A stretch of DNA of 48,621 nucleotides from a virus: positions 1 to 48,621 of IMG/VR virus record IMGVR_UViG_3300014838_001990; one strand, 5' to 3'. Within the stretch, counting starts at the first letter, position 1; every line of letters begins with the position of its first letter. A program made the position numbers and the translations under genes. Below, piece after piece: positions 1 through 48,621 of the stretch. The notes below the pieces were generated by a model, which was not told the origin of the DNA, did no database searches, and worked only from the letters and a program-made list of their open reading frames with translations.

Positions 1-981
1 CGGCGGGGAACGCGTTCGGCAAAACGCTGGAACGTCGCGTGCGACTTCGCCATCAACCCACTCATTCGGGATGCAAACCTCGCTCTCCCTGCAGGGGCAC
101 TCTATGATCCAGCATTTCGGAACCTGAGCGCGGAGCGGATCTACAACCTGATTGCCGAGGACAAAGACGGCGACTCTGCCGGCGTCGATGGTAACGGCTC
201 CACGAATTCCGGGTCAGGAAATCCTTCGGCCCTGGGAGACGAAGAGGGAACTTCAGCGCCCAAGGTTCCAACGACCAACGGCGGTTTTGGCCAGGTCATC
301 GACGCGCCCAACCCCGATAAGGAAGGCGCACCAGCGACCAGCGACCAAATCGAAAAGCAGCAGATGAGCTGGACCGGAGCTGTTGAACAGGCCGAAGTTG
401 TCGCTCGCATGGCTGGCAAAGCTCCGGGCGGCGTGCGCCGCGCCATGGAGGCGGGGGATCGGGCAACCGTGGATTGGCGGGCTGCACTCCGGAATTCATT
501 CGCCGCGGCGTTTCCCGAGGATTACTCCTGGTCGTCTCCCAATCGGCGCCACATCGACGCAGGCCTCTACCTGCCGAGCATTCGCAAGGATGGCGTGGGT
601 GAAATTGTAGTCGGCGTGGATTGCTCCGGCTCGATCAACCGCCGCCAGCTTGGACTTTTTCAGGATGAGCTGAACTCCATCATCTCGGAGCGGAGGCCGC
701 AACGGGTGCATGTGCTCTATTTCGACACCCAGGTTCATAACGCCGCCATCTTTGAACAGGGCGAGCCGATTACGCTCGAACCAGTGGGCGGCGGCGGGAC
801 CAGCTTCTGTCCTTGCTTCGAATACATCGAGGAGCAGTCGATCCAGCCGCAGGCGCTCGTGGTCTTCACCGACCTTGAGGGCTCCTTCCCACACGACGCG
901 CCGAACCATCCAGTCCTATGGGCGGCCACCAAGGATCATCCAGCTCCATTCGGTGAGGTGATTCCCATGGCTGCCGCATAG
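1..981 (+). CDS. VWA-like / DUF2201 putative metallopeptidase, 5'-truncated
   Basis: The frame is open from base 1 to the stop at 979-981, so the gene starts before the window and 326 residues of its C-terminal part are visible. The first visible stretch (WNVACDFAINPLI, then ALPAGALYDPAF) resembles the end of the DUF2201 N-terminal putative metallopeptidase domain. A low-complexity Gly/Ser/Asn linker follows, then a von Willebrand A-like domain with a MIDAS-type motif (VDCSGSIN) and a C-terminal VVFTDLEGSFP segment typical of this family. Such proteins usually sit beside a MoxR-type AAA ATPase and are thought to work as a chaperone-like pair. The partner would lie upstream, outside the window. 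The ATG at 364 is internal, because homologous sequence continues upstream of it in frame. It converges on the OLD gene with only 8 bp between stop codons. Confidence 0.85.
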   Translation, partial: RRGTRSAKRWNVACDFAINPLIRDANLALPAGALYDPAFRNLSAERIYNLIAEDKDGDSAGVDGNGSTNSGSGNPSALGDEEGTSAPKVPTTNGGFGQVIDAPNPDKEGAPATSDQIEKQQMSWTGAVEQAEVVARMAGKAPGGVRRAMEAGDRATVDWRAALRNSFAAAFPEDYSWSSPNRRHIDAGLYLPSIRKDGVGEIVVGVDCSGSINRRQLGLFQDELNSIISERRPQRVHVLYFDTQVHNAAIFEQGEPITLEPVGGGGTSFCPCFEYIEEQSIQPQALVVFTDLEGSFPHDAPNHPVLWAATKDHPAPFGEVIPMAAA

Positions 982-989
982 GCAGGAAC

Positions 990-2681
990 TTATGATTTTG
1001 TGACTGGACGGTGGGCAAGCCAACGCAAAATAGCTTCCACTGGATCAGGAATAGCAAGGCCGGACTCCATAGCTATCAGCCGAGCACGGGTTGGTTTACC
1101 GACATTCGGAAATTTCTGACACAACTCCTGATACGTTGTTTCTCCCACTGCTTTGCGAAGATGCTCTTCATAATTTGCGTCGAATTTCCACACCTGAACC
1201 GTTCCATCTGATTTTGCTAATGCGTCTAGCTCCGCGTTGTAGGCGTCCTCTTCAGCCCTTTTCTCTTTTGGAAAATCTGATGAATCTTTATCGTAGACCA
1301 CCCCAGTGGGGATACCGAACGAAATGGCGATCTTCGCAAACTCCATCAAATTTCGCTTTCCGCCTACCTCGATAATTGTCGAACCTGCTTGGTCAAGATC
1401 AATCCCCAAAGACTTGCCATATTCGGGAAATGCCAGCTTCTCTGTATCGCCTTCAACGATGAGGAGTCGAGTGGCGAAAAACAACTCGTTTCTCTCCGGG
1501 TCCAGTTCCTTAATGAGCTTTTCCCGTCGCGCTGTGTTGGTTGGGAGTGTGGATGGAAATACTTTTGTTGAGCCTGCCGTTTTGCGAACAAGCATCACTT
1601 GCTCATAGTCAGGAACCGCAACGAAGTGAGGTGAATGGGTCGTATAGATAACTTGATTCTTTTCGCCGATACGACGGAGCGTTTTGTAGAGTGAGCGTTG
1701 CATCTGGGGATGCAAGAACATTTCCGGCTCTTCAATGAGAAGAATTGCTCCCTGCTTCTGAGTTTCCTCGAATGCCTGAAGGATCGCCAGCACGATGGCG
1801 TTCTGCATCCCCTCACCCATCTCCTGGGCGCTGATCGTAAAACTGTCTTCCTTAACCAGCAAATCCAGCGTTTTATAGAAATCGAAACTATCTAACGGAG
1901 TGAAATATAAATCTATTTTGTCAGCATCGGCCGTGGGATCGAAACCCAATTGTCGCAGAACGTTTCTCTTAATAGCAGCCTCGACCTGCGTAAATGCGTC
2001 AGTACGCAGTAGCATCAGCGCAGACCGCATCAGAGCACGAAAACGTTCGATACGGGGAACCTGCTCTTCCGTCCCGTCCTGACGTTTCACAGTCACAGTG
2101 TCGCTGGTATCTTGCAGGCGGCGGTTGATGTCCTCGAACATTTGTCGCAGTAACGAATAGCGGGCAGATGGGAGTTGCTCCTTTAACGAGCGGTTGGTTC
2201 CGATGTAAATCAGGGGGATTGCATCGCGCACCTCTGCAGGGACTCCGACCAAACGCTCATATTGAGGCGCCTGGCCTGTCTTGGGAGCCTTGGCCAGCAC
2301 GCTTGGTGGTTGACCTTTGGCGTCTCGGCAAGTCTGCTCTAGTCGCGGCTGTCCCTTTTTCTCCCCAATTTTATAGCGCGTATATTCAAAGGAAAGTGCG
2401 TGAATGGCGGTTGGCGTTGCATTCTTGAATCTCTGATACTGAATCGGGGGAGCAACGGAGCAGGAAATCGTTATGTCACGAGCGGAATCGTGCATGAATA
2501 CATCTTCTGCTGCGAAACTCGATACGCTTACCCAGCCTGTTCCAAGCACACGCCGGAGAGCTTCAAGAATATTACTCTTCCCAGCGTTGTTCGGACCAAC
2601 GAGCGCACAAACCTGCGGCAATTCGAAAGTGACGTTTTCAATCGAGCGGAAATTCTGTATAGAAAGATTGGAGATCCGCAT
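990..2681 (-). CDS. OLD family ATP-dependent endonuclease (AAA + TOPRIM)
   Basis: 563 aa. The N-terminal ABC-type ATPase begins with a RecF/SMC-like motif (NFRSIENVTF) and has Walker A GPNNAGKS at residues 29-36, Walker B ILLIEEPE at 313-320 and an H-switch TTHSP at 347-351. The C-terminal TOPRIM nuclease shows the conserved glutamate at E410 (IVEGDTEK) and the DxD pair D464/D466 (VYDKDSSD). This is the class 1/2 OLD architecture. OLD nucleases act on phage or plasmid DNA and occur alone or with a UvrD-like helicase (Gabija). No helicase partner is adjacent here. The ATG at 2681 has a GGGAG ribosome site about 7 nt upstream, and roughly 170 bp separates it from the protease gene, so it probably has its own promoter. 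Family is confident; a defence role is inferred from the family and the neighbours. Confidence 0.9.
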   Translation of the reverse strand: MRISNLSIQNFRSIENVTFELPQVCALVGPNNAGKSNILEALRRVLGTGWVSVSSFAAEDVFMHDSARDITISCSVAPPIQYQRFKNATPTAIHALSFEYTRYKIGEKKGQPRLEQTCRDAKGQPPSVLAKAPKTGQAPQYERLVGVPAEVRDAIPLIYIGTNRSLKEQLPSARYSLLRQMFEDINRRLQDTSDTVTVKRQDGTEEQVPRIERFRALMRSALMLLRTDAFTQVEAAIKRNVLRQLGFDPTADADKIDLYFTPLDSFDFYKTLDLLVKEDSFTISAQEMGEGMQNAIVLAILQAFEETQKQGAILLIEEPEMFLHPQMQRSLYKTLRRIGEKNQVIYTTHSPHFVAVPDYEQVMLVRKTAGSTKVFPSTLPTNTARREKLIKELDPERNELFFATRLLIVEGDTEKLAFPEYGKSLGIDLDQAGSTIIEVGGKRNLMEFAKIAISFGIPTGVVYDKDSSDFPKEKRAEEDAYNAELDALAKSDGTVQVWKFDANYEEHLRKAVGETTYQELCQKFPNVGKPTRARLIAMESGLAIPDPVEAILRWLAHRPVTKS

Positions 2682-2849
2682 AGCAACTCCCTACCTGTGG
2701 CAGCTTGCAATCATAAATGCGTGTGCTCGCAATAATGACAGTTCGCGTGCTCAGATTCCAGCAAAGTTGCTCCTGGTAGCAAATATGTTGGGTTCGGGCC
2801 AGCAAGTAGCGGTTTGATCGTGCCGCGACCGGCTTCTTCGCTTTCGATC

Positions 2850-5444
2850 TTATGGACGTGGCCTGATTCGCAAGCTTTGTTGAATCTCTTCGTAGACGGG
2901 AAGCGCAGTCCCTGCCTCAATCGTTACTGCGATTCCGTAACGAATCAACTGACCGTCTGTGATTCCCGCGTCTCCCTTGCACCATACACGCAGGCCCAGA
3001 TGCCCATCGTTGATAAACGCTACGGCAGAGTCTCCCTCAAAATGCTCATGGAAAACACTTCCTCGTTTTACCGACGCATCGGCGGGTTGGCTTTTTCGTC
3101 TTTCGACACCGAGTGCCAGAATGGGTGAATCTAACGGAGCCGCCTCCAATCGGACGCAGCGATAACTCTGATGGCCTGACTTGATTGGAGAAAACCAGGC
3201 AAGAGTGACCGCAAGAGTACGGGGATCGGTAACGCCCTCTAAGCAAGCGGGCAAGGGAATCGAATAGCCATGCGCAGTGTCTGGCTGGAGCACACCGAAG
3301 CCCACCAGTGTGGCCCTGTTGCGGGAACACTCTAACGCCCGGTCAATATCGGGTATCCCAAAACCAACAAAGCGTGCGGAATTTTCAGCCCGTTCGACAT
3401 GTCGGCGTCTGTCGTCCGGTCCGCAGACTTCTTTGAGCAGTTCGTCATTACCAGTCCAGCGGGCGGAATGCAGGAGCAATGCCTTGACTACTACAGCATA
3501 GAATTCTGGATCAATATCGGAGAGTAAGGAACCACCTTCACGGTCCATGAGCGCCTCAAAAATGCGCGCCCCAGCCCTCGTCGCTAATGCGGTTGCAGCA
3601 CTTGTTCCTGCGGTGAGAGCTACCTGGTCAAGACGACCTTGGCCCTGAGCATCAGGCGCGGCCGTATTTAGGCCATAGATCCTGCGAGGCTGCGTTACAG
3701 CAACTTGTAGGCTCTCGCCAGTAGCCACCATGCGGACATATTCCCGCCCGCCGGGCAGAAAGAGTTCGGGTTTGATCATTCTTCGATAACCCAATCCCAA
3801 CCCGGAACTGACATTTGGAAGTGTACTGTCCTCAAGAGGGTCTACTGCGTAGTAGACAACCTGACGATTTGCCACGTTGTCGTCATGATGAGCGCCTATC
3901 GTCAGTGCGTTCAGCGCTTCCGCCGGAGAAAGGATTGTCCGTTCATGCTTAGCGGCATTCAATGACTTAATCACTGCGCGCTCACGCTCGTTTGGAGGTG
4001 CTTGCTCGAATGATGTCCAACTATCAAAGTCGGCAATCTCCAGAGGCGCTGTGACATTGCCGCCACTAACAAGAAACAGAATGTTATACCTGTCCGATAG
4101 GAAATCGAGAAGGCGAGCGAGTGGGCTGATCACTCCTGAAAACGGACGGCGAATGTCTCCCATCGACAGATTGATGAGAAATACTGTCGGGGCTACACCT
4201 TCTTCTGGACCTGTTCCCTTTATCCGCAGAATGGCATTGTGAATGGTATCGATCAGCAATCGGTCAGTCTGTGTGTGCTCATACCCATCCTCATGGGTGA
4301 CCATTAGCGGCCTGACATAAATAGGACGCGGGAGTGGAGTGCCCACTTCGTTACGGTCGCCGTGCAGAATAAGCGAGGCCATCGCGGTGCCATGCACTCG
4401 CTGAGAAACGAGTGCGCTATTTTGAAGGTCTTCCGGATCGTCGATGATCAACCTGTTCGCAAGAAGCACATGCGATTGAACGGGCATTCCGTCTAGAAGT
4501 GCCGCAATGGGCTCTCCCCGAGTGAGTTGTATCGCTACATCGTTAAGCGATCCATCGGTAGTAGCCTCTAATTCCAGAGAGTCGAGCAATACGCTCTGTG
4601 GCCGGAGAAACATGACCTCATCGGCTAGAGCAAGTCTTACAGCCTGATGATCGATGAGATTCTGGACGTACCCAGAAGGAACATCCACGAGCAAGCCATG
4701 ATAGGCGATATCGGAGATGATTGTCTCGTGTATGACTCGTCCGCCGCTGTCTGCTACGATCGCTCGAAGCGTCTCAGAGCAGGTCCGCCGCCGAGCCTCG
4801 CTTTCGCGATACCACAGTTCGACTTCTGTACGAACCGGTAGCTCTGGATGGAGGGCTGTCTGGGCGCGCCAGAATTCTATAGTCTCGTCAGGAATTCGGT
4901 CTTGTGGCCCCCAGGGCCGGAGGTCGCGGAGCTGAGAGAATAGGTGCTCAAATGGTATAAAGCCCCTGCGCAGAGGCTGCTCATTCTTCCACCGCTCCCA
5001 GAGGCCTAAGAGTTGGGTTAAGGCCTGGAGGTCAGGCATCGCGAGATAAAAACGGCATGGAACAGCTTTGTCAGTGCGATCTTGTCCTTCTCTGCCCTTG
5101 CGATCATCCTGGACAGCAAAGTCTTCATCTGGGGCAAAGTCGGTATCGTACTCTGCCATGAATTCGAGTCCATCAACTTTGCTGAGGGCTTTCAGGAAAT
5201 TATCAACCGTACCGGCAATCTCGAAGACGATTACGCGCTCCGGTGCGAGTGCAGTTGGATCATCGCGAAGTTCCATCTGGCCATTGGCCTGCGAAAGGAC
5301 TTTCTGGAGACGATCAAAAATAGGACCGAAGCGATCTCTTTGCCGTCCTCTCGCGGGCAGACGGAGCGCTGATCCTCCGCGTGGGCCACTGGGAAGTGCT
5401 GCGGGGCTAGGATTCGGAAGGCGAAGCAGAGGAAGCTCTGGCAT
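2850..5444 (-). CDS. ietS: Subtilisin-like S8 serine protease, IetS-like
   Basis: 864 aa. It has a long N-terminal region of about 300 residues without an evident signal peptide, then an S8 peptidase domain. A plausible catalytic tetrad is visible: D318 (AALLDGMP), H351 (HGTAMASL), the oxyanion Asn N463 (VSGGN) and S615 (GTSAATA). The ATG at 5444 follows a strong AGAGGGGGATA ribosome site and overlaps the end of the AAA ATPase gene by 38 bp, so the two are translationally coupled. An AAA ATPase plus subtilisin-like protease pair is the known IetAS arrangement, first described as a plasmid incompatibility/stability locus and later as an anti-phage system. Cytoplasmic action is inferred from the missing signal. 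The target substrate is unknown. Confidence 0.85.
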   Translation of the reverse strand: MPELPLLRLPNPSPAALPSGPRGGSALRLPARGRQRDRFGPIFDRLQKVLSQANGQMELRDDPTALAPERVIVFEIAGTVDNFLKALSKVDGLEFMAEYDTDFAPDEDFAVQDDRKGREGQDRTDKAVPCRFYLAMPDLQALTQLLGLWERWKNEQPLRRGFIPFEHLFSQLRDLRPWGPQDRIPDETIEFWRAQTALHPELPVRTEVELWYRESEARRRTCSETLRAIVADSGGRVIHETIISDIAYHGLLVDVPSGYVQNLIDHQAVRLALADEVMFLRPQSVLLDSLELEATTDGSLNDVAIQLTRGEPIAALLDGMPVQSHVLLANRLIIDDPEDLQNSALVSQRVHGTAMASLILHGDRNEVGTPLPRPIYVRPLMVTHEDGYEHTQTDRLLIDTIHNAILRIKGTGPEEGVAPTVFLINLSMGDIRRPFSGVISPLARLLDFLSDRYNILFLVSGGNVTAPLEIADFDSWTSFEQAPPNERERAVIKSLNAAKHERTILSPAEALNALTIGAHHDDNVANRQVVYYAVDPLEDSTLPNVSSGLGLGYRRMIKPELFLPGGREYVRMVATGESLQVAVTQPRRIYGLNTAAPDAQGQGRLDQVALTAGTSAATALATRAGARIFEALMDREGGSLLSDIDPEFYAVVVKALLLHSARWTGNDELLKEVCGPDDRRRHVERAENSARFVGFGIPDIDRALECSRNRATLVGFGVLQPDTAHGYSIPLPACLEGVTDPRTLAVTLAWFSPIKSGHQSYRCVRLEAAPLDSPILALGVERRKSQPADASVKRGSVFHEHFEGDSAVAFINDGHLGLRVWCKGDAGITDGQLIRYGIAVTIEAGTALPVYEEIQQSLRIRPRP

Positions 5445-6453
5445 TATCCCCCTCTTTGTGGGTCGATTGTTTCGCGCGTGCCTTGGATGTCCACATACTC
5501 AATTGTTCGTGAATGATGTTCTTAAGCTGCTTTTGCCCCGCAGACAGTACCTGACGCCTGCGAACATCGAGACAGAACTGCTCTGCCTCCGCGTAACTGA
5601 TCTTGCCGAGAACTTTAGCAATCGACGCTGGGGATAAGCCTACGGGTTCCTCAAAACGGGCCATAAAGAAACCGATGTATTCGGCAAGCTCTTTGTGCGA
5701 TGGCATGGGAAGATTTAGACGTAGCTGGAACCGCCGCCAAGCAGCGCGATCAAGGAGTTCAGGATGATTGGTCGCCGCAGCCACAATGGTGTAGCTGGGC
5801 AATTCATCTATCTGCATGAGTAGTGACGTGACAACACGTTTTATTTCGCCGGTCTCGTGAATATCGCCACGCTCTTTCCCAAGCGCGTCGAACTCATCAA
5901 AGAACAAGACGCAAGGTGTAGTGCGCGCATAATCAAACACGCGTTTCAGGCGAGCAGCCGTTTCGCCAAGATAGCTGCCGATCATCGATTCATATCGCAC
6001 GACGAATAATGAAACAGCCACAGCTTCAGCCAGGGCTTCAGCCACCGTCGTCTTACCCGTCCCCGGTGGGCCTATGAGAAGAACGCGACTGCGTGGCTCA
6101 AGACCGTGGGCACGCAGGATATCCGCTCGGTGCTGTTCCTCGATAAGCTGCTCAAGGCCCCGCCGTGAAGCAGGTGAGAGTACAAGGTCTTCGAGTCGCC
6201 TCCTTGGGACGATTTCAGAGATGAAATCCTTGCCTCTATTTAGCGAATCGATAGGCATCACCGTAGAGCTTTGCATCACGTTCCCATTCCCATTTCCGTT
6301 GGGCTGAATCACCTTGGCGAGTCGATCAGCCAACACGTCATGGCGCTTCGCGCGTTCCTCCGCAATAATCGCTTCGGTGACCATGCGAAATCCCCTTCTG
6401 TCACCAGTATTTCCCGCCTTGACAAGTGAGACAAGAAGGTCACTGCGTGCCAT
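5407..6453 (-). CDS. ietA: AAA ATPase, IetA-like
   Basis: 348 aa from the ATG at 6453, chosen because AGGAGGG stands directly upstream. Longer in-frame starts would run deep into the RHH gene. A helical N-terminal region of about 70 residues contains an Asn-Gly run (residues 52-58). A single classical AAA domain follows: Walker A GPPGTGKT at 128-135, Walker B VLFFDEFD at 182-189, sensor-1 AATNH near 226-230 and an arginine-finger-like RR at 240-241. Overall it resembles spastin/FtsH-type ATPases. It probably feeds or controls the downstream protease. The start overlaps the RHH gene by 14 bp and the end overlaps the protease gene, giving a tight three-gene operon. Confidence 0.85.
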   Translation of the reverse strand: MARSDLLVSLVKAGNTGDRRGFRMVTEAIIAEERAKRHDVLADRLAKVIQPNGNGNGNVMQSSTVMPIDSLNRGKDFISEIVPRRRLEDLVLSPASRRGLEQLIEEQHRADILRAHGLEPRSRVLLIGPPGTGKTTVAEALAEAVAVSLFVVRYESMIGSYLGETAARLKRVFDYARTTPCVLFFDEFDALGKERGDIHETGEIKRVVTSLLMQIDELPSYTIVAAATNHPELLDRAAWRRFQLRLNLPMPSHKELAEYIGFFMARFEEPVGLSPASIAKVLGKISYAEAEQFCLDVRRRQVLSAGQKQLKNIIHEQLSMWTSKARAKQSTHKEGDNARASSASPSES

Positions 6454-6649
6454 TTGACCCTCCTGCATTGCTCTTTCGGAGCTTTTCGATAGCTGCCTCA
6501 AGCAGCCAGTTGTTGCGTGAAAGGGGGATATCGCGGTGGTCCAACTCTTCATCGATCTGTTTGACCACATTCTCGGGCAGGCGAACCGTCACCGGTACTC
6601 GCGCTGCGCCGGACCGTTTCGACACCCCGTTGTTTGCTTTGCGATGCAT
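6440..6649 (-). CDS. Small ribbon-helix-helix (CopG/Arc-like) regulator
   Basis: 69 aa. It contains a beta strand with alternating residues (RVPVTVRLPENVV) followed by two helices with an SRNNWLLEAAIEKL segment, as in CopG/Arc ribbon-helix-helix proteins. It is the first gene of the operon with the AAA ATPase and protease and overlaps the ATPase start by 14 bp. No ribosome site precedes its ATG. Instead the predicted -10 box ends only a few bases upstream, which suggests a leaderless transcript. An imperfect 21-bp palindrome lies over that -10, fitting autorepression. Alternatively it could be an antitoxin-like accessory subunit of the protease system. Confidence 0.75.
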   Translation of the reverse strand: MHRKANNGVSKRSGAARVPVTVRLPENVVKQIDEELDHRDIPLSRNNWLLEAAIEKLRKSNAGGSNGTQ

Positions 6650-6650
6650 A

Positions 6651-6683
6651 GTGACATCATAATGGCGTCACAACAAATTGCAA
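6651..6683 (-). promoter_or_regulatory. Promoter and palindromic operator of the RHH-AAA-protease operon
   Basis: Read on the minus strand there is a TTGCAA -35 box (6678-6683), a 16-bp spacer and a TATGAT -10 box (6656-6661). The start codon at 6649 follows 6 nt after the -10. Overlying the -10 is a 21-bp dyad at 6651-6671 with arms GTGACATCAT and ATGGCGTCAC around a central A (8 of 10 positions symmetric). Such a site is well placed for repression by the RHH protein. Inferred from sequence only. Confidence 0.6.
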
Positions 6684-6752
6684 GTGCATACCAAGATGCC
6701 CTTTGGTAGGCAATCACCTTACCGGCGACGCTGGCATAAGGGTGCCCCTTCA

Positions 6753-7199
6753 TCACTGGCTCGTGAGCGCGTACACCGTGTCGCCAACGAAGCGCTTGAA
6801 CGACTCGTTCTCCACGAACTGCTTGTAGACCTGCGTATCGTCATTCAAGAGATGCTGCATCACCTTGCCCAATGCCTGATCATGGGCCATGTGCGCGGTG
6901 TGCGGTGTATTCTCCTTCGCGTTCTGGCAGGCCGCGTCGGCGGCGACCTTGGGCGCGATGTCGTCTCGGATGCGCTTCGTTACCCGGTCGGTGTCGGTAG
7001 ACAGCGTGCCGAACTGCTCATTGAACGTCTTGAGGATGTTGCTCAGGCGGTCGAGCTCGGGCTCGGGCTTGTGGCCGTGAGCGTCCGTCGGCACCGGCTC
7101 AATCTCGGCGTCCTTGTCCGCCAGCGCGATCTTCATGGCCGCCTTCTTCTCGACGCGGTAGCTCTCCGCGTCTATGGCTTCGAGGATGCACGCGCCCCG
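6753..7199 (-). pseudogene. hsdR: Remnant of type I restriction subunit R (HsdR C-terminus)
   Basis: The translation from 7199 to 6753 matches the C-terminal helical end of HsdR proteins. Recognisable pieces are AIDAESYRVEKKAAMKIAL, LDRLSNILKTFNEQFG, TKRIRDDIAPKVAAD and a final YKQFVENESFKRFVGDTVYAL. The homology-bearing frame is closed upstream by a TGA at 7200-7202. The ATPase/helicase and nuclease parts are absent, as are hsdS and hsdM. This is the 3' stump of a deleted type I restriction locus and cannot restrict DNA by itself. An ATG at 7136 could still give a 127-aa fragment. Confidence 0.75.
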
Positions 7200-7273
7200 T
7201 CAATGCTATGTAATATTAGTATACATAGTACAAATATGTATGTTATTGTTTTCTGCGAGACGAGAGGAGCTAT

Positions 7274-7615
7274 ATGTTCAAGATGGCAGTTCGGGTTGCG
7301 TATCGCATCAAGGGCCGATGTCCCCGGCATCTCGCCTACAACCCCGTGAAGGATGAGCAAGGGGGCATCAAGGGTGAATGCCAAGCGTGTTACGAACTCC
7401 TGAATGCCTATCGGGCATATCTCACGCTTCGTGAAGCGATTGAGAAGTTCGAGGCCACAGTTCAGCCTTTTATCACTACAAAGAAGGTGCGAGGAAAGAG
7501 CGTGGATGGCCCTCACACATCCACGCCGGAATTGTCTTTGCCGCTCGCGCAGCGGCGCACACCTGCTAGTGGTAATTCGATTGCTCCGGAGGCACCTTCT
7601 GAATTACGCCAGTGA
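7274..7615 (+). CDS. Hypothetical 113-aa protein with Cys/His residues
   Basis: Starts at ATG 7274 with a GAGGAG ribosome site 6 nt upstream. The N-terminal half is basic and contains CPRH (Cys17-His20) and CQAC (Cys40, Cys43), a possible single metal site, followed by a helical segment (YELLNAYRAYLTLREAIEKFE). The C-terminal third is Pro/Ser/Thr rich and probably disordered. I do not recognise a family. It is a real-looking gene because of its ribosome site and structured N-terminal half. The minus-strand reading over the same bases is less convincing. Confidence 0.6.
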   Translation: MFKMAVRVAYRIKGRCPRHLAYNPVKDEQGGIKGECQACYELLNAYRAYLTLREAIEKFEATVQPFITTKKVRGKSVDGPHTSTPELSLPLAQRRTPASGNSIAPEAPSELRQ

Positions 7616-7955
7616 AAAAGATGAGCAATTTGATGGGCTGAGTGCGGCCAGAGGAATTGTGAACGGACTTTTGATTTCTCTGGTTTTCTGGACGTGCCTT
7701 GGAGCTGTCCTGTGGCGTTCCGAGGTCATCCGGTGGTCGGCAATGGCAATCCGGGGCGCTGCCGGTCATAGTGCGACAGAAGCTTATGCCCACTCATCCG
7801 GTCACACGGGGCGTTCGCTAGGAGGAGCGGCCTGGAGTCCTGCGTTCTTCTCAGAATGGACAGGGCATTCAGCAACACGGCTCTGTGATGTCATCTTGAT
7901 TTGCTCACATAAACCTTATGCGGTTCACCTTTTCTCCGAGAGGATTTTTGAATGA
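7599..7955 (+). CDS. Possible small membrane protein (uncertain start)
   Basis: An open frame runs to 7955. It contains NYASEKDEQFDGLSAARGIV followed by a convincing hydrophobic stretch (NGLLISLVFWTCLGAVLW), a pattern seen in small single-span membrane proteins. No ATG start fits well. A CTG at 7599 has GGAGGC 5 nt upstream and would be coupled to the preceding gene, which ends at 7615. Upstream ATGs at 7404 and 7506 lie inside that gene. The C-terminal 60 residues have no recognisable character, so the true product may be shorter. Apart from this frame, the stretch 7616-7951 holds no gene that I can support. Confidence 0.3.
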   Translation: MNYASEKDEQFDGLSAARGIVNGLLISLVFWTCLGAVLWRSEVIRWSAMAIRGAAGHSATEAYAHSSGHTGRSLGGAAWSPAFFSEWTGHSATRLCDVILICSHKPYAVHLFSERIFE

Positions 7956-10447
7956 AATTAAACCAGCTTCTTGCAGTAAACAGCTGGAAGAGATGGACAG
8001 CCGTGTGTGCTGTGGTTCTGGCAATGGCGGTAACACTGGTCTCCCAGACCACGCAGCGCCCCAACCGGATTACGCAGGAGCTGAACTCGGGGCCAGTGGT
8101 GACACTCTCGGGAACTGTACATCCACTGATACGGCAGGCGAGTGACCTGGGCGAGGCGAACCCCGGCATGCGGCTGGAGGCGATGACGCTGAACACTGCG
8201 CCAAGCGTGGCCGAGAAGGCGGAGCTGGATGCTCTTGTGGAGGCGCAGCAGAATCCGAAGTCGGCTCAATATCACCAGTGGTTGACGCAGGAGGAGTTCG
8301 GAGCGCGATTTGGACTGACAGAGCCAGACCTGAGCCCGGTGACGGGTTGGCTGGAGAAGCAGGGATTCACGGTGAAGGGCGTGGCGCCGTCGCGCAACCT
8401 GATTACGTTTTCCGGAACGGTGGCGCAGGCGGAGTTGGCCTTCCGCACCCAGATTCATCAGTACAGGACCGGCCTCGACACGCGCATCAGCAACGCGACG
8501 GAGATCGCGATTCCACAGGGGTTGGCCAACGTGGTGGCAGGGGTTGGCGGGCTGAGCGGCTTTCGTCCGAAGCCGAGGGCGGTCGTGAAACATCCAGATC
8601 CGCAATTCACCTCACAGTTCTCGGGGAATCACTTCCTGGCGCCGGGCGACTGGGCGACCATCTATAACGTTACCCCGATCTACAGCGCGGGCTACACCGG
8701 CACTGGGATGCATGTGGGTATAGCCGGGCAGACCTACTTTCCGCCGGAGGACATCGATGATTTCCGCGCCGCCGCCGGGCTAAGCGCGACGAAGTTAAAC
8801 ATGGTCTGCATCAGCACGGCGAACTGCACCGACGTGGCGGGCGAAAGCGTTGGCGATATCGGCGAGGCGGACCTGGACGTGGAATGGTCGGGCGGCATCG
8901 CCAAAAACGCGACGGTGGACTTCGTCTATGCCGCCGCCGATGATTCGGATCAGGACGTGTTCAGTGCCGCGGTCTACCTGGTGACGACCTACAAGGTAGG
9001 TGGCGCAGTGGTACCCGTCATCAGCATCAGCTATGGGGGTTGCGAGACGCTATTCTCGGCGAACCAGAGAACCGTGTTCGATGGGTTTCTGGAGGAAGCC
9101 GTGGCGCAGGGACAGTCGGTGCTGAACTCCTCGGGCGACGCGGGAGCGGCAGGCTGCGACCAGGGGAATACCATCGCCACGCAAGGGGCGGTTGCGGACT
9201 ATCCGGCCTCCAGCCCATATGTGACCGGCGTTGGCGGAACGACGTTCAGCGCCGATGGAAGCACCGGCAGCCCTGAGCCGGGTGCGAATGAGTACTGGAG
9301 ATACAGCAGTACAGCCGACATCATCAGCTCAGCGCTGCAATACATTCCGGAGACGAGTTGGAACGACACGGCCTACGATCAGTCGCTCGATCCAACCAAT
9401 ACGCTGGTCTCCGGCGGCGGCGGAGCGAGTATCTACTATGCCATGCCAAACTGGCAGTGGGCTCCGAGCAACTTCAGCGGGGCGCCGGCGCGCTTTGTGC
9501 CCGACGTTGCCTTCTCTGCATCAGCCGATCACGACCCCTACCTTTTATGCACGCAGAATTTCACCTCCGCCACCGACCCATCGCAGACGGACGGTCCAAG
9601 CTGCGTAGACGGCTTCCGCTACTCGAACACTGACCTGATGACGGCGGGCGGAACTTCAGCTTCCTCGCCCTCGTTTGCGGGAATGCTGACCCTTCTTGTG
9701 GAGAAGTACGGCAAGCAGGGAAACTTCAATCAGACGCTCTACACCCTGGCGGCAAAACCGACGAACTATGCGGCGGTCTTCCACGACATCACGACGGGCA
9801 GCAACGCGCAGCCCTGTACCACGGGATCAACGGGTTGCGTGGGCGGGCTGGTGGGTTATGAGGCCACGGCCGGCTATGACCTGGTGACGGGATTGGGTTC
9901 GATTAACGGCGGCGCGCTGTATGCGGCGCTGGCGCCTCCGACGTACACATTGGTCGCATCCTCGAGTTCGATTACGATCCCCGCCGGGAGCAACGCGCGG
10001 TTTAGCCTCAACCTGACCGCAACCAACTTCACGGGGACGGTTTCGTTTGCGACCAGCGTCAGTTCGATCAATGGCACGCCATCGGCGGTCTCAGCGAGTG
10101 CGCCTTCGGTCAGCTTCGCCTCCGGCACGACGGGAAACTCCACGCTGATGATCACGACCACGACGAGTGCGGCCAAGCACTCGCCGCGGCTTCCGTGGAA
10201 GAGCGGCGGGGCGGTGATGTTCTGCGCGGTGCTGCTGGGTGCTCCGTTTACGCGGCGCCAAAAGCGGGCGCTGGCCGTGCTATTGACGGCGCTGGCGATC
10301 TTGGCGGCGGGCTTGCTTGTAGCCTGCGGCGGAAGCGGCGGCAGTTCGACGCCATCGCCACAGATGTACACGGTGACGGTGACTCCGACGGGATCCGGCA
10401 CGGTGATGAATCCGGCGGCGGTTACCGTAACAGTGACCGTCCAGTGA
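7952..10447 (+). CDS. Secreted S53 (sedolisin/kumamolisin) peptidase
   Basis: 831 aa. An N-terminal signal-like hydrophobic segment (about 15-32) is followed by a pro-kumamolisin activation domain (about 40-200). The S53 catalytic domain (about 215-650) shows E305 and D309 (GEADLDVE), the oxyanion aspartate D396 (SSGDAG), the nucleophile S569 in GGTSASSP, and a DLVTGLGS calcium-site motif near its end. After this comes an Ig-like stretch and a C-terminal hydrophobic helix ending in LLVACGG, then a Ser/Thr/Pro-rich tail. Sedolisins are acid-stable secreted endopeptidases and are expanded in Acidobacteriota with this kind of tail. It looks like ordinary host content between the defence block and the integrase. 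Confidence 0.92.
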   Translation: MKLNQLLAVNSWKRWTAVCAVVLAMAVTLVSQTTQRPNRITQELNSGPVVTLSGTVHPLIRQASDLGEANPGMRLEAMTLNTAPSVAEKAELDALVEAQQNPKSAQYHQWLTQEEFGARFGLTEPDLSPVTGWLEKQGFTVKGVAPSRNLITFSGTVAQAELAFRTQIHQYRTGLDTRISNATEIAIPQGLANVVAGVGGLSGFRPKPRAVVKHPDPQFTSQFSGNHFLAPGDWATIYNVTPIYSAGYTGTGMHVGIAGQTYFPPEDIDDFRAAAGLSATKLNMVCISTANCTDVAGESVGDIGEADLDVEWSGGIAKNATVDFVYAAADDSDQDVFSAAVYLVTTYKVGGAVVPVISISYGGCETLFSANQRTVFDGFLEEAVAQGQSVLNSSGDAGAAGCDQGNTIATQGAVADYPASSPYVTGVGGTTFSADGSTGSPEPGANEYWRYSSTADIISSALQYIPETSWNDTAYDQSLDPTNTLVSGGGGASIYYAMPNWQWAPSNFSGAPARFVPDVAFSASADHDPYLLCTQNFTSATDPSQTDGPSCVDGFRYSNTDLMTAGGTSASSPSFAGMLTLLVEKYGKQGNFNQTLYTLAAKPTNYAAVFHDITTGSNAQPCTTGSTGCVGGLVGYEATAGYDLVTGLGSINGGALYAALAPPTYTLVASSSSITIPAGSNARFSLNLTATNFTGTVSFATSVSSINGTPSAVSASAPSVSFASGTTGNSTLMITTTTSAAKHSPRLPWKSGGAVMFCAVLLGAPFTRRQKRALAVLLTALAILAAGLLVACGGSGGSSTPSPQMYTVTVTPTGSGTVMNPAAVTVTVTVQ

Positions 10448-10555
10448 GATTTGATTTGAACGAAAAGCCGCGCCCTCGCAGGCTGTCACGAATTAGCTGC
10501 CGGGTGTCGAGTGTTCAATTGGTTACATATGCCATATTTAGCGGAGAGGATTTGG

Positions 10556-10840
10556 ATGGCTGAGATGGGTCACTCAGGTCATGACGTCACCGCACATCCA
10601 GAGCACCAGTTCATTGACTCCAAAGAACTCGCGCGTCGTTGGACACTACCGGAGTCGTGGATTCGTGATCAAGTGCGCGCTCGCGCGAGCGATCCTATCC
10701 CGCACGTGCGATTCGGTAAATATGTTCGATTCCGCTGGGGCAGTTCGGAACTCAACGGATGGGCAGAGCGGCGTATAGTAGGCATTGGTAACAAAACAAG
10801 GGGGTGGGAAGGGTCTTCGCCCAGGAGGGGCAATGAGTAG
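10556..10840 (+). CDS. Excisionase/AlpA-like DNA-binding protein
   Basis: 94 aa from ATG 10556, preferred over ATG 10511 because GGAGAGG lies 7 nt upstream. The core FIDSKELARRWTLPESWIRDQVR is a winged-helix helix-turn-helix of the MerR/excisionase type (HTH_17), followed by the conserved PHVRFGKYVRF wing. Its last 8 bases overlap the downstream integrase start, the usual arrangement of a directionality factor with its integrase. It would bind near the attachment site and bias recombination toward excision. Confidence 0.75.
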   Translation: MAEMGHSGHDVTAHPEHQFIDSKELARRWTLPESWIRDQVRARASDPIPHVRFGKYVRFRWGSSELNGWAERRIVGIGNKTRGWEGSSPRRGNE

Positions 10841-12005
10841 GACCCAACACCACCAAAAAGGATACATATTTCGCAAGGGCGGTTTTTGGTACTTGCGCTA
10901 TAGGGAGTTCGTTGCCACATCGGACGGCACGATTAAACAAGCTCAGAAGTGTCGTAATTTGTGTTCAGCAGGTGGTCCACAAGGGACCAAGGCGGCTGCA
11001 AAGCGTGTTGCGGATGAGTTTCTGCGAGCGATCAACGACGGGAGCATCAGGCCGGAAAACGCCGTCACTCTGTCTGCGTTTATATCCGACCAGTATCTGC
11101 CGTATGTGGAGCGTGAGAAAAGGCCTTCCACCTATTGCGGGTATCGGAAGATCTTTAAAGGATACTTGCAGAGGAGCTGCGAACGGCCGCTTCGCGATTT
11201 CCACACGGTCGATTGCGAGCGGCTGCTCACTAGCATCGCACAAGAGTACGACGTTAATCGCACGTCTCTTGCCCACATCAAGCATTTCCTCAGTGGCGTC
11301 TTTCGGTATGCGTCGCGAATGGGGGTACTAAGAATGCCAAATCCGGTCAGGGATGTATGTCTCCCCAAGGCGCGTTGCAGCGGGGTAACACACGCATATT
11401 CCTTGTTGGAGATAGAAAGCATTCTTGGTCTGGTACCGGATCCCGCGCGAACGGCGATCGCGGTGGCAGCGTTCACGGGCCTTAGAAAAGGCGAGTTGCG
11501 CGGTCTGCAACTTGCGGATTACGATGGCCAGCTTATTCACGTAGAGCGCAGCGTTTGGAAGGCGCACGTGGGTGACCCGAAGGGGAAACGTGGGAAGGGT
11601 GCAGTGCCGGTTATTGCTCCACTCGCGGAGAGGATCGAGGCACACATAAGAGCCTTCGGTCCTAAACTCTATCTTTTCGAGACCATGAATGGCAAGCCGG
11701 CTGATCTGGACTACATGACGCGCAAGGTCATTGTGCCCACGCTGAAAATCGCAAGGATACAGTGGCACGGTTGGCACGCTTTTCGCAGAGGTTTGGCAAC
11801 CAACCTTCACGAGCTGGGAGTGCAAGACATCGTGATCCAGGCAATCTTGCGGCACAGCGATGTCGCCGTTACCCGGGAGTCGTACATTAAACGGGACGGG
11901 GCAGATCCTCGAAGCTTGGCCGCCATGAAGGCTCTGGAAAACGAACTGTGCAACCACTGTGCAACCGTTGCACAGGATGAAACGAAAGAAGTTGTTGTAA
12001 ACTAA
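10833..12005 (+). CDS. Tyrosine recombinase / site-specific integrase (first)
   Basis: 390 aa from ATG 10833, which follows AGGAGGGG; an earlier in-frame start at 10785 lacks such a site. It has an N-terminal arm-binding segment (GYIFRKGGFWYLRYRE), a SAM-like core-binding domain and a C-terminal catalytic domain. All key residues are visible: R218 (TGLRKGEL), H315 and R318 (HAFRR), H341 (RHSD) and nucleophile Y351. It is coupled to the excisionase-like gene and ends 25 bp before tRNA-Ser, so it probably recombines at that tRNA. Its element must lie to the left or be decayed. It shows little similarity to the second integrase beyond the catalytic motifs. Confidence 0.9.
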   Translation: MSRTQHHQKGYIFRKGGFWYLRYREFVATSDGTIKQAQKCRNLCSAGGPQGTKAAAKRVADEFLRAINDGSIRPENAVTLSAFISDQYLPYVEREKRPSTYCGYRKIFKGYLQRSCERPLRDFHTVDCERLLTSIAQEYDVNRTSLAHIKHFLSGVFRYASRMGVLRMPNPVRDVCLPKARCSGVTHAYSLLEIESILGLVPDPARTAIAVAAFTGLRKGELRGLQLADYDGQLIHVERSVWKAHVGDPKGKRGKGAVPVIAPLAERIEAHIRAFGPKLYLFETMNGKPADLDYMTRKVIVPTLKIARIQWHGWHAFRRGLATNLHELGVQDIVIQAILRHSDVAVTRESYIKRDGADPRSLAAMKALENELCNHCATVAQDETKEVVVN

Positions 12006-12030
12006 ACAAACTACAGCATGTTTCAAGCGC

Positions 12031-12120
12031 GGAGGGTTGTGTGAGCGGTTGAAACAGGCGGTCTTGAAAACCGCTTTACGGGAAACCGTAACGGGGGTTC
12101 GAATCCCTCACCCTCCGCCA
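12031..12120 (+). tRNA. tRNA-Ser (anticodon UGA), CCA encoded
   Basis: Acceptor stem GGAGGGT (12031-12037) pairs with ACCCTCC (12110-12116). The discriminator G is at 12117 and an encoded CCA at 12118-12120. The anticodon stem GCGGT/ACCGC encloses the loop CTTGAAA with anticodon TGA at 12065-12067. A long class II variable arm (TTTACGGGAAACCGTAA region) and the T-loop GGTTCGAATCC follow. The structure is intact, so the gene is probably functional. It is the likely attachment site for the integrases on both sides. Confidence 0.95.
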
Positions 12121-12241
12121 GTCATTTAGAATGAATAACTTATATGGTATAAGCCACCTTCTTACTACACTTCTTACGATTCCTGAAAAATAGTTCTCTG
12201 CATCTGCCCGCCAACTCGGTATTACCCGTTGGAGGCAATGC

Positions 12242-13441
12242 GTGACCAAGAATCGGAGAGTATCCCTTTACATCTATTCAAAGGTAGGCGATGGCTGGAA
12301 ATACCGGAAGGCACCGGAGCGCCCCAAGAACCTGCCGGAAGGCAGTGCCTACGTCATCATGTGGTATGAGGGCGAGGACGCCGATGGAAAGCACCGCAAG
12401 CGGAGCTTGAATGTCGGGCGGCTGGCTGACGTAGCCAAAGTTGAAATCACAAAGAAGAAGGCGGCGTTGCTCAACCGGATTGTGGAGGGGAAGGACACCC
12501 CGGAGCCGGAACCTACCCCTGCCGCCCCGCTGGATAGTCCCCAGTTCATCACCGATGCCGTGAAAAATTACTTACAGGACTGCGAGGATCGCATTGGGAA
12601 TTCCGGCTACGGTTTCTCAAAGCGGACTCTGGTCTCGTACCGCAGACACCTTGCCTACCTGACAGACTTCGCACCCGCTACATCGCTGGCGGACATGGAT
12701 GAGGCGTTCTTCAAAAAGTACCGCCGCTGGCTTCGGGAACACCCCAACAAATTCAGCGACCGCACCTGCCATAACATTTTGCTGACGGCGAATACATTGG
12801 CACGGGTCAACGGTAATGAGAAGGGAAAGAAAATACTTGCGGAGATGAGTTTTCCGCCGAAGCCCTGCCGGGTCTACACGGATGAGGAGCTTGAGAAATT
12901 CTTCTCTTCGTGCTCTCCCGACGAAGCGTTGATCTACAAGTTTTTCCTGCATTCGATGGGACGGGAGCAGGAAGTCGCCAACACGGAAGTTCAAGACTTC
13001 AATTTTAAGAGCAATGTACTCCACATCTGCCCAAAGCTGGATAGAGGCTTCCGGCTGAAAAGCCAGAAGGGGCAAGCGGCATTGGGGCGCTATGTCCCCA
13101 TCCCAGCTTCTCTCATGCGTAAATTGCAGGAGCACTGCAAGGGCAAGCGTGAGCGTGATCTGGTGTTCCCCAATGCCGGAGGCGGGGTGGAAGGTCATTT
13201 CCTGCGGAAGTGCCAGCGCATCGCCAAGTGTGCGGGTCTAACCGGGTTTGAACTTCATGCCTTTCGGAAAACTGGGGCTACGAAGCTGCATCGGGCTGGA
13301 GCCAAAATCCGGGACATCTCGGCGTGGTTGGGGCACAAGGATACGAAGACCACTCAAATTTATTTGGGGGTGTCCGACGCCGCCGACGAAGCCTGTCAAA
13401 CATTCGTCAACAATACGCCGCTGGCTGCGATGTTTGGGTGA
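12242..13441 (+). CDS. int: Tyrosine recombinase / phage integrase (second)
   Basis: 399 aa with a GTG start at 12242, supported by GGAGG 7 nt upstream. The N-terminal domain carries a basic, acidic-Pro linker. The core-binding domain spans roughly residues 100-200. The catalytic domain has R241 (in the unusual context HSMGREQEV), H339 and R342 (HAFRKTG), H365 (GHKD) and Y374 (QIYLG). It sits about 120 bp downstream of tRNA-Ser, the usual place for the integrase of an element inserted at a tRNA 3' end, so it most likely belongs to the prophage that follows. Confidence 0.9.
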   Translation: MTKNRRVSLYIYSKVGDGWKYRKAPERPKNLPEGSAYVIMWYEGEDADGKHRKRSLNVGRLADVAKVEITKKKAALLNRIVEGKDTPEPEPTPAAPLDSPQFITDAVKNYLQDCEDRIGNSGYGFSKRTLVSYRRHLAYLTDFAPATSLADMDEAFFKKYRRWLREHPNKFSDRTCHNILLTANTLARVNGNEKGKKILAEMSFPPKPCRVYTDEELEKFFSSCSPDEALIYKFFLHSMGREQEVANTEVQDFNFKSNVLHICPKLDRGFRLKSQKGQAALGRYVPIPASLMRKLQEHCKGKRERDLVFPNAGGGVEGHFLRKCQRIAKCAGLTGFELHAFRKTGATKLHRAGAKIRDISAWLGHKDTKTTQIYLGVSDAADEACQTFVNNTPLAAMFG

Positions 13442-13463
13442 GAGGCGAACCGGGGAGCTTCGG

Positions 13464-13484
13464 GGGCTGGCTGATTGCCAGCCC
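13464..13484 (+). terminator. Hairpin after the integrase, terminator-like
   Basis: An 8-bp GC-rich stem GGGCTGGC/GCCAGCCC with a 5-nt loop stands 22 bp after the integrase stop, without a strong T run. A second hairpin (AAGCAGGA/TCCTGCTT, 13514-13542) follows. The rest of 13442-13812 contains no gene that I can support. It probably holds termination signals and the promoter of the restriction-modification operon. Confidence 0.4.
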
Positions 13485-13812
13485 GGTTCAACGTTTACTT
13501 CACCAGCCTTGAAAAGCAGGAGTTCGTTCAACATTCCTGCTTCCTTTCAGCAGCAACACTGGTAACATCAACAGCTTAGGACTCATGATTTCAATGGCAA
13601 ACAGTCATACCGAACTCGAAAAGCGTTTTTTTATGTGCCGACCAATGGACAAGGGCGGGGGAACCGGGTATTCCTGATCGCAGAAAGCATCCTTGTCGCC
13701 GGAAAACTCGCCCTGGGGGCGTCCATCACCAGCAATCGCATCTGAAATTGCCGATGCGATTGCGATCTCGAAACGGATCATGCAAAAAAAATGAGGGTAG
13801 ATCACAATCATT

Positions 13813-16362
13813 ATGGCTGCAATTCACGACCTCATAAATCAAATCGATGATCCTCTCCTACGTGAGCGACTCACTCGTGAGTGGCAAACTGCCATCCGAG
13901 ACAAGAGATTCGGACTTGTTTTTGAAGAGCATTTGCCAGAACTCTTGCCTTTACATAAAGCCCGCCCTCGGCGGGGGGACTTAGTGTGCAAGAAAAAGGG
14001 ACTTCTTAGAGAGGTATGGCAGGTCCGGCGTGTCAACGATGGCGTTGCGCTCTGCCAAAAACCGTCTCGCAAATCTGGTGGCATGGACGGCAACTCGCAG
14101 CTCGTCCGCTTCCCTGTTGGCGATCTTCTCGTCGTGCAGCAATTCGGTCGGCCAATCTTTCCTGCCTTAACTCCCGTGGACGCTGTTGCGAACGGGCCAG
14201 CCGACGCCCCATGGCACACCTTAATCGAGGCGGACAACTACCACGCTTTGCAACTCTTGGATTACCTCTATGCGGGTAAGGTGGATTGCATTTACATCGA
14301 CCCGCCCTACAACACCGGAGCCAGGGATTGGAAGTACAACAACGACTACGTTGATGAGAATGACGCTTGGCGGCACTCGAAATGGCTCACCTTCATGGAG
14401 AAGCGGCTCAAACTAGCGCAACGTCTATTAAAGCCGGACACTGGGGTGCTCATTGTGACTATTGACGAGCACGAAGTGCATCATCTTGGGATGTTGTTGG
14501 AGCAGCTATTCCCCAACATGTATCGTCAGATGGTAACAATCGTTACTACACCGGGTGGAGTTACCCAGGGACGGTTCTCACGGGTAGAGGAGTATGCACT
14601 TTTCTGTTTCAACTCAGAGGCATTCACGGCCTCAAGCCATGATGATCTCCTATCATCAGAAAACGGCAAGAAGGTTGCAGCGGCTCAGGATGTATGGCAA
14701 TCCCTCATCCGCCGAGGAGTTGGCTCGCAACGTGAAGACCGTCCGGGAATGTTTTTCCCGATCAGCATTGACCCAACGACCCGACAAATCCTCGGAGCAG
14801 GGAGCCCTTTGCCTTTAAGCAAAGAACCAAACTGGGGCCCTGCGGTAAAAAGGACGATTGCGTGGCCTGTTCGTTCAGACGGAGCACTCGGTCGATGGCG
14901 AGTTGGACCGGAGACCTTCAACAGCCTTCTCAAAAGAGGCTACGTGAAACTTGGAGGATATGACGAGAAAAGAAGAACATGGACCGTCTTATACCTTCAG
15001 CGGAAAGCCATAGCCGAGATCGAAGACGGAACGCTACAAGTCATCTCAAGGGATGCAGTCACAAACACTGTTGTTTTAGGGCATGGTGTCGGTTCAGAGC
15101 AACTGAAACCGATCAAAACGGTCTGGAACAGATCTACACATCATGCAGGCAGCCATGGCTCAACCCTACTACGAAACATTTTTGGTGAGAGCAGCCGATT
15201 CTCTTATCCAAAATCAATCTATGCCACTCGTGACACGCTCGCCGCTATTGTACGAGACAAGCCAAATGCGCTGATTTTGGATTTCTTTGCGGGCAGTGGG
15301 ACCACGCTCAATGCAGTAAACTTGCTCAACGCCAGCGACAATGGGAAACGCCGCTGCATACTCGTCACAAATAATGAGGTATCGGCAGAGGAAGCAGAGC
15401 GTCTCCGTGTGCAAGGGTTTGGGCCAGGCGACCCTGAATGGGAGAGCGCTGGAATCTGCCAGTCTGTGACTTGGCCTCGATCTAAATTTACGATTGTCGG
15501 CAGTCGGGATGATGGGACACCACTGCCCGGAAGCTACATGACGGGACGATACCTCGAAGCGGAAATGCCTCGCAAATTCACTCAGCTTGGCTTCGTTGAT
15601 TCCGCATCTTTAAACAAACCAGCGTCCAGGAAACAACTGATTTCGCTTTTAAACGATCTTCCTCAATCTTTAGTGGAGAAAGCTCCTTTTTTCGTCGTGT
15701 CACCGAAGCACACAACTAGCATCTTGTTTGACATTGCCAAAGCTGAAGAGTGGATCGCCGCATTAGAGGGTCAAGAACACATCACAGACTTCTATATCGT
15801 GACATCGAACAAGAAATTATTCGATGTCACGAAAACTCAGGTCATTGAGATGCTCGGGCCATCCCTTATCAAAGAAGAAGAAAAGCGTCCACTGGCAAGC
15901 GGGTTTGCCTCCAACTGCGTTTACCTGCGCATGGAGTTCTTAGACAAAGATCATGTCGCACTTAACCGTGCCTTCAGAGAGCTACTTCCACTGCTGTGGT
16001 TGAAGGCGGGAGCCGTGGGTTCGCAGCCTCGTTTAGCAACAGGGACTCCTCCAGAATGGTTTGTACCAGAGGCAAATAACTTCGCAGTCTTGCTAAAAGA
16101 AACGGCCTTTGGCTCGCTGCGTGCGGTGCTGAAGAAGAGACCGAAGGTTGGGTACGTGTACGTCGTGACCGATGCCAATGAATCATTTAAAGATATGCAA
16201 GCTGAACTGATAGAAGTTCTCGGCACAGACGACCGGGCTCCCGAAGTGATTCAACTGTATCGAGACTATCTGTTGAATTTCATGATCAACAAAGCTTCGG
16301 ATAGCGAGGGTGAACTGATGTCCACTGACAGAGGGGTGCAAAATGAAGCTCCCACTCTTTGA
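13813..16362 (+). CDS. mod: Type III-like DNA methyltransferase (Mod)
   Basis: 849 aa. The beta-class order of motifs is visible: the catalytic DPPYNTG motif at residues 163-169 precedes the SAM-binding DFFAGSGT motif near 490-497. The region between them (about 200-480) is the likely target-recognition part. The methylated base is expected to be N6-adenine. The long C-terminus (about 550-849) has no motif that I recognise. The ATG at 13813 has only a weak upstream GAGGG. Its last 20 bp overlap the Res gene, giving a two-gene operon. Placed directly behind the integrase, it looks like cargo or a superinfection-exclusion gene of the element. Confidence 0.88.
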   Translation: MAAIHDLINQIDDPLLRERLTREWQTAIRDKRFGLVFEEHLPELLPLHKARPRRGDLVCKKKGLLREVWQVRRVNDGVALCQKPSRKSGGMDGNSQLVRFPVGDLLVVQQFGRPIFPALTPVDAVANGPADAPWHTLIEADNYHALQLLDYLYAGKVDCIYIDPPYNTGARDWKYNNDYVDENDAWRHSKWLTFMEKRLKLAQRLLKPDTGVLIVTIDEHEVHHLGMLLEQLFPNMYRQMVTIVTTPGGVTQGRFSRVEEYALFCFNSEAFTASSHDDLLSSENGKKVAAAQDVWQSLIRRGVGSQREDRPGMFFPISIDPTTRQILGAGSPLPLSKEPNWGPAVKRTIAWPVRSDGALGRWRVGPETFNSLLKRGYVKLGGYDEKRRTWTVLYLQRKAIAEIEDGTLQVISRDAVTNTVVLGHGVGSEQLKPIKTVWNRSTHHAGSHGSTLLRNIFGESSRFSYPKSIYATRDTLAAIVRDKPNALILDFFAGSGTTLNAVNLLNASDNGKRRCILVTNNEVSAEEAERLRVQGFGPGDPEWESAGICQSVTWPRSKFTIVGSRDDGTPLPGSYMTGRYLEAEMPRKFTQLGFVDSASLNKPASRKQLISLLNDLPQSLVEKAPFFVVSPKHTTSILFDIAKAEEWIAALEGQEHITDFYIVTSNKKLFDVTKTQVIEMLGPSLIKEEEKRPLASGFASNCVYLRMEFLDKDHVALNRAFRELLPLLWLKAGAVGSQPRLATGTPPEWFVPEANNFAVLLKETAFGSLRAVLKKRPKVGYVYVVTDANESFKDMQAELIEVLGTDDRAPEVIQLYRDYLLNFMINKASDSEGELMSTDRGVQNEAPTL

Positions 16363-18862
16363 TTTTCAAAAAGACGTGCTCCATGCCTTGCGGGATAAGT
16401 TGATTACCGCACGTACATATGCCTCCAGCGATAACCCTCAGGCAATAGCGTTTTCCGCACCTACAGGAAGCGGCAAGACGATTGTGATGACCTCGCTTTT
16501 AGAGGCCATATTAGTTGCTCCTGACGACCAACTTGCATGGCCTAGCACTTGGACACCACAACCAGATGCCGTCATCCTTTGGGTGTCAGATATGCCGGAG
16601 CTAAATGAACAGACACGCATGAAGATTGAAAGCAAGTCGGATTCGATTAAATCGAGGTGGCAGCTCGTTTCGATTGATTCTACGTTTGACGCCGAACGAC
16701 TTGAAGGTGGGCGAATCTACTTCATCAACACCCAGAAGCTCGGAACCGACAAGCTCCTAACCAAAGTTGGTGATGGACGTGACTACTCCATCTGGACCAC
16801 TCTCACGAATACAGCACAGATGGCGCTCAACCGTTTCTACGTAGTCATCGATGAGGCACATCGGGGCATGACCGGAGCAAGAGCCGCCAGGGAAGCGCAA
16901 ACGATTATGCAGCGCTTTCTTTTGGGCGCTCCAGAAGTGGGGCTGGTGAAAATGCCTCTTGTCATTGGTTTATCAGCTACGCCGAAACGTTTCATGGATT
17001 TGCTTGAACAAGCGCCTCATACCGTCCATAAAGTCACTATTCCTGTGGAAGACGTGCGGCTCTCAGGTCTGCTAAAAGATCGTATTCTGATTCATCATCC
17101 TAAGTCTATATCGTTGGCGGAAATGGCACTGCTGGAAGAGGCTGCGAGACGATGGGATGAATTGCGAGAGGAATGGACTAAATACTGCTCGTTGGAGCAC
17201 GAATCTTTAGTATCTCCGATTCTCGTCATACAGGTTGAGAACAAAACAGATGATCAGTTATCGAAAACGCACCTGAGTGATGCACTGGACGTTATTGAAT
17301 CCGCTATTGGCCGCCGACTTGACGACTGTGAGGTCGCCCACGCTATGCACGACGTGAGTGACATGATAATTGGCGGTAGGAGGATTCGCCGTGTCGAAGC
17401 GTCTCGAATTGATGAAGACAGCGATATAGGAATCGTGTTCTTTAAAACTAGCTTATCTACGGGATGGGACTGTCCCCGAGCTGAAGTGATGATGTCCTTC
17501 AGACGGGCAGAAGATCACACGTACATTGCGCAACTGCTTGGCCGAATGGTTAGAACCCCGCTAGCTCGTCGTATCGAGCGTAATGCTGCTCTGAACGATG
17601 TCCACTTGTTCCTTCCTCATTTTGACGCTGGCGCTGTGCAAAGGGTGATTGCAGATTTACAGAACGTGGAAGACGTGCCGCCGTCCGAAATTGGTTCGAG
17701 TCATGAGCTTGTGGTGCTCAAGCGACGAGAGGACTGCGATGAAGTGTTTGCTGCAATGGAATCACTGATCACCTATCGTGTAAATGCAACCCGTGTACAA
17801 AGCCCGCTTCGCCGTTATATGGCCATTGCTAGAGGGCTGACGTTGGACGGTGTGGACCTTGAAGTGTGGGAGCAAGCTAAAGATAAAATCACTGGGTGGA
17901 TGGAGACGCAACTGAGTGGACTTAAAGAGGCGGGAAGATTCACCGAAGCTGCAAAGGAGATCGCCCAGGTTGGACTTACGACCGTAGCTGTCTCACAGGG
18001 ATCGAGCGTAACAGAGGCATTGGAGAACTATTACATCCATGCATCCGATGCAGATATAGAACGTCTCTTCGAAGAGAGCGGGCGCATTCTCAGTCACGGG
18101 CTACACATGAGCTACTGGCAAAAACACGGCAACCGAGACTCGTTCGAAGTCAAAATTGAAGTGATTGTTCTAGCCAAGAATCATGAGGCCATGGTGGCCC
18201 TCGAAGGAAATGGAGAAACTGAATTCGATCTCCTTTACGACCTACATAAAAAGGAGATTGGAAGACTGCGAGAGCAACGGCGTTCGTATTACGAGAAACT
18301 TAGGCTGGCTACTGCCAAACCCTCTGAAGTACCTCTTCATCTGCCAGAAAGCATCGATTTCCGTAGAAATATGACGGACCCGCTATGGACGAAGCACCTG
18401 TACGTGGAAGAAGGTGAGACATTCCGTGCAGAACTTGGTTCCTGGGAAGCCGGAGTTCTGGAAGAGGAGCTAGCAAATCCGAAGGTCGTTGCGTGGCTAC
18501 GAAACGTTGATCGGAAGCCATGGTCGCTAGAGATTCCTTATGCGACTGGCGGCGAGATTAGACCTATGTTTCCCGACTTCGTTATCGTTCGGCAGTCGAA
18601 TAAAGAGTTTGTTTGCGATATCTTGGAACCGCATGATTCTAGCCTTGCGGACAACTACGAAAAGGCGGTCGGTCTCTGCCAGTTTGCCGAAAAGCATGGA
18701 CATCTCTTTGGCCGAATTCAGTTGATACGGAAAGCCAAAAGTCCCTCGGGCGAGGATCACTTCTACCGTCTGGACATCAACAGATCTCCCATTCGGAAAA
18801 AGGTGGCTTTGATTTTAAGCAACGCTCAACTTGATGCGATCTTTGCTACGGACGCTACCTGA
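16343..18862 (+). CDS. res: Type III-like restriction subunit (Res), DEAH helicase-nuclease
   Basis: 839 aa. An SF2 helicase core has Walker A APTGSGKT at 39-46, DEAH at 170-173 (VVIDEAHRG) and motif III GLSATP. The second RecA-like lobe carries TSLSTGWDCPRAEV and the motif VI-like QLLGRMVR. The C-terminal part has a PD-(D/E)xK-like core, with PDF at 744-746 (MFPDFVIV) and DILEPH from D759. The usual Lys of the ExK motif is replaced in this reading (EPH). GAGGGG precedes the ATG at 16343 and the start overlaps Mod by 20 bp. Together with Mod it should cut unmodified foreign DNA after ATP-driven diffusion or translocation. Cleavage competence is inferred. Confidence 0.85.
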   Translation: MKLPLFDFQKDVLHALRDKLITARTYASSDNPQAIAFSAPTGSGKTIVMTSLLEAILVAPDDQLAWPSTWTPQPDAVILWVSDMPELNEQTRMKIESKSDSIKSRWQLVSIDSTFDAERLEGGRIYFINTQKLGTDKLLTKVGDGRDYSIWTTLTNTAQMALNRFYVVIDEAHRGMTGARAAREAQTIMQRFLLGAPEVGLVKMPLVIGLSATPKRFMDLLEQAPHTVHKVTIPVEDVRLSGLLKDRILIHHPKSISLAEMALLEEAARRWDELREEWTKYCSLEHESLVSPILVIQVENKTDDQLSKTHLSDALDVIESAIGRRLDDCEVAHAMHDVSDMIIGGRRIRRVEASRIDEDSDIGIVFFKTSLSTGWDCPRAEVMMSFRRAEDHTYIAQLLGRMVRTPLARRIERNAALNDVHLFLPHFDAGAVQRVIADLQNVEDVPPSEIGSSHELVVLKRREDCDEVFAAMESLITYRVNATRVQSPLRRYMAIARGLTLDGVDLEVWEQAKDKITGWMETQLSGLKEAGRFTEAAKEIAQVGLTTVAVSQGSSVTEALENYYIHASDADIERLFEESGRILSHGLHMSYWQKHGNRDSFEVKIEVIVLAKNHEAMVALEGNGETEFDLLYDLHKKEIGRLREQRRSYYEKLRLATAKPSEVPLHLPESIDFRRNMTDPLWTKHLYVEEGETFRAELGSWEAGVLEEELANPKVVAWLRNVDRKPWSLEIPYATGGEIRPMFPDFVIVRQSNKEFVCDILEPHDSSLADNYEKAVGLCQFAEKHGHLFGRIQLIRKAKSPSGEDHFYRLDINRSPIRKKVALILSNAQLDAIFATDAT

Positions 18863-19056
18863 TTGTGGCACTCTGATCGGCTTGGGAGTTCTGCGAATGC
18901 TCGTTCGAGAACCAGCAACACCGAGCAAGTGGACTGAAGCTGGTCGTCGCCGCAACTATAGTGGCTCCGAATAAGGGGCGTGACCGCATCAACGCCGCTG
19001 CAATCTTTGCGTTTCATCTCCGCCCTGACTCAGCCAACTATGATAAGCAAGGGTTG

Positions 19057-22000
19057 CTATTCTTCGGTCGGCGTCTCCGCCCCAAACTTCGCCAGCCGAC
19101 TATCCATCCTCTGCCGCTCCAAAGTGGTCTGCTTCATGCGCTCGGTCTTTTGGTATGCCGCAACCTTCCGCAGTAGGACGGGCTTGAGCTGCTCCTTCTC
19201 CTGGTCGGTCGCCATATCGTAAACATTAAGAGCATTCGACAATGGCAGGTTCTTGGTGACGGAACCCAACCTGCTTGCCTTGGAATCCTTGGCAATCTTC
19301 GCAACATCGGCTGGAGCCAAAATACCTCCTGCCGCCAAGCTCCTAGCATCATTCAATGCCGATGCATCCCCGCTCCTCAGCCTGTCCTCAAGCTCATAGA
19401 TTTTGTGGTGACGCTCCAAAGTATCCGCTGGCTGCTCTGCGCTTCCTGCTCTGCCACTAGAGAGCTTATACGCTAATGATTCAGCCGGAGTGTAGTTGGG
19501 CTTGGTCGTAGCTCCCATCGCTGACAAGGCAGAATCCGACAAACTTTCATTCGGTCGGGTCTGCCCCGTAACTTTGTCCAGAATCCCTTGAGCCGGAATC
19601 GGCGTCATGTTCTTGAACAAATCAACGAGTTGTTCGCCCATGTTCCGCTCATGCCCTTGCTTATCACGCCCTGTGCCAAGTTCAACCCCAGTACGGGAGA
19701 AGACGGGGTTCAATCTGTTGAAAGCGAAGTCTCGGGGGTTGGTGGCTGCGTGCCAGAGGTCGCTAGGCATGGTGCGGACGCTGTAAACTTTCTTTCCATC
19801 CTTACTGACTACGCCGAAAGGTTCCTCCATGTGGGAGTTCCCATTCACGGCATAGTTGAGCGCCCTTGCCGCCGTAAAGTTGTAGAGGGCAATGCGGGCT
19901 AAATCCGCCCCGCCTATCTTCGGAAACTTGGCTGCGAATCCCATATCCCTGGCTTGCGATTCCAGCCAATCGGGGGCTAACAGCGTGAGCCGGAGAATGT
20001 CCTGTGCGGTCTTGCTCCTGCCCATGCTCAAATAATTCAATCCGCCGAATCGAGCATTACTCATCTGCCCAGCCACCTTGTAGCGGGTCATCATGTCCAT
20101 GTCGGGATTGGTTTCTTTCAGGCGGTCGGCAAACTTCAAAGCCGAGGTCAATTTTAATCGGTCGATAAAGCCGCCTGATCCAAACAAATTCTGATTCAGT
20201 TTGTTGACCAGTACGCCTACGCCGGGGATTTTCGCCAAAGCCCCAGAGCCTTCTACGCCCTCGGTAAATGCATTGGCTCCCTGCTCAATTCCCGGCTGCA
20301 ATCCTCCAGCTTCAATCAATCGGACATGGGCAGGATTGTTCATATCCCAATCTTCAAGGTTGAACGGATTCACGCCGGACTCGATTCCTCGCAAGCCTTC
20401 CTGAATCCAGTGGAAGCCGGAGCCTCCCAGCAAAGTATGCTTGGCGAAGCTGCTCAACTCCAGCGCCTTGCCGACGCCGGGGATCGCCCGTAACGCAGAC
20501 GGCTCCGGTTTCAAAATCGCCTTGGCTTGGTCGATGACATCGGGATGAAATGCAACCGGAGCCTTCACTAAAACGCCGTCGCCAGCATAGGAGTATTTAT
20601 TGGTGTGCGGGCTCTGCACCTGCTCATAGCCATCGGTGCTGTATCGGTATTTGCCGTCGCCCATATCGACCACTTTTCCGCTATTGATCATGTCCTGTAG
20701 GTCGGCTCGGTTCGCCCATCCCGCTTTCGCCTGTGCTATCTCAGCCTTCGTCAAAGGGTGGTCGGGAATCGCCATACTGTTTGCAATGACCGTGCCTGAA
20801 TTTTCAAGGGTCTGTCCTGTTCCGCTTGGCACGGCAAAAGGTCTGCCATCCTCGGCTTTCATCCGCATGGCGTTGTTCACAAATTCACTGCGGGCAATTT
20901 CTTTTCCGATGGCACGGTGATAATCGGCGGCGGTATCCGCCGCATCGAACGCATACCTGCTGCCATTCATGGCGGGCTCTTTGCCAGCCAAGATTCCATC
21001 AACCGTGGTCTCGAAGATTCTGCGCTTTGTATGATCCGGCTGGCTGCTCTCGCCCAATGCAACCTTGGCGTCGTCAACAGGCGAATCCTCTTCGCCCTGC
21101 CACCTTGCCCTGGCAACATAATTTGTCTTCTTGCTCTCGGTGCTCAAGAGGTCGTGAGAAACGGCTTCCTCGAAGTCGGGGTCATACAACTCCCGCAGCT
21201 TGGTAGCCTGCCCAGCCTCATCATCTGTGAGGCTCTGAGCCTTCTTGAGCACATCAAGCACTTGAGTTTTTAGACCGGGCTTTACTGTGTCGCTGGCTTC
21301 TATCTTCTGCTGCCAATCGGCAAGTGTGCTTTGGTCGCCTCCAGCCTCGGCGTAAAGTTGGATAGCGCCCCGTGTGGACACATCGGGCACGGCTTTTTTG
21401 AATTCTTGATTGAAGGTGCGGGCTTGAACGTCATCCTCTTTCGTCATCCGCTGATAAGTTCCAACCAGCTTGTCTGCTGTACCATGCTGGAGTTCTTCAT
21501 CGGTCGGTAGCCAGCCAAACTCCTTCGCAGTATGGGCAGCGCCCAAACCTGCCAGCCCTCCGGTGAGCAGCATATTGGTGCCGATTTCCAGCGCCTTCTG
21601 TGTATCGCCACTCTCTACCGCCTGGACAAAGTGAGGAGACTGGTCGGCAACCCCCTTGAGCATTACAGCGGTAAAACCTGCACTGGCTAGTTTGCCAACC
21701 GTCTTGGCAGCGTTCAATACTTCCGGTGCCGCCATCTTAGCGAGGTCTAATCCGATGCTCTCAAGTATCGGGGCGGTGCCCAGAGTTGCGAGCGCCAGCC
21801 CCACATTCAAGGGACTCGTGAAGCCTGAAGCGAAATCCTCCACGCCAGCCTCTACGCCAGTAGCTCCTTGGCGTTTCAAGTCCACGGTCGGTGTATTCAG
21901 AAAATCCCAAGCTCGGGAATACCACGGCTGGTCTGCGTTGCTGGTGGGTGCTGGAGCTGGTGCGGCGGTTGCACTTCCGCCAAATGCGGCGAACGGGTCA

Positions 22001-22200
22001 GTAGTAGATATGGGCTGAGTATGTGCCTGTCCGCCAAAAGCAGAAAATGGATCAGTTGTCGCTGGTAAAGCTGCGGGAGACGAATCCGCCTTCCCCCCGA
22101 ACGCTGCGAACGGGTCGCTTCCTGCTATCGGTTGCGAAGCAACCGGGGCAGGATTGGGTGAATCTGCCTGTCCTCCGAACGCTGCGAATGGGTCTGCCAT
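19057..22200 (-). CDS. Large internal virion / DNA-ejection-like protein with DPFxxFGG repeats
   Basis: 1047 aa with a strong AGGAGGT ribosome site before the ATG at 22200. The first 80 residues carry four DPF[AS]AFGG motifs (residues 3, 29, 50 and 68) separated by Pro/Ala/Ser/Thr linkers. A hydrophobic, possibly membrane-active segment lies at about 130-180, followed by long helical, Ala/Lys/Glu-rich stretches. There is no enzyme motif that I can recognise (no lysozyme or peptidase signature). Its size, its position at the end of the late operon and its neighbours match the large ejected internal proteins of podovirus-type phages. That function is inferred from context, not from homology I can name. 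Confidence 0.6.
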   Translation of the reverse strand: MADPFAAFGGQADSPNPAPVASQPIAGSDPFAAFGGKADSSPAALPATTDPFSAFGGQAHTQPISTTDPFAAFGGSATAAPAPAPTSNADQPWYSRAWDFLNTPTVDLKRQGATGVEAGVEDFASGFTSPLNVGLALATLGTAPILESIGLDLAKMAAPEVLNAAKTVGKLASAGFTAVMLKGVADQSPHFVQAVESGDTQKALEIGTNMLLTGGLAGLGAAHTAKEFGWLPTDEELQHGTADKLVGTYQRMTKEDDVQARTFNQEFKKAVPDVSTRGAIQLYAEAGGDQSTLADWQQKIEASDTVKPGLKTQVLDVLKKAQSLTDDEAGQATKLRELYDPDFEEAVSHDLLSTESKKTNYVARARWQGEEDSPVDDAKVALGESSQPDHTKRRIFETTVDGILAGKEPAMNGSRYAFDAADTAADYHRAIGKEIARSEFVNNAMRMKAEDGRPFAVPSGTGQTLENSGTVIANSMAIPDHPLTKAEIAQAKAGWANRADLQDMINSGKVVDMGDGKYRYSTDGYEQVQSPHTNKYSYAGDGVLVKAPVAFHPDVIDQAKAILKPEPSALRAIPGVGKALELSSFAKHTLLGGSGFHWIQEGLRGIESGVNPFNLEDWDMNNPAHVRLIEAGGLQPGIEQGANAFTEGVEGSGALAKIPGVGVLVNKLNQNLFGSGGFIDRLKLTSALKFADRLKETNPDMDMMTRYKVAGQMSNARFGGLNYLSMGRSKTAQDILRLTLLAPDWLESQARDMGFAAKFPKIGGADLARIALYNFTAARALNYAVNGNSHMEEPFGVVSKDGKKVYSVRTMPSDLWHAATNPRDFAFNRLNPVFSRTGVELGTGRDKQGHERNMGEQLVDLFKNMTPIPAQGILDKVTGQTRPNESLSDSALSAMGATTKPNYTPAESLAYKLSSGRAGSAEQPADTLERHHKIYELEDRLRSGDASALNDARSLAAGGILAPADVAKIAKDSKASRLGSVTKNLPLSNALNVYDMATDQEKEQLKPVLLRKVAAYQKTERMKQTTLERQRMDSRLAKFGAETPTEE

Positions 22201-22218
22201 GCATTACCTCCTAAGGGC

Positions 22219-23652
22219 TTATTTGTTGTCGAAAGGACGGTTGCTGTAGCTGATGTTGTCGCTGCCTGTAGTCTGGACAGGCTGACTCTGCTGAGCAGGA
22301 GCGGCTCCAGCATCAAGCCGACTGGCTCCCGGATTCGCCTTCAAGAACGCTTCAATATTCGCAGCGGGTATGCTGCCAGTCTGCCCATTCGCCAAGCGAA
22401 CGGAGATACCTGCGGCTGCGGAGGGCGCATTGGTGAACAATCTCTGCTGCTTGGTTACGGTCTTCTTACCTGTTGGATCATTTGGATCAGCCTCAGTTAC
22501 GGTCTCTCCGTTCTTCGCAATACTCATGCTCTCAGCGGCGGACAACAATCCGAATGACTTTGCATACTTCTGCTGCATGATCGTCTTGGCTTTGTCCACA
22601 TCGTTTCCAGCCTCGGTCAATGCCGAGCCCCAATCCTGAGTAACCTGCTTCTGCTGCTTCTTGTCCTTCAACTCGTCGGCAATAGCGCCCACTCTGGCAT
22701 TGGCTTCGGCTGCTTGAGCCTTGGCTTCGGTCGTGCGGGCGTTTGCGTCCGCAATATCTGCCGCTGTTTTCTCCAGTGTGACACGCTGGGTGGCATATCG
22801 ATTGGCTACGTCAAGCTGGGCTCCCATGGTGGCTTTGCCAGCGGGAACCGTAGCTAATACCTTGTCTACGATCTTCCCGTTTTCGAGAGTCGGAACCGTG
22901 ACTTGGAAATCTTTATCATTGGGCTGCTTATAAGGGTCTTGGGTCATGGTGTAATACGTACCCTTGCCGCCGCCCGCAGACAAAAACAAACCTTTATGCT
23001 GCTTGATGTCGTCCCACATGGCGGGAGTGACTTGGTTATAGTCGGTGATATCCTGCCCATTCGTGAGCCCTAAATCATTCGCCAATTTAGTTTGCTGCAA
23101 TTTGATCGTGGCGATTTCATTGGGCAGAGTGGCTGAACGAACCATGTTATCGTTGTTCGCAGTCGCAATCTTCAGCCCATTCAAAGTGTGTTCGTCCATC
23201 GCAGTCTGGTGCGTGTCTTGAGTTTTTTGAGCGGTCTGCTGCATCTGGAACTGTTGTGCGGCTTGCTGGCGGGCTCTATCGTCCTGGGACTGTTTAGCTT
23301 CCTCAGCTCCTTGAAATCCGAGCCCGATGCCTCCACCGATGCCCAATCCCTTAGCATGACTACCAGCAGCCATGCCTTGGAGGGCTCCGACGAGCAAATT
23401 TTTGAAGAGTTGCCCCGGCGATGCTTGCCCCTGCTGCGCTGTCTCCTGCCCTGTGCTGGGATCGACGCTGTAAGAAGGCTGCGGTTGCCCGCCAAGCCCC
23501 ACTAAGACGTGTCCCACATGGGAAAGGAATCCGCCGCCATCGCTTTGAGATGGGTCTGCTGGCGGGTTGTAAGCTTGAGCAGAGGTAGTAGTTCCCCCGG
23601 TGCTCTGGGGTGGTTGATCCTGCGGTAATGGAGTTGGTGTTGGTGTGTCCAT
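22219..23652 (-). CDS. Putative internal virion protein, 477 aa
   Basis: Starts at ATG 23652 after AAGGA. The first 65 residues are Pro/Gln/Thr rich and disordered. A Gly-rich hydrophobic stretch follows (LVGALQGMAAGSH then LGIGGGIGLGFQG, about 85-115). Next come long Gln/Ala-rich heptad-like helices (about 120-175 and 280-330), which suggest coiled coils. I recognise no family by motif. Set between two other low-complexity proteins at the end of the late operon, it is a good candidate for an ejection protein that forms a conduit through the cell envelope. Confidence 0.55.
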   Translation of the reverse strand: MDTPTPTPLPQDQPPQSTGGTTTSAQAYNPPADPSQSDGGGFLSHVGHVLVGLGGQPQPSYSVDPSTGQETAQQGQASPGQLFKNLLVGALQGMAAGSHAKGLGIGGGIGLGFQGAEEAKQSQDDRARQQAAQQFQMQQTAQKTQDTHQTAMDEHTLNGLKIATANNDNMVRSATLPNEIATIKLQQTKLANDLGLTNGQDITDYNQVTPAMWDDIKQHKGLFLSAGGGKGTYYTMTQDPYKQPNDKDFQVTVPTLENGKIVDKVLATVPAGKATMGAQLDVANRYATQRVTLEKTAADIADANARTTEAKAQAAEANARVGAIADELKDKKQQKQVTQDWGSALTEAGNDVDKAKTIMQQKYAKSFGLLSAAESMSIAKNGETVTEADPNDPTGKKTVTKQQRLFTNAPSAAAGISVRLANGQTGSIPAANIEAFLKANPGASRLDAGAAPAQQSQPVQTTGSDNISYSNRPFDNK

Positions 23653-23664
23653 AATTATTTTTCC

Positions 23665-24279
23665 TTACTTGTTCAAAGCCCCGCCCTTGCTCAAAGCCCC
23701 GCCAAGTGCCGATCCGACTCCGCCAAGGGCTCCTCCGAGTGCGCCTTCCCAGCCCTGATCGGCTTGGATTTCAGTCCCAATTGCGCTAGTTGCATCTTGT
23801 CCTCCTTGGTTGGCACTGCCAGCAAAGGCATTTGCGTTGGGCATAACCCCGGCATAGCCGCTGAGAGCACTCCAATAGTTCTGCTGTCCTTGTTGGTATC
23901 CGGCAGCGGTAATCTGATTTTGGGCTCCTGCTTCCTGCGAGGCTCCCGCCGATGCCAATGATCCCTGCACCTGGGTCGCAGCGCCGGATGGAACGTAGGT
24001 GTTTCCGCCTCCGGCTGTCGCCATCTTCTCGCCTACTGCTTTGGCGGCATTCCCGTACTGCTGTGCGGTGTTTTCAGTGGCTCCGCTTCTCAAAGCGGCA
24101 GTCTCACCTCCGCTGAATCCAAACTGTCCCGGCCCTGCTTGAATTATTGGTTTCAACTGCCCTTGCATGAAGTTGAGCGAACTGGTGTAGTTGCTGAACA
24201 TGCTGGCGTAATTCGAGGTGAGCGTGTTGTAAAACGAAGTCTGGGCGGCGGCATTGGCATCCGCCCCGCCCTTGTTCAT
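23665..24279 (-). CDS. Putative internal virion protein, small Ala/Gly-rich
   Basis: About 204 aa from ATG 24279 (MNKGGADANAAAQ), chosen because it lies 14 bp after the end of the preceding gene. An alternative ATG at 24312 would overlap that gene. The protein is rich in Ala, Gly, Gln and Ser, with a helical N-terminus and a C-terminus of GALGG-type glycine repeats that may insert in membranes. No cysteines and no enzyme motif are seen. Its size and composition resemble the small member of podoviral ejection protein sets. The function is inferred from its place before two other such proteins. Confidence 0.55.
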   Translation of the reverse strand: MNKGGADANAAAQTSFYNTLTSNYASMFSNYTSSLNFMQGQLKPIIQAGPGQFGFSGGETAALRSGATENTAQQYGNAAKAVGEKMATAGGGNTYVPSGAATQVQGSLASAGASQEAGAQNQITAAGYQQGQQNYWSALSGYAGVMPNANAFAGSANQGGQDATSAIGTEIQADQGWEGALGGALGGVGSALGGALSKGGALNK

Positions 24280-24292
24280 AAAAATTACTGTG

Positions 24293-24766
24293 TTAGACCA
24301 CTTTATTGACATCTACTTTCTTCCTCGGGCTAAACTGCCTTGGCTTCAGCCTCAAAATCTTCGTTTCCAATTCCTCAAATCCATGAGCCTTTGCAAACCG
24401 AATGGTGGCTGGATCAGTGGAGAGGAAATGGATTTCCCCAATGCCATGTTTGGCAGCTCTATCTATGATTTCCATAACGCATTTTCTTAATGCCAATGCT
24501 CGTTTGTGGGGTGGTAAAGATGGCTTGGGAGCAAGGCTGTCCAGCATTATCGTGAGGGTGATAGGGAGAAACATCACGGGTTCGGAACCGGAGGGAGTGT
24601 CAAAGTTTTTGACACTCGTTTTGATGTCATCGACCGCAAGCACTCTGGTCGTGGCGTAGCCCAACACTTCCGGGTCAAACTCGTTCTTCGCTTGATTCGC
24701 CCTTATGTATTCCGTGAACGCCGGAATATCCTCTTGTGTGGCAGCCCGAACCTTAAGTGTTGTCAT
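24293..24766 (-). CDS. GNAT-like N-acetyltransferase fold protein in tail module
   Basis: 157 aa. It begins with a GNAT-like strand-helix start (LKVRAATQEDIPAFTEYIR), has a central strand with MFLPITLTIMLDSLAP and ends with an FAKAHGFEELETKILRL segment typical of the last GNAT helix and strand (AxxxGF). The acetyl-CoA pyrophosphate-binding Q/RxxGxG/A loop is not clearly present, so it may be non-catalytic or divergent. Similar GNAT-like genes occur among structural genes of other tailed phages, where their role is unclear. The start lies 2 bp after the stop of the fibre-like gene. Confidence 0.65.
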   Translation of the reverse strand: MTTLKVRAATQEDIPAFTEYIRANQAKNEFDPEVLGYATTRVLAVDDIKTSVKNFDTPSGSEPVMFLPITLTIMLDSLAPKPSLPPHKRALALRKCVMEIIDRAAKHGIGEIHFLSTDPATIRFAKAHGFEELETKILRLKPRQFSPRKKVDVNKVV

Positions 24767-24768
24767 GT

Positions 24769-25782
24769 TTATTTCGCCAAGAATGCTGTGCCCGATTCAG
24801 GCGCAGTGAAATGTAATGTAACTACATTATTTGAAGTGAAATTAGCTTCTACCAATACCTGGGTATCGGTACTATCCATCACTGTCATGTTCAGAGGAAC
24901 ACTATTTAAGTCATGAACGATAACCCAAGTAGAGCTAGGGCTGGATTGAGTAAAGCGGTAGGAGTTACTACCCGCTGCCGCAGCCAATCCGGTATCCACA
25001 TATGCTGTAGTCGCTAAGTTGGAGGAATTATTCCCTTGCGTTTGGGTGGTAGCCGTGGTGCCATTCGGCAATGCAGGTGTCCCTGATAAGTTGGCGGCTG
25101 TGCCGCTGGTGTTGGCGGCGTTGTTGGGAATGTCCGAGCTTATCAACGGTGGAAGCTGGGCGTGGGGGAGTGTTCCCGTCGTGATGTCGCTTGCACTGAT
25201 AACTACGTTGCTCGAAAGAGCATGAGAATTTACCGTGGTGGTTTGGGGCACCTTGGAGTTGATCGCCGCTTGTACGTCCGTGATAGCGCCTATCTGAGTT
25301 ACCCCTGAAATCGAAACTGTTCCTGTGACCCCAAAAGCGCCAAAAACCTTATCCCATGTGAATGCATTGGAGCCGTAGAAGACCCCTTGCGAATTCACTT
25401 GGATATTTTTGTCTTGCCCTGCCGGACTAGTACCCGTGGGCGATGCGACCGGAAAAACTCCCGTGCTTTGCGGAGTCGCCGTGCTCGTTGTTTTTGCCGT
25501 GCTGTTACTTGCCGATGTGCTCTTGACTGGCGCTGGAGGCGTCAGGATCGGCAACGGCGAGAGTCGATTCTGTGGGATGCCGGGTTTTATAAACTGCCGC
25601 AAGCTATCGGCGGATACCGGAGTTAGCGCCGGAACGGAGCATCGCTGGAACATGTTTCCAGTTTCCGGTTGAGGGGCAGCGCCGAAGGCTTCGCCGGACA
25701 CAGGAGCGCTCGGCGCTGCCGTTGGCTCATCCACCGGGGAGAGTTGGGACTGGTCGGGTTGGAAATCTAATCTGTTTGCCAT
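24769..25782 (-). CDS. Tail fibre/appendage-like protein, 337 aa
   Basis: ATG 25782 follows GGAG. The N-terminal 130 residues are Pro/Ser/Thr rich and may anchor the protein. Residues about 140-200 (VFGAFGVTGTVSISGVTQIG) and about 200-265 carry fibre-type beta repeats, including NLSGTPALPNGT and LATTAYVD, which recur in the 623-aa fibre protein. A C-terminal beta-rich domain (about 275-337, WVIVHDLNSVPLNMTVMDS) resembles the end of the 689-aa fibre (ITHSLGTQDVVVQVWN). It is probably a receptor-binding or accessory fibre. The host ligand cannot be predicted. Confidence 0.65.
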   Translation of the reverse strand: MANRLDFQPDQSQLSPVDEPTAAPSAPVSGEAFGAAPQPETGNMFQRCSVPALTPVSADSLRQFIKPGIPQNRLSPLPILTPPAPVKSTSASNSTAKTTSTATPQSTGVFPVASPTGTSPAGQDKNIQVNSQGVFYGSNAFTWDKVFGAFGVTGTVSISGVTQIGAITDVQAAINSKVPQTTTVNSHALSSNVVISASDITTGTLPHAQLPPLISSDIPNNAANTSGTAANLSGTPALPNGTTATTQTQGNNSSNLATTAYVDTGLAAAAGSNSYRFTQSSPSSTWVIVHDLNSVPLNMTVMDSTDTQVLVEANFTSNNVVTLHFTAPESGTAFLAK

Positions 25783-25788
25783 ATTGCT

Positions 25789-28700
25789 TTACTCCGAGCT
25801 GTGCCCTCCGAAAATGCAAAGTGAAAGTAGTTCCTCGGGGTATGCGTCTTGCCCGAAGTCAACTTTGATCTGGAGGCTCCTACACCATGCGGGAAGTTGG
25901 CTCTGGCTCATATACGCTCTCTTGGAACTCAGCGATGAAGATTCAGGCAAGAGCGGAGGATCGTTCACTACGCTGTTGAGTGTGGTGAAATCTCCCGTGT
26001 AGTAGGGAAGCGCCTCATCCAAAATCACGCCCAGTGATGGCAGGTTCGCTCCTGCGATTTTCGGGGAGTCATAGGTCAAGAAGACAACCTCTGCAAGTTG
26101 ACCGGGGTAGGCAAGCACGATACTACCGAATACGGCGTTGGCTTCATATGCTGTGCCGTTGTCGGTAAAGACGGTGGGATCACGCATGAGGATGGGAGTG
26201 TTCACAGTCACTGACGTTGAAGCCGTGTAGTTTACTTGAATGGAGATTGCCGATACCTGCAATTCAGTAGGGAGACTAGTGACTGCTCCCAGGACACGGA
26301 CGAACGCATTGGACACAACAGAGAGATCGGTGCCCAGAGATACCATTGTCGTCTGGGGCGTAAACGGGTATCCGTTCTGCCAAGGATAATTGGCTTGTAT
26401 ATCTGGAGGAAAATACCAACTGCCTTCCTCTTCATAAGTAGTATCCGTGGGGCTGCCGAAGAATGTTCCAAACCAAGCGTCAGCATAGTTTCCATACCCG
26501 GAAGTTGACCCATTTACAAAAGAAGCATCTACTACGCCGTAGATTGAGGTAACAGTTGCACCCTCTGGCAGACTAGCGGAGAATCCCGTCCACCTAATGA
26601 ATGTGATGAAGTAGTCTTCGGATGCGGCAGTAGGGAAGGTGATAGACCCTGTTCCTGGAGCACCCAGGGATACCCCGGTAGATAGTAAACATGCTGGAGT
26701 AGCGTTTTGCCCGGAAGTTACGCTGGTGGGATAGGCATAGACAGTCTGACTTGAAGTGGTGGTAGTTACAGTAGTGGTTCCGCCAACCAGGAGGCGGTGG
26801 ACGCCGGGGCTCACTTCGATACTCTGCACCGCAGAGCATCCGCCCGTAATTGCGGCAAATGGGCTCCAAACCAGCCCTGTCTCGGGCGTAGAGGTCGGGT
26901 TGCAGCGATACCAGCCAGTAGCCCCGTCGCTGACATAAATTGCCTTGTCCTGGCTCCCGTCAACATGCCATGAAATATAGGCTGAGGCGGGATTGAACTT
27001 CTCAAGCAAATCTCCGATGGGGAAGCCCAGCTCGGATACGCCGCCATCGGTAGTGATCGCAAGAAATTGCCCATCGGATGTGAGCAGCATCGGGGTGCTG
27101 CCATTGATGGCTAATGCGAAGTAGCTCAGCAGTCCGACTCCATCAATGAAATTGGTGACGAAAAATACTGAGTCGATGCCCGTCCCCAAGATCACGAAAA
27201 CATCGGACACCGTAAATACCAGCAAGCCGGATGGTGTGCTCACCATCCGGGTCACGATGGATGGGAAGATAAAGTAATTGAGCGGCGGAAAGCTCTGCAC
27301 CGCCACGCCGACGCTGGTATAGCTCTGCGAATAATAGATACTGTTGCCGACTGCAACCCAGACACGTCCAAGATGGTATTCAGGAGCTACGGAGCCAACC
27401 GGAGGCGGGTCGTTGGCGTCGTCAATCGCCGCCTGAATAAATAGATTGAGCGTAGCGTCTGGGTTGGTATCCTTCAGGCTCCATGAGCTGGCATTCGGAA
27501 TACTCTCCATGAACAAAAACGTAGACCCGCCATCGACCGTCCTAAATAACCAAGTAGCGTCTACTTGAGGATCGGCGGAGCCAAGTCCTGAAAGCGGGAC
27601 ATCAATGTTCCCCATGACCGGGCCAGTGGAATAACTGGCTGGAGATGCGGTGGAGACATGACCATCCACGCAATGGTAGGCGTAGACGTATGTCCAGCCC
27701 GAATATGCCGCTACCGTGCCGGAGCCGCAATTCAACCATGTCAGCGTTCCGTCCGTGGTCGTGCTGCCCGGAGTGAGCGCCCATATCGGCGCTGTAGTAG
27801 AGGAGGTTCCGGTATTTTGGAGCACCTGAAGATTGCCGTTTGTATCGACAATTGAAGCGGTTGGCCCTGTGAACGTGTAAAGCGAATTGGAGACCCATGA
27901 AGAAATCGTGCCGCTGTTGATCCAGTAGGCGTTCCCGTCGTTGGTCACGCCATAGAGGGTCGTAGACCATTTGGGAATGCTGCTTCCTGTTTGCAGCGCC
28001 GTGGAGCTTAGGGTTACGTCCTCTTCGCATACGAGATTGATCTCGTAGACGAGATGAACCATTACATCTTGCGACCATACATTCGCTTGCACCTGGACAT
28101 TGTTGATGTTGGTTCCTGAAGGCAGAGTAATGGTGTCCCACTGCTTTGTTCTGGCGGTGGCGTATAAGTCATAGACTACCGTCCAAGTGGCTCCGCCATC
28201 GGTGGAATACGAAATCCCCGCTTGGCTTGCCGATCCCCCCAACTGCGGGACGGAGGGATTCGAGGATGTATGGTTGCCGCTGTGAGCGTAAACAAAATAA
28301 CCTCCAGCAAGGATTTCCCCCGTGGCTGGAATTTCTGACAACACATTGAGCCGGAGAATGGGCGGTACTGCCGAGCCCGTAGTCGAAAAGTTCCATGTGC
28401 AGGTTGCGCCGATATGGTCTGTATAAGAGCCGAAGAAATAAGCTGCGCTGTTAGGGTCGCCGTCATAGGCAGCGGTAGGATTCTGATACGGACTGCCTGT
28501 ACTAATCGTGTATGAGGTGGGCAAGTAGCTCGTGCCTCCAACCGGAGCGGTGGAAGACATGAGCTGAACATTGCCGTTTGCATCCAGAATTGCGTATCCG
28601 GGTGCTACCGTGGTGTTCGGAGCCCAATACCTGCAATCCGCTCCGACATAAGCACTAGGCTGGTTTGCGGGTGCTACCGTGGGGTAAGCAGTACCCCAAT

Positions 28701-29568
28701 TCTGCACGGCGTTGCCCACGCAAATCCAATTGACGGTGCCATCGCTTACAGTGGTGCCGTAAGTGGATGACCAAGCAGGCAGCGTGGCTCCGCTCGTACC
28801 GGAGTCGCCCATGCAAGTCCAGACTAGAGTTCCGGTTCCATCGATGGTGAAATCTCCTACCGTCGAAGCCCATGGAGGCTGCGATGTGCCGGAAGTACCT
28901 GCGGTCGATACCTGCTGAATGTTTCCGTTATCGTCAAAGATGTATTGACCGACCGTGTAAGCCGTGGAGATTGCCCATACCCCTTGCGGAGCAATCGCTT
29001 CTTGAACATTGTTGTTAGGGTCAACGATGAAACTTCCGGTAATGTAAGCTGTGGTCGCTTTCCAAGGTGGGGAAGTTAGCCATTTCTTTTGGTCAACGCC
29101 ATCGCCCCAGAACAAGGTGTTCCCGATGCTCTTGAAGGTGCTCGATCCAGACCCAGTGCTCTTGTTGAAAATGGCAGTGCTCCCCGAGCCGGGGTTGACA
29201 TCATAGACGGTGGCCGCTGTATCAGCGATGACCTTGATTTGTTCGCTACTGCCGTTGTAAAAACGGAAGGAGTAAAACGAATTGATGGCTCCTAGACCAG
29301 TTGGCGGGCCGTCTTCCGTGTCGGTTGAGTTGAACACGGACAGGCCGGGGCGGCGAGCAAGGGTGAGGCGGTTGGTAAGCTCTGTATTTAAGCCGCCAAT
29401 CAGAGCGTCTCCCCGAGCACCTATGAATTTCTCCTCGTATCTGGTACTAGCGGCATCTCGCAGGGGACTCCGCTGAGTCCACAAACCGGAGCACATCCGG
29501 TTCGTCCAGAGGCTTGCATATCGAGTTGGCTTGGAAGCGGCTCCTGCACGCTGAAGTTCATTTGCCAT
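25789..29568 (-). CDS. Very large tail protein (nozzle/tubular-B-like) with repeated modules
   Basis: 1259 aa. The N-terminal 150 residues (GLWTQRSPLRDAAST, then FIGARGDALIGG) resemble the start of tail nozzle proteins of podophages. The middle contains several diverged modules built around a D-x-N-G-N-(I/V/L)-Q strand and a later W-T-x-x-x-G-x-x-x-x-DGT-x-x-W pattern, near residues 165-300 and 520-640. Residues about 330-500 contain a probable carbohydrate-binding/discoidin-like beta sandwich. The C-terminal 500 residues are beta-propeller-like with a Thr/Ser-rich stretch. The protein follows two adaptor proteins, as nozzle proteins do. The precise role is inferred from order and from the N-terminus. 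Confidence 0.6.
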   Translation of the reverse strand: MANELQRAGAASKPTRYASLWTNRMCSGLWTQRSPLRDAASTRYEEKFIGARGDALIGGLNTELTNRLTLARRPGLSVFNSTDTEDGPPTGLGAINSFYSFRFYNGSSEQIKVIADTAATVYDVNPGSGSTAIFNKSTGSGSSTFKSIGNTLFWGDGVDQKKWLTSPPWKATTAYITGSFIVDPNNNVQEAIAPQGVWAISTAYTVGQYIFDDNGNIQQVSTAGTSGTSQPPWASTVGDFTIDGTGTLVWTCMGDSGTSGATLPAWSSTYGTTVSDGTVNWICVGNAVQNWGTAYPTVAPANQPSAYVGADCRYWAPNTTVAPGYAILDANGNVQLMSSTAPVGGTSYLPTSYTISTGSPYQNPTAAYDGDPNSAAYFFGSYTDHIGATCTWNFSTTGSAVPPILRLNVLSEIPATGEILAGGYFVYAHSGNHTSSNPSVPQLGGSASQAGISYSTDGGATWTVVYDLYATARTKQWDTITLPSGTNINNVQVQANVWSQDVMVHLVYEINLVCEEDVTLSSTALQTGSSIPKWSTTLYGVTNDGNAYWINSGTISSWVSNSLYTFTGPTASIVDTNGNLQVLQNTGTSSTTAPIWALTPGSTTTDGTLTWLNCGSGTVAAYSGWTYVYAYHCVDGHVSTASPASYSTGPVMGNIDVPLSGLGSADPQVDATWLFRTVDGGSTFLFMESIPNASSWSLKDTNPDATLNLFIQAAIDDANDPPPVGSVAPEYHLGRVWVAVGNSIYYSQSYTSVGVAVQSFPPLNYFIFPSIVTRMVSTPSGLLVFTVSDVFVILGTGIDSVFFVTNFIDGVGLLSYFALAINGSTPMLLTSDGQFLAITTDGGVSELGFPIGDLLEKFNPASAYISWHVDGSQDKAIYVSDGATGWYRCNPTSTPETGLVWSPFAAITGGCSAVQSIEVSPGVHRLLVGGTTTVTTTTSSQTVYAYPTSVTSGQNATPACLLSTGVSLGAPGTGSITFPTAASEDYFITFIRWTGFSASLPEGATVTSIYGVVDASFVNGSTSGYGNYADAWFGTFFGSPTDTTYEEEGSWYFPPDIQANYPWQNGYPFTPQTTMVSLGTDLSVVSNAFVRVLGAVTSLPTELQVSAISIQVNYTASTSVTVNTPILMRDPTVFTDNGTAYEANAVFGSIVLAYPGQLAEVVFLTYDSPKIAGANLPSLGVILDEALPYYTGDFTTLNSVVNDPPLLPESSSLSSKRAYMSQSQLPAWCRSLQIKVDFGQDAYPEELLSLCIFGGHSSE

Positions 29569-29571
29569 CGT

Positions 29572-30552
29572 TTAGCCCCACGGAAACAACATGGAAGCGG
29601 GATAGGGACTGCCGGGAGCAACTTCACCGCCTGTGCCGCCCTGTATGCCTCTACCGGGGTACATTCCGTAGCTCTCCGCTTCACGGTCGCTGCTGCCCAA
29701 TGCCTTCTGGATGAGCGCCTCGAAGAGCATGTATTCCCGCTCGTATCTCGGGTCGTCGGCACACTTCAATGCTTTGGCGAGGAATCCTTGACGGTAGACA
29801 TAAGCAAGTTCGTCTGGGATGGGAGCCCATGTCTGGGACAGGCTGGTGATGAGAGGCGGCTTCATCTGGTAAATTGCGAAAACCTGCCAGAGAGTCCCCG
29901 TGTTCGGTGGTAATGGAGATAGCCGAAAGGCGATAGCCTGAGGGTCAACCATCGTCCATGCCGCTGTGTTGTCTACTGTGACGCTGCCTACGGTCGTAGA
30001 CCACGTTGGCGGTTCCGTAGCTGTGGTGCCGTATGCCGATAGAACTTGAATGTTGCCGTTTGAATCCTGAATCGCCGTGAACGGCTGGGCGGGCATGGCA
30101 TTGAGCCCAATGCCGCTGGCATAGGTCTGATTAGGAGTCCACGTTCCTAGCTGCGCTTCTGAGTTCGGAATCCAACTGAGTTGCTGCGGAGTCATCTGGT
30201 AGCTGGTCGGCAGGAGTTCCCGAACAATTTCAATGCCTAAGATTGGCTTGGGATTGGTGGTGTTGTTGATATCAATGCGGTAGGCGTCTTCAATCCATGC
30301 GAGATTGGGAATCGAGGTCGGGTAGTCTTGCTGAAGGCTGCTCGTCAAGAGTGCTGGAGCAATGATGCGATTCCATTTCCAGTTGAAGGGCTCGGCTAGA
30401 ATTTCAGCCACAACTTCATTCGCTATGACAAGAGCGGTGGAGCTTTGCCCGGTGGCGTAACCAGCCACGGGAGAACCCACAATCTGTGTGAGGACTGGCC
30501 AAGCTCTTGCCCAATCGAGGACATTTTGTACAGAAATGGTTGAGTTAGACAT
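29572..30552 (-). CDS. Head-tail adaptor / tail protein with inserted module, 326 aa
   Basis: The two ends (residues 1-130 and 205-285) match the 231-aa protein encoded just upstream: a shared start (VLDWARAW/TINWAQAF), FNWKWNR/FAWPWNR, and the late pattern W-x-P-I-P-D-x-L-x-Y-V-Y-x-x-G-F-L-A. The pair are therefore paralogues of a head-tail connector or tail tubular type. Residues about 136-203 are an extra domain (SNGNIQVLSAYG, then PPTWSTTVGS) of the kind repeated in the 1259-aa tail protein. An 8-bp hairpin lies immediately upstream of the ATG at 30552. The function is inferred from order between capsid and nozzle genes. Confidence 0.6.
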   Translation of the reverse strand: MSNSTISVQNVLDWARAWPVLTQIVGSPVAGYATGQSSTALVIANEVVAEILAEPFNWKWNRIIAPALLTSSLQQDYPTSIPNLAWIEDAYRIDINNTTNPKPILGIEIVRELLPTSYQMTPQQLSWIPNSEAQLGTWTPNQTYASGIGLNAMPAQPFTAIQDSNGNIQVLSAYGTTATEPPTWSTTVGSVTVDNTAAWTMVDPQAIAFRLSPLPPNTGTLWQVFAIYQMKPPLITSLSQTWAPIPDELAYVYRQGFLAKALKCADDPRYEREYMLFEALIQKALGSSDREAESYGMYPGRGIQGGTGGEVAPGSPYPASMLFPWG

Positions 30553-30553
30553 A

Positions 30554-30575
30554 TCTACCTAAAGGGATAGGTAGA
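30554..30575 (-). promoter_or_regulatory. Hairpin covering the ribosome site of the 326-aa gene
   Basis: TCTACCTA (30554-30561) and TAGGTAGA (30568-30575) form a perfect 8-bp stem with a 6-nt loop. On the minus strand it ends one base before the ATG at 30552 and buries the only Shine-Dalgarno-like bases (TTAGGT). It could lower translation of this gene relative to its neighbours. There is no T run, so it is unlikely to be a terminator. Confidence 0.45.
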
Positions 30576-30591
30576 CAGAAAACTTAGCGCC

Positions 30592-31287
30592 TCATCCTCG
30601 GCTTTGGCGTCCGAGTTGTGCTGCCAGATTCGAGTCCACACTTTGACGGCTGGAAATCAATCTAGGCTCTAGCATGATGTTGCTTTGCGTCGAATCCAAG
30701 ACAGCGTTCGCCGCTACGAGCTGGCGGGAAAAGGTCTGCATCTGAATGGGAAATCGTGCATCGTCCGTCATCTCGAATGTGGAGGCGAGAAAGCCGGAAT
30801 TGTAGACGTAGGAGAGACGGTCTGGAATCGGGTTCCAGTAATCCGAAGGTGAGCCAAACAAGGTTGCTGCCTTTTGGTAAATCAATATGACCGTGTAAAC
30901 CCCATCGGGCACGGGATAGAGGCGGAAGGTGATGTTTCCGGCTCCATCATCATCCTGGGGAGCGATATGTGCGGGGCGTCCTTGGTCAATGGCATCGTGC
31001 AAAACCAGCATCACATCAATCCCGAACATGCCGCTTGAGCCGCTGACGGAGGCTTTCTCCGGGAAGCCAAAATCCGGCACGGACTCCGTGTAATCCTGAA
31101 TCCCAGCCGTGGTGGTGAATGTCACGGAGTTCCGGTTCCACGGCCACGCAAACGAGAGGATCGCCTGTTTGATGTTGTTCGCCGTGGTGATGGCGGGTTC
31201 GTTGTCGATGCCGCCAACTCCTGTGAGGGGTTGGAGCCTGACAAAAGCCTGAGCCCAATTGATCGTCTGTGTGAGAGTCGTAGCCAT
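30592..31287 (-). CDS. Head-tail adaptor / tail protein, 231 aa
   Basis: It has an N-terminal helix with paired aromatics (INWAQAFVRLQPL) and the segment FAWPWNRNSVTF. It ends with WNPIPDRLSYVYNSGFLAS and a helical tail (ARFPIQMQTFSRQLVAANAV). The protein is a shorter paralogue of the 326-aa protein encoded next, lacking its 68-residue insert. Its ATG overlaps the stop codon of the preceding gene (TAATG). By position between capsid and nozzle genes it is probably a connector or tail completion protein, but I cannot assign it to a named family from motifs alone. Confidence 0.6.
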   Translation of the reverse strand: MATTLTQTINWAQAFVRLQPLTGVGGIDNEPAITTANNIKQAILSFAWPWNRNSVTFTTTAGIQDYTESVPDFGFPEKASVSGSSGMFGIDVMLVLHDAIDQGRPAHIAPQDDDGAGNITFRLYPVPDGVYTVILIYQKAATLFGSPSDYWNPIPDRLSYVYNSGFLASTFEMTDDARFPIQMQTFSRQLVAANAVLDSTQSNIMLEPRLISSRQSVDSNLAAQLGRQSRG

Positions 31288-31667
31288 TATCTGAGCTGCC
31301 GTGCATTCCCCAAGAAATCACGCTTCACATATCTCAAATAGTGGGTGTAGTCCTTGTCTTCCGGGGAGAACACTCCAAAGCAGGTGCCGCAGATAAAGCG
31401 AATGACGCCATCGCTGCAACGCTGCCCGCCAAAGTTAAACTTGCCGTCATCCCTCTGATGTGTGCATGAGGCTTTCATCGCCTTCTTGTTTTCGATCTTG
31501 CCAAGCTCCTGAGCCCGGATCATCTGCTGAGACTCTTTGGGAGTCTCGATTATCTGAGGGCGCTTAGCTTCCCGGATTACTTCCGTGAGCAACGATTTCA
31601 AATCTTCGTGACTAATGTTCAATCCTTGTGCTTGCGTTGCTTTGGTTGGTTCTTTTGGTTCTGTCAT
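31287..31667 (-). CDS. Small zinc-ribbon-like phage protein, 126 aa
   Basis: A charged, helical N-terminal half (LKSLLTEVIREAK) is followed by a Cys-rich C-terminal half with C68, H70, C84 and a C93-G-T-C96 knuckle (FICGTCFGVF), which looks like a metal-binding ribbon. No family is recognised. It lies between another Cys4 protein and an adaptor protein in the late operon, downstream of the capsid terminator, with stop/start overlaps to its neighbour. It could be a structural component or a late regulator. Confidence 0.6.
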   Translation of the reverse strand: MTEPKEPTKATQAQGLNISHEDLKSLLTEVIREAKRPQIIETPKESQQMIRAQELGKIENKKAMKASCTHQRDDGKFNFGGQRCSDGVIRFICGTCFGVFSPEDKDYTHYLRYVKRDFLGNARQLR

Positions 31668-31668
31668 A

Positions 31669-32223
31669 TTATTTAAATTCCTTTCTTGCTTGTTCTGCCG
31701 TAATCAATCCGGCATCTTCAAATCTCTTTACTACGGTTCTCCATCCTCGCTGCTCGAAGGAAGGTAGGTTTTGGATGTCCACGTGAGCAATGCTCAATTC
31801 GGGCATATAACCTTTGTGGCAATAAGTCACATATTCAATTGTGTTGGCTCTGGAGACGCAAAGGGAAATGTCCCCTACGATGTTTCCTGGGACAGCATGG
31901 AGCCCGCTTACAATCCTCCGAAGTTTAAGAATCAACTCCGAGTGATGCATGGGGCTGCCAAATCTGGCTGAAGCATTTTGCAACTCAGCCTGATTGGGTA
32001 TCCTGTATTTCTGCAAACGCTTGTCCATGTCCTCGGATAAATATGCGGGGATTTCGTCGGGGGATTTTCTGGAGCGGAAAAGTCCATCAACGCAACTCTG
32101 GCAAAAGGCGTTAGGGTCGCTGGCTTCCACTTGCGCTCGGGCTCTGCTGCTGAAGTCCGAAGCTGGCTTGGACTCATGGCAGTAATTACATTTCAATCGG
32201 TCTGTTGTAAAAGTCGCTGGCAT
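31669..32223 (-). CDS. Cys4 zinc-finger-like phage protein, 184 aa
   Basis: I chose ATG 32223 (MPATFTTDRLKCNYC). The longer in-frame start at 32337 would overlap the capsid gene and read through its terminator. The N-terminal 50 residues contain two knuckles, C12-NY-C15 and C41-QS-C44, separated by 25 residues, a pattern seen in HNH-like and RNA-polymerase-associated zinc fingers. No HNH residues are evident. The middle and C-terminal parts are helical and end in FEDAGLITAEQARKEF. It begins only 6 bp after the terminator hairpin and lacks a clear ribosome site, so expression may differ from the capsid gene. Confidence 0.55.
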   Translation of the reverse strand: MPATFTTDRLKCNYCHESKPASDFSSRARAQVEASDPNAFCQSCVDGLFRSRKSPDEIPAYLSEDMDKRLQKYRIPNQAELQNASARFGSPMHHSELILKLRRIVSGLHAVPGNIVGDISLCVSRANTIEYVTYCHKGYMPELSIAHVDIQNLPSFEQRGWRTVVKRFEDAGLITAEQARKEFK

Positions 32224-32228
32224 AATAT

Positions 32229-32255
32229 GAAAAAGGGGAAGGAACTTCCTTCCCC
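32229..32255 (-). terminator. Intrinsic terminator after the major capsid gene
   Basis: The 21-bp segment 32235-32255 is a perfect palindrome (arms GGGGAAGGAA/TTCCTTCCCC) and, read on the minus strand, is followed by five Ts at 32230-32234. It lies 13 bp after the capsid stop codon. It should cut transcription partway along the late operon, so that the capsid and genes before it are made in excess over the tail genes. Confidence 0.8.
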
Positions 32256-32267
32256 GATTGTTAAGGG

Positions 32268-33287
32268 TTATCCTGTAATAGAGCTTTGGCTGCGGATACG
32301 CCGGAAACCCATAATGCTTCCCGGTCTTGGGGCGCATACATCTAAGAAGCGATAGGAAACCGCTCCTCCGATCTGCAATGCAGGGTCTACAACGCTGGGC
32401 TCAAATTCCAGAATACGGGCTTTGAAATTACCTTCGGGCACATCGTCTGCTTCTCCCAGTTTGATTTTGAACATAGCATCTGCTCCGGCAATATATGTGC
32501 TGAGTGCGATGTGTCCAGATAGAGGGCCAGCGCCAAGAGTGGCAATTGGTACGTTTGGCGAAGTGATGAACTTCACGCCAGCGAACTCAACCACGTTGTA
32601 GTTGTTGCCTTTACCCCAGCCATCTCGCAATAGCTGTTGACCGGATTCTGAACGCTTCAAGATGTCGGTGATGCCGTTGTTAGTCGGATCATTAAACAAA
32701 TCAGCGGCAGCGTAAGGGTGAATTAAGCCCCGATACATGCCGTCTTCAAAGGGCAGGATGTTGTTTCCTTCCAGTCCTGCAACTTGAGTACGGATAGTGG
32801 ATGCAGTGATATATGCTGCGGGAGCTAAATCGACAACAGTGCTAGTATCCAACGCCGTTGCAGTATCGAATTCCATCTGGCAAATGGTGTCACTAACTAG
32901 AGCACCACGATAGCCCAATACCTTGGAAAGGTTCTCAAGCATCGGGTCAATGGCGATTTCCTTAGCGAAGGTACTAACCGTGATGTAGTCGGCGTATTCG
33001 CCAAGCACCGCTTGCACGTCGGGTGCTGTAGGGACTAAACCAGTTCCTACGACGCCTTCGGTCTGGGTGGGTGGTTGGTTCCCAGCCGTTACACCAGTGG
33101 TTGCCCAGGAAGTGGCATAGGTGAAGAGTTGAATTGTCTTACCACGGTTAGGTGGCAAGCTACGAGGCGTAGTAAGAGTTGCGAATGCAAGATGCATGAA
33201 CAAACTCTCGATAGCCTGACTCTCGTAATACACCGCTTGGGTGTTCGAGAGGTTGGAATTGCTTATTGCGGTGGCTGTGAGTGCCAT
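32268..33287 (-). CDS. Major capsid protein, N4-gp56 family-like
   Basis: 339 aa with ATG at 33287. Features match the N4-gp56 type HK97-fold capsid family: an early tyrosine/helix segment (YYESQAIESLFMHLAF), the RGKTIQLFTY strand, a TEGVVGTG stretch, a YADYITVS strand, and a later DILKRS...VVEFAGVKFITSPNVP region. No protease or delta domain is fused, consistent with the separate scaffold-like gene just upstream. It is followed by a strong terminator, typical for the most abundant virion protein. Confidence 0.85.
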   Translation of the reverse strand: MALTATAISNSNLSNTQAVYYESQAIESLFMHLAFATLTTPRSLPPNRGKTIQLFTYATSWATTGVTAGNQPPTQTEGVVGTGLVPTAPDVQAVLGEYADYITVSTFAKEIAIDPMLENLSKVLGYRGALVSDTICQMEFDTATALDTSTVVDLAPAAYITASTIRTQVAGLEGNNILPFEDGMYRGLIHPYAAADLFNDPTNNGITDILKRSESGQQLLRDGWGKGNNYNVVEFAGVKFITSPNVPIATLGAGPLSGHIALSTYIAGADAMFKIKLGEADDVPEGNFKARILEFEPSVVDPALQIGGAVSYRFLDVCAPRPGSIMGFRRIRSQSSITG

Positions 33288-33302
33288 AAAATTATTTATC
33301 CT

Positions 33303-34166
33303 TTATCGCTGAGAACTACTTTGCGACCGCATAACAATCCGTCTGCGTTCTTCCGGTGACATTTTCAGCATGTCTTCTACGGTTAATTGTTTTGGCTTTG
33401 GCTCCTCGTCCTCTGTTGCTACAGACTGACGGGTAGACAAACCAACGTGCCTTTTTCGTTGAGGGAGTTCTTCCACCCTCTTTGCAACAGGTGCAATACG
33501 CTCCTGCTGTTCTTTTTCTTCATGCACCGAAACCAATCCGGTGTCGGCTAAATCTTCATAAGCAATCTCAAGGTTCGCCTTGGTAAAAGCGAGACTGTTC
33601 TCGTTGAGATACTTCGTCATCGCCTGTTCATTTGCGGGCGTATTCGCATATTCGGGGTGGGCAGTGATAAACGCTGCTCCCTCTTGCTGCGCCTTCAATG
33701 CGGCGGTAGCTCTCCTACCTTCGGTCAATGCCTCCCGAATTTCATCAGGAGTAGCGCCCACCGTCGCTTTTATCAGCTTCGCTACGGCTCCGGTCGGGTT
33801 CGTTTGCAACTCCTGTCCGAGTAGGAACTTTTCCTCGTCGGTCAAGGTAGATGGCTCAAACTTTGTTTCCGGCTTGCTAAGCTCTCGCTTGCTTTCTTTC
33901 ACCTGACGACTCAAATCCTTGATCTTGTGGGTGGCGTGCTCCTGAGCCTTGGTGAGCTTGGCAATCAAACCGTTTTTGGTCACGTCCTTAAAGGACTGCA
34001 CACCGCTTCCGTCGTTCAAGTCGATAGATACGCTCCATTGACCATCGGCAGTTTTGTAAAGTTCGCCTTCTTCCGGCTCTTCAATCTCGGATTGAGGTTG
34101 TGGTTCCGGTTCATTCTGTTTTGCGAATTCCGCTTCTACAGCGGCTTTTAGTTCTTCTTTCGTCAT
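33303..34166 (-). CDS. Scaffolding-like protein, 287 aa
   Basis: A highly charged, mostly helical protein. The N-terminus is acidic (EPEPQPQSEIEEPEEGEL). There are coiled-coil-like stretches at about 70-100 (KAQEHATHKIKDLSRQVKESKR), and the C-terminus is short and basic (SPEERRRIVMRS). It is encoded directly before the major capsid gene with a 15-bp gap. Composition, charge pattern and position are those of phage scaffolding proteins, in which a basic C-terminal end contacts the capsid protein. Assigned by these properties. Confidence 0.7.
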   Translation of the reverse strand: MTKEELKAAVEAEFAKQNEPEPQPQSEIEEPEEGELYKTADGQWSVSIDLNDGSGVQSFKDVTKNGLIAKLTKAQEHATHKIKDLSRQVKESKRELSKPETKFEPSTLTDEEKFLLGQELQTNPTGAVAKLIKATVGATPDEIREALTEGRRATAALKAQQEGAAFITAHPEYANTPANEQAMTKYLNENSLAFTKANLEIAYEDLADTGLVSVHEEKEQQERIAPVAKRVEELPQRKRHVGLSTRQSVATEDEEPKPKQLTVEDMLKMSPEERRRIVMRSQSSSQR

Positions 34167-34199
34167 AGTGCCTTTGCCCCAATCCGGGACGTGCTGCGC

Positions 34200-34361
34200 T
34201 TACTTAACCTTCTTCAACTTCGGGTTCTTGGCTTTCGCCGTCTTGCTTGCGTTGCGAGTGGCGCTGGCGAGAATGGCTCCGGCAGACTTCTTGGAAACGC
34301 CTTCCTCTTTCTCGATCTTCTTCGCCACGTTCTTAAATCCCTTTGGTGTTGTTGCTTTCAT
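34200..34361 (-). CDS. Small lysine-rich phage protein, 53 aa
   Basis: ATG at 34361 with GAGGA upstream (GAGGAAATCATTG). The product starts MKATTPKGFKNVAKKIEKEE and ends in a Lys-rich tail (KTAKAKNPKLKKVK). A central GVSKKSAGAILASATRNA helix resembles small basic phage head-region proteins. It overlaps the preceding 87-aa gene by 29 bp and lies 33 bp before the scaffold gene. It may bind DNA or the virion interior; its role is unknown. Confidence 0.65.
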   Translation of the reverse strand: MKATTPKGFKNVAKKIEKEEGVSKKSAGAILASATRNASKTAKAKNPKLKKVK

Positions 34362-34596
34362 CAATGATTTCCTCAATCGTATTTATCAAACTACTTACCA
34401 TCTCTTTCATCGCCTGCGCCCTGGCTAAAAGCATTGCCGATTTAGCGGGGTCGCTTGGGTCGGCGGATAGAGCCTTGTTTTGTGCCCTATCAACCTGCTC
34501 CTGCAAGAGTTCCAGAGCGAAATCCCAGCCATCAGTTGCCAGCAGCGATGCAAGGCATGAAGCTGTTTCGTCTCTATGTAAGGATGTGATAGTCAT
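34333..34596 (-). CDS. Small helical phage protein, 87 aa
   Basis: ATG 34596 shares its A with the portal stop codon (TAATG) and follows AGGGG. The protein is alpha-helical (WDFALELLQEQVDRAQNKAL, then LLARAQAMKEMVSSLINTIEEII) without recognisable motifs. Tight coupling to the portal gene on one side and overlap with the 53-aa gene on the other support it as real. It is possibly a portal- or assembly-associated accessory protein. Confidence 0.65.
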   Translation of the reverse strand: MTITSLHRDETASCLASLLATDGWDFALELLQEQVDRAQNKALSADPSDPAKSAMLLARAQAMKEMVSSLINTIEEIIDESNNTKGI

Positions 34597-36644
34597 TAAA
34601 TTGCCCCTGGCAGCCCTTGGTTACCCGGAGTACCTTCCACCGTTTCCGACTCACCGGACTTTTCGATGGACTGCCGCATAAGCTCCCTGAATGCACGGGC
34701 TGCGTTTTCCGAATCAACCACGGACAATTTGCTGTTCAAGTCCTGCTGCCCTTGCTGTTTCTGCGCCAGCATTTGTTGAACTGCCGGGTTTGACATAGCT
34801 GCCCGCTGCTGATCCTCAGGGCTCATATCCAGAATTACGTCTTTCTTGTTTTGCCAACCGCTCACATCGAACACCATGTTTATCAATTCGTTGACATCAA
34901 CTTTCTTGCCTTGCTGAGTAAGCATCGTGTGAACTGGATCGGTGACAAGGGTCTGTACAAGCATCGGAAGTGCAGCCGCCATCTGACGGCGGGACTGCAT
35001 CCTGGCTGCGGCTTTAACATCGAAAATGATGCGGACATCGAAAATCTCAAGGTGATCACCCTCGTAGGCTTCCTCCATCTCTTCGCTGAGAATCTGGCGA
35101 AGCTGATCCATCGGGAGCAGTTCCCGGTTGAGTTCGTAGAAGGCATCAAGGGCCGGAATAAACACTTGATCTGCAATCCGCTCCACAAAGGCTTCCAACC
35201 TTGCGCCGGAGCCTCCGGCTAACAGGTTTGCTCCGGTGGCGGTGCGGGTGATGGAACTTCTCCCCTGGCTGGGCATCTGCCCCTGCACGATTAGTTCATT
35301 TGCGCCGGATGTCGCCTCTGCCCTGGCTTGGCTGGCTTGCACTTCGGCAAAAGCCTCTGGCACGGCCTCCATGCGGGGCATGGGCTTGATGGCGGAGACA
35401 TCCTCCACCCGCACAAATTTGCCAAGCGCCATGCGGATGTTCGCAACGGGAACGTTCTTGCCCTGCTGGATAAAAATCGGCAAGTTCAGATTGAAGTAGG
35501 TTTCGTCCAGGTGGGCATCTATTAGCCCTTTTTGAATGATTTGTTCGGAGCCGCAGAGGTCTGCGATGCCCAGCCCATAAAAACTATTTGGGACATCGAA
35601 CCAAGTAACAGAAACAAACGGAAGCCGCTCAAAAGGATTCCGCTCGTTGCGGATAACTAACTTACGGTTAAGTACCGCAATAACTTTGGTATCGCTCCAA
35701 TATTCTAAAACTTCAAACTTCTCGTCTATCGTGGGGTCTACGGTGTGGTCTTCATCTCTCGGGACAGCCTGACGGTCATAGAAATTGGCGGTCTGGTTGA
35801 GTTCGAGTCCGGCGATGGGGCTACTTTCTGCCGGAGAAAACAGGAGAGATTTCAATTCCTCTTTCGGCGGGATGTCATAGCCTTCGAACTTGCGAAGGTT
35901 TTCCAACTCCTCTGCCGAAACCTTCAGGCGGTGAATGACGAACTTTGCCTTGCGGATATCGGGAACACGCAAGCCGGGGTCAACATAAATATGGCGGAGG
36001 TCAAGGTGTTCAAAGGTGGGGCGGTCTACGTCCTCATCAACTTCCTCAACCGTGATGGTGTCGCTGTCTTTAGTGTGCAGGAGAGTAGGTTCGGTGCCGG
36101 GAATGCCTGAGTCAATAGACAAGGGCTCTGCCTTGCGGTTGTAAACTTTGCGTTTGCGGGTGTAACTTTCCCAGCCCCATTTCCATATTGAGGTTCCAAA
36201 GGTGAGGCAATCCCTGACGCCAAGCCGCATTTCTTCCCTGAATTTGCACTCCTCCAATTCAAAGTGGAGTAGGGCTTGAATAGCCCGTGCTTCTTCTTGC
36301 TTGCTGCGGGGGCGGGGTTCAATCTCGAAAGGTGGGTCATCGCTGAAGAGCCCGGAGATAATCTGAGGCTCCACGGATTTGATAAGCGATGCAATCGTAT
36401 AGATGTTTACATTGCTCTGCGGAACATTGCTGCCCTCCCAAGTCTTTTCAGACATAATCGGGTCATACAAAAGCTGTGCTGTTCTCCAATGGAGACGCCA
36501 TTGCTTTGTCTGAAGCCAAGCCTCGGTCTTTTCAAATTGTTGGCAGACCAGTTTAAGGGCAGCGGTATCCTTGGGGGATTGCCCTATCTCGATTTCGTCC
36601 TCTGCTATGGGTGAACTGGCATTCGCCGGGTTCTCTAGTTGCAT
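34596..36644 (-). CDS. Portal protein
   Basis: 682 aa. It has a helical N-terminal region, an LDLRHIYVDPGLRVPDIRKAKF segment, a conserved core NERNPFERLPFVSVTWFDVPNSFYGLGIADL and a long helical stem region afterwards. The C-terminus is Gln-rich (MLAQKQQGQQDLNSK). This is the layout of podovirus-type portals (P22/N4-like). It would form the dodecameric ring at the packaging vertex, binding the terminase and later the adaptors. It lies 28 bp after the terminase gene. No clear ribosome site precedes ATG 36644. Confidence 0.85.
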   Translation of the reverse strand: MQLENPANASSPIAEDEIEIGQSPKDTAALKLVCQQFEKTEAWLQTKQWRLHWRTAQLLYDPIMSEKTWEGSNVPQSNVNIYTIASLIKSVEPQIISGLFSDDPPFEIEPRPRSKQEEARAIQALLHFELEECKFREEMRLGVRDCLTFGTSIWKWGWESYTRKRKVYNRKAEPLSIDSGIPGTEPTLLHTKDSDTITVEEVDEDVDRPTFEHLDLRHIYVDPGLRVPDIRKAKFVIHRLKVSAEELENLRKFEGYDIPPKEELKSLLFSPAESSPIAGLELNQTANFYDRQAVPRDEDHTVDPTIDEKFEVLEYWSDTKVIAVLNRKLVIRNERNPFERLPFVSVTWFDVPNSFYGLGIADLCGSEQIIQKGLIDAHLDETYFNLNLPIFIQQGKNVPVANIRMALGKFVRVEDVSAIKPMPRMEAVPEAFAEVQASQARAEATSGANELIVQGQMPSQGRSSITRTATGANLLAGGSGARLEAFVERIADQVFIPALDAFYELNRELLPMDQLRQILSEEMEEAYEGDHLEIFDVRIIFDVKAAARMQSRRQMAAALPMLVQTLVTDPVHTMLTQQGKKVDVNELINMVFDVSGWQNKKDVILDMSPEDQQRAAMSNPAVQQMLAQKQQGQQDLNSKLSVVDSENAARAFRELMRQSIEKSGESETVEGTPGNQGLPGAI

Positions 36645-36672
36645 ACATTAGAGGGGCGAATAGTCGGAAAAC

Positions 36673-38400
36673 TCAGGAGGGGCGATGCATTAGGCTGGAG
36701 CCAAGCAAATCGTCATAGCCATCGGAGGTAATAAGCTCCCCCCGCTGAGGGTCGTCAGTTCCGAACACCATCTGGTCAAAAACCTTATCTCTGAGTTCCT
36801 GAATACGCCTCTGGCGGGAGTCGTGATCCAGAGCAATCGCTGGGCCTTCGCTGAGCTGGGGCAGGTAGGAGACGAGGATGGAGATGGCATCGGCAATGTC
36901 ATCGTGGCGACCAAAGGGGAAATTGACGAACTCCTCCCTCATCGCCTGAAGCTCGCTGTTCCTAATGTGAGCCGCAAACCAGAGGCGGTCGGCACGCATT
37001 ACGGAGGCTACATGGCCGATGCGAAGGGATTTTGAGTTCTTTTTCCGGGAGTAGGTGTACCAGTGGATGGGGACGGCTACATGCTGCTCCTGAGCGATTT
37101 GAATGATGGTCGGCTCAATACCCTTGCTGCCCTGGGAGTCCTCGATAATCGTGATCTCGGGTTGCCAGTCTTTTGCGGCGGTAACAATGGCTGCTGCCAT
37201 CTGAACTTGGTTATAGCGTCCTCTAATGATGTCAAGGATGTAAAGGCGTCCATTGTCGGAAAGCCTTCCGACGACTCCAGCGCAATAGTCGGTGTTGAGC
37301 GCCTTGCTATAGCCGGAAGGGTCAAAACAAACGAAGGTGCGCCCCGAGAATGGAAGTTGCTCATAGGGGATGGTGTGATTGTGAATCAGGGCGTCATCGA
37401 AGGAAACTAAGGCGCTTTCAAGACTAGCGTCTGGTTTATTCTGCATCTGGCAGGAGAATTTATATGGATTCTTCCGGTACTGCTTATGCAGCTCCTTGAA
37501 GCTCCAGCGTTCCGGGTAAAGAAGCTCTACATCGTCTTTCGTGAGGATCGGAACATTATTTTCGTCAGTCTCGATAGGGCGAGTGTTTTTGATCGTCCAT
37601 GCTGACAGGACGCATACCTTCGTGGGAAGCTGCTCCCCAGCCAGTTCCGCTTGTTCGTTTGCGGCCAAAAGATGACCGTAGTAATCGTCCGTGTCATAGC
37701 GGGTGCCGATGAAGTCGAAATATGAACCTTGCGGCTCCTGCAAGTAGTAGGTGTCTTCAATGGCGGATTTCACCTTGTTCCGCTGTTCTGGCGTGGCGCA
37801 ATTCAGCTCGTTGGCTACATCGTCAATCTTAAAAAGGTCATAGTGGCTGCTGGCTTTGACTGATGAAATAGTGGACATGCATAGGGTGGGCTCACGCCAA
37901 TCCATCGAACGGGTGACGGTGAACTCATCGACGTTACCCCATCGCTGGTCTTCCTCTACCGGACAGAGGGGAAACAAAGCCCGAATAACGGGATTGGATT
38001 GGAGGTAGCGTTTGACCACGCCGACCATGCGAATGGCTAAATCCTGCGTGCCGGACAGGATCAAAATACGAATGTCCGGGAAACAGATGATCCACTGGAG
38101 GATGTCAACGCCGTCCCAGGTCGTTTTTAAAACATTTCTGGGAGCAAGAAGCAATCTTTGCCGGGTGCCGTCCTGCTCGTAGATGCCTTTGCTGAGATCT
38201 TTTTGAACAAAAAGGTCGATGAATTTGCCGTGAACGGGCTCATAGTAGGGAATTCCGAGAACATGATGTCCAAGAAAGCGAAGGTCTGTCTTGCATTTGC
38301 GGCGGAGCAAATTGGCGGCGTCGGGATCGGCTGGGTTTATTTCGGCAGCAGCGCAAATCCGCCGCAAATCCGCAGCGATATTCGCAGTAGCGAGAGTCAT
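36673..38400 (-). CDS. terL: Terminase large subunit
   Basis: 575 aa. The ATPase domain has a P-loop equivalent PRNVLKTT at 87-94, which lacks the usual glycines, and a Walker B-like FKIDDV with D193/D194. The C-terminal RNase H-fold nuclease shows D360 (FDPSG), E420/D421 (IIEDSQG) and D500/D501/D504 (GRHDDIADA). These mark a packaging motor that cuts and translocates phage DNA into the prohead. No small terminase is recognised nearby. Translation starts at ATG 38400 without an obvious ribosome site, 68 bp after the preceding fibre gene. Confidence 0.88.
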   Translation of the reverse strand: MTLATANIAADLRRICAAAEINPADPDAANLLRRKCKTDLRFLGHHVLGIPYYEPVHGKFIDLFVQKDLSKGIYEQDGTRQRLLLAPRNVLKTTWDGVDILQWIICFPDIRILILSGTQDLAIRMVGVVKRYLQSNPVIRALFPLCPVEEDQRWGNVDEFTVTRSMDWREPTLCMSTISSVKASSHYDLFKIDDVANELNCATPEQRNKVKSAIEDTYYLQEPQGSYFDFIGTRYDTDDYYGHLLAANEQAELAGEQLPTKVCVLSAWTIKNTRPIETDENNVPILTKDDVELLYPERWSFKELHKQYRKNPYKFSCQMQNKPDASLESALVSFDDALIHNHTIPYEQLPFSGRTFVCFDPSGYSKALNTDYCAGVVGRLSDNGRLYILDIIRGRYNQVQMAAAIVTAAKDWQPEITIIEDSQGSKGIEPTIIQIAQEQHVAVPIHWYTYSRKKNSKSLRIGHVASVMRADRLWFAAHIRNSELQAMREEFVNFPFGRHDDIADAISILVSYLPQLSEGPAIALDHDSRQRRIQELRDKVFDQMVFGTDDPQRGELITSDGYDDLLGSSLMHRPS

Positions 38401-38468
38401 CTATATAGAGCAGGGGGAAGTTGTCTTTTTGCGCCGAAGGCTTCGCCGGAGCAAAATGACCGCTTTAC

Positions 38469-40340
38469 TTATAGCTCTGCACTTGCGTAATAGGAGAATG
38501 CTGTGCTGGAACCCCACACTGCCACAGTCCCAAGTGCATTGAGGTTGTAAGATGACCCTGTGTTGAAATAAATGTAAAACCCATTGGTGTTGGTTCCCTG
38601 AACTTGCACGACCAAGGTCTGATTGACACAATAATTAGCTACATTCAGTGCAGAGTTAATACAGCCAAATCCAACGATAGACCAAGAATACGTGCTCAGT
38701 GTGACTGTTGGCGTAGTTCGCATGGTGACCGGGAATGGGAAATTGTTACGAGTGTCACCGTTGCTCGTATAACTCACACAAGAAATTGGATTCAAATAAG
38801 CCTGGGTCTGATAGTACCGTTGGCATTCCGCCAATTCTAACGAGATTGGAAGCCGTTCAAAAGTAGTGCTCTGAGAACTAGCTTCGAGTTGTGCCCCAGT
38901 TATGGTTACTGTGGCAGCCGCCCCGAGTGCTCCAGCGGTGAAACTAATCTCCAAGCCCTTGGCTGCTCCCGCTGGTAACGCAATAGTAGTTGAGTAGCTG
39001 GAGAGGGTACTTGTAATCGTGAAGATTCCACTCGTTATCACGGTTTTCGACGGGCTAGAAAAAGTCCCGTAGGAGTCGGTGGTCGTTGGATAACATGCTT
39101 CCCACGTAATGCTCGTTAGAGAGGAAGAAGCGATCAGCACTTGAAGCGACACTGTAGTGGAGGCTAAGTCAGCTATATTGGATGACTCGATGCGCTGGAG
39201 AAAACCAATAGATGAGACAGAGGCTGCGCCTGTGATTTTGTAGGCGTAAGGAAAGCCAGCAGACCCAGCAACCTGTTGTCCCGTGGCATTAGCACCCGTC
39301 GAGTAGGCGAACCAGCGATCCACGGTGTAAGTGAACGCAGACGCTGTAATGGTCTGTGAGGCTCCAGAGTTACGCTGGTCTGTCCGCATGGCACCATTGA
39401 TCAGCCTATTGCGGTATGACCATCCGCCTGGAAAGTTAAGGGTCTGGTCATCGCAGTAGTTAGTGGTAGCCAACTTGGTGGAGCCATCACCCAAACCTTG
39501 GGTGGTCGCTGCCGTGCCGTTTGGTAGGGTGGGTGTCCCAGATAAATTAGCCGCTGTTCCCGTTGTGCTTTGGTTTAATGTCGCTACGGATGTAACGCCA
39601 GCGGAAGTAACCGTAACCGGGCCAGTTAATGCAACAGGAGCATAGGCTGTGCCTCCAGCATTACCGATTGGGATTTTACCAGCGGCAGGGGCGGTATTCG
39701 GCATGATTGCTGCCTTGGTCTGGGCATCGTTTGTGACGTTGCCGAGCCCGACCATAGTGGCGGTGACGCCTGTAACTATGCCCGTGAAAGCCGGAGATGC
39801 TAGGGGAGCCAACAGACCTTCAGCCGCCGATGCTCGGAAGAATTCGACGCTGACAGCCGCATCGGTGTAAGCCGTTGTAGCCAAGATGTTGGAGTTGTCA
39901 TAGGGTGGTTGAGTCGTGGCTGCGGTTCCGTAGGGCAGAATAGCAGACCCAAATAAGTTATACGCCGTGGCTGCATTACCAGTCGTACTCTGGTTCCATG
40001 TGGGAACTGTGCCAGTTAATCCAGAATAAGGGCAGTGGGTTGCAGTTATTGACCCGGTTCCTGAAACAGTTAAACTACCTCCTGTGCCGATTACAAGGGC
40101 GGTAGCGTTTGTTCCTGCTGTGATAGCTGAAAAGGCTTGTGCTGAAGGAGTTTGCCAAGTAGCAGTTGTCCCTGCCACTGAGCAGGTTAATACTTGTCCT
40201 AAAGTGGGGGCAGCAGCGCCAGAGACAGATACGGTAGTGGTAGCAGATTCTAAGCCTGTCGCTGTAATTAAACCTGTTCCTGTCGCTGATAAAGTAACGC
40301 CAGATTGAACTGTGGTATTTGAGTTGATCGGTATTGCCAT
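38469..40340 (-). CDS. Tail fibre protein, 623 aa
   Basis: It is almost entirely beta-rich Thr/Ser/Gly/Ala repeats in the N-terminal 300 residues, including two copies of the L-P-x-G-T-A-A-T-T-Q ... LATTxYxD motif (near 110-160 and 270-310). Residues about 310-500 form a beta sandwich (WSYRNRLINGAMRTDQRNSG start). The C-terminus has ERLPISLELAECQRYYQTQ, RTTPTVTLS and a final beta domain, a widespread phage fibre receptor-binding end. It starts 4 bp after the end of the other fibre gene. Confidence 0.75.
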   Translation of the reverse strand: MAIPINSNTTVQSGVTLSATGTGLITATGLESATTTVSVSGAAAPTLGQVLTCSVAGTTATWQTPSAQAFSAITAGTNATALVIGTGGSLTVSGTGSITATHCPYSGLTGTVPTWNQSTTGNAATAYNLFGSAILPYGTAATTQPPYDNSNILATTAYTDAAVSVEFFRASAAEGLLAPLASPAFTGIVTGVTATMVGLGNVTNDAQTKAAIMPNTAPAAGKIPIGNAGGTAYAPVALTGPVTVTSAGVTSVATLNQSTTGTAANLSGTPTLPNGTAATTQGLGDGSTKLATTNYCDDQTLNFPGGWSYRNRLINGAMRTDQRNSGASQTITASAFTYTVDRWFAYSTGANATGQQVAGSAGFPYAYKITGAASVSSIGFLQRIESSNIADLASTTVSLQVLIASSSLTSITWEACYPTTTDSYGTFSSPSKTVITSGIFTITSTLSSYSTTIALPAGAAKGLEISFTAGALGAAATVTITGAQLEASSQSTTFERLPISLELAECQRYYQTQAYLNPISCVSYTSNGDTRNNFPFPVTMRTTPTVTLSTYSWSIVGFGCINSALNVANYCVNQTLVVQVQGTNTNGFYIYFNTGSSYNLNALGTVAVWGSSTAFSYYASAEL

Positions 40341-40343
40341 GTT

Positions 40344-42413
40344 TTAACCTATACAAATAACACGGTAGTTGTTGGTCGCTGGGGCGGTAGCGAAAACGAG
40401 AGTTGCAACTGTAGTAGATGTATTTTGAACTTCCACATTCACATAATCGTAAGGAGAAGTTAAGATGTTCCATACCTGGACAACCACATCCTGCGTTCCA
40501 AGGCTATGGGTGATGGTGAAGGATGTTGCAGCGCCGTTACCAATCGTCGTAGCATACTTACCCGTTGAGGATGCTGTAATTAAACCCTTGGCATTAGTAG
40601 TGACCGTCGCACAACGGAAGGTGCCTGGAGTAGCGTTGACAGTGGTTAAGGTGGTCGCTAAGGCACCGCCAGTAGTAGTTACATCTCCTGTTAGAGCAGG
40701 AACGGCAGCCGTGGGCAGGGTTGTTTGCAGGGACAAAGTTCCTGCGTTATCGTAAAGCAACCCGGTAGAAGCGGATAAAGTAGGTAGGGCAACTCCGTTG
40801 AGTTTAGCAACGGTAGTTCCAAGTGTGCCAACGGTGTTGGTGCAATCTCCGGTTAATGCTGGCATCGCTGCCGTGGGTAAGGTAGTCGCCAGGGACAATA
40901 CTCCAGCCGTGTCATACAGGATACCCGTGGCTGCTGTTAGCGTCGGAAGGGCTACTCCTGCGATCTTGGAGACAGTGACGGATAATGATCCACCAGACCC
41001 AGTTAAATCTCCTGCGAGGGCTGGCATTGCGGCTGTAGGTAGGGTAGCAGCGATAGATAGGGTTCCCGCCGTGTCATACATCAGACCCGTAGCCGCAGCA
41101 ATCGTGGGAACTGCCACTCCGTTAATCTTTGCTACCGTGGGGGAAGGCAGGGTTCCTGACAAGTCTCCACCAGCAGTAGCGGATATAAACGCAGCCGTTC
41201 CGATGGTTCCTGAAATAGGGAATATAACCGTCTCCGACGTGGTTCCACCAGCGAGAGTGAAACCCGTAGCGTTAGAGGTAATAGATAATCCATTGACGGA
41301 GGTAGCAGCAGCCACTCCAAGGATAGGAGTTATAAGGGTCGGGGTAGTTTGCAGCACATTACTGCCAGTTCCTGTATTCGCTATGCCCGCAATCGTAGTG
41401 GCAGAAACCCATTGTGCCGATTGACCAGCGACAGGAGTACCGGAGTTTGACACATTGCCGCTTCCTACAGGGGTTGCCCATGTGCCATTTCCGCACCAGA
41501 ATGTTGTTCCTGATGCTGAAGTTCCAGAATTTAAATTGGCTGTAGGGAGGTTGCCAGTTATGGCGGCTGATGATCCAAGGTTAACCGTCCCCCATGTGGC
41601 AGCACCCGATCCAGCAGAAGTAAGAACTTGATACTGGGTAGCAGAGGATTTAACAACGATATTATTGGAAATAATACCTGTGGTTACGCCATCTGTGTTA
41701 GCGGAGAAAATTGTTCCAGTTAGTGTTAGACCACCTGAACCTGACGCTGAATACTGTAAGGTTCCAGCCATTTGAACCCAAGTGACAGCAGTAGTTCCGG
41801 GAGTAATTGTGCCCTGAGTTGTGACTACCCACCCGGTTGCTCCCCATGCAGTGCCAGTTTCAACGAATACAAATGCGCCAGAGACATAGTTAGTGGAACT
41901 GTTAAAGTCAGAAGCAAGAACAGCAGCACCAGAAGCAACTACATTGTATACACCGTTCTGGGCGGGAAGAGTCTGGTTCTTTAATAGGACTCTTTGACCA
42001 GTGGAAACGGTAATACCATCGATCACCGAGCCAGTGATAAGAGCAGAAGCAATAGCGATGTTTACAGTGCTTGCAACGACTACGGAGGCGTGGATATCCA
42101 GTCCAAGAGCTGCTGCGTCAACGTAGCCTTTTGTGGCTGCATCGCTGGCAGCTAACGGGGTTCCAACGTTGTTGATTAGGTGCCCGCCCATGGCAAGATT
42201 GGCAACAGGATCGGCAAACGCATCCAAAGTTGTGGAAAGTTCGCCAAGCGTCTGGACGGTGGTTCCATCGTACATTTTTAATGTGCTGGAGGTTGTGTTA
42301 AACCAGAGTTGTCCTGATACGGGAGTTCCGGGGTCGGAGGATAAACTCTGCACCGCAAAGTTTAGTAGCTGATTTTGACCGAAGTCACAATTCGAGCGAA
42401 AGGGAATTGCCAT
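40344..42413 (-). CDS. Tail fibre protein with 54-residue repeats, 689 aa
   Basis: The N-terminus (NQLLNFAVQSLSSDPGTPVSGQLWFNTTSSTLKMYDG read in pieces) is a typical fibre-start module. A shaft of Gly/Ser/Thr-rich beta repeats follows and then three tandem repeats of 54 residues, each containing a variant of V-A-x-x-x-G-V-A-x-P-T and L-P-T-A-A-x-P-A. The last 100 residues (KYATTIGNGAATSFTITHSLG, then VVVQVWNILTSP) form a compact beta domain that may bind the host. The ATG at 42413 has AAGGA about 9 nt upstream. Confidence 0.75.
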   Translation of the reverse strand: MAIPFRSNCDFGQNQLLNFAVQSLSSDPGTPVSGQLWFNTTSSTLKMYDGTTVQTLGELSTTLDAFADPVANLAMGGHLINNVGTPLAASDAATKGYVDAAALGLDIHASVVVASTVNIAIASALITGSVIDGITVSTGQRVLLKNQTLPAQNGVYNVVASGAAVLASDFNSSTNYVSGAFVFVETGTAWGATGWVVTTQGTITPGTTAVTWVQMAGTLQYSASGSGGLTLTGTIFSANTDGVTTGIISNNIVVKSSATQYQVLTSAGSGAATWGTVNLGSSAAITGNLPTANLNSGTSASGTTFWCGNGTWATPVGSGNVSNSGTPVAGQSAQWVSATTIAGIANTGTGSNVLQTTPTLITPILGVAAATSVNGLSITSNATGFTLAGGTTSETVIFPISGTIGTAAFISATAGGDLSGTLPSPTVAKINGVAVPTIAAATGLMYDTAGTLSIAATLPTAAMPALAGDLTGSGGSLSVTVSKIAGVALPTLTAATGILYDTAGVLSLATTLPTAAMPALTGDCTNTVGTLGTTVAKLNGVALPTLSASTGLLYDNAGTLSLQTTLPTAAVPALTGDVTTTGGALATTLTTVNATPGTFRCATVTTNAKGLITASSTGKYATTIGNGAATSFTITHSLGTQDVVVQVWNILTSPYDYVNVEVQNTSTTVATLVFATAPATNNYRVICIG
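40687..41172 (-). repeat. Three tandem 162-bp repeats in the tail fibre gene
   Basis: Corresponding points recur at 40697, 40859 and 41021, an exact spacing of 162 bp (54 codons). The copies differ by many synonymous and some coding changes, so they are old or diversified. They encode the shaft repeats of the 689-aa fibre. Confidence 0.75.
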
Positions 42414-42416
42414 AAA

Positions 42417-42560
42417 TTAAATCCTTATACGGAGACTACCGCTACTCCGCTTTCGAGTACCTTGAAAAACAGTGAAACAGAGAGAGCCGTTAACTCTCGC
42501 TACTGCGAATACGCCTGCGGCGTTGGTGATCGAGGCGGCGGTAATTATGGTGTAGCTCAC
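42417..42560 (-). CDS. Small phage protein, 47 aa, GTG start
   Basis: The GTG at 42558-42560 overlaps the TGA of the preceding gene (GTGA) and follows GGGGGA. The stop at 42417-42419 is 3 bp before the fibre ATG. The product reads as a beta-rich peptide (SYTIITAASITNAAGVFAVA, then a basic end KRSSGSLRIRI). The tight coupling on both sides supports it. The function is unknown, perhaps a fibre-associated peptide. Confidence 0.55.
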   Translation of the reverse strand: MSYTIITAASITNAAGVFAVARVNGSLCFTVFQGTRKRSSGSLRIRI

Positions 42561-42880
42561 TTGGGCTCCCCCGGTTCCTTATCGCCGGTTCGTAGAACCG
42601 ATATCCGCACTGCGGGAGCCGGAGCCGATAAGCTCTTGAGCAAATCGGTGATAGCGTCGGCGTTATCGGTTCCTTCGGAACCGGCCAACATCTCCTCAAT
42701 AATCGGTTCGGGGTCTTTGATCGCCGGGAGTTTAGAGGTAGTGGATTGAGCAGGGAGCCAGCCCTCCAGATAGGCAACAAGCTCCAAAGCTTTGTATGCT
42801 GCGCCCGGATTCTTCTCGTAACCGTAACGACCTATACAGCGAAGTAGACCGATTAGTTTGTGGCGGCGGTCAATGTTCAT
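42557..42880 (-). CDS. Hypothetical phage protein, 107 aa
   Basis: It starts MNIDRRHKLIGLLRCIGRYG, a helical basic N-terminus, and continues with a Tyr/Leu-rich helix (YKALELVAYLEGWL). The C-terminal half is acidic and Pro-rich (PEPIIEEMLAGSEGTDNADA). No family is recognised. The start is 2 bp after the previous stop and the end overlaps the next GTG, so it is part of the late operon. Confidence 0.6.
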   Translation of the reverse strand: MNIDRRHKLIGLLRCIGRYGYEKNPGAAYKALELVAYLEGWLPAQSTTSKLPAIKDPEPIIEEMLAGSEGTDNADAITDLLKSLSAPAPAVRISVLRTGDKEPGEPK

Positions 42881-42882
42881 AA

Positions 42883-43065
42883 TTATTGAGCCTTCCGAAG
42901 CCTTACTTTCGGCTTGGACTTAGATTTCCGTTTCGACGGAACCTTGTCCGGGAGCGAAGACCAATCAGTGTCTTTCTCCCATTCGTCTACGTTGACGCCC
43001 TGCTTTTCGAGGTCATCTCTATTGGCGGAAAAGTAGTCGGCTTGATGTTGGCTGCGGAATGGCAA
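42883..43065 (-). CDS. Small basic hypothetical protein, TTG start
   Basis: I favour TTG 43065 (LPFRSQHQADYF...), because AGGAGA lies 7 nt upstream. A longer GTG start at 43107 has no ribosome site. About 60 aa, with an acidic, Trp-containing middle (VDEWEKDTDWSSLP) and a strongly basic C-terminus (KRKSKSKPKVRLRK). No family is recognised. It directly precedes the 107-aa gene in the same operon. Confidence 0.5.
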   Translation of the reverse strand: MPFRSQHQADYFSANRDDLEKQGVNVDEWEKDTDWSSLPDKVPSKRKSKSKPKVRLRKAQ

Positions 43066-43134
43066 TTTACTTTCTCCTACCAATAGGGTTGGTAGTTGAG
43101 AAATCACGGATTAAGGGCTGGGTCGGGAAATTCA

Positions 43135-43440
43135 TCAGTTGACATCCTGCCCGCCGACGCCAGGGCGAGGCTCCCCTACGCCCCTAAGCCGATAGAAAAT
43201 AACGTTCCTCTCGCCATCCCGCCCTCGCCCCGCACGCAAAGCAGCAATCTCCCTGGTGATCGTCTGTAGCCGGAAAACAGCAGCGATAAACGGAAAATCG
43301 TAAGACGCATTACGATTCTCAGCCGCAAGCCGTTGCAATCGTTGCGAGGGCTGAGAGTCAAGCATTCTGCGCCGGAGTTTCGGCGGAGTTTCTGGCGAGT
43401 TTTGAGCAATCGGCGGGAGAGTTGCGGCGGAGATGTGCAA
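43135..43440 (-). CDS. Possible first gene of the late operon, 101 aa (uncertain start)
   Basis: The open frame ends at 43135 and can start at TTG 43440 or ATG 43365. Neither has a good ribosome site. The central part (SYDFPFIAAVFRLQTITREIAALRAG) looks like a genuine helix-rich protein, while the N-terminal 30 residues are low in character. It lies 28-70 bp before the next late gene, depending on that gene's start. I do not recognise the family. Confidence 0.4.
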   Translation of the reverse strand: MHISAATLPPIAQNSPETPPKLRRRMLDSQPSQRLQRLAAENRNASYDFPFIAAVFRLQTITREIAALRAGRGRDGERNVIFYRLRGVGEPRPGVGGQDVN

Positions 43441-43744
43441 ACTTGAATCTGATGGCTATGATATATCTACATGTGTGAATGAATGTCTATGGGTCTGGGT
43501 AATTCATGCGAGTAAGTGTTTTGCGGTTGTTATTGGAATTTCCGACCCATTCGCAAGTGATTTGCGGGCAATTTGCGAGTTACTAAAAAAAAATATATAG
43601 CCAGTGTTTGCGCTGGTCTGAGTTACTTTTCCACTGAAGCCAGTTTGACGCCCGTGCTAAGTTCGCATCTGAAACACAAACGCACCGTGCAAGTGCTGAA
43701 ACACTCACACGGCGCTAACCAAACCGATTCAGGAAGGAATCGAC
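43441..43744 (+). other. Divergent control region between late and early operons
   Basis: 304 bp without a gene. It holds four copies of TTGCG(A/G): 43521-43526, 43551-43556 (inverted), 43562-43567 and 43573-43578. The last two are 11 bp apart. The region also has an A9 run (43584-43593 area) and a TATATA segment. Toward the late genes an AT-rich patch (ATGATATATCTACATG, about 43455-43475) could hold the minus-strand promoter. It is a plausible place for repressor binding that decides early against late transcription. Confidence 0.45.
43573..43601 (+). promoter_or_regulatory. Candidate early promoter upstream of ardC
   Basis: TTGCGA (-35, 43573-43578), a 17-bp spacer containing the A tract, and TATAGC (-10, 43596-43601). 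The -35 coincides with one of the TTGCG repeats. A long 5' leader of about 135 nt would precede the ardC start at 43745. Confidence 0.4.
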
Positions 43745-44644
43745 ATGGCTACTGCAAATTCTACCACCAAACCATCCGTCTACGAAACCATCACTGCTCG
43801 CATAATCGAGCAACTCGAAAAGGGAGCTATCCCTTGGGAAAAACCGTGGCGCACTTACGGCGGAGTTCCTACGCTCTCCCGTAATCTGCTCTCGCAGAAA
43901 CCATATCGGGGCATCAATGCCCTGCTTACAGGACTAGCGCCGTATAGCTCTCCGTTCTGGGTCACTTACAAGCAAGCCGCATCCATCGGCGGGCATGTTA
44001 ACGCTGGGGAGAAATCAACTCCCATCTGCTTCTGGAAGTTTGGCGAGTCGGAGAAGGAACAACCAGACGGCGAGATTACCAAGCAGGAATGGGCGATGTG
44101 CCGTCTGTATCACGTCTTCAACTTGGAACAATGCACCATTCCCGGTCTCAAGGTTGACGATACTCCGGTTGCGGGTAAGACGTTCGACGCAATCCCAAAA
44201 TGCGAAGAAATTCTCGCCAAGTGCTTCTGCAAGCCGGAGATTAAACACGGCGGAGATAAGGCGTTTTACTCGCCTAGTCTCGACTACATCAACATGCCCC
44301 AGCGTGAAGCATTCGACAATCCAGAGAGCTATTACAGCACGCTATTCCACGAACTCACACATAGCACGGGGCACCGCAATCGGCTCAATCGTGACGGCAT
44401 CACCTCGATGCATTTCTTTGGCGATGCGGTCTACAGCAAGGAAGAACTCGTTGCGGAGATGGGAGCGGCATTCATCTCCGGTCATGCCGGAATCGAAGCC
44501 AAGACGCTAAGAAACTCCACGGCATACCTGCAAAGCTGGATTCGAGTGCTCAAAGGCGATAGCAAGCTAGTCATCACGGCAGCATCCGCAGCGCAAAAAG
44601 CCGCCGACCTGATTCTAGGGTCGGCGGTAGCGGAGGGGAAATAG
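43745..44644 (+). CDS. ardC: ArdC-type antirestriction protein (ssDNA-binding + zincin)
   Basis: 299 aa with ATG 43745 after AGGAA. The N-terminal ArdC domain (VYETITARIIEQLEKGAIPWEKPW, then YRGINALLT) is the ssDNA-binding fold also found in TraC-type primases. The C-terminal zincin-like metallopeptidase domain shows HELTHSTGH with H202, E203 and H206 and the downstream KEELVAEMGAAF helix. ArdC proteins protect incoming DNA from host restriction. Here it heads the plus-strand early operon, fitting expression soon after DNA entry. It is notable that the same element carries its own restriction system. Confidence 0.9.
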   Translation: MATANSTTKPSVYETITARIIEQLEKGAIPWEKPWRTYGGVPTLSRNLLSQKPYRGINALLTGLAPYSSPFWVTYKQAASIGGHVNAGEKSTPICFWKFGESEKEQPDGEITKQEWAMCRLYHVFNLEQCTIPGLKVDDTPVAGKTFDAIPKCEEILAKCFCKPEIKHGGDKAFYSPSLDYINMPQREAFDNPESYYSTLFHELTHSTGHRNRLNRDGITSMHFFGDAVYSKEELVAEMGAAFISGHAGIEAKTLRNSTAYLQSWIRVLKGDSKLVITAASAAQKAADLILGSAVAEGK

Positions 44645-44646
44645 CC

Positions 44647-44820
44647 ATGACTTACACCCAGGCACAAGAAAAAGCTATTCGCCTTGCCCGCAAGCATGAC
44701 CGTGATTACTTCGTGGTGATTGAAGCCGGAGAGTATCAGGTTGCCGATGACTTAGACCTGGATACGTTCTTTTGCGGTATCTCGCAGAACCACATCCTGT
44801 ACTGCACGGGGGATAAATAG
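44647..44820 (+). CDS. Small hypothetical protein, 57 aa
   Basis: ATG 44647 lies 2 bp after the ardC stop. The product (MTYTQAQEKAIRLARKHDRD start, then FVVIEAGEYQVADDLDLDTF) is a small alpha/beta protein ending CGISQNHILYCTGDK. It is of the kind often found in clusters behind ardC in plasmids and phages. Function unknown. The tight spacing supports it as part of the operon. Confidence 0.65.
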   Translation: MTYTQAQEKAIRLARKHDRDYFVVIEAGEYQVADDLDLDTFFCGISQNHILYCTGDK

Positions 44821-44821
44821 C

Positions 44822-45025
44822 ATGACCCTACTCACGGATATTACATACCGGGATGCGAACAAAGCGTTCGACGGCGCTATTGCGGCGGGTCGGCTATCAG
44901 CCGACCCAGCTTCACCCATCTATGCGGGGAATTACATGTATATGGGAACCTGGGGCGGTGCGGATAGGTTCAAGCATTGCGATACACGGCAGTATCTCCC
45001 AGCGGGGGTACGCCATGACGGTTAA
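44822..45025 (+). CDS. Small hypothetical protein, 67 aa
   Basis: ATG 44822 immediately follows the previous stop. The protein (TDITYRDANKAFDGAIAAGR, then YAGNYMYMGTWGGADRFKH) contains an aromatic/Gly-rich end with one Cys and two His residues. Similar short proteins accompany ardC in mobile elements; their function is not known. The end overlaps the next gene by 11 bp. Confidence 0.65.
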   Translation: MTLLTDITYRDANKAFDGAIAAGRLSADPASPIYAGNYMYMGTWGGADRFKHCDTRQYLPAGVRHDG

Positions 45026-45290
45026 ATTCTCACTGGGTCAAACGGTAATCACTCCCGGAGCTTTGGACTCGATTCTAAGCTCCGGGGGTAATCCCTCAGC
45101 CTACCTTGACCGCCATCTCAGCGGGGATTGGGGCGAACTTTCCGCTGAAGACGTTGCCGAAAATGAACTATCCGTGCGGGAAGGTTTCCGCATTCTCTCC
45201 GCCTACTTGTTGCCGGATGGCGTCCGCATCTGGATCATCACGGAATGGGACAGAAGTTCAACTTGCATTTTGTTGCCGGAGGAATACTAG
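45015..45290 (+). CDS. Plasmid-related hypothetical protein, 91 aa
   Basis: ATG 45015 (MTVKFSLGQTVITPGALDSI) overlaps the previous gene. The core LDRHLSGDWGELSAEDVAEN followed by SAYLLPDGVRIWIITEWDRS and the end CILLPEEY is a recognisable small conserved protein of conjugative elements and phages, commonly next to ardC. Its biochemical role is unknown. It lies 2 bp before the clamp-loader-like gene. Confidence 0.75.
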   Translation: MTVKFSLGQTVITPGALDSILSSGGNPSAYLDRHLSGDWGELSAEDVAENELSVREGFRILSAYLLPDGVRIWIITEWDRSSTCILLPEEY

Positions 45291-45292
45291 CC

Positions 45293-45966
45293 ATGTCTAC
45301 CACTACGAATCTGTTTGGGGAAACTACTCCGGCTCAAGGCGGGTTTGCCTTTCCGGTCGCATTGTCGGAAAAATATCGCCCTCGCAGCATTGCAGATTTG
45401 CCGGGTTGGAAAAACCCAAGAAAATTCTGGCAAAGTTGGCTGCTAATCCGATGCCGTCCGCTTGGCTGTTTGTCGGAGCCAGCGGCACTGGGAAAACCAC
45501 AATGGGATTGGCATTGGCGGAAGCGATTCCGGCTGAAGTCCATCACATCCCATCCCAAAACTGCAATCTGGAAACCATCGAACGGGTGAGGAGAACTTGC
45601 CAATATTACCCGATGACGGGTTACAAGATGCATCTGGTAATCGTGGATGAGGCGGACAGGATGAGCCCAGCGGCACAGATCGCCTTGCTCTCCAAATTGG
45701 ATTGCACGGATAGTGCTCCTAACACCATCTGGGTTTTCACCTGCAACGAAACCACCGGACTCGAAAAGCGATTCCTCAGCCGTTGCCATGTTTTGGAATT
45801 TTCAAGTTACGGTATCTCCGGCGAAGCTACCAAGCTGCTTGAGCGGGTCTGGGATTCAGAAGGGGGAGTCGGAGAACGTCCAAACTTCGGGCGGATGGTG
45901 AAAGATGCAGGGAACAATCTCAGGGACGCCTTGATGCGGTTGGAAGTTGAATTGATGGCGTGCTAA
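45293..45966 (+). CDS. Clamp-loader-like AAA+ ATPase, interrupted by a -1 frameshift
   Basis: ATG 45293 follows GGAGG. The first 44 residues (MSTTTNLFGETTPAQGG..., then LSEKYRPRSIADLPGW) are in one frame. From about 45421-45425 the homologous protein continues in the -1 frame (KILAKLAANPMPSAWLF) to the stop at 45966. The combined product of about 224 aa has Walker A GASGTGKTT, Walker B VIVDEADRM, sensor-1 FTCNET and the SRC motif RFLSRC, as in T4 gp44/RfcS/DnaX. Reading AAA at 45422-45424 and slipping back one base at AGAAAATT restores the frame. This may be programmed slippage, a one-base deletion, or a sequence error. Without it only a short N-terminal peptide ending at 45589 would be made. 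Confidence 0.7.
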
Positions 45967-45987
45967 TCGGCATACCTGCCGGGGACT

Positions 45988-46027
45988 GGGCGAGTTAATC
46001 GGCACTGCCGGACACTCGCCCTTGTTT
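45988..46027 (+). terminator. Intrinsic terminator of the ardC operon
   Basis: GGGCGAG (45988-45994) pairs with CTCGCCC (46015-46021), with an inner CGGC/GCCG hairpin inside the loop, followed by TTGTTT (46022-46027). It stands 22 bp after the clamp-loader stop, at the point where the two early operons converge. Confidence 0.6.
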
Positions 46028-46146
46028 CATCGGGTAAACCAATTCTTATTCCGCCCGGTATTCCTGCCATCGGCTCTCCGAGCCGGAGACGGCTTACTTT
46101 TCGGGACTGGCGGAACTGGTAACTTCCTGCTGCCTCTATTACCCAT
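46027..46146 (-). CDS. Possible 39-aa basic peptide
   Basis: ATG 46146 has AGGAGAGAGG about 4-10 nt upstream. The product (MGNRGSRKLPVPPVPKSKPS start) is basic and Pro-rich and ends at TGA 46027-46029. The ribosome site is the main support. The coding pattern is weak and it runs into the opposing terminator. The remaining bases between 45967 and 46242 show nothing else. Confidence 0.3.
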   Translation of the reverse strand: MGNRGSRKLPVPPVPKSKPSPARRADGRNTGRNKNWFTR

Positions 46147-46242
46147 GTGACCTCTCTCCTATAATTCCCGGTTGCTCTACAACCGCCAATGGCTTTCTAA
46201 CCCCCGCCATAGCCTGATTGGTATCAACATATGGTTGGGGGC

Positions 46243-46485
46243 TTACAGATCGCTCCTAGGTGCCCCGCTGCTGCGAAGCATCGCCTCCGGCGAGTTATCG
46301 GCATTGCCGGGTGAGGGAGGGGGCTGCGGAACAGGGGAGGGTATTGCATACCAACGCTCCAGAGTATTAATTTCGTTCCGCCACTCCCGGTATCTTACCA
46401 CGTCAATAACATCCAGGTGACGTTGTAATCCTAGCCAAGCCCAAATTTGTATTACTTCATCTCCTGTCAACGCTGGGTTTAACAT
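46243..46485 (-). CDS. Hypothetical phage protein, 80 aa
   Basis: ATG 46485 with GAGGCG 7 nt upstream, 26 bp after the replication-like gene. The N-terminal 45 residues (LTGDEVIQIWAWLGLQRHLD, then YREWRNEINTLERWY) are Trp-rich and helical. The rest is a Pro/Ser-rich tail. I recognise no family. It is more convincing than the plus-strand reading of the same bases because of its composition, ribosome site and operon context. Confidence 0.55.
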   Translation of the reverse strand: MLNPALTGDEVIQIWAWLGLQRHLDVIDVVRYREWRNEINTLERWYAIPSPVPQPPPSPGNADNSPEAMLRSSGAPRSDL

Positions 46486-46511
46486 TCTAATCGCCTCTAC
46501 TGGTTAATACG

Positions 46512-47324
46512 CTAGAAAGTTGGGCCAACTCCGTCCTGGCAAGCAGAACAACGAGGATCATCCTTGTTCCTGAAGAAGTCATTACTATCGTAGCCATTGC
46601 CACAACTGCATACTGAATCCATCACCATCACTACTTGGGCTTCAACCTCAGCTTGGGCTTTAGCTTCCGGGCTAATTGCTTTATGCATCGGTTCACCATT
46701 GTGTTCCAGTACCCATGCTAGTCTCTTTGCCGAAGAATAGTCTCTGGAATACATCTCCTCAGTCCAAGGAGTTCCATCTTTACCAAATTGCTGTTTCCTA
46801 CCATGGCTAATAGAACCCTGCTGGTTTTGGTTTTGATTTTGATTTTGATTTTGCTCTTCTACCCTTTTTTCAAAAGACGCCATAGAGGGTGCTTGAGCAG
46901 ACTCTAAATTAGAAACTCCTTCTATGGCTTGTTGTGGGTCTCGGTTAAGGGCTAAATCAAAATCTAAATCTAAAATCTCTTCTGGGTGCAATTTTTGGCC
47001 CACCGTAAACTGGCCCACGGCTGTCAAATCTTGCACCACGGCTGTTTCTACGGTAGACATCATAACGGGAACAGCATACTTTCCATGGTTGCGTGGTTGG
47101 ATTTCATCTACCTTGGTAAGTTTGCCATGCTCCACTAACCATTTCCTGGCTACCTTGACGGTGCGAAGGGATAGCCCGGTATCCTCGCAGAGGGTATCCA
47201 GGGATGGCCAGGATTGCCCTCCTAGGTTCTCTCTTGCTATATGGGCAAGGTATACCCTCACTGCTGCTGATGGCCACTTTGCTATTTCCAGCAGATGTTC
47301 AGGAGTGAGTATTTTAAGTTCCAC
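46512..47324 (-). CDS. Replication-initiator-like winged-helix protein with Asn-Gln repeat
   Basis: 270 aa from GTG 47324, preferred because AAGGAG lies just upstream and the start overlaps the preceding stop by 11 bp. An ATG at 47375 would lie well inside the preceding gene. Residues about 15-75 form a winged helix (VRVYLAHIARENLGG, then SWPSLDTLCEDTGLSLRTVK), as in phage replication O-like or HTH_36 proteins. A linker with (NQ)5 follows at about 157-167. The C-terminus is a Cys knuckle region (CSCGNG, then CSACQDG). It probably recruits replication machinery or regulates. Assigned by domain type and position. Confidence 0.6.
   Translation of the reverse strand: MELKILTPEHLLEIAKWPSAAVRVYLAHIARENLGGQSWPSLDTLCEDTGLSLRTVKVARKWLVEHGKLTKVDEIQPRNHGKYAVPVMMSTVETAVVQDLTAVGQFTVGQKLHPEEILDLDFDLALNRDPQQAIEGVSNLESAQAPSMASFEKRVEEQNQNQNQNQNQQGSISHGRKQQFGKDGTPWTEEMYSRDYSSAKRLAWVLEHNGEPMHKAISPEAKAQAEVEAQVVMVMDSVCSCGNGYDSNDFFRNKDDPRCSACQDGVGPTF
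46823..46852 (-). repeat. Hexanucleotide tandem repeat encoding Asn-Gln
   Basis: Five copies of a 6-bp unit (GGTTTT twice, then GATTTT three times on the plus strand) lie inside the replication-like gene. Because the unit is six bases long, gain or loss of copies keeps the frame and only changes the length of the linker. Confidence 0.8.
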
Positions 47325-47847
47325 TCTTATTCTCCTTATCCGCATTGCGGGCTTCCAGTTCTTTCTTGATTCCATTCATACATCCACCATAATAGTTGGT
47401 GACATCATCCGTGGTTATCTTCAAGACGGGATGTTCAGGGTCTGGTTCATATTTTGGGTCGTCCTTATGGGCAGCATCTGTGGACATTTTCTTCAAAGTT
47501 TGTTCCATACCAGCAACGATGAGGTCAAATCCATAGAACTTATGCCACTGAGCAAAACGCCAGTCAACGGGTGGTGGAACAGGGAAGATGAGTTCCCAAC
47601 GCTCCCTAATCACAGCAATTTCTCCAAGCAAATCTTCGGTATGGGCACTATATTTCAGTGCCTTCTGGCTATACTTGATTTCCCGCTTTGGTATCGCCTC
47701 TTTGAGGCGGGTGTCACAGGCACGGCAGGAAGTGGAGTTAGGTCTGCTTTCTTCTATTGCTCCACCACATTTGATACAAGTGTGCTCCGGAGTTGACCTT
47801 GGCAATGGTAGTGGTCTTGCTTGTATTGGCTGTTGTTTTTGTTTCAC
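47314..47847 (-). CDS. Zinc-ribbon phage protein, 177 aa
   Basis: I favour GTG 47847, whose G overlaps the preceding TAG and which follows AAGGAG by 10 nt. An ATG at 47895 would give 193 aa but overlaps the upstream gene by 49 bp. Residues 24-44 hold C24-IK-C27 and C41-RA-C44, a zinc-ribbon. The rest is helical with a VPPPVDWRFAQWHKFYGFDL segment. I recognise no named family. It sits between an HTH protein and the replication-like protein, so a role in replication or regulation is likely. Confidence 0.6.
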   Translation of the reverse strand: MKQKQQPIQARPLPLPRSTPEHTCIKCGGAIEESRPNSTSCRACDTRLKEAIPKREIKYSQKALKYSAHTEDLLGEIAVIRERWELIFPVPPPVDWRFAQWHKFYGFDLIVAGMEQTLKKMSTDAAHKDDPKYEPDPEHPVLKITTDDVTNYYGGCMNGIKKELEARNADKENKSGT

Positions 47848-48083
47848 TACTTCCCAGCTCCTTCCACTTTTGATTTCGTTGGAAAAAACCGCCATTCGCC
47901 CTGCTCAATCAAATCCGGGACTACTCCCCGTTTCTTGTGCAGGTTGGCTTTGCGTACAATCCAGTGAACCTGATTGGGGGTTAGCCCGAACCTAACCGCT
48001 ACTGCCTTTTGGGTTTCAAAAGGATGGGCGATCACATATTCGGTAACGAGTTTTGTTGCTTCCGCATGTTGTTGTCTGTTCAT
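47847..48083 (-). CDS. Small helix-turn-helix protein, 78 aa
   Basis: ATG 48083 follows AGGAG. The core TKLVTEYVIAHPFETQKAVA followed by VRFGLTPNQVHWIVRKANL is a helix-turn-helix, with the second part as recognition helix. The C-terminus is short and basic. It heads the minus-strand early operon and is divergent from the DUF3102-like gene across a 103-bp gap that contains three TGATA repeats. It could be the regulator of that divergent region, possibly a Cro/repressor analogue. Confidence 0.6.
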   Translation of the reverse strand: MNRQQHAEATKLVTEYVIAHPFETQKAVAVRFGLTPNQVHWIVRKANLHKKRGVVPDLIEQGEWRFFPTKSKVEGAGK

Positions 48084-48186
48084 TTCATGCTCCTTCTATC
48101 TGATACTCAATAGTTTGATAACTCCCAAGAATTGATAATGAAATAAGTTTTAACTATCGGCCCTCATAAGTAGGAGAGGTCGAAGT

Positions 48187-48621
48187 ATGGCAACTACAGC
48201 AACCAAAACCAGCAATCAGATTGAAGTTATCGCTACTCAAATTGGTCAAATTCTGGATCAGATCACCACCAACAAACGCCTGTTACTAGCCCAGCGGCGG
48301 GAAGCCGGGCAACTTCTTATTAAACTCAGGAATGAATTTTCAATTATGAACCGTAACGGAACTTACCGTGGCAGTCACAAGGGCTCGTTCTGTGCCTATA
48401 TCCGCAGTAAAAATTGGAACGTAGCTACCTGCTACGAATACATCCGCTTGGTAGAAGGCCGGGAGCCCACCAAGGTTAAGGAAGCCTATTGGCAGGGTGT
48501 CAATAGGAAGATGAAAAAAGCCAGCGAGCCTCAAAAAATCATACTGCTCAAACAAGCCGCCAACCATTTGATTAAGCTATATGACATCAAAGCAACCGTA
48601 ACGGTAAGTCCAAGATGGTAG
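48187..48621 (+). CDS. DUF3102-like phage/plasmid protein, 144 aa
   Basis: ATG 48187 has AGGAGAGG upstream. The N-terminus is a long helix (IEVIATQIGQILDQITTNKR) leading into AQRREAGQLLIKLRNEF and the conserved CAYIRSKNWNVATCYEYIRL, as in DUF3102-type proteins of mobile elements, which are often near partition or replication genes. The stop codon is the last three bases of the window, so the gene is complete. It is transcribed away from the HTH gene and presumably starts a further operon beyond the window. Confidence 0.65.
   Translation: MATTATKTSNQIEVIATQIGQILDQITTNKRLLLAQRREAGQLLIKLRNEFSIMNRNGTYRGSHKGSFCAYIRSKNWNVATCYEYIRLVEGREPTKVKEAYWQGVNRKMKKASEPQKIILLKQAANHLIKLYDIKATVTVSPRW

Follow-up and report, generated by a model that had tools for sequence, protein, structure and literature searches.

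The window analysed here, the 48,621-nt viral record IMGVR_UViG_3300014838_001990 of IMG/VR, contains a three-gene operon on its minus strand, in the order rhh (6649–6440), ietA (6453–5407) and ietS (5444–2850). We read this operon, with a probability of roughly 0.75, as a chromosomal IetAS module from a divergent branch, controlled at the transcriptional level by its own autorepressor of the predicted ribbon-helix-helix (RHH) type. What appears to be new is the third small gene and its candidate operator, conserved in one branch of an otherwise known two-gene protease/ATPase phage-defence system. The features are as follows.

2850–5444, minus strand: ietS, S8 subtilisin-like protease of 864 aa, triad D318/H351/S615 (PADLOC and Peptidase_S8 matches)
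5407–6453, minus strand: ietA, AAA+ ATPase of 348 aa (PADLOC and AAA matches, alignment of relatives)
6440–6649, minus strand: predicted RHH regulator, 69 aa from the ATG at 6649, for which a leaderless transcript is predicted, or 61 aa when started at the GTG at 6625
6458–6464, minus strand: Shine-Dalgarno sequence of ietA (AGGAGGG), within the RHH gene
6652–6670, no strand assigned: candidate operator, two TGRYRYCA boxes, TGACGCCA (6670–6663) and TGATGTCA (6659–6652), 11 bp apart, over the −10 hexamer
6656–6661, minus strand: −10 hexamer TATGAT, inside the candidate operator; predicted start at about 6649, the RHH ATG
6678–6683, minus strand: putative −35 hexamer of the operon, TTGCAA, 16 nt from the −10 hexamer; the predicted promoter fits the consensus at 9/12 positions, a lone match that is no evidence by itself

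The ATPase/protease pair and its setting

The IetA protein matches the PADLOC IetA model PDLC04232 with an E-value of 1e-143 (model positions 1–327 of 330) and the AAA profile with an E-value of 1e-30, and contains a Walker A motif (GPPGTGKT, residue 128), a Walker B motif (FFDEFD, residue 184) and a WRRF motif (residue 239). The IetS protein matches the PADLOC IetS model PDLC04233 with an E-value of 8.3e-289 (model positions 1–849 of 855) and Peptidase_S8 with an E-value of 2.3e-13. The catalytic triad is unchanged in 81/81 long IetS relatives. The first-pass annotation had described an IetAS-like layout with overlapping ATPase and protease genes and had named S615 as the catalytic serine; the PADLOC matches, the 38-nt overlap of ietA and ietS (5407–5444) and the invariance of S615 (in GTSAA) bear out all three points. 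Both proteins miss the NCBIfam equivalog cut-offs by far (IetA, 243.1 vs 510 bits for IteA; IetS, 60.4 vs 900 bits for IteS), while the PADLOC models are matched. By profile, the pair therefore belongs to the PADLOC IetAS family, in a divergent branch, and is not classified as an IteA/IteS equivalog. The start of ietA was set at the ATG at 6453 (MARSDLL), which aligns with the start of its relatives, is located 3' of the AGGAGGG at 6464–6458 and lies 39 codons inside the mechanically listed open reading frame, whose start at 6570 was rejected. The nearest IetA, 75% identical, is from an Acidobacteria assembly (L035).

The pair is located in the bacterial flank of the record, left of a tRNA-Ser (12031–12120), and a prophage with its own integrase, type III restriction-modification (R-M)-like genes, portal and terminase fills the part to the right. 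From left to right, the flank carries first a DUF2201 gene (VWA-like) and a nuclease resembling OLD/GajA, then the IetAS operon. A 139-aa C-terminal piece of a type I restriction subunit R (78% identical to Sphaerotilus) ends just short of the IetAS promoter; next come the gene of a kumamolisin-type protease, an integrase gene and the tRNA-Ser. This neighbourhood looks like a bacterial defence island adjoining a prophage. The possibility that the module is phage cargo was rejected, as the prophage genes are to the right of the tRNA-Ser; a search of the rest of the window for an att repeat of the tRNA-Ser 3' end found none. The OLD-family nuclease (990–2681) was considered as a member of the system and is treated as a neighbour, since no relative of it was found near any other ietAS locus fetched. 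Viral sequences scanned with either the OLD nuclease or IetS alone as query gave no useful matches.

The small gene before ietA

Loci for comparison comprised 80 from a genome scan with an IetA alignment, 28 viral loci and 5 plasmid loci, and were searched with an RHH profile seeded from the window's protein and two relatives. The RHH gene is found directly before ietA in loci whose IetA is 59–75% identical to that of the window. Thirteen distinct loci carry it intact: the window and 12 others from several phyla (L035, L070, L036, L059, L007, L057, L050, L042, L009, L053, L051 and L138), with L049, a near-copy of L009, not counted as distinct. The last of these, L138, emerged later when 297 genomes were searched with an RHH profile, and it too adjoins an IetA, with 69% identity. 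Each of the nine RHH-positive host genomes searched (3.4–7.3 Mb) contains a single copy of the family, at ietAS.

The 69-aa frame across the ATPase start reported in the first-pass annotation is present, with a 14-nt overlap with ietA (6440–6453); its GTG start at 6625 aligns with the MSKR starts of the relatives. The overlap is either 11 or 14 nt in all intact loci, with the RHH stop codon embedded in the ietA start (ATGGCxxGxAGTGA gives the 14-nt overlap and a TAG version the 11-nt overlap). The related proteins are 34–71% identical to that of the window, and the closest pairs with measurable dS have dN/dS values of 0.07/0.38, 0.12/1.32 and 0.24/1.55 outside the ietA overlap. A chance reading frame across the ietA start was rejected in view of the 12 further distinct loci, the purifying selection outside the overlap and the conserved geometry, all of which mark the RHH gene as a genuine conserved protein gene under purifying selection. 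The ietA Shine-Dalgarno sequence within rhh, together with the overlapping genes, suggests translational coupling.

The fold assignment draws on profile matches, a structure model and conservation. Pfam RHH_1 matches the window's protein with an E-value of 0.014, under the gathering score, and matches 5 of the 12 relatives, all weakly (best 0.0025). The structure model of the monomer (pLDDT 68) displays a strand-like stretch (VTVRLP) followed by two helices (residues 26–38 and 45–61), and a Foldseek search with this low-confidence model returned no useful match. The two-helix model, the conservation in 12 further distinct loci and the purifying selection together support the RHH type predicted in the first-pass annotation.

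In four more loci (L038, L041, L047 and probably L048), the RHH gene is decayed by frameshift, internal deletion or heavy divergence, and ietA and ietS are full length; these loci are metagenome assemblies, in which single frameshifts may be sequencing errors. In three others (L002, L039 and L063), the position before ietA is taken by a different protein, RHH-like as well, and in two of the three TCATGA repeats at 8-bp multiples precede it; a Pfam scan of two of these proteins left them unrecognised, and their RHH-like fold is a reading of the sequence. In a tree of 103 IetA proteins, the intact, decayed and replaced classes all belong to a single 36-row group, whose support (85/74) is not firm, and the intact label needs 8 changes on the tree vs 12.5 in shuffles. 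The simplest reading is one gain of the RHH gene, then repeated losses and replacement. Most other IetAS loci lack the gene, which is therefore probably not needed for the core function. The first-pass annotation had staked its proposal on conservation of the RHH gene next to ietAS elsewhere; such conservation is seen in one IetA branch (13 intact and 4 decayed genes, and 3 loci with a different RHH-like protein) and is absent from most IetAS loci.

This distribution bears on the suggestion, made in the first-pass annotation, that the RHH protein is a sensor or antitoxin of the protease, i.e. a second antitoxin that would hold the protease inactive and release it on infection. RHH proteins often serve as the antitoxin of type II systems, the RHH protein is co-encoded here with a protease toxin, and BrnA-like antitoxin models match it very weakly. 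However, the gene is absent from most IetAS loci and decays beside full-length ietA and ietS, and the 61–69 aa of the protein provide only a short variable tail past the RHH core, with no room for a toxin-binding domain. The protein thus displays neither the C-terminal toxin-binding region nor the obligatory toxin pairing of type II RHH antitoxins. Moreover, the antitoxin in the homologues from Salmonella genomic island 1 (SGI1) and pTiC58 is the AAA ATPase (PMC5006074). The antitoxin or sensor role is accordingly considered quite improbable.

A candidate operator on the operon promoter

The region upstream of rhh has the layout TTGCAA-16-TATGAT, with TGACGCCA TTA TGATGTCA over the −10 hexamer, and TATGAT is kept in L070, L036 and L042. 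The boxes are 8 bp long and near-palindromic, and two to four of them are found in register upstream of most RHH-positive loci; the array is weak or single in six (L007, L057, L047, L048, L041 and L035). Box pairs are separated by 11 bp in 15 cases, by 22 bp in 8 and by 33 bp in 4, compared with 0.18 pairs at 11 bp in shuffles (largest 4 in 300), and exact TGATGTCA occurs 9 times in 16 RHH-positive upstream regions vs 0.19 expected; these figures overstate independence, as the motif was first read from the same upstream regions and some of the loci are close relatives. Exact TGATGTCA is found in none of 87 RHH-negative upstream regions, and TGRYRYCA pairs at 11 or 22 bp are found in none of 86 RHH-negative loci. 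The arrangement TGRYRYCA-N3-TGRYRYCA has one match in the window, at the operator (0.00 expected; none in 100 shuffles, subject to the same overstatement), matches at the operator site only across 120 loci, and has 9 sites in 16 genomes (~80 Mb), of which 5 are at ietAS. At the sequence level, the regulator's own promoter thus carries an arrangement typical of RHH regulators, short palindromes in tandem that lie about one turn apart.

A candidate operator array that covers the −10 hexamer and occurs along with the RHH gene strongly supports a repressor as the predicted role. The repressor option of the first-pass annotation gains support accordingly from this conserved array, and its three-gene unit with a DNA-binding regulator of its own, as predicted, holds, with the RHH gene conserved before ietA and a candidate operator on the promoter. 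In the proposed mechanism, RHH dimers would bind neighbouring boxes cooperatively, one helical turn (11 bp) apart, and would block the −10 hexamer and the predicted start at the RHH ATG, occluding RNA polymerase and repressing rhh-ietA-ietS. Coupled translation of the overlapping genes would keep amounts low and fix the order in which the repressor, the ATPase (antitoxin/activator) and the protease (toxin/effector) are made. Should the RHH protein be lost or diluted, for example on transfer to a new host or on infection, a burst of ietAS expression would follow. IetA and IetS would act as in the studied homologues, with the ATPase neutralising the protease (PMC5006074).

Members of the RHH family are also found outside IetAS, and the family is rare, with any match in only 3/297 and 5/398 sampled genomes. 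RHH protein searches located members on plasmids, ahead of an operon of cytosine methyltransferase and DUF4928 genes, and in Burkholderia phage Menos, ahead of a cytosine methyltransferase gene; a viral contig (L121) and sampled genomes of Pseudomonadota (L140, L141, L143 and L144) yielded further R-M loci. Eight R-M-linked genes (L115, L116, L118, L119, L121, L140, L141 and L144) are preceded by TGGCGCCA and, at a distance of exactly 11 bp, by a second copy with one mismatch, and one (L143) by weak boxes only. The box centre differs between the IetAS and R-M forms, and the TGGTGCCA boxes in L050, L053 and L009 bridge both. In four more loci (L117, L124, L139 and L142), the family member is located 3' of a ParA-like gene, with long 11-bp arrays on both sides of the RHH gene in L124. 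The similar boxes at 11-bp spacing at the R-M loci, and the 11-bp arrays of L124, provide independent support for the predicted pairing of RHH protein and operator.

These relatives bring in two other roles for the window's protein. The first is an activator or two-way controller like the C proteins of R-M systems; a controller that delays expression would suit a type II R-M operon, and members of this family do precede one, but the boxes at ietAS are on the −10 hexamer and near the start codon, where sites for repression are typically placed, and this role is considered unlikely. The second is a leftover partition-type, centromere-binding protein of a plasmid or integrative element acting on parS-like boxes, with any effect on ietAS secondary. 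The ParA-linked members and the L124 arrays are consistent with such a remnant, as is the stabilisation of mobile elements by IetA/IetS homologues (PMC5006074). However, the ietAS-linked RHH gene precedes ietA, not ParA, in the loci inspected, is locked to ietA by the overlap and is present in one copy per genome, and its boxes number only two to four and are always on the operon promoter; this role is considered very improbable. Autorepression remains the preferred reading.

The RHH lineage would be shared with plasmid partition proteins, and at least two defence/addiction modules, type II R-M and IetAS, would have taken it up. A more speculative proposal, which we regard as doubtful, is that partition, R-M and IetAS modules have exchanged this one family, together with its TGRYRYCA boxes spaced 11 bp apart, as a portable control cassette, such that boxes on an incoming element could titrate the RHH protein and derepress the defence. 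If so, the defence would be expressed when competing mobile elements arrive, which would also tie its expression to the ietAS incompatibility phenotype. A single regulator family, with one predicted operator grammar, is found in front of two defence/addiction systems that are unrelated to each other, as well as at plasmid partition loci, and the 19-bp candidate operator with a predicted repressor of 61–69 aa is a testable unit.

Comparison with known systems

The mechanism of IetAS was listed as undescribed in a 2023 survey (PMC9958689), and a search of mostly open-access literature for IetAS together with an RHH protein found no paper. The window's operon shares with IetAS of pTiC58 (PADLOC IetAS; NCBIfam IteA/IteS) an AAA ATPase gene followed by an overlapping S8 protease gene, with the triad and Walker motifs. 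It differs in the third regulatory gene and candidate operator, compared with two genes in pTiC58, and in missing the NCBIfam cut-offs. SgiAT of SGI1 also pairs an AAA ATPase antitoxin with a subtilisin-like toxin, established by experiment there and read from sequence alone here; it consists of two genes, ATPase first, with no RHH gene described (PMC5006074).

Binding of RHH dimers to tandem short repeats is classical in plasmid partition, as in ParG and pSM19035 ParB/omega (PMC9499535). Members of the window's family likewise adjoin ParA, on its 3' side; in contrast to the partition systems, no ParA directly precedes the window's RHH gene, and the repeats are confined to the ietAS promoter. 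The closest functional parallel is RptR, a small repressor that controls a type I R-M/DarTG2 defence island via tandem short palindromes over the −10 hexamer (PMC12255303). Both are the first gene of a defence operon and encode a small dimer with autorepression, predicted in the present case; RptR has an all-helical fold and binds TAGCTA in 9-bp repeats, whereas the window's protein is of the predicted RHH type with TGRYRYCA at 11 bp. The C proteins, CapW/BrxR, CapH and CapS are also dedicated regulators heading defence operons, but are helix-turn-helix or WYL/STAS proteins. The small gene described here would thus be the RHH counterpart of RptR and the C proteins.

Surroundings of the ietAS operon and the tRNA-Ser site

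The features that flank the operon and extend into the prophage, in the right part of the window, are as follows.

990-2681 (-), OLD/GajA-like ATPase-TOPRIM nuclease, adjoining ietS
6753-7172 (-), 139-aa C-terminal piece of a type I restriction subunit R, 78% identical to Sphaerotilus
10785-12005, integrase gene on one side of tRNA-Ser
12031-12120, tRNA-Ser
12242-13441, integrase gene on the other side of tRNA-Ser
13813-18862 (+), genes for a type III methyltransferase and restriction-like proteins, where the prophage has its left end
43745-44644 (+), antirestriction protein of the ArdC type carrying a zincin domain, within the prophage part

The subunit R piece is a truncated remnant located immediately upstream of the RHH promoter. 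The nuclease has no counterpart beside ietAS in the other ietAS loci examined. The presence of integrase genes on either side of tRNA-Ser (region 10785-13441) suggests that this integration site has been reused; no second att repeat was found within the window.

A second RHH-like protein before ietA

In three comparison loci (L002, L039 and L063), the slot upstream of ietA is filled by a second, distinct RHH-like protein, preceded in two of them by TCATGA repeats in an 8-bp register.

The RHH family at restriction-modification and ParA loci

Members of the window's RHH family also precede type II restriction-modification operons at nine loci (L115, L116, L118, L119, L121, L140, L141, L143 and L144); those operons that are annotated consist of cytosine methyltransferase plus DUF4928, with a Vsr endonuclease in some. 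Clear TGGCGCCA-type boxes with 11 bp spacing, candidate operators, lie before all of these operons, with the sole exception of L143. At L124 (3750-4400), L117, L139 and L142, the family member follows a ParA-like gene. It is flanked on either side in L124 by box arrays with 11-bp spacing, which may represent a parS centromere.
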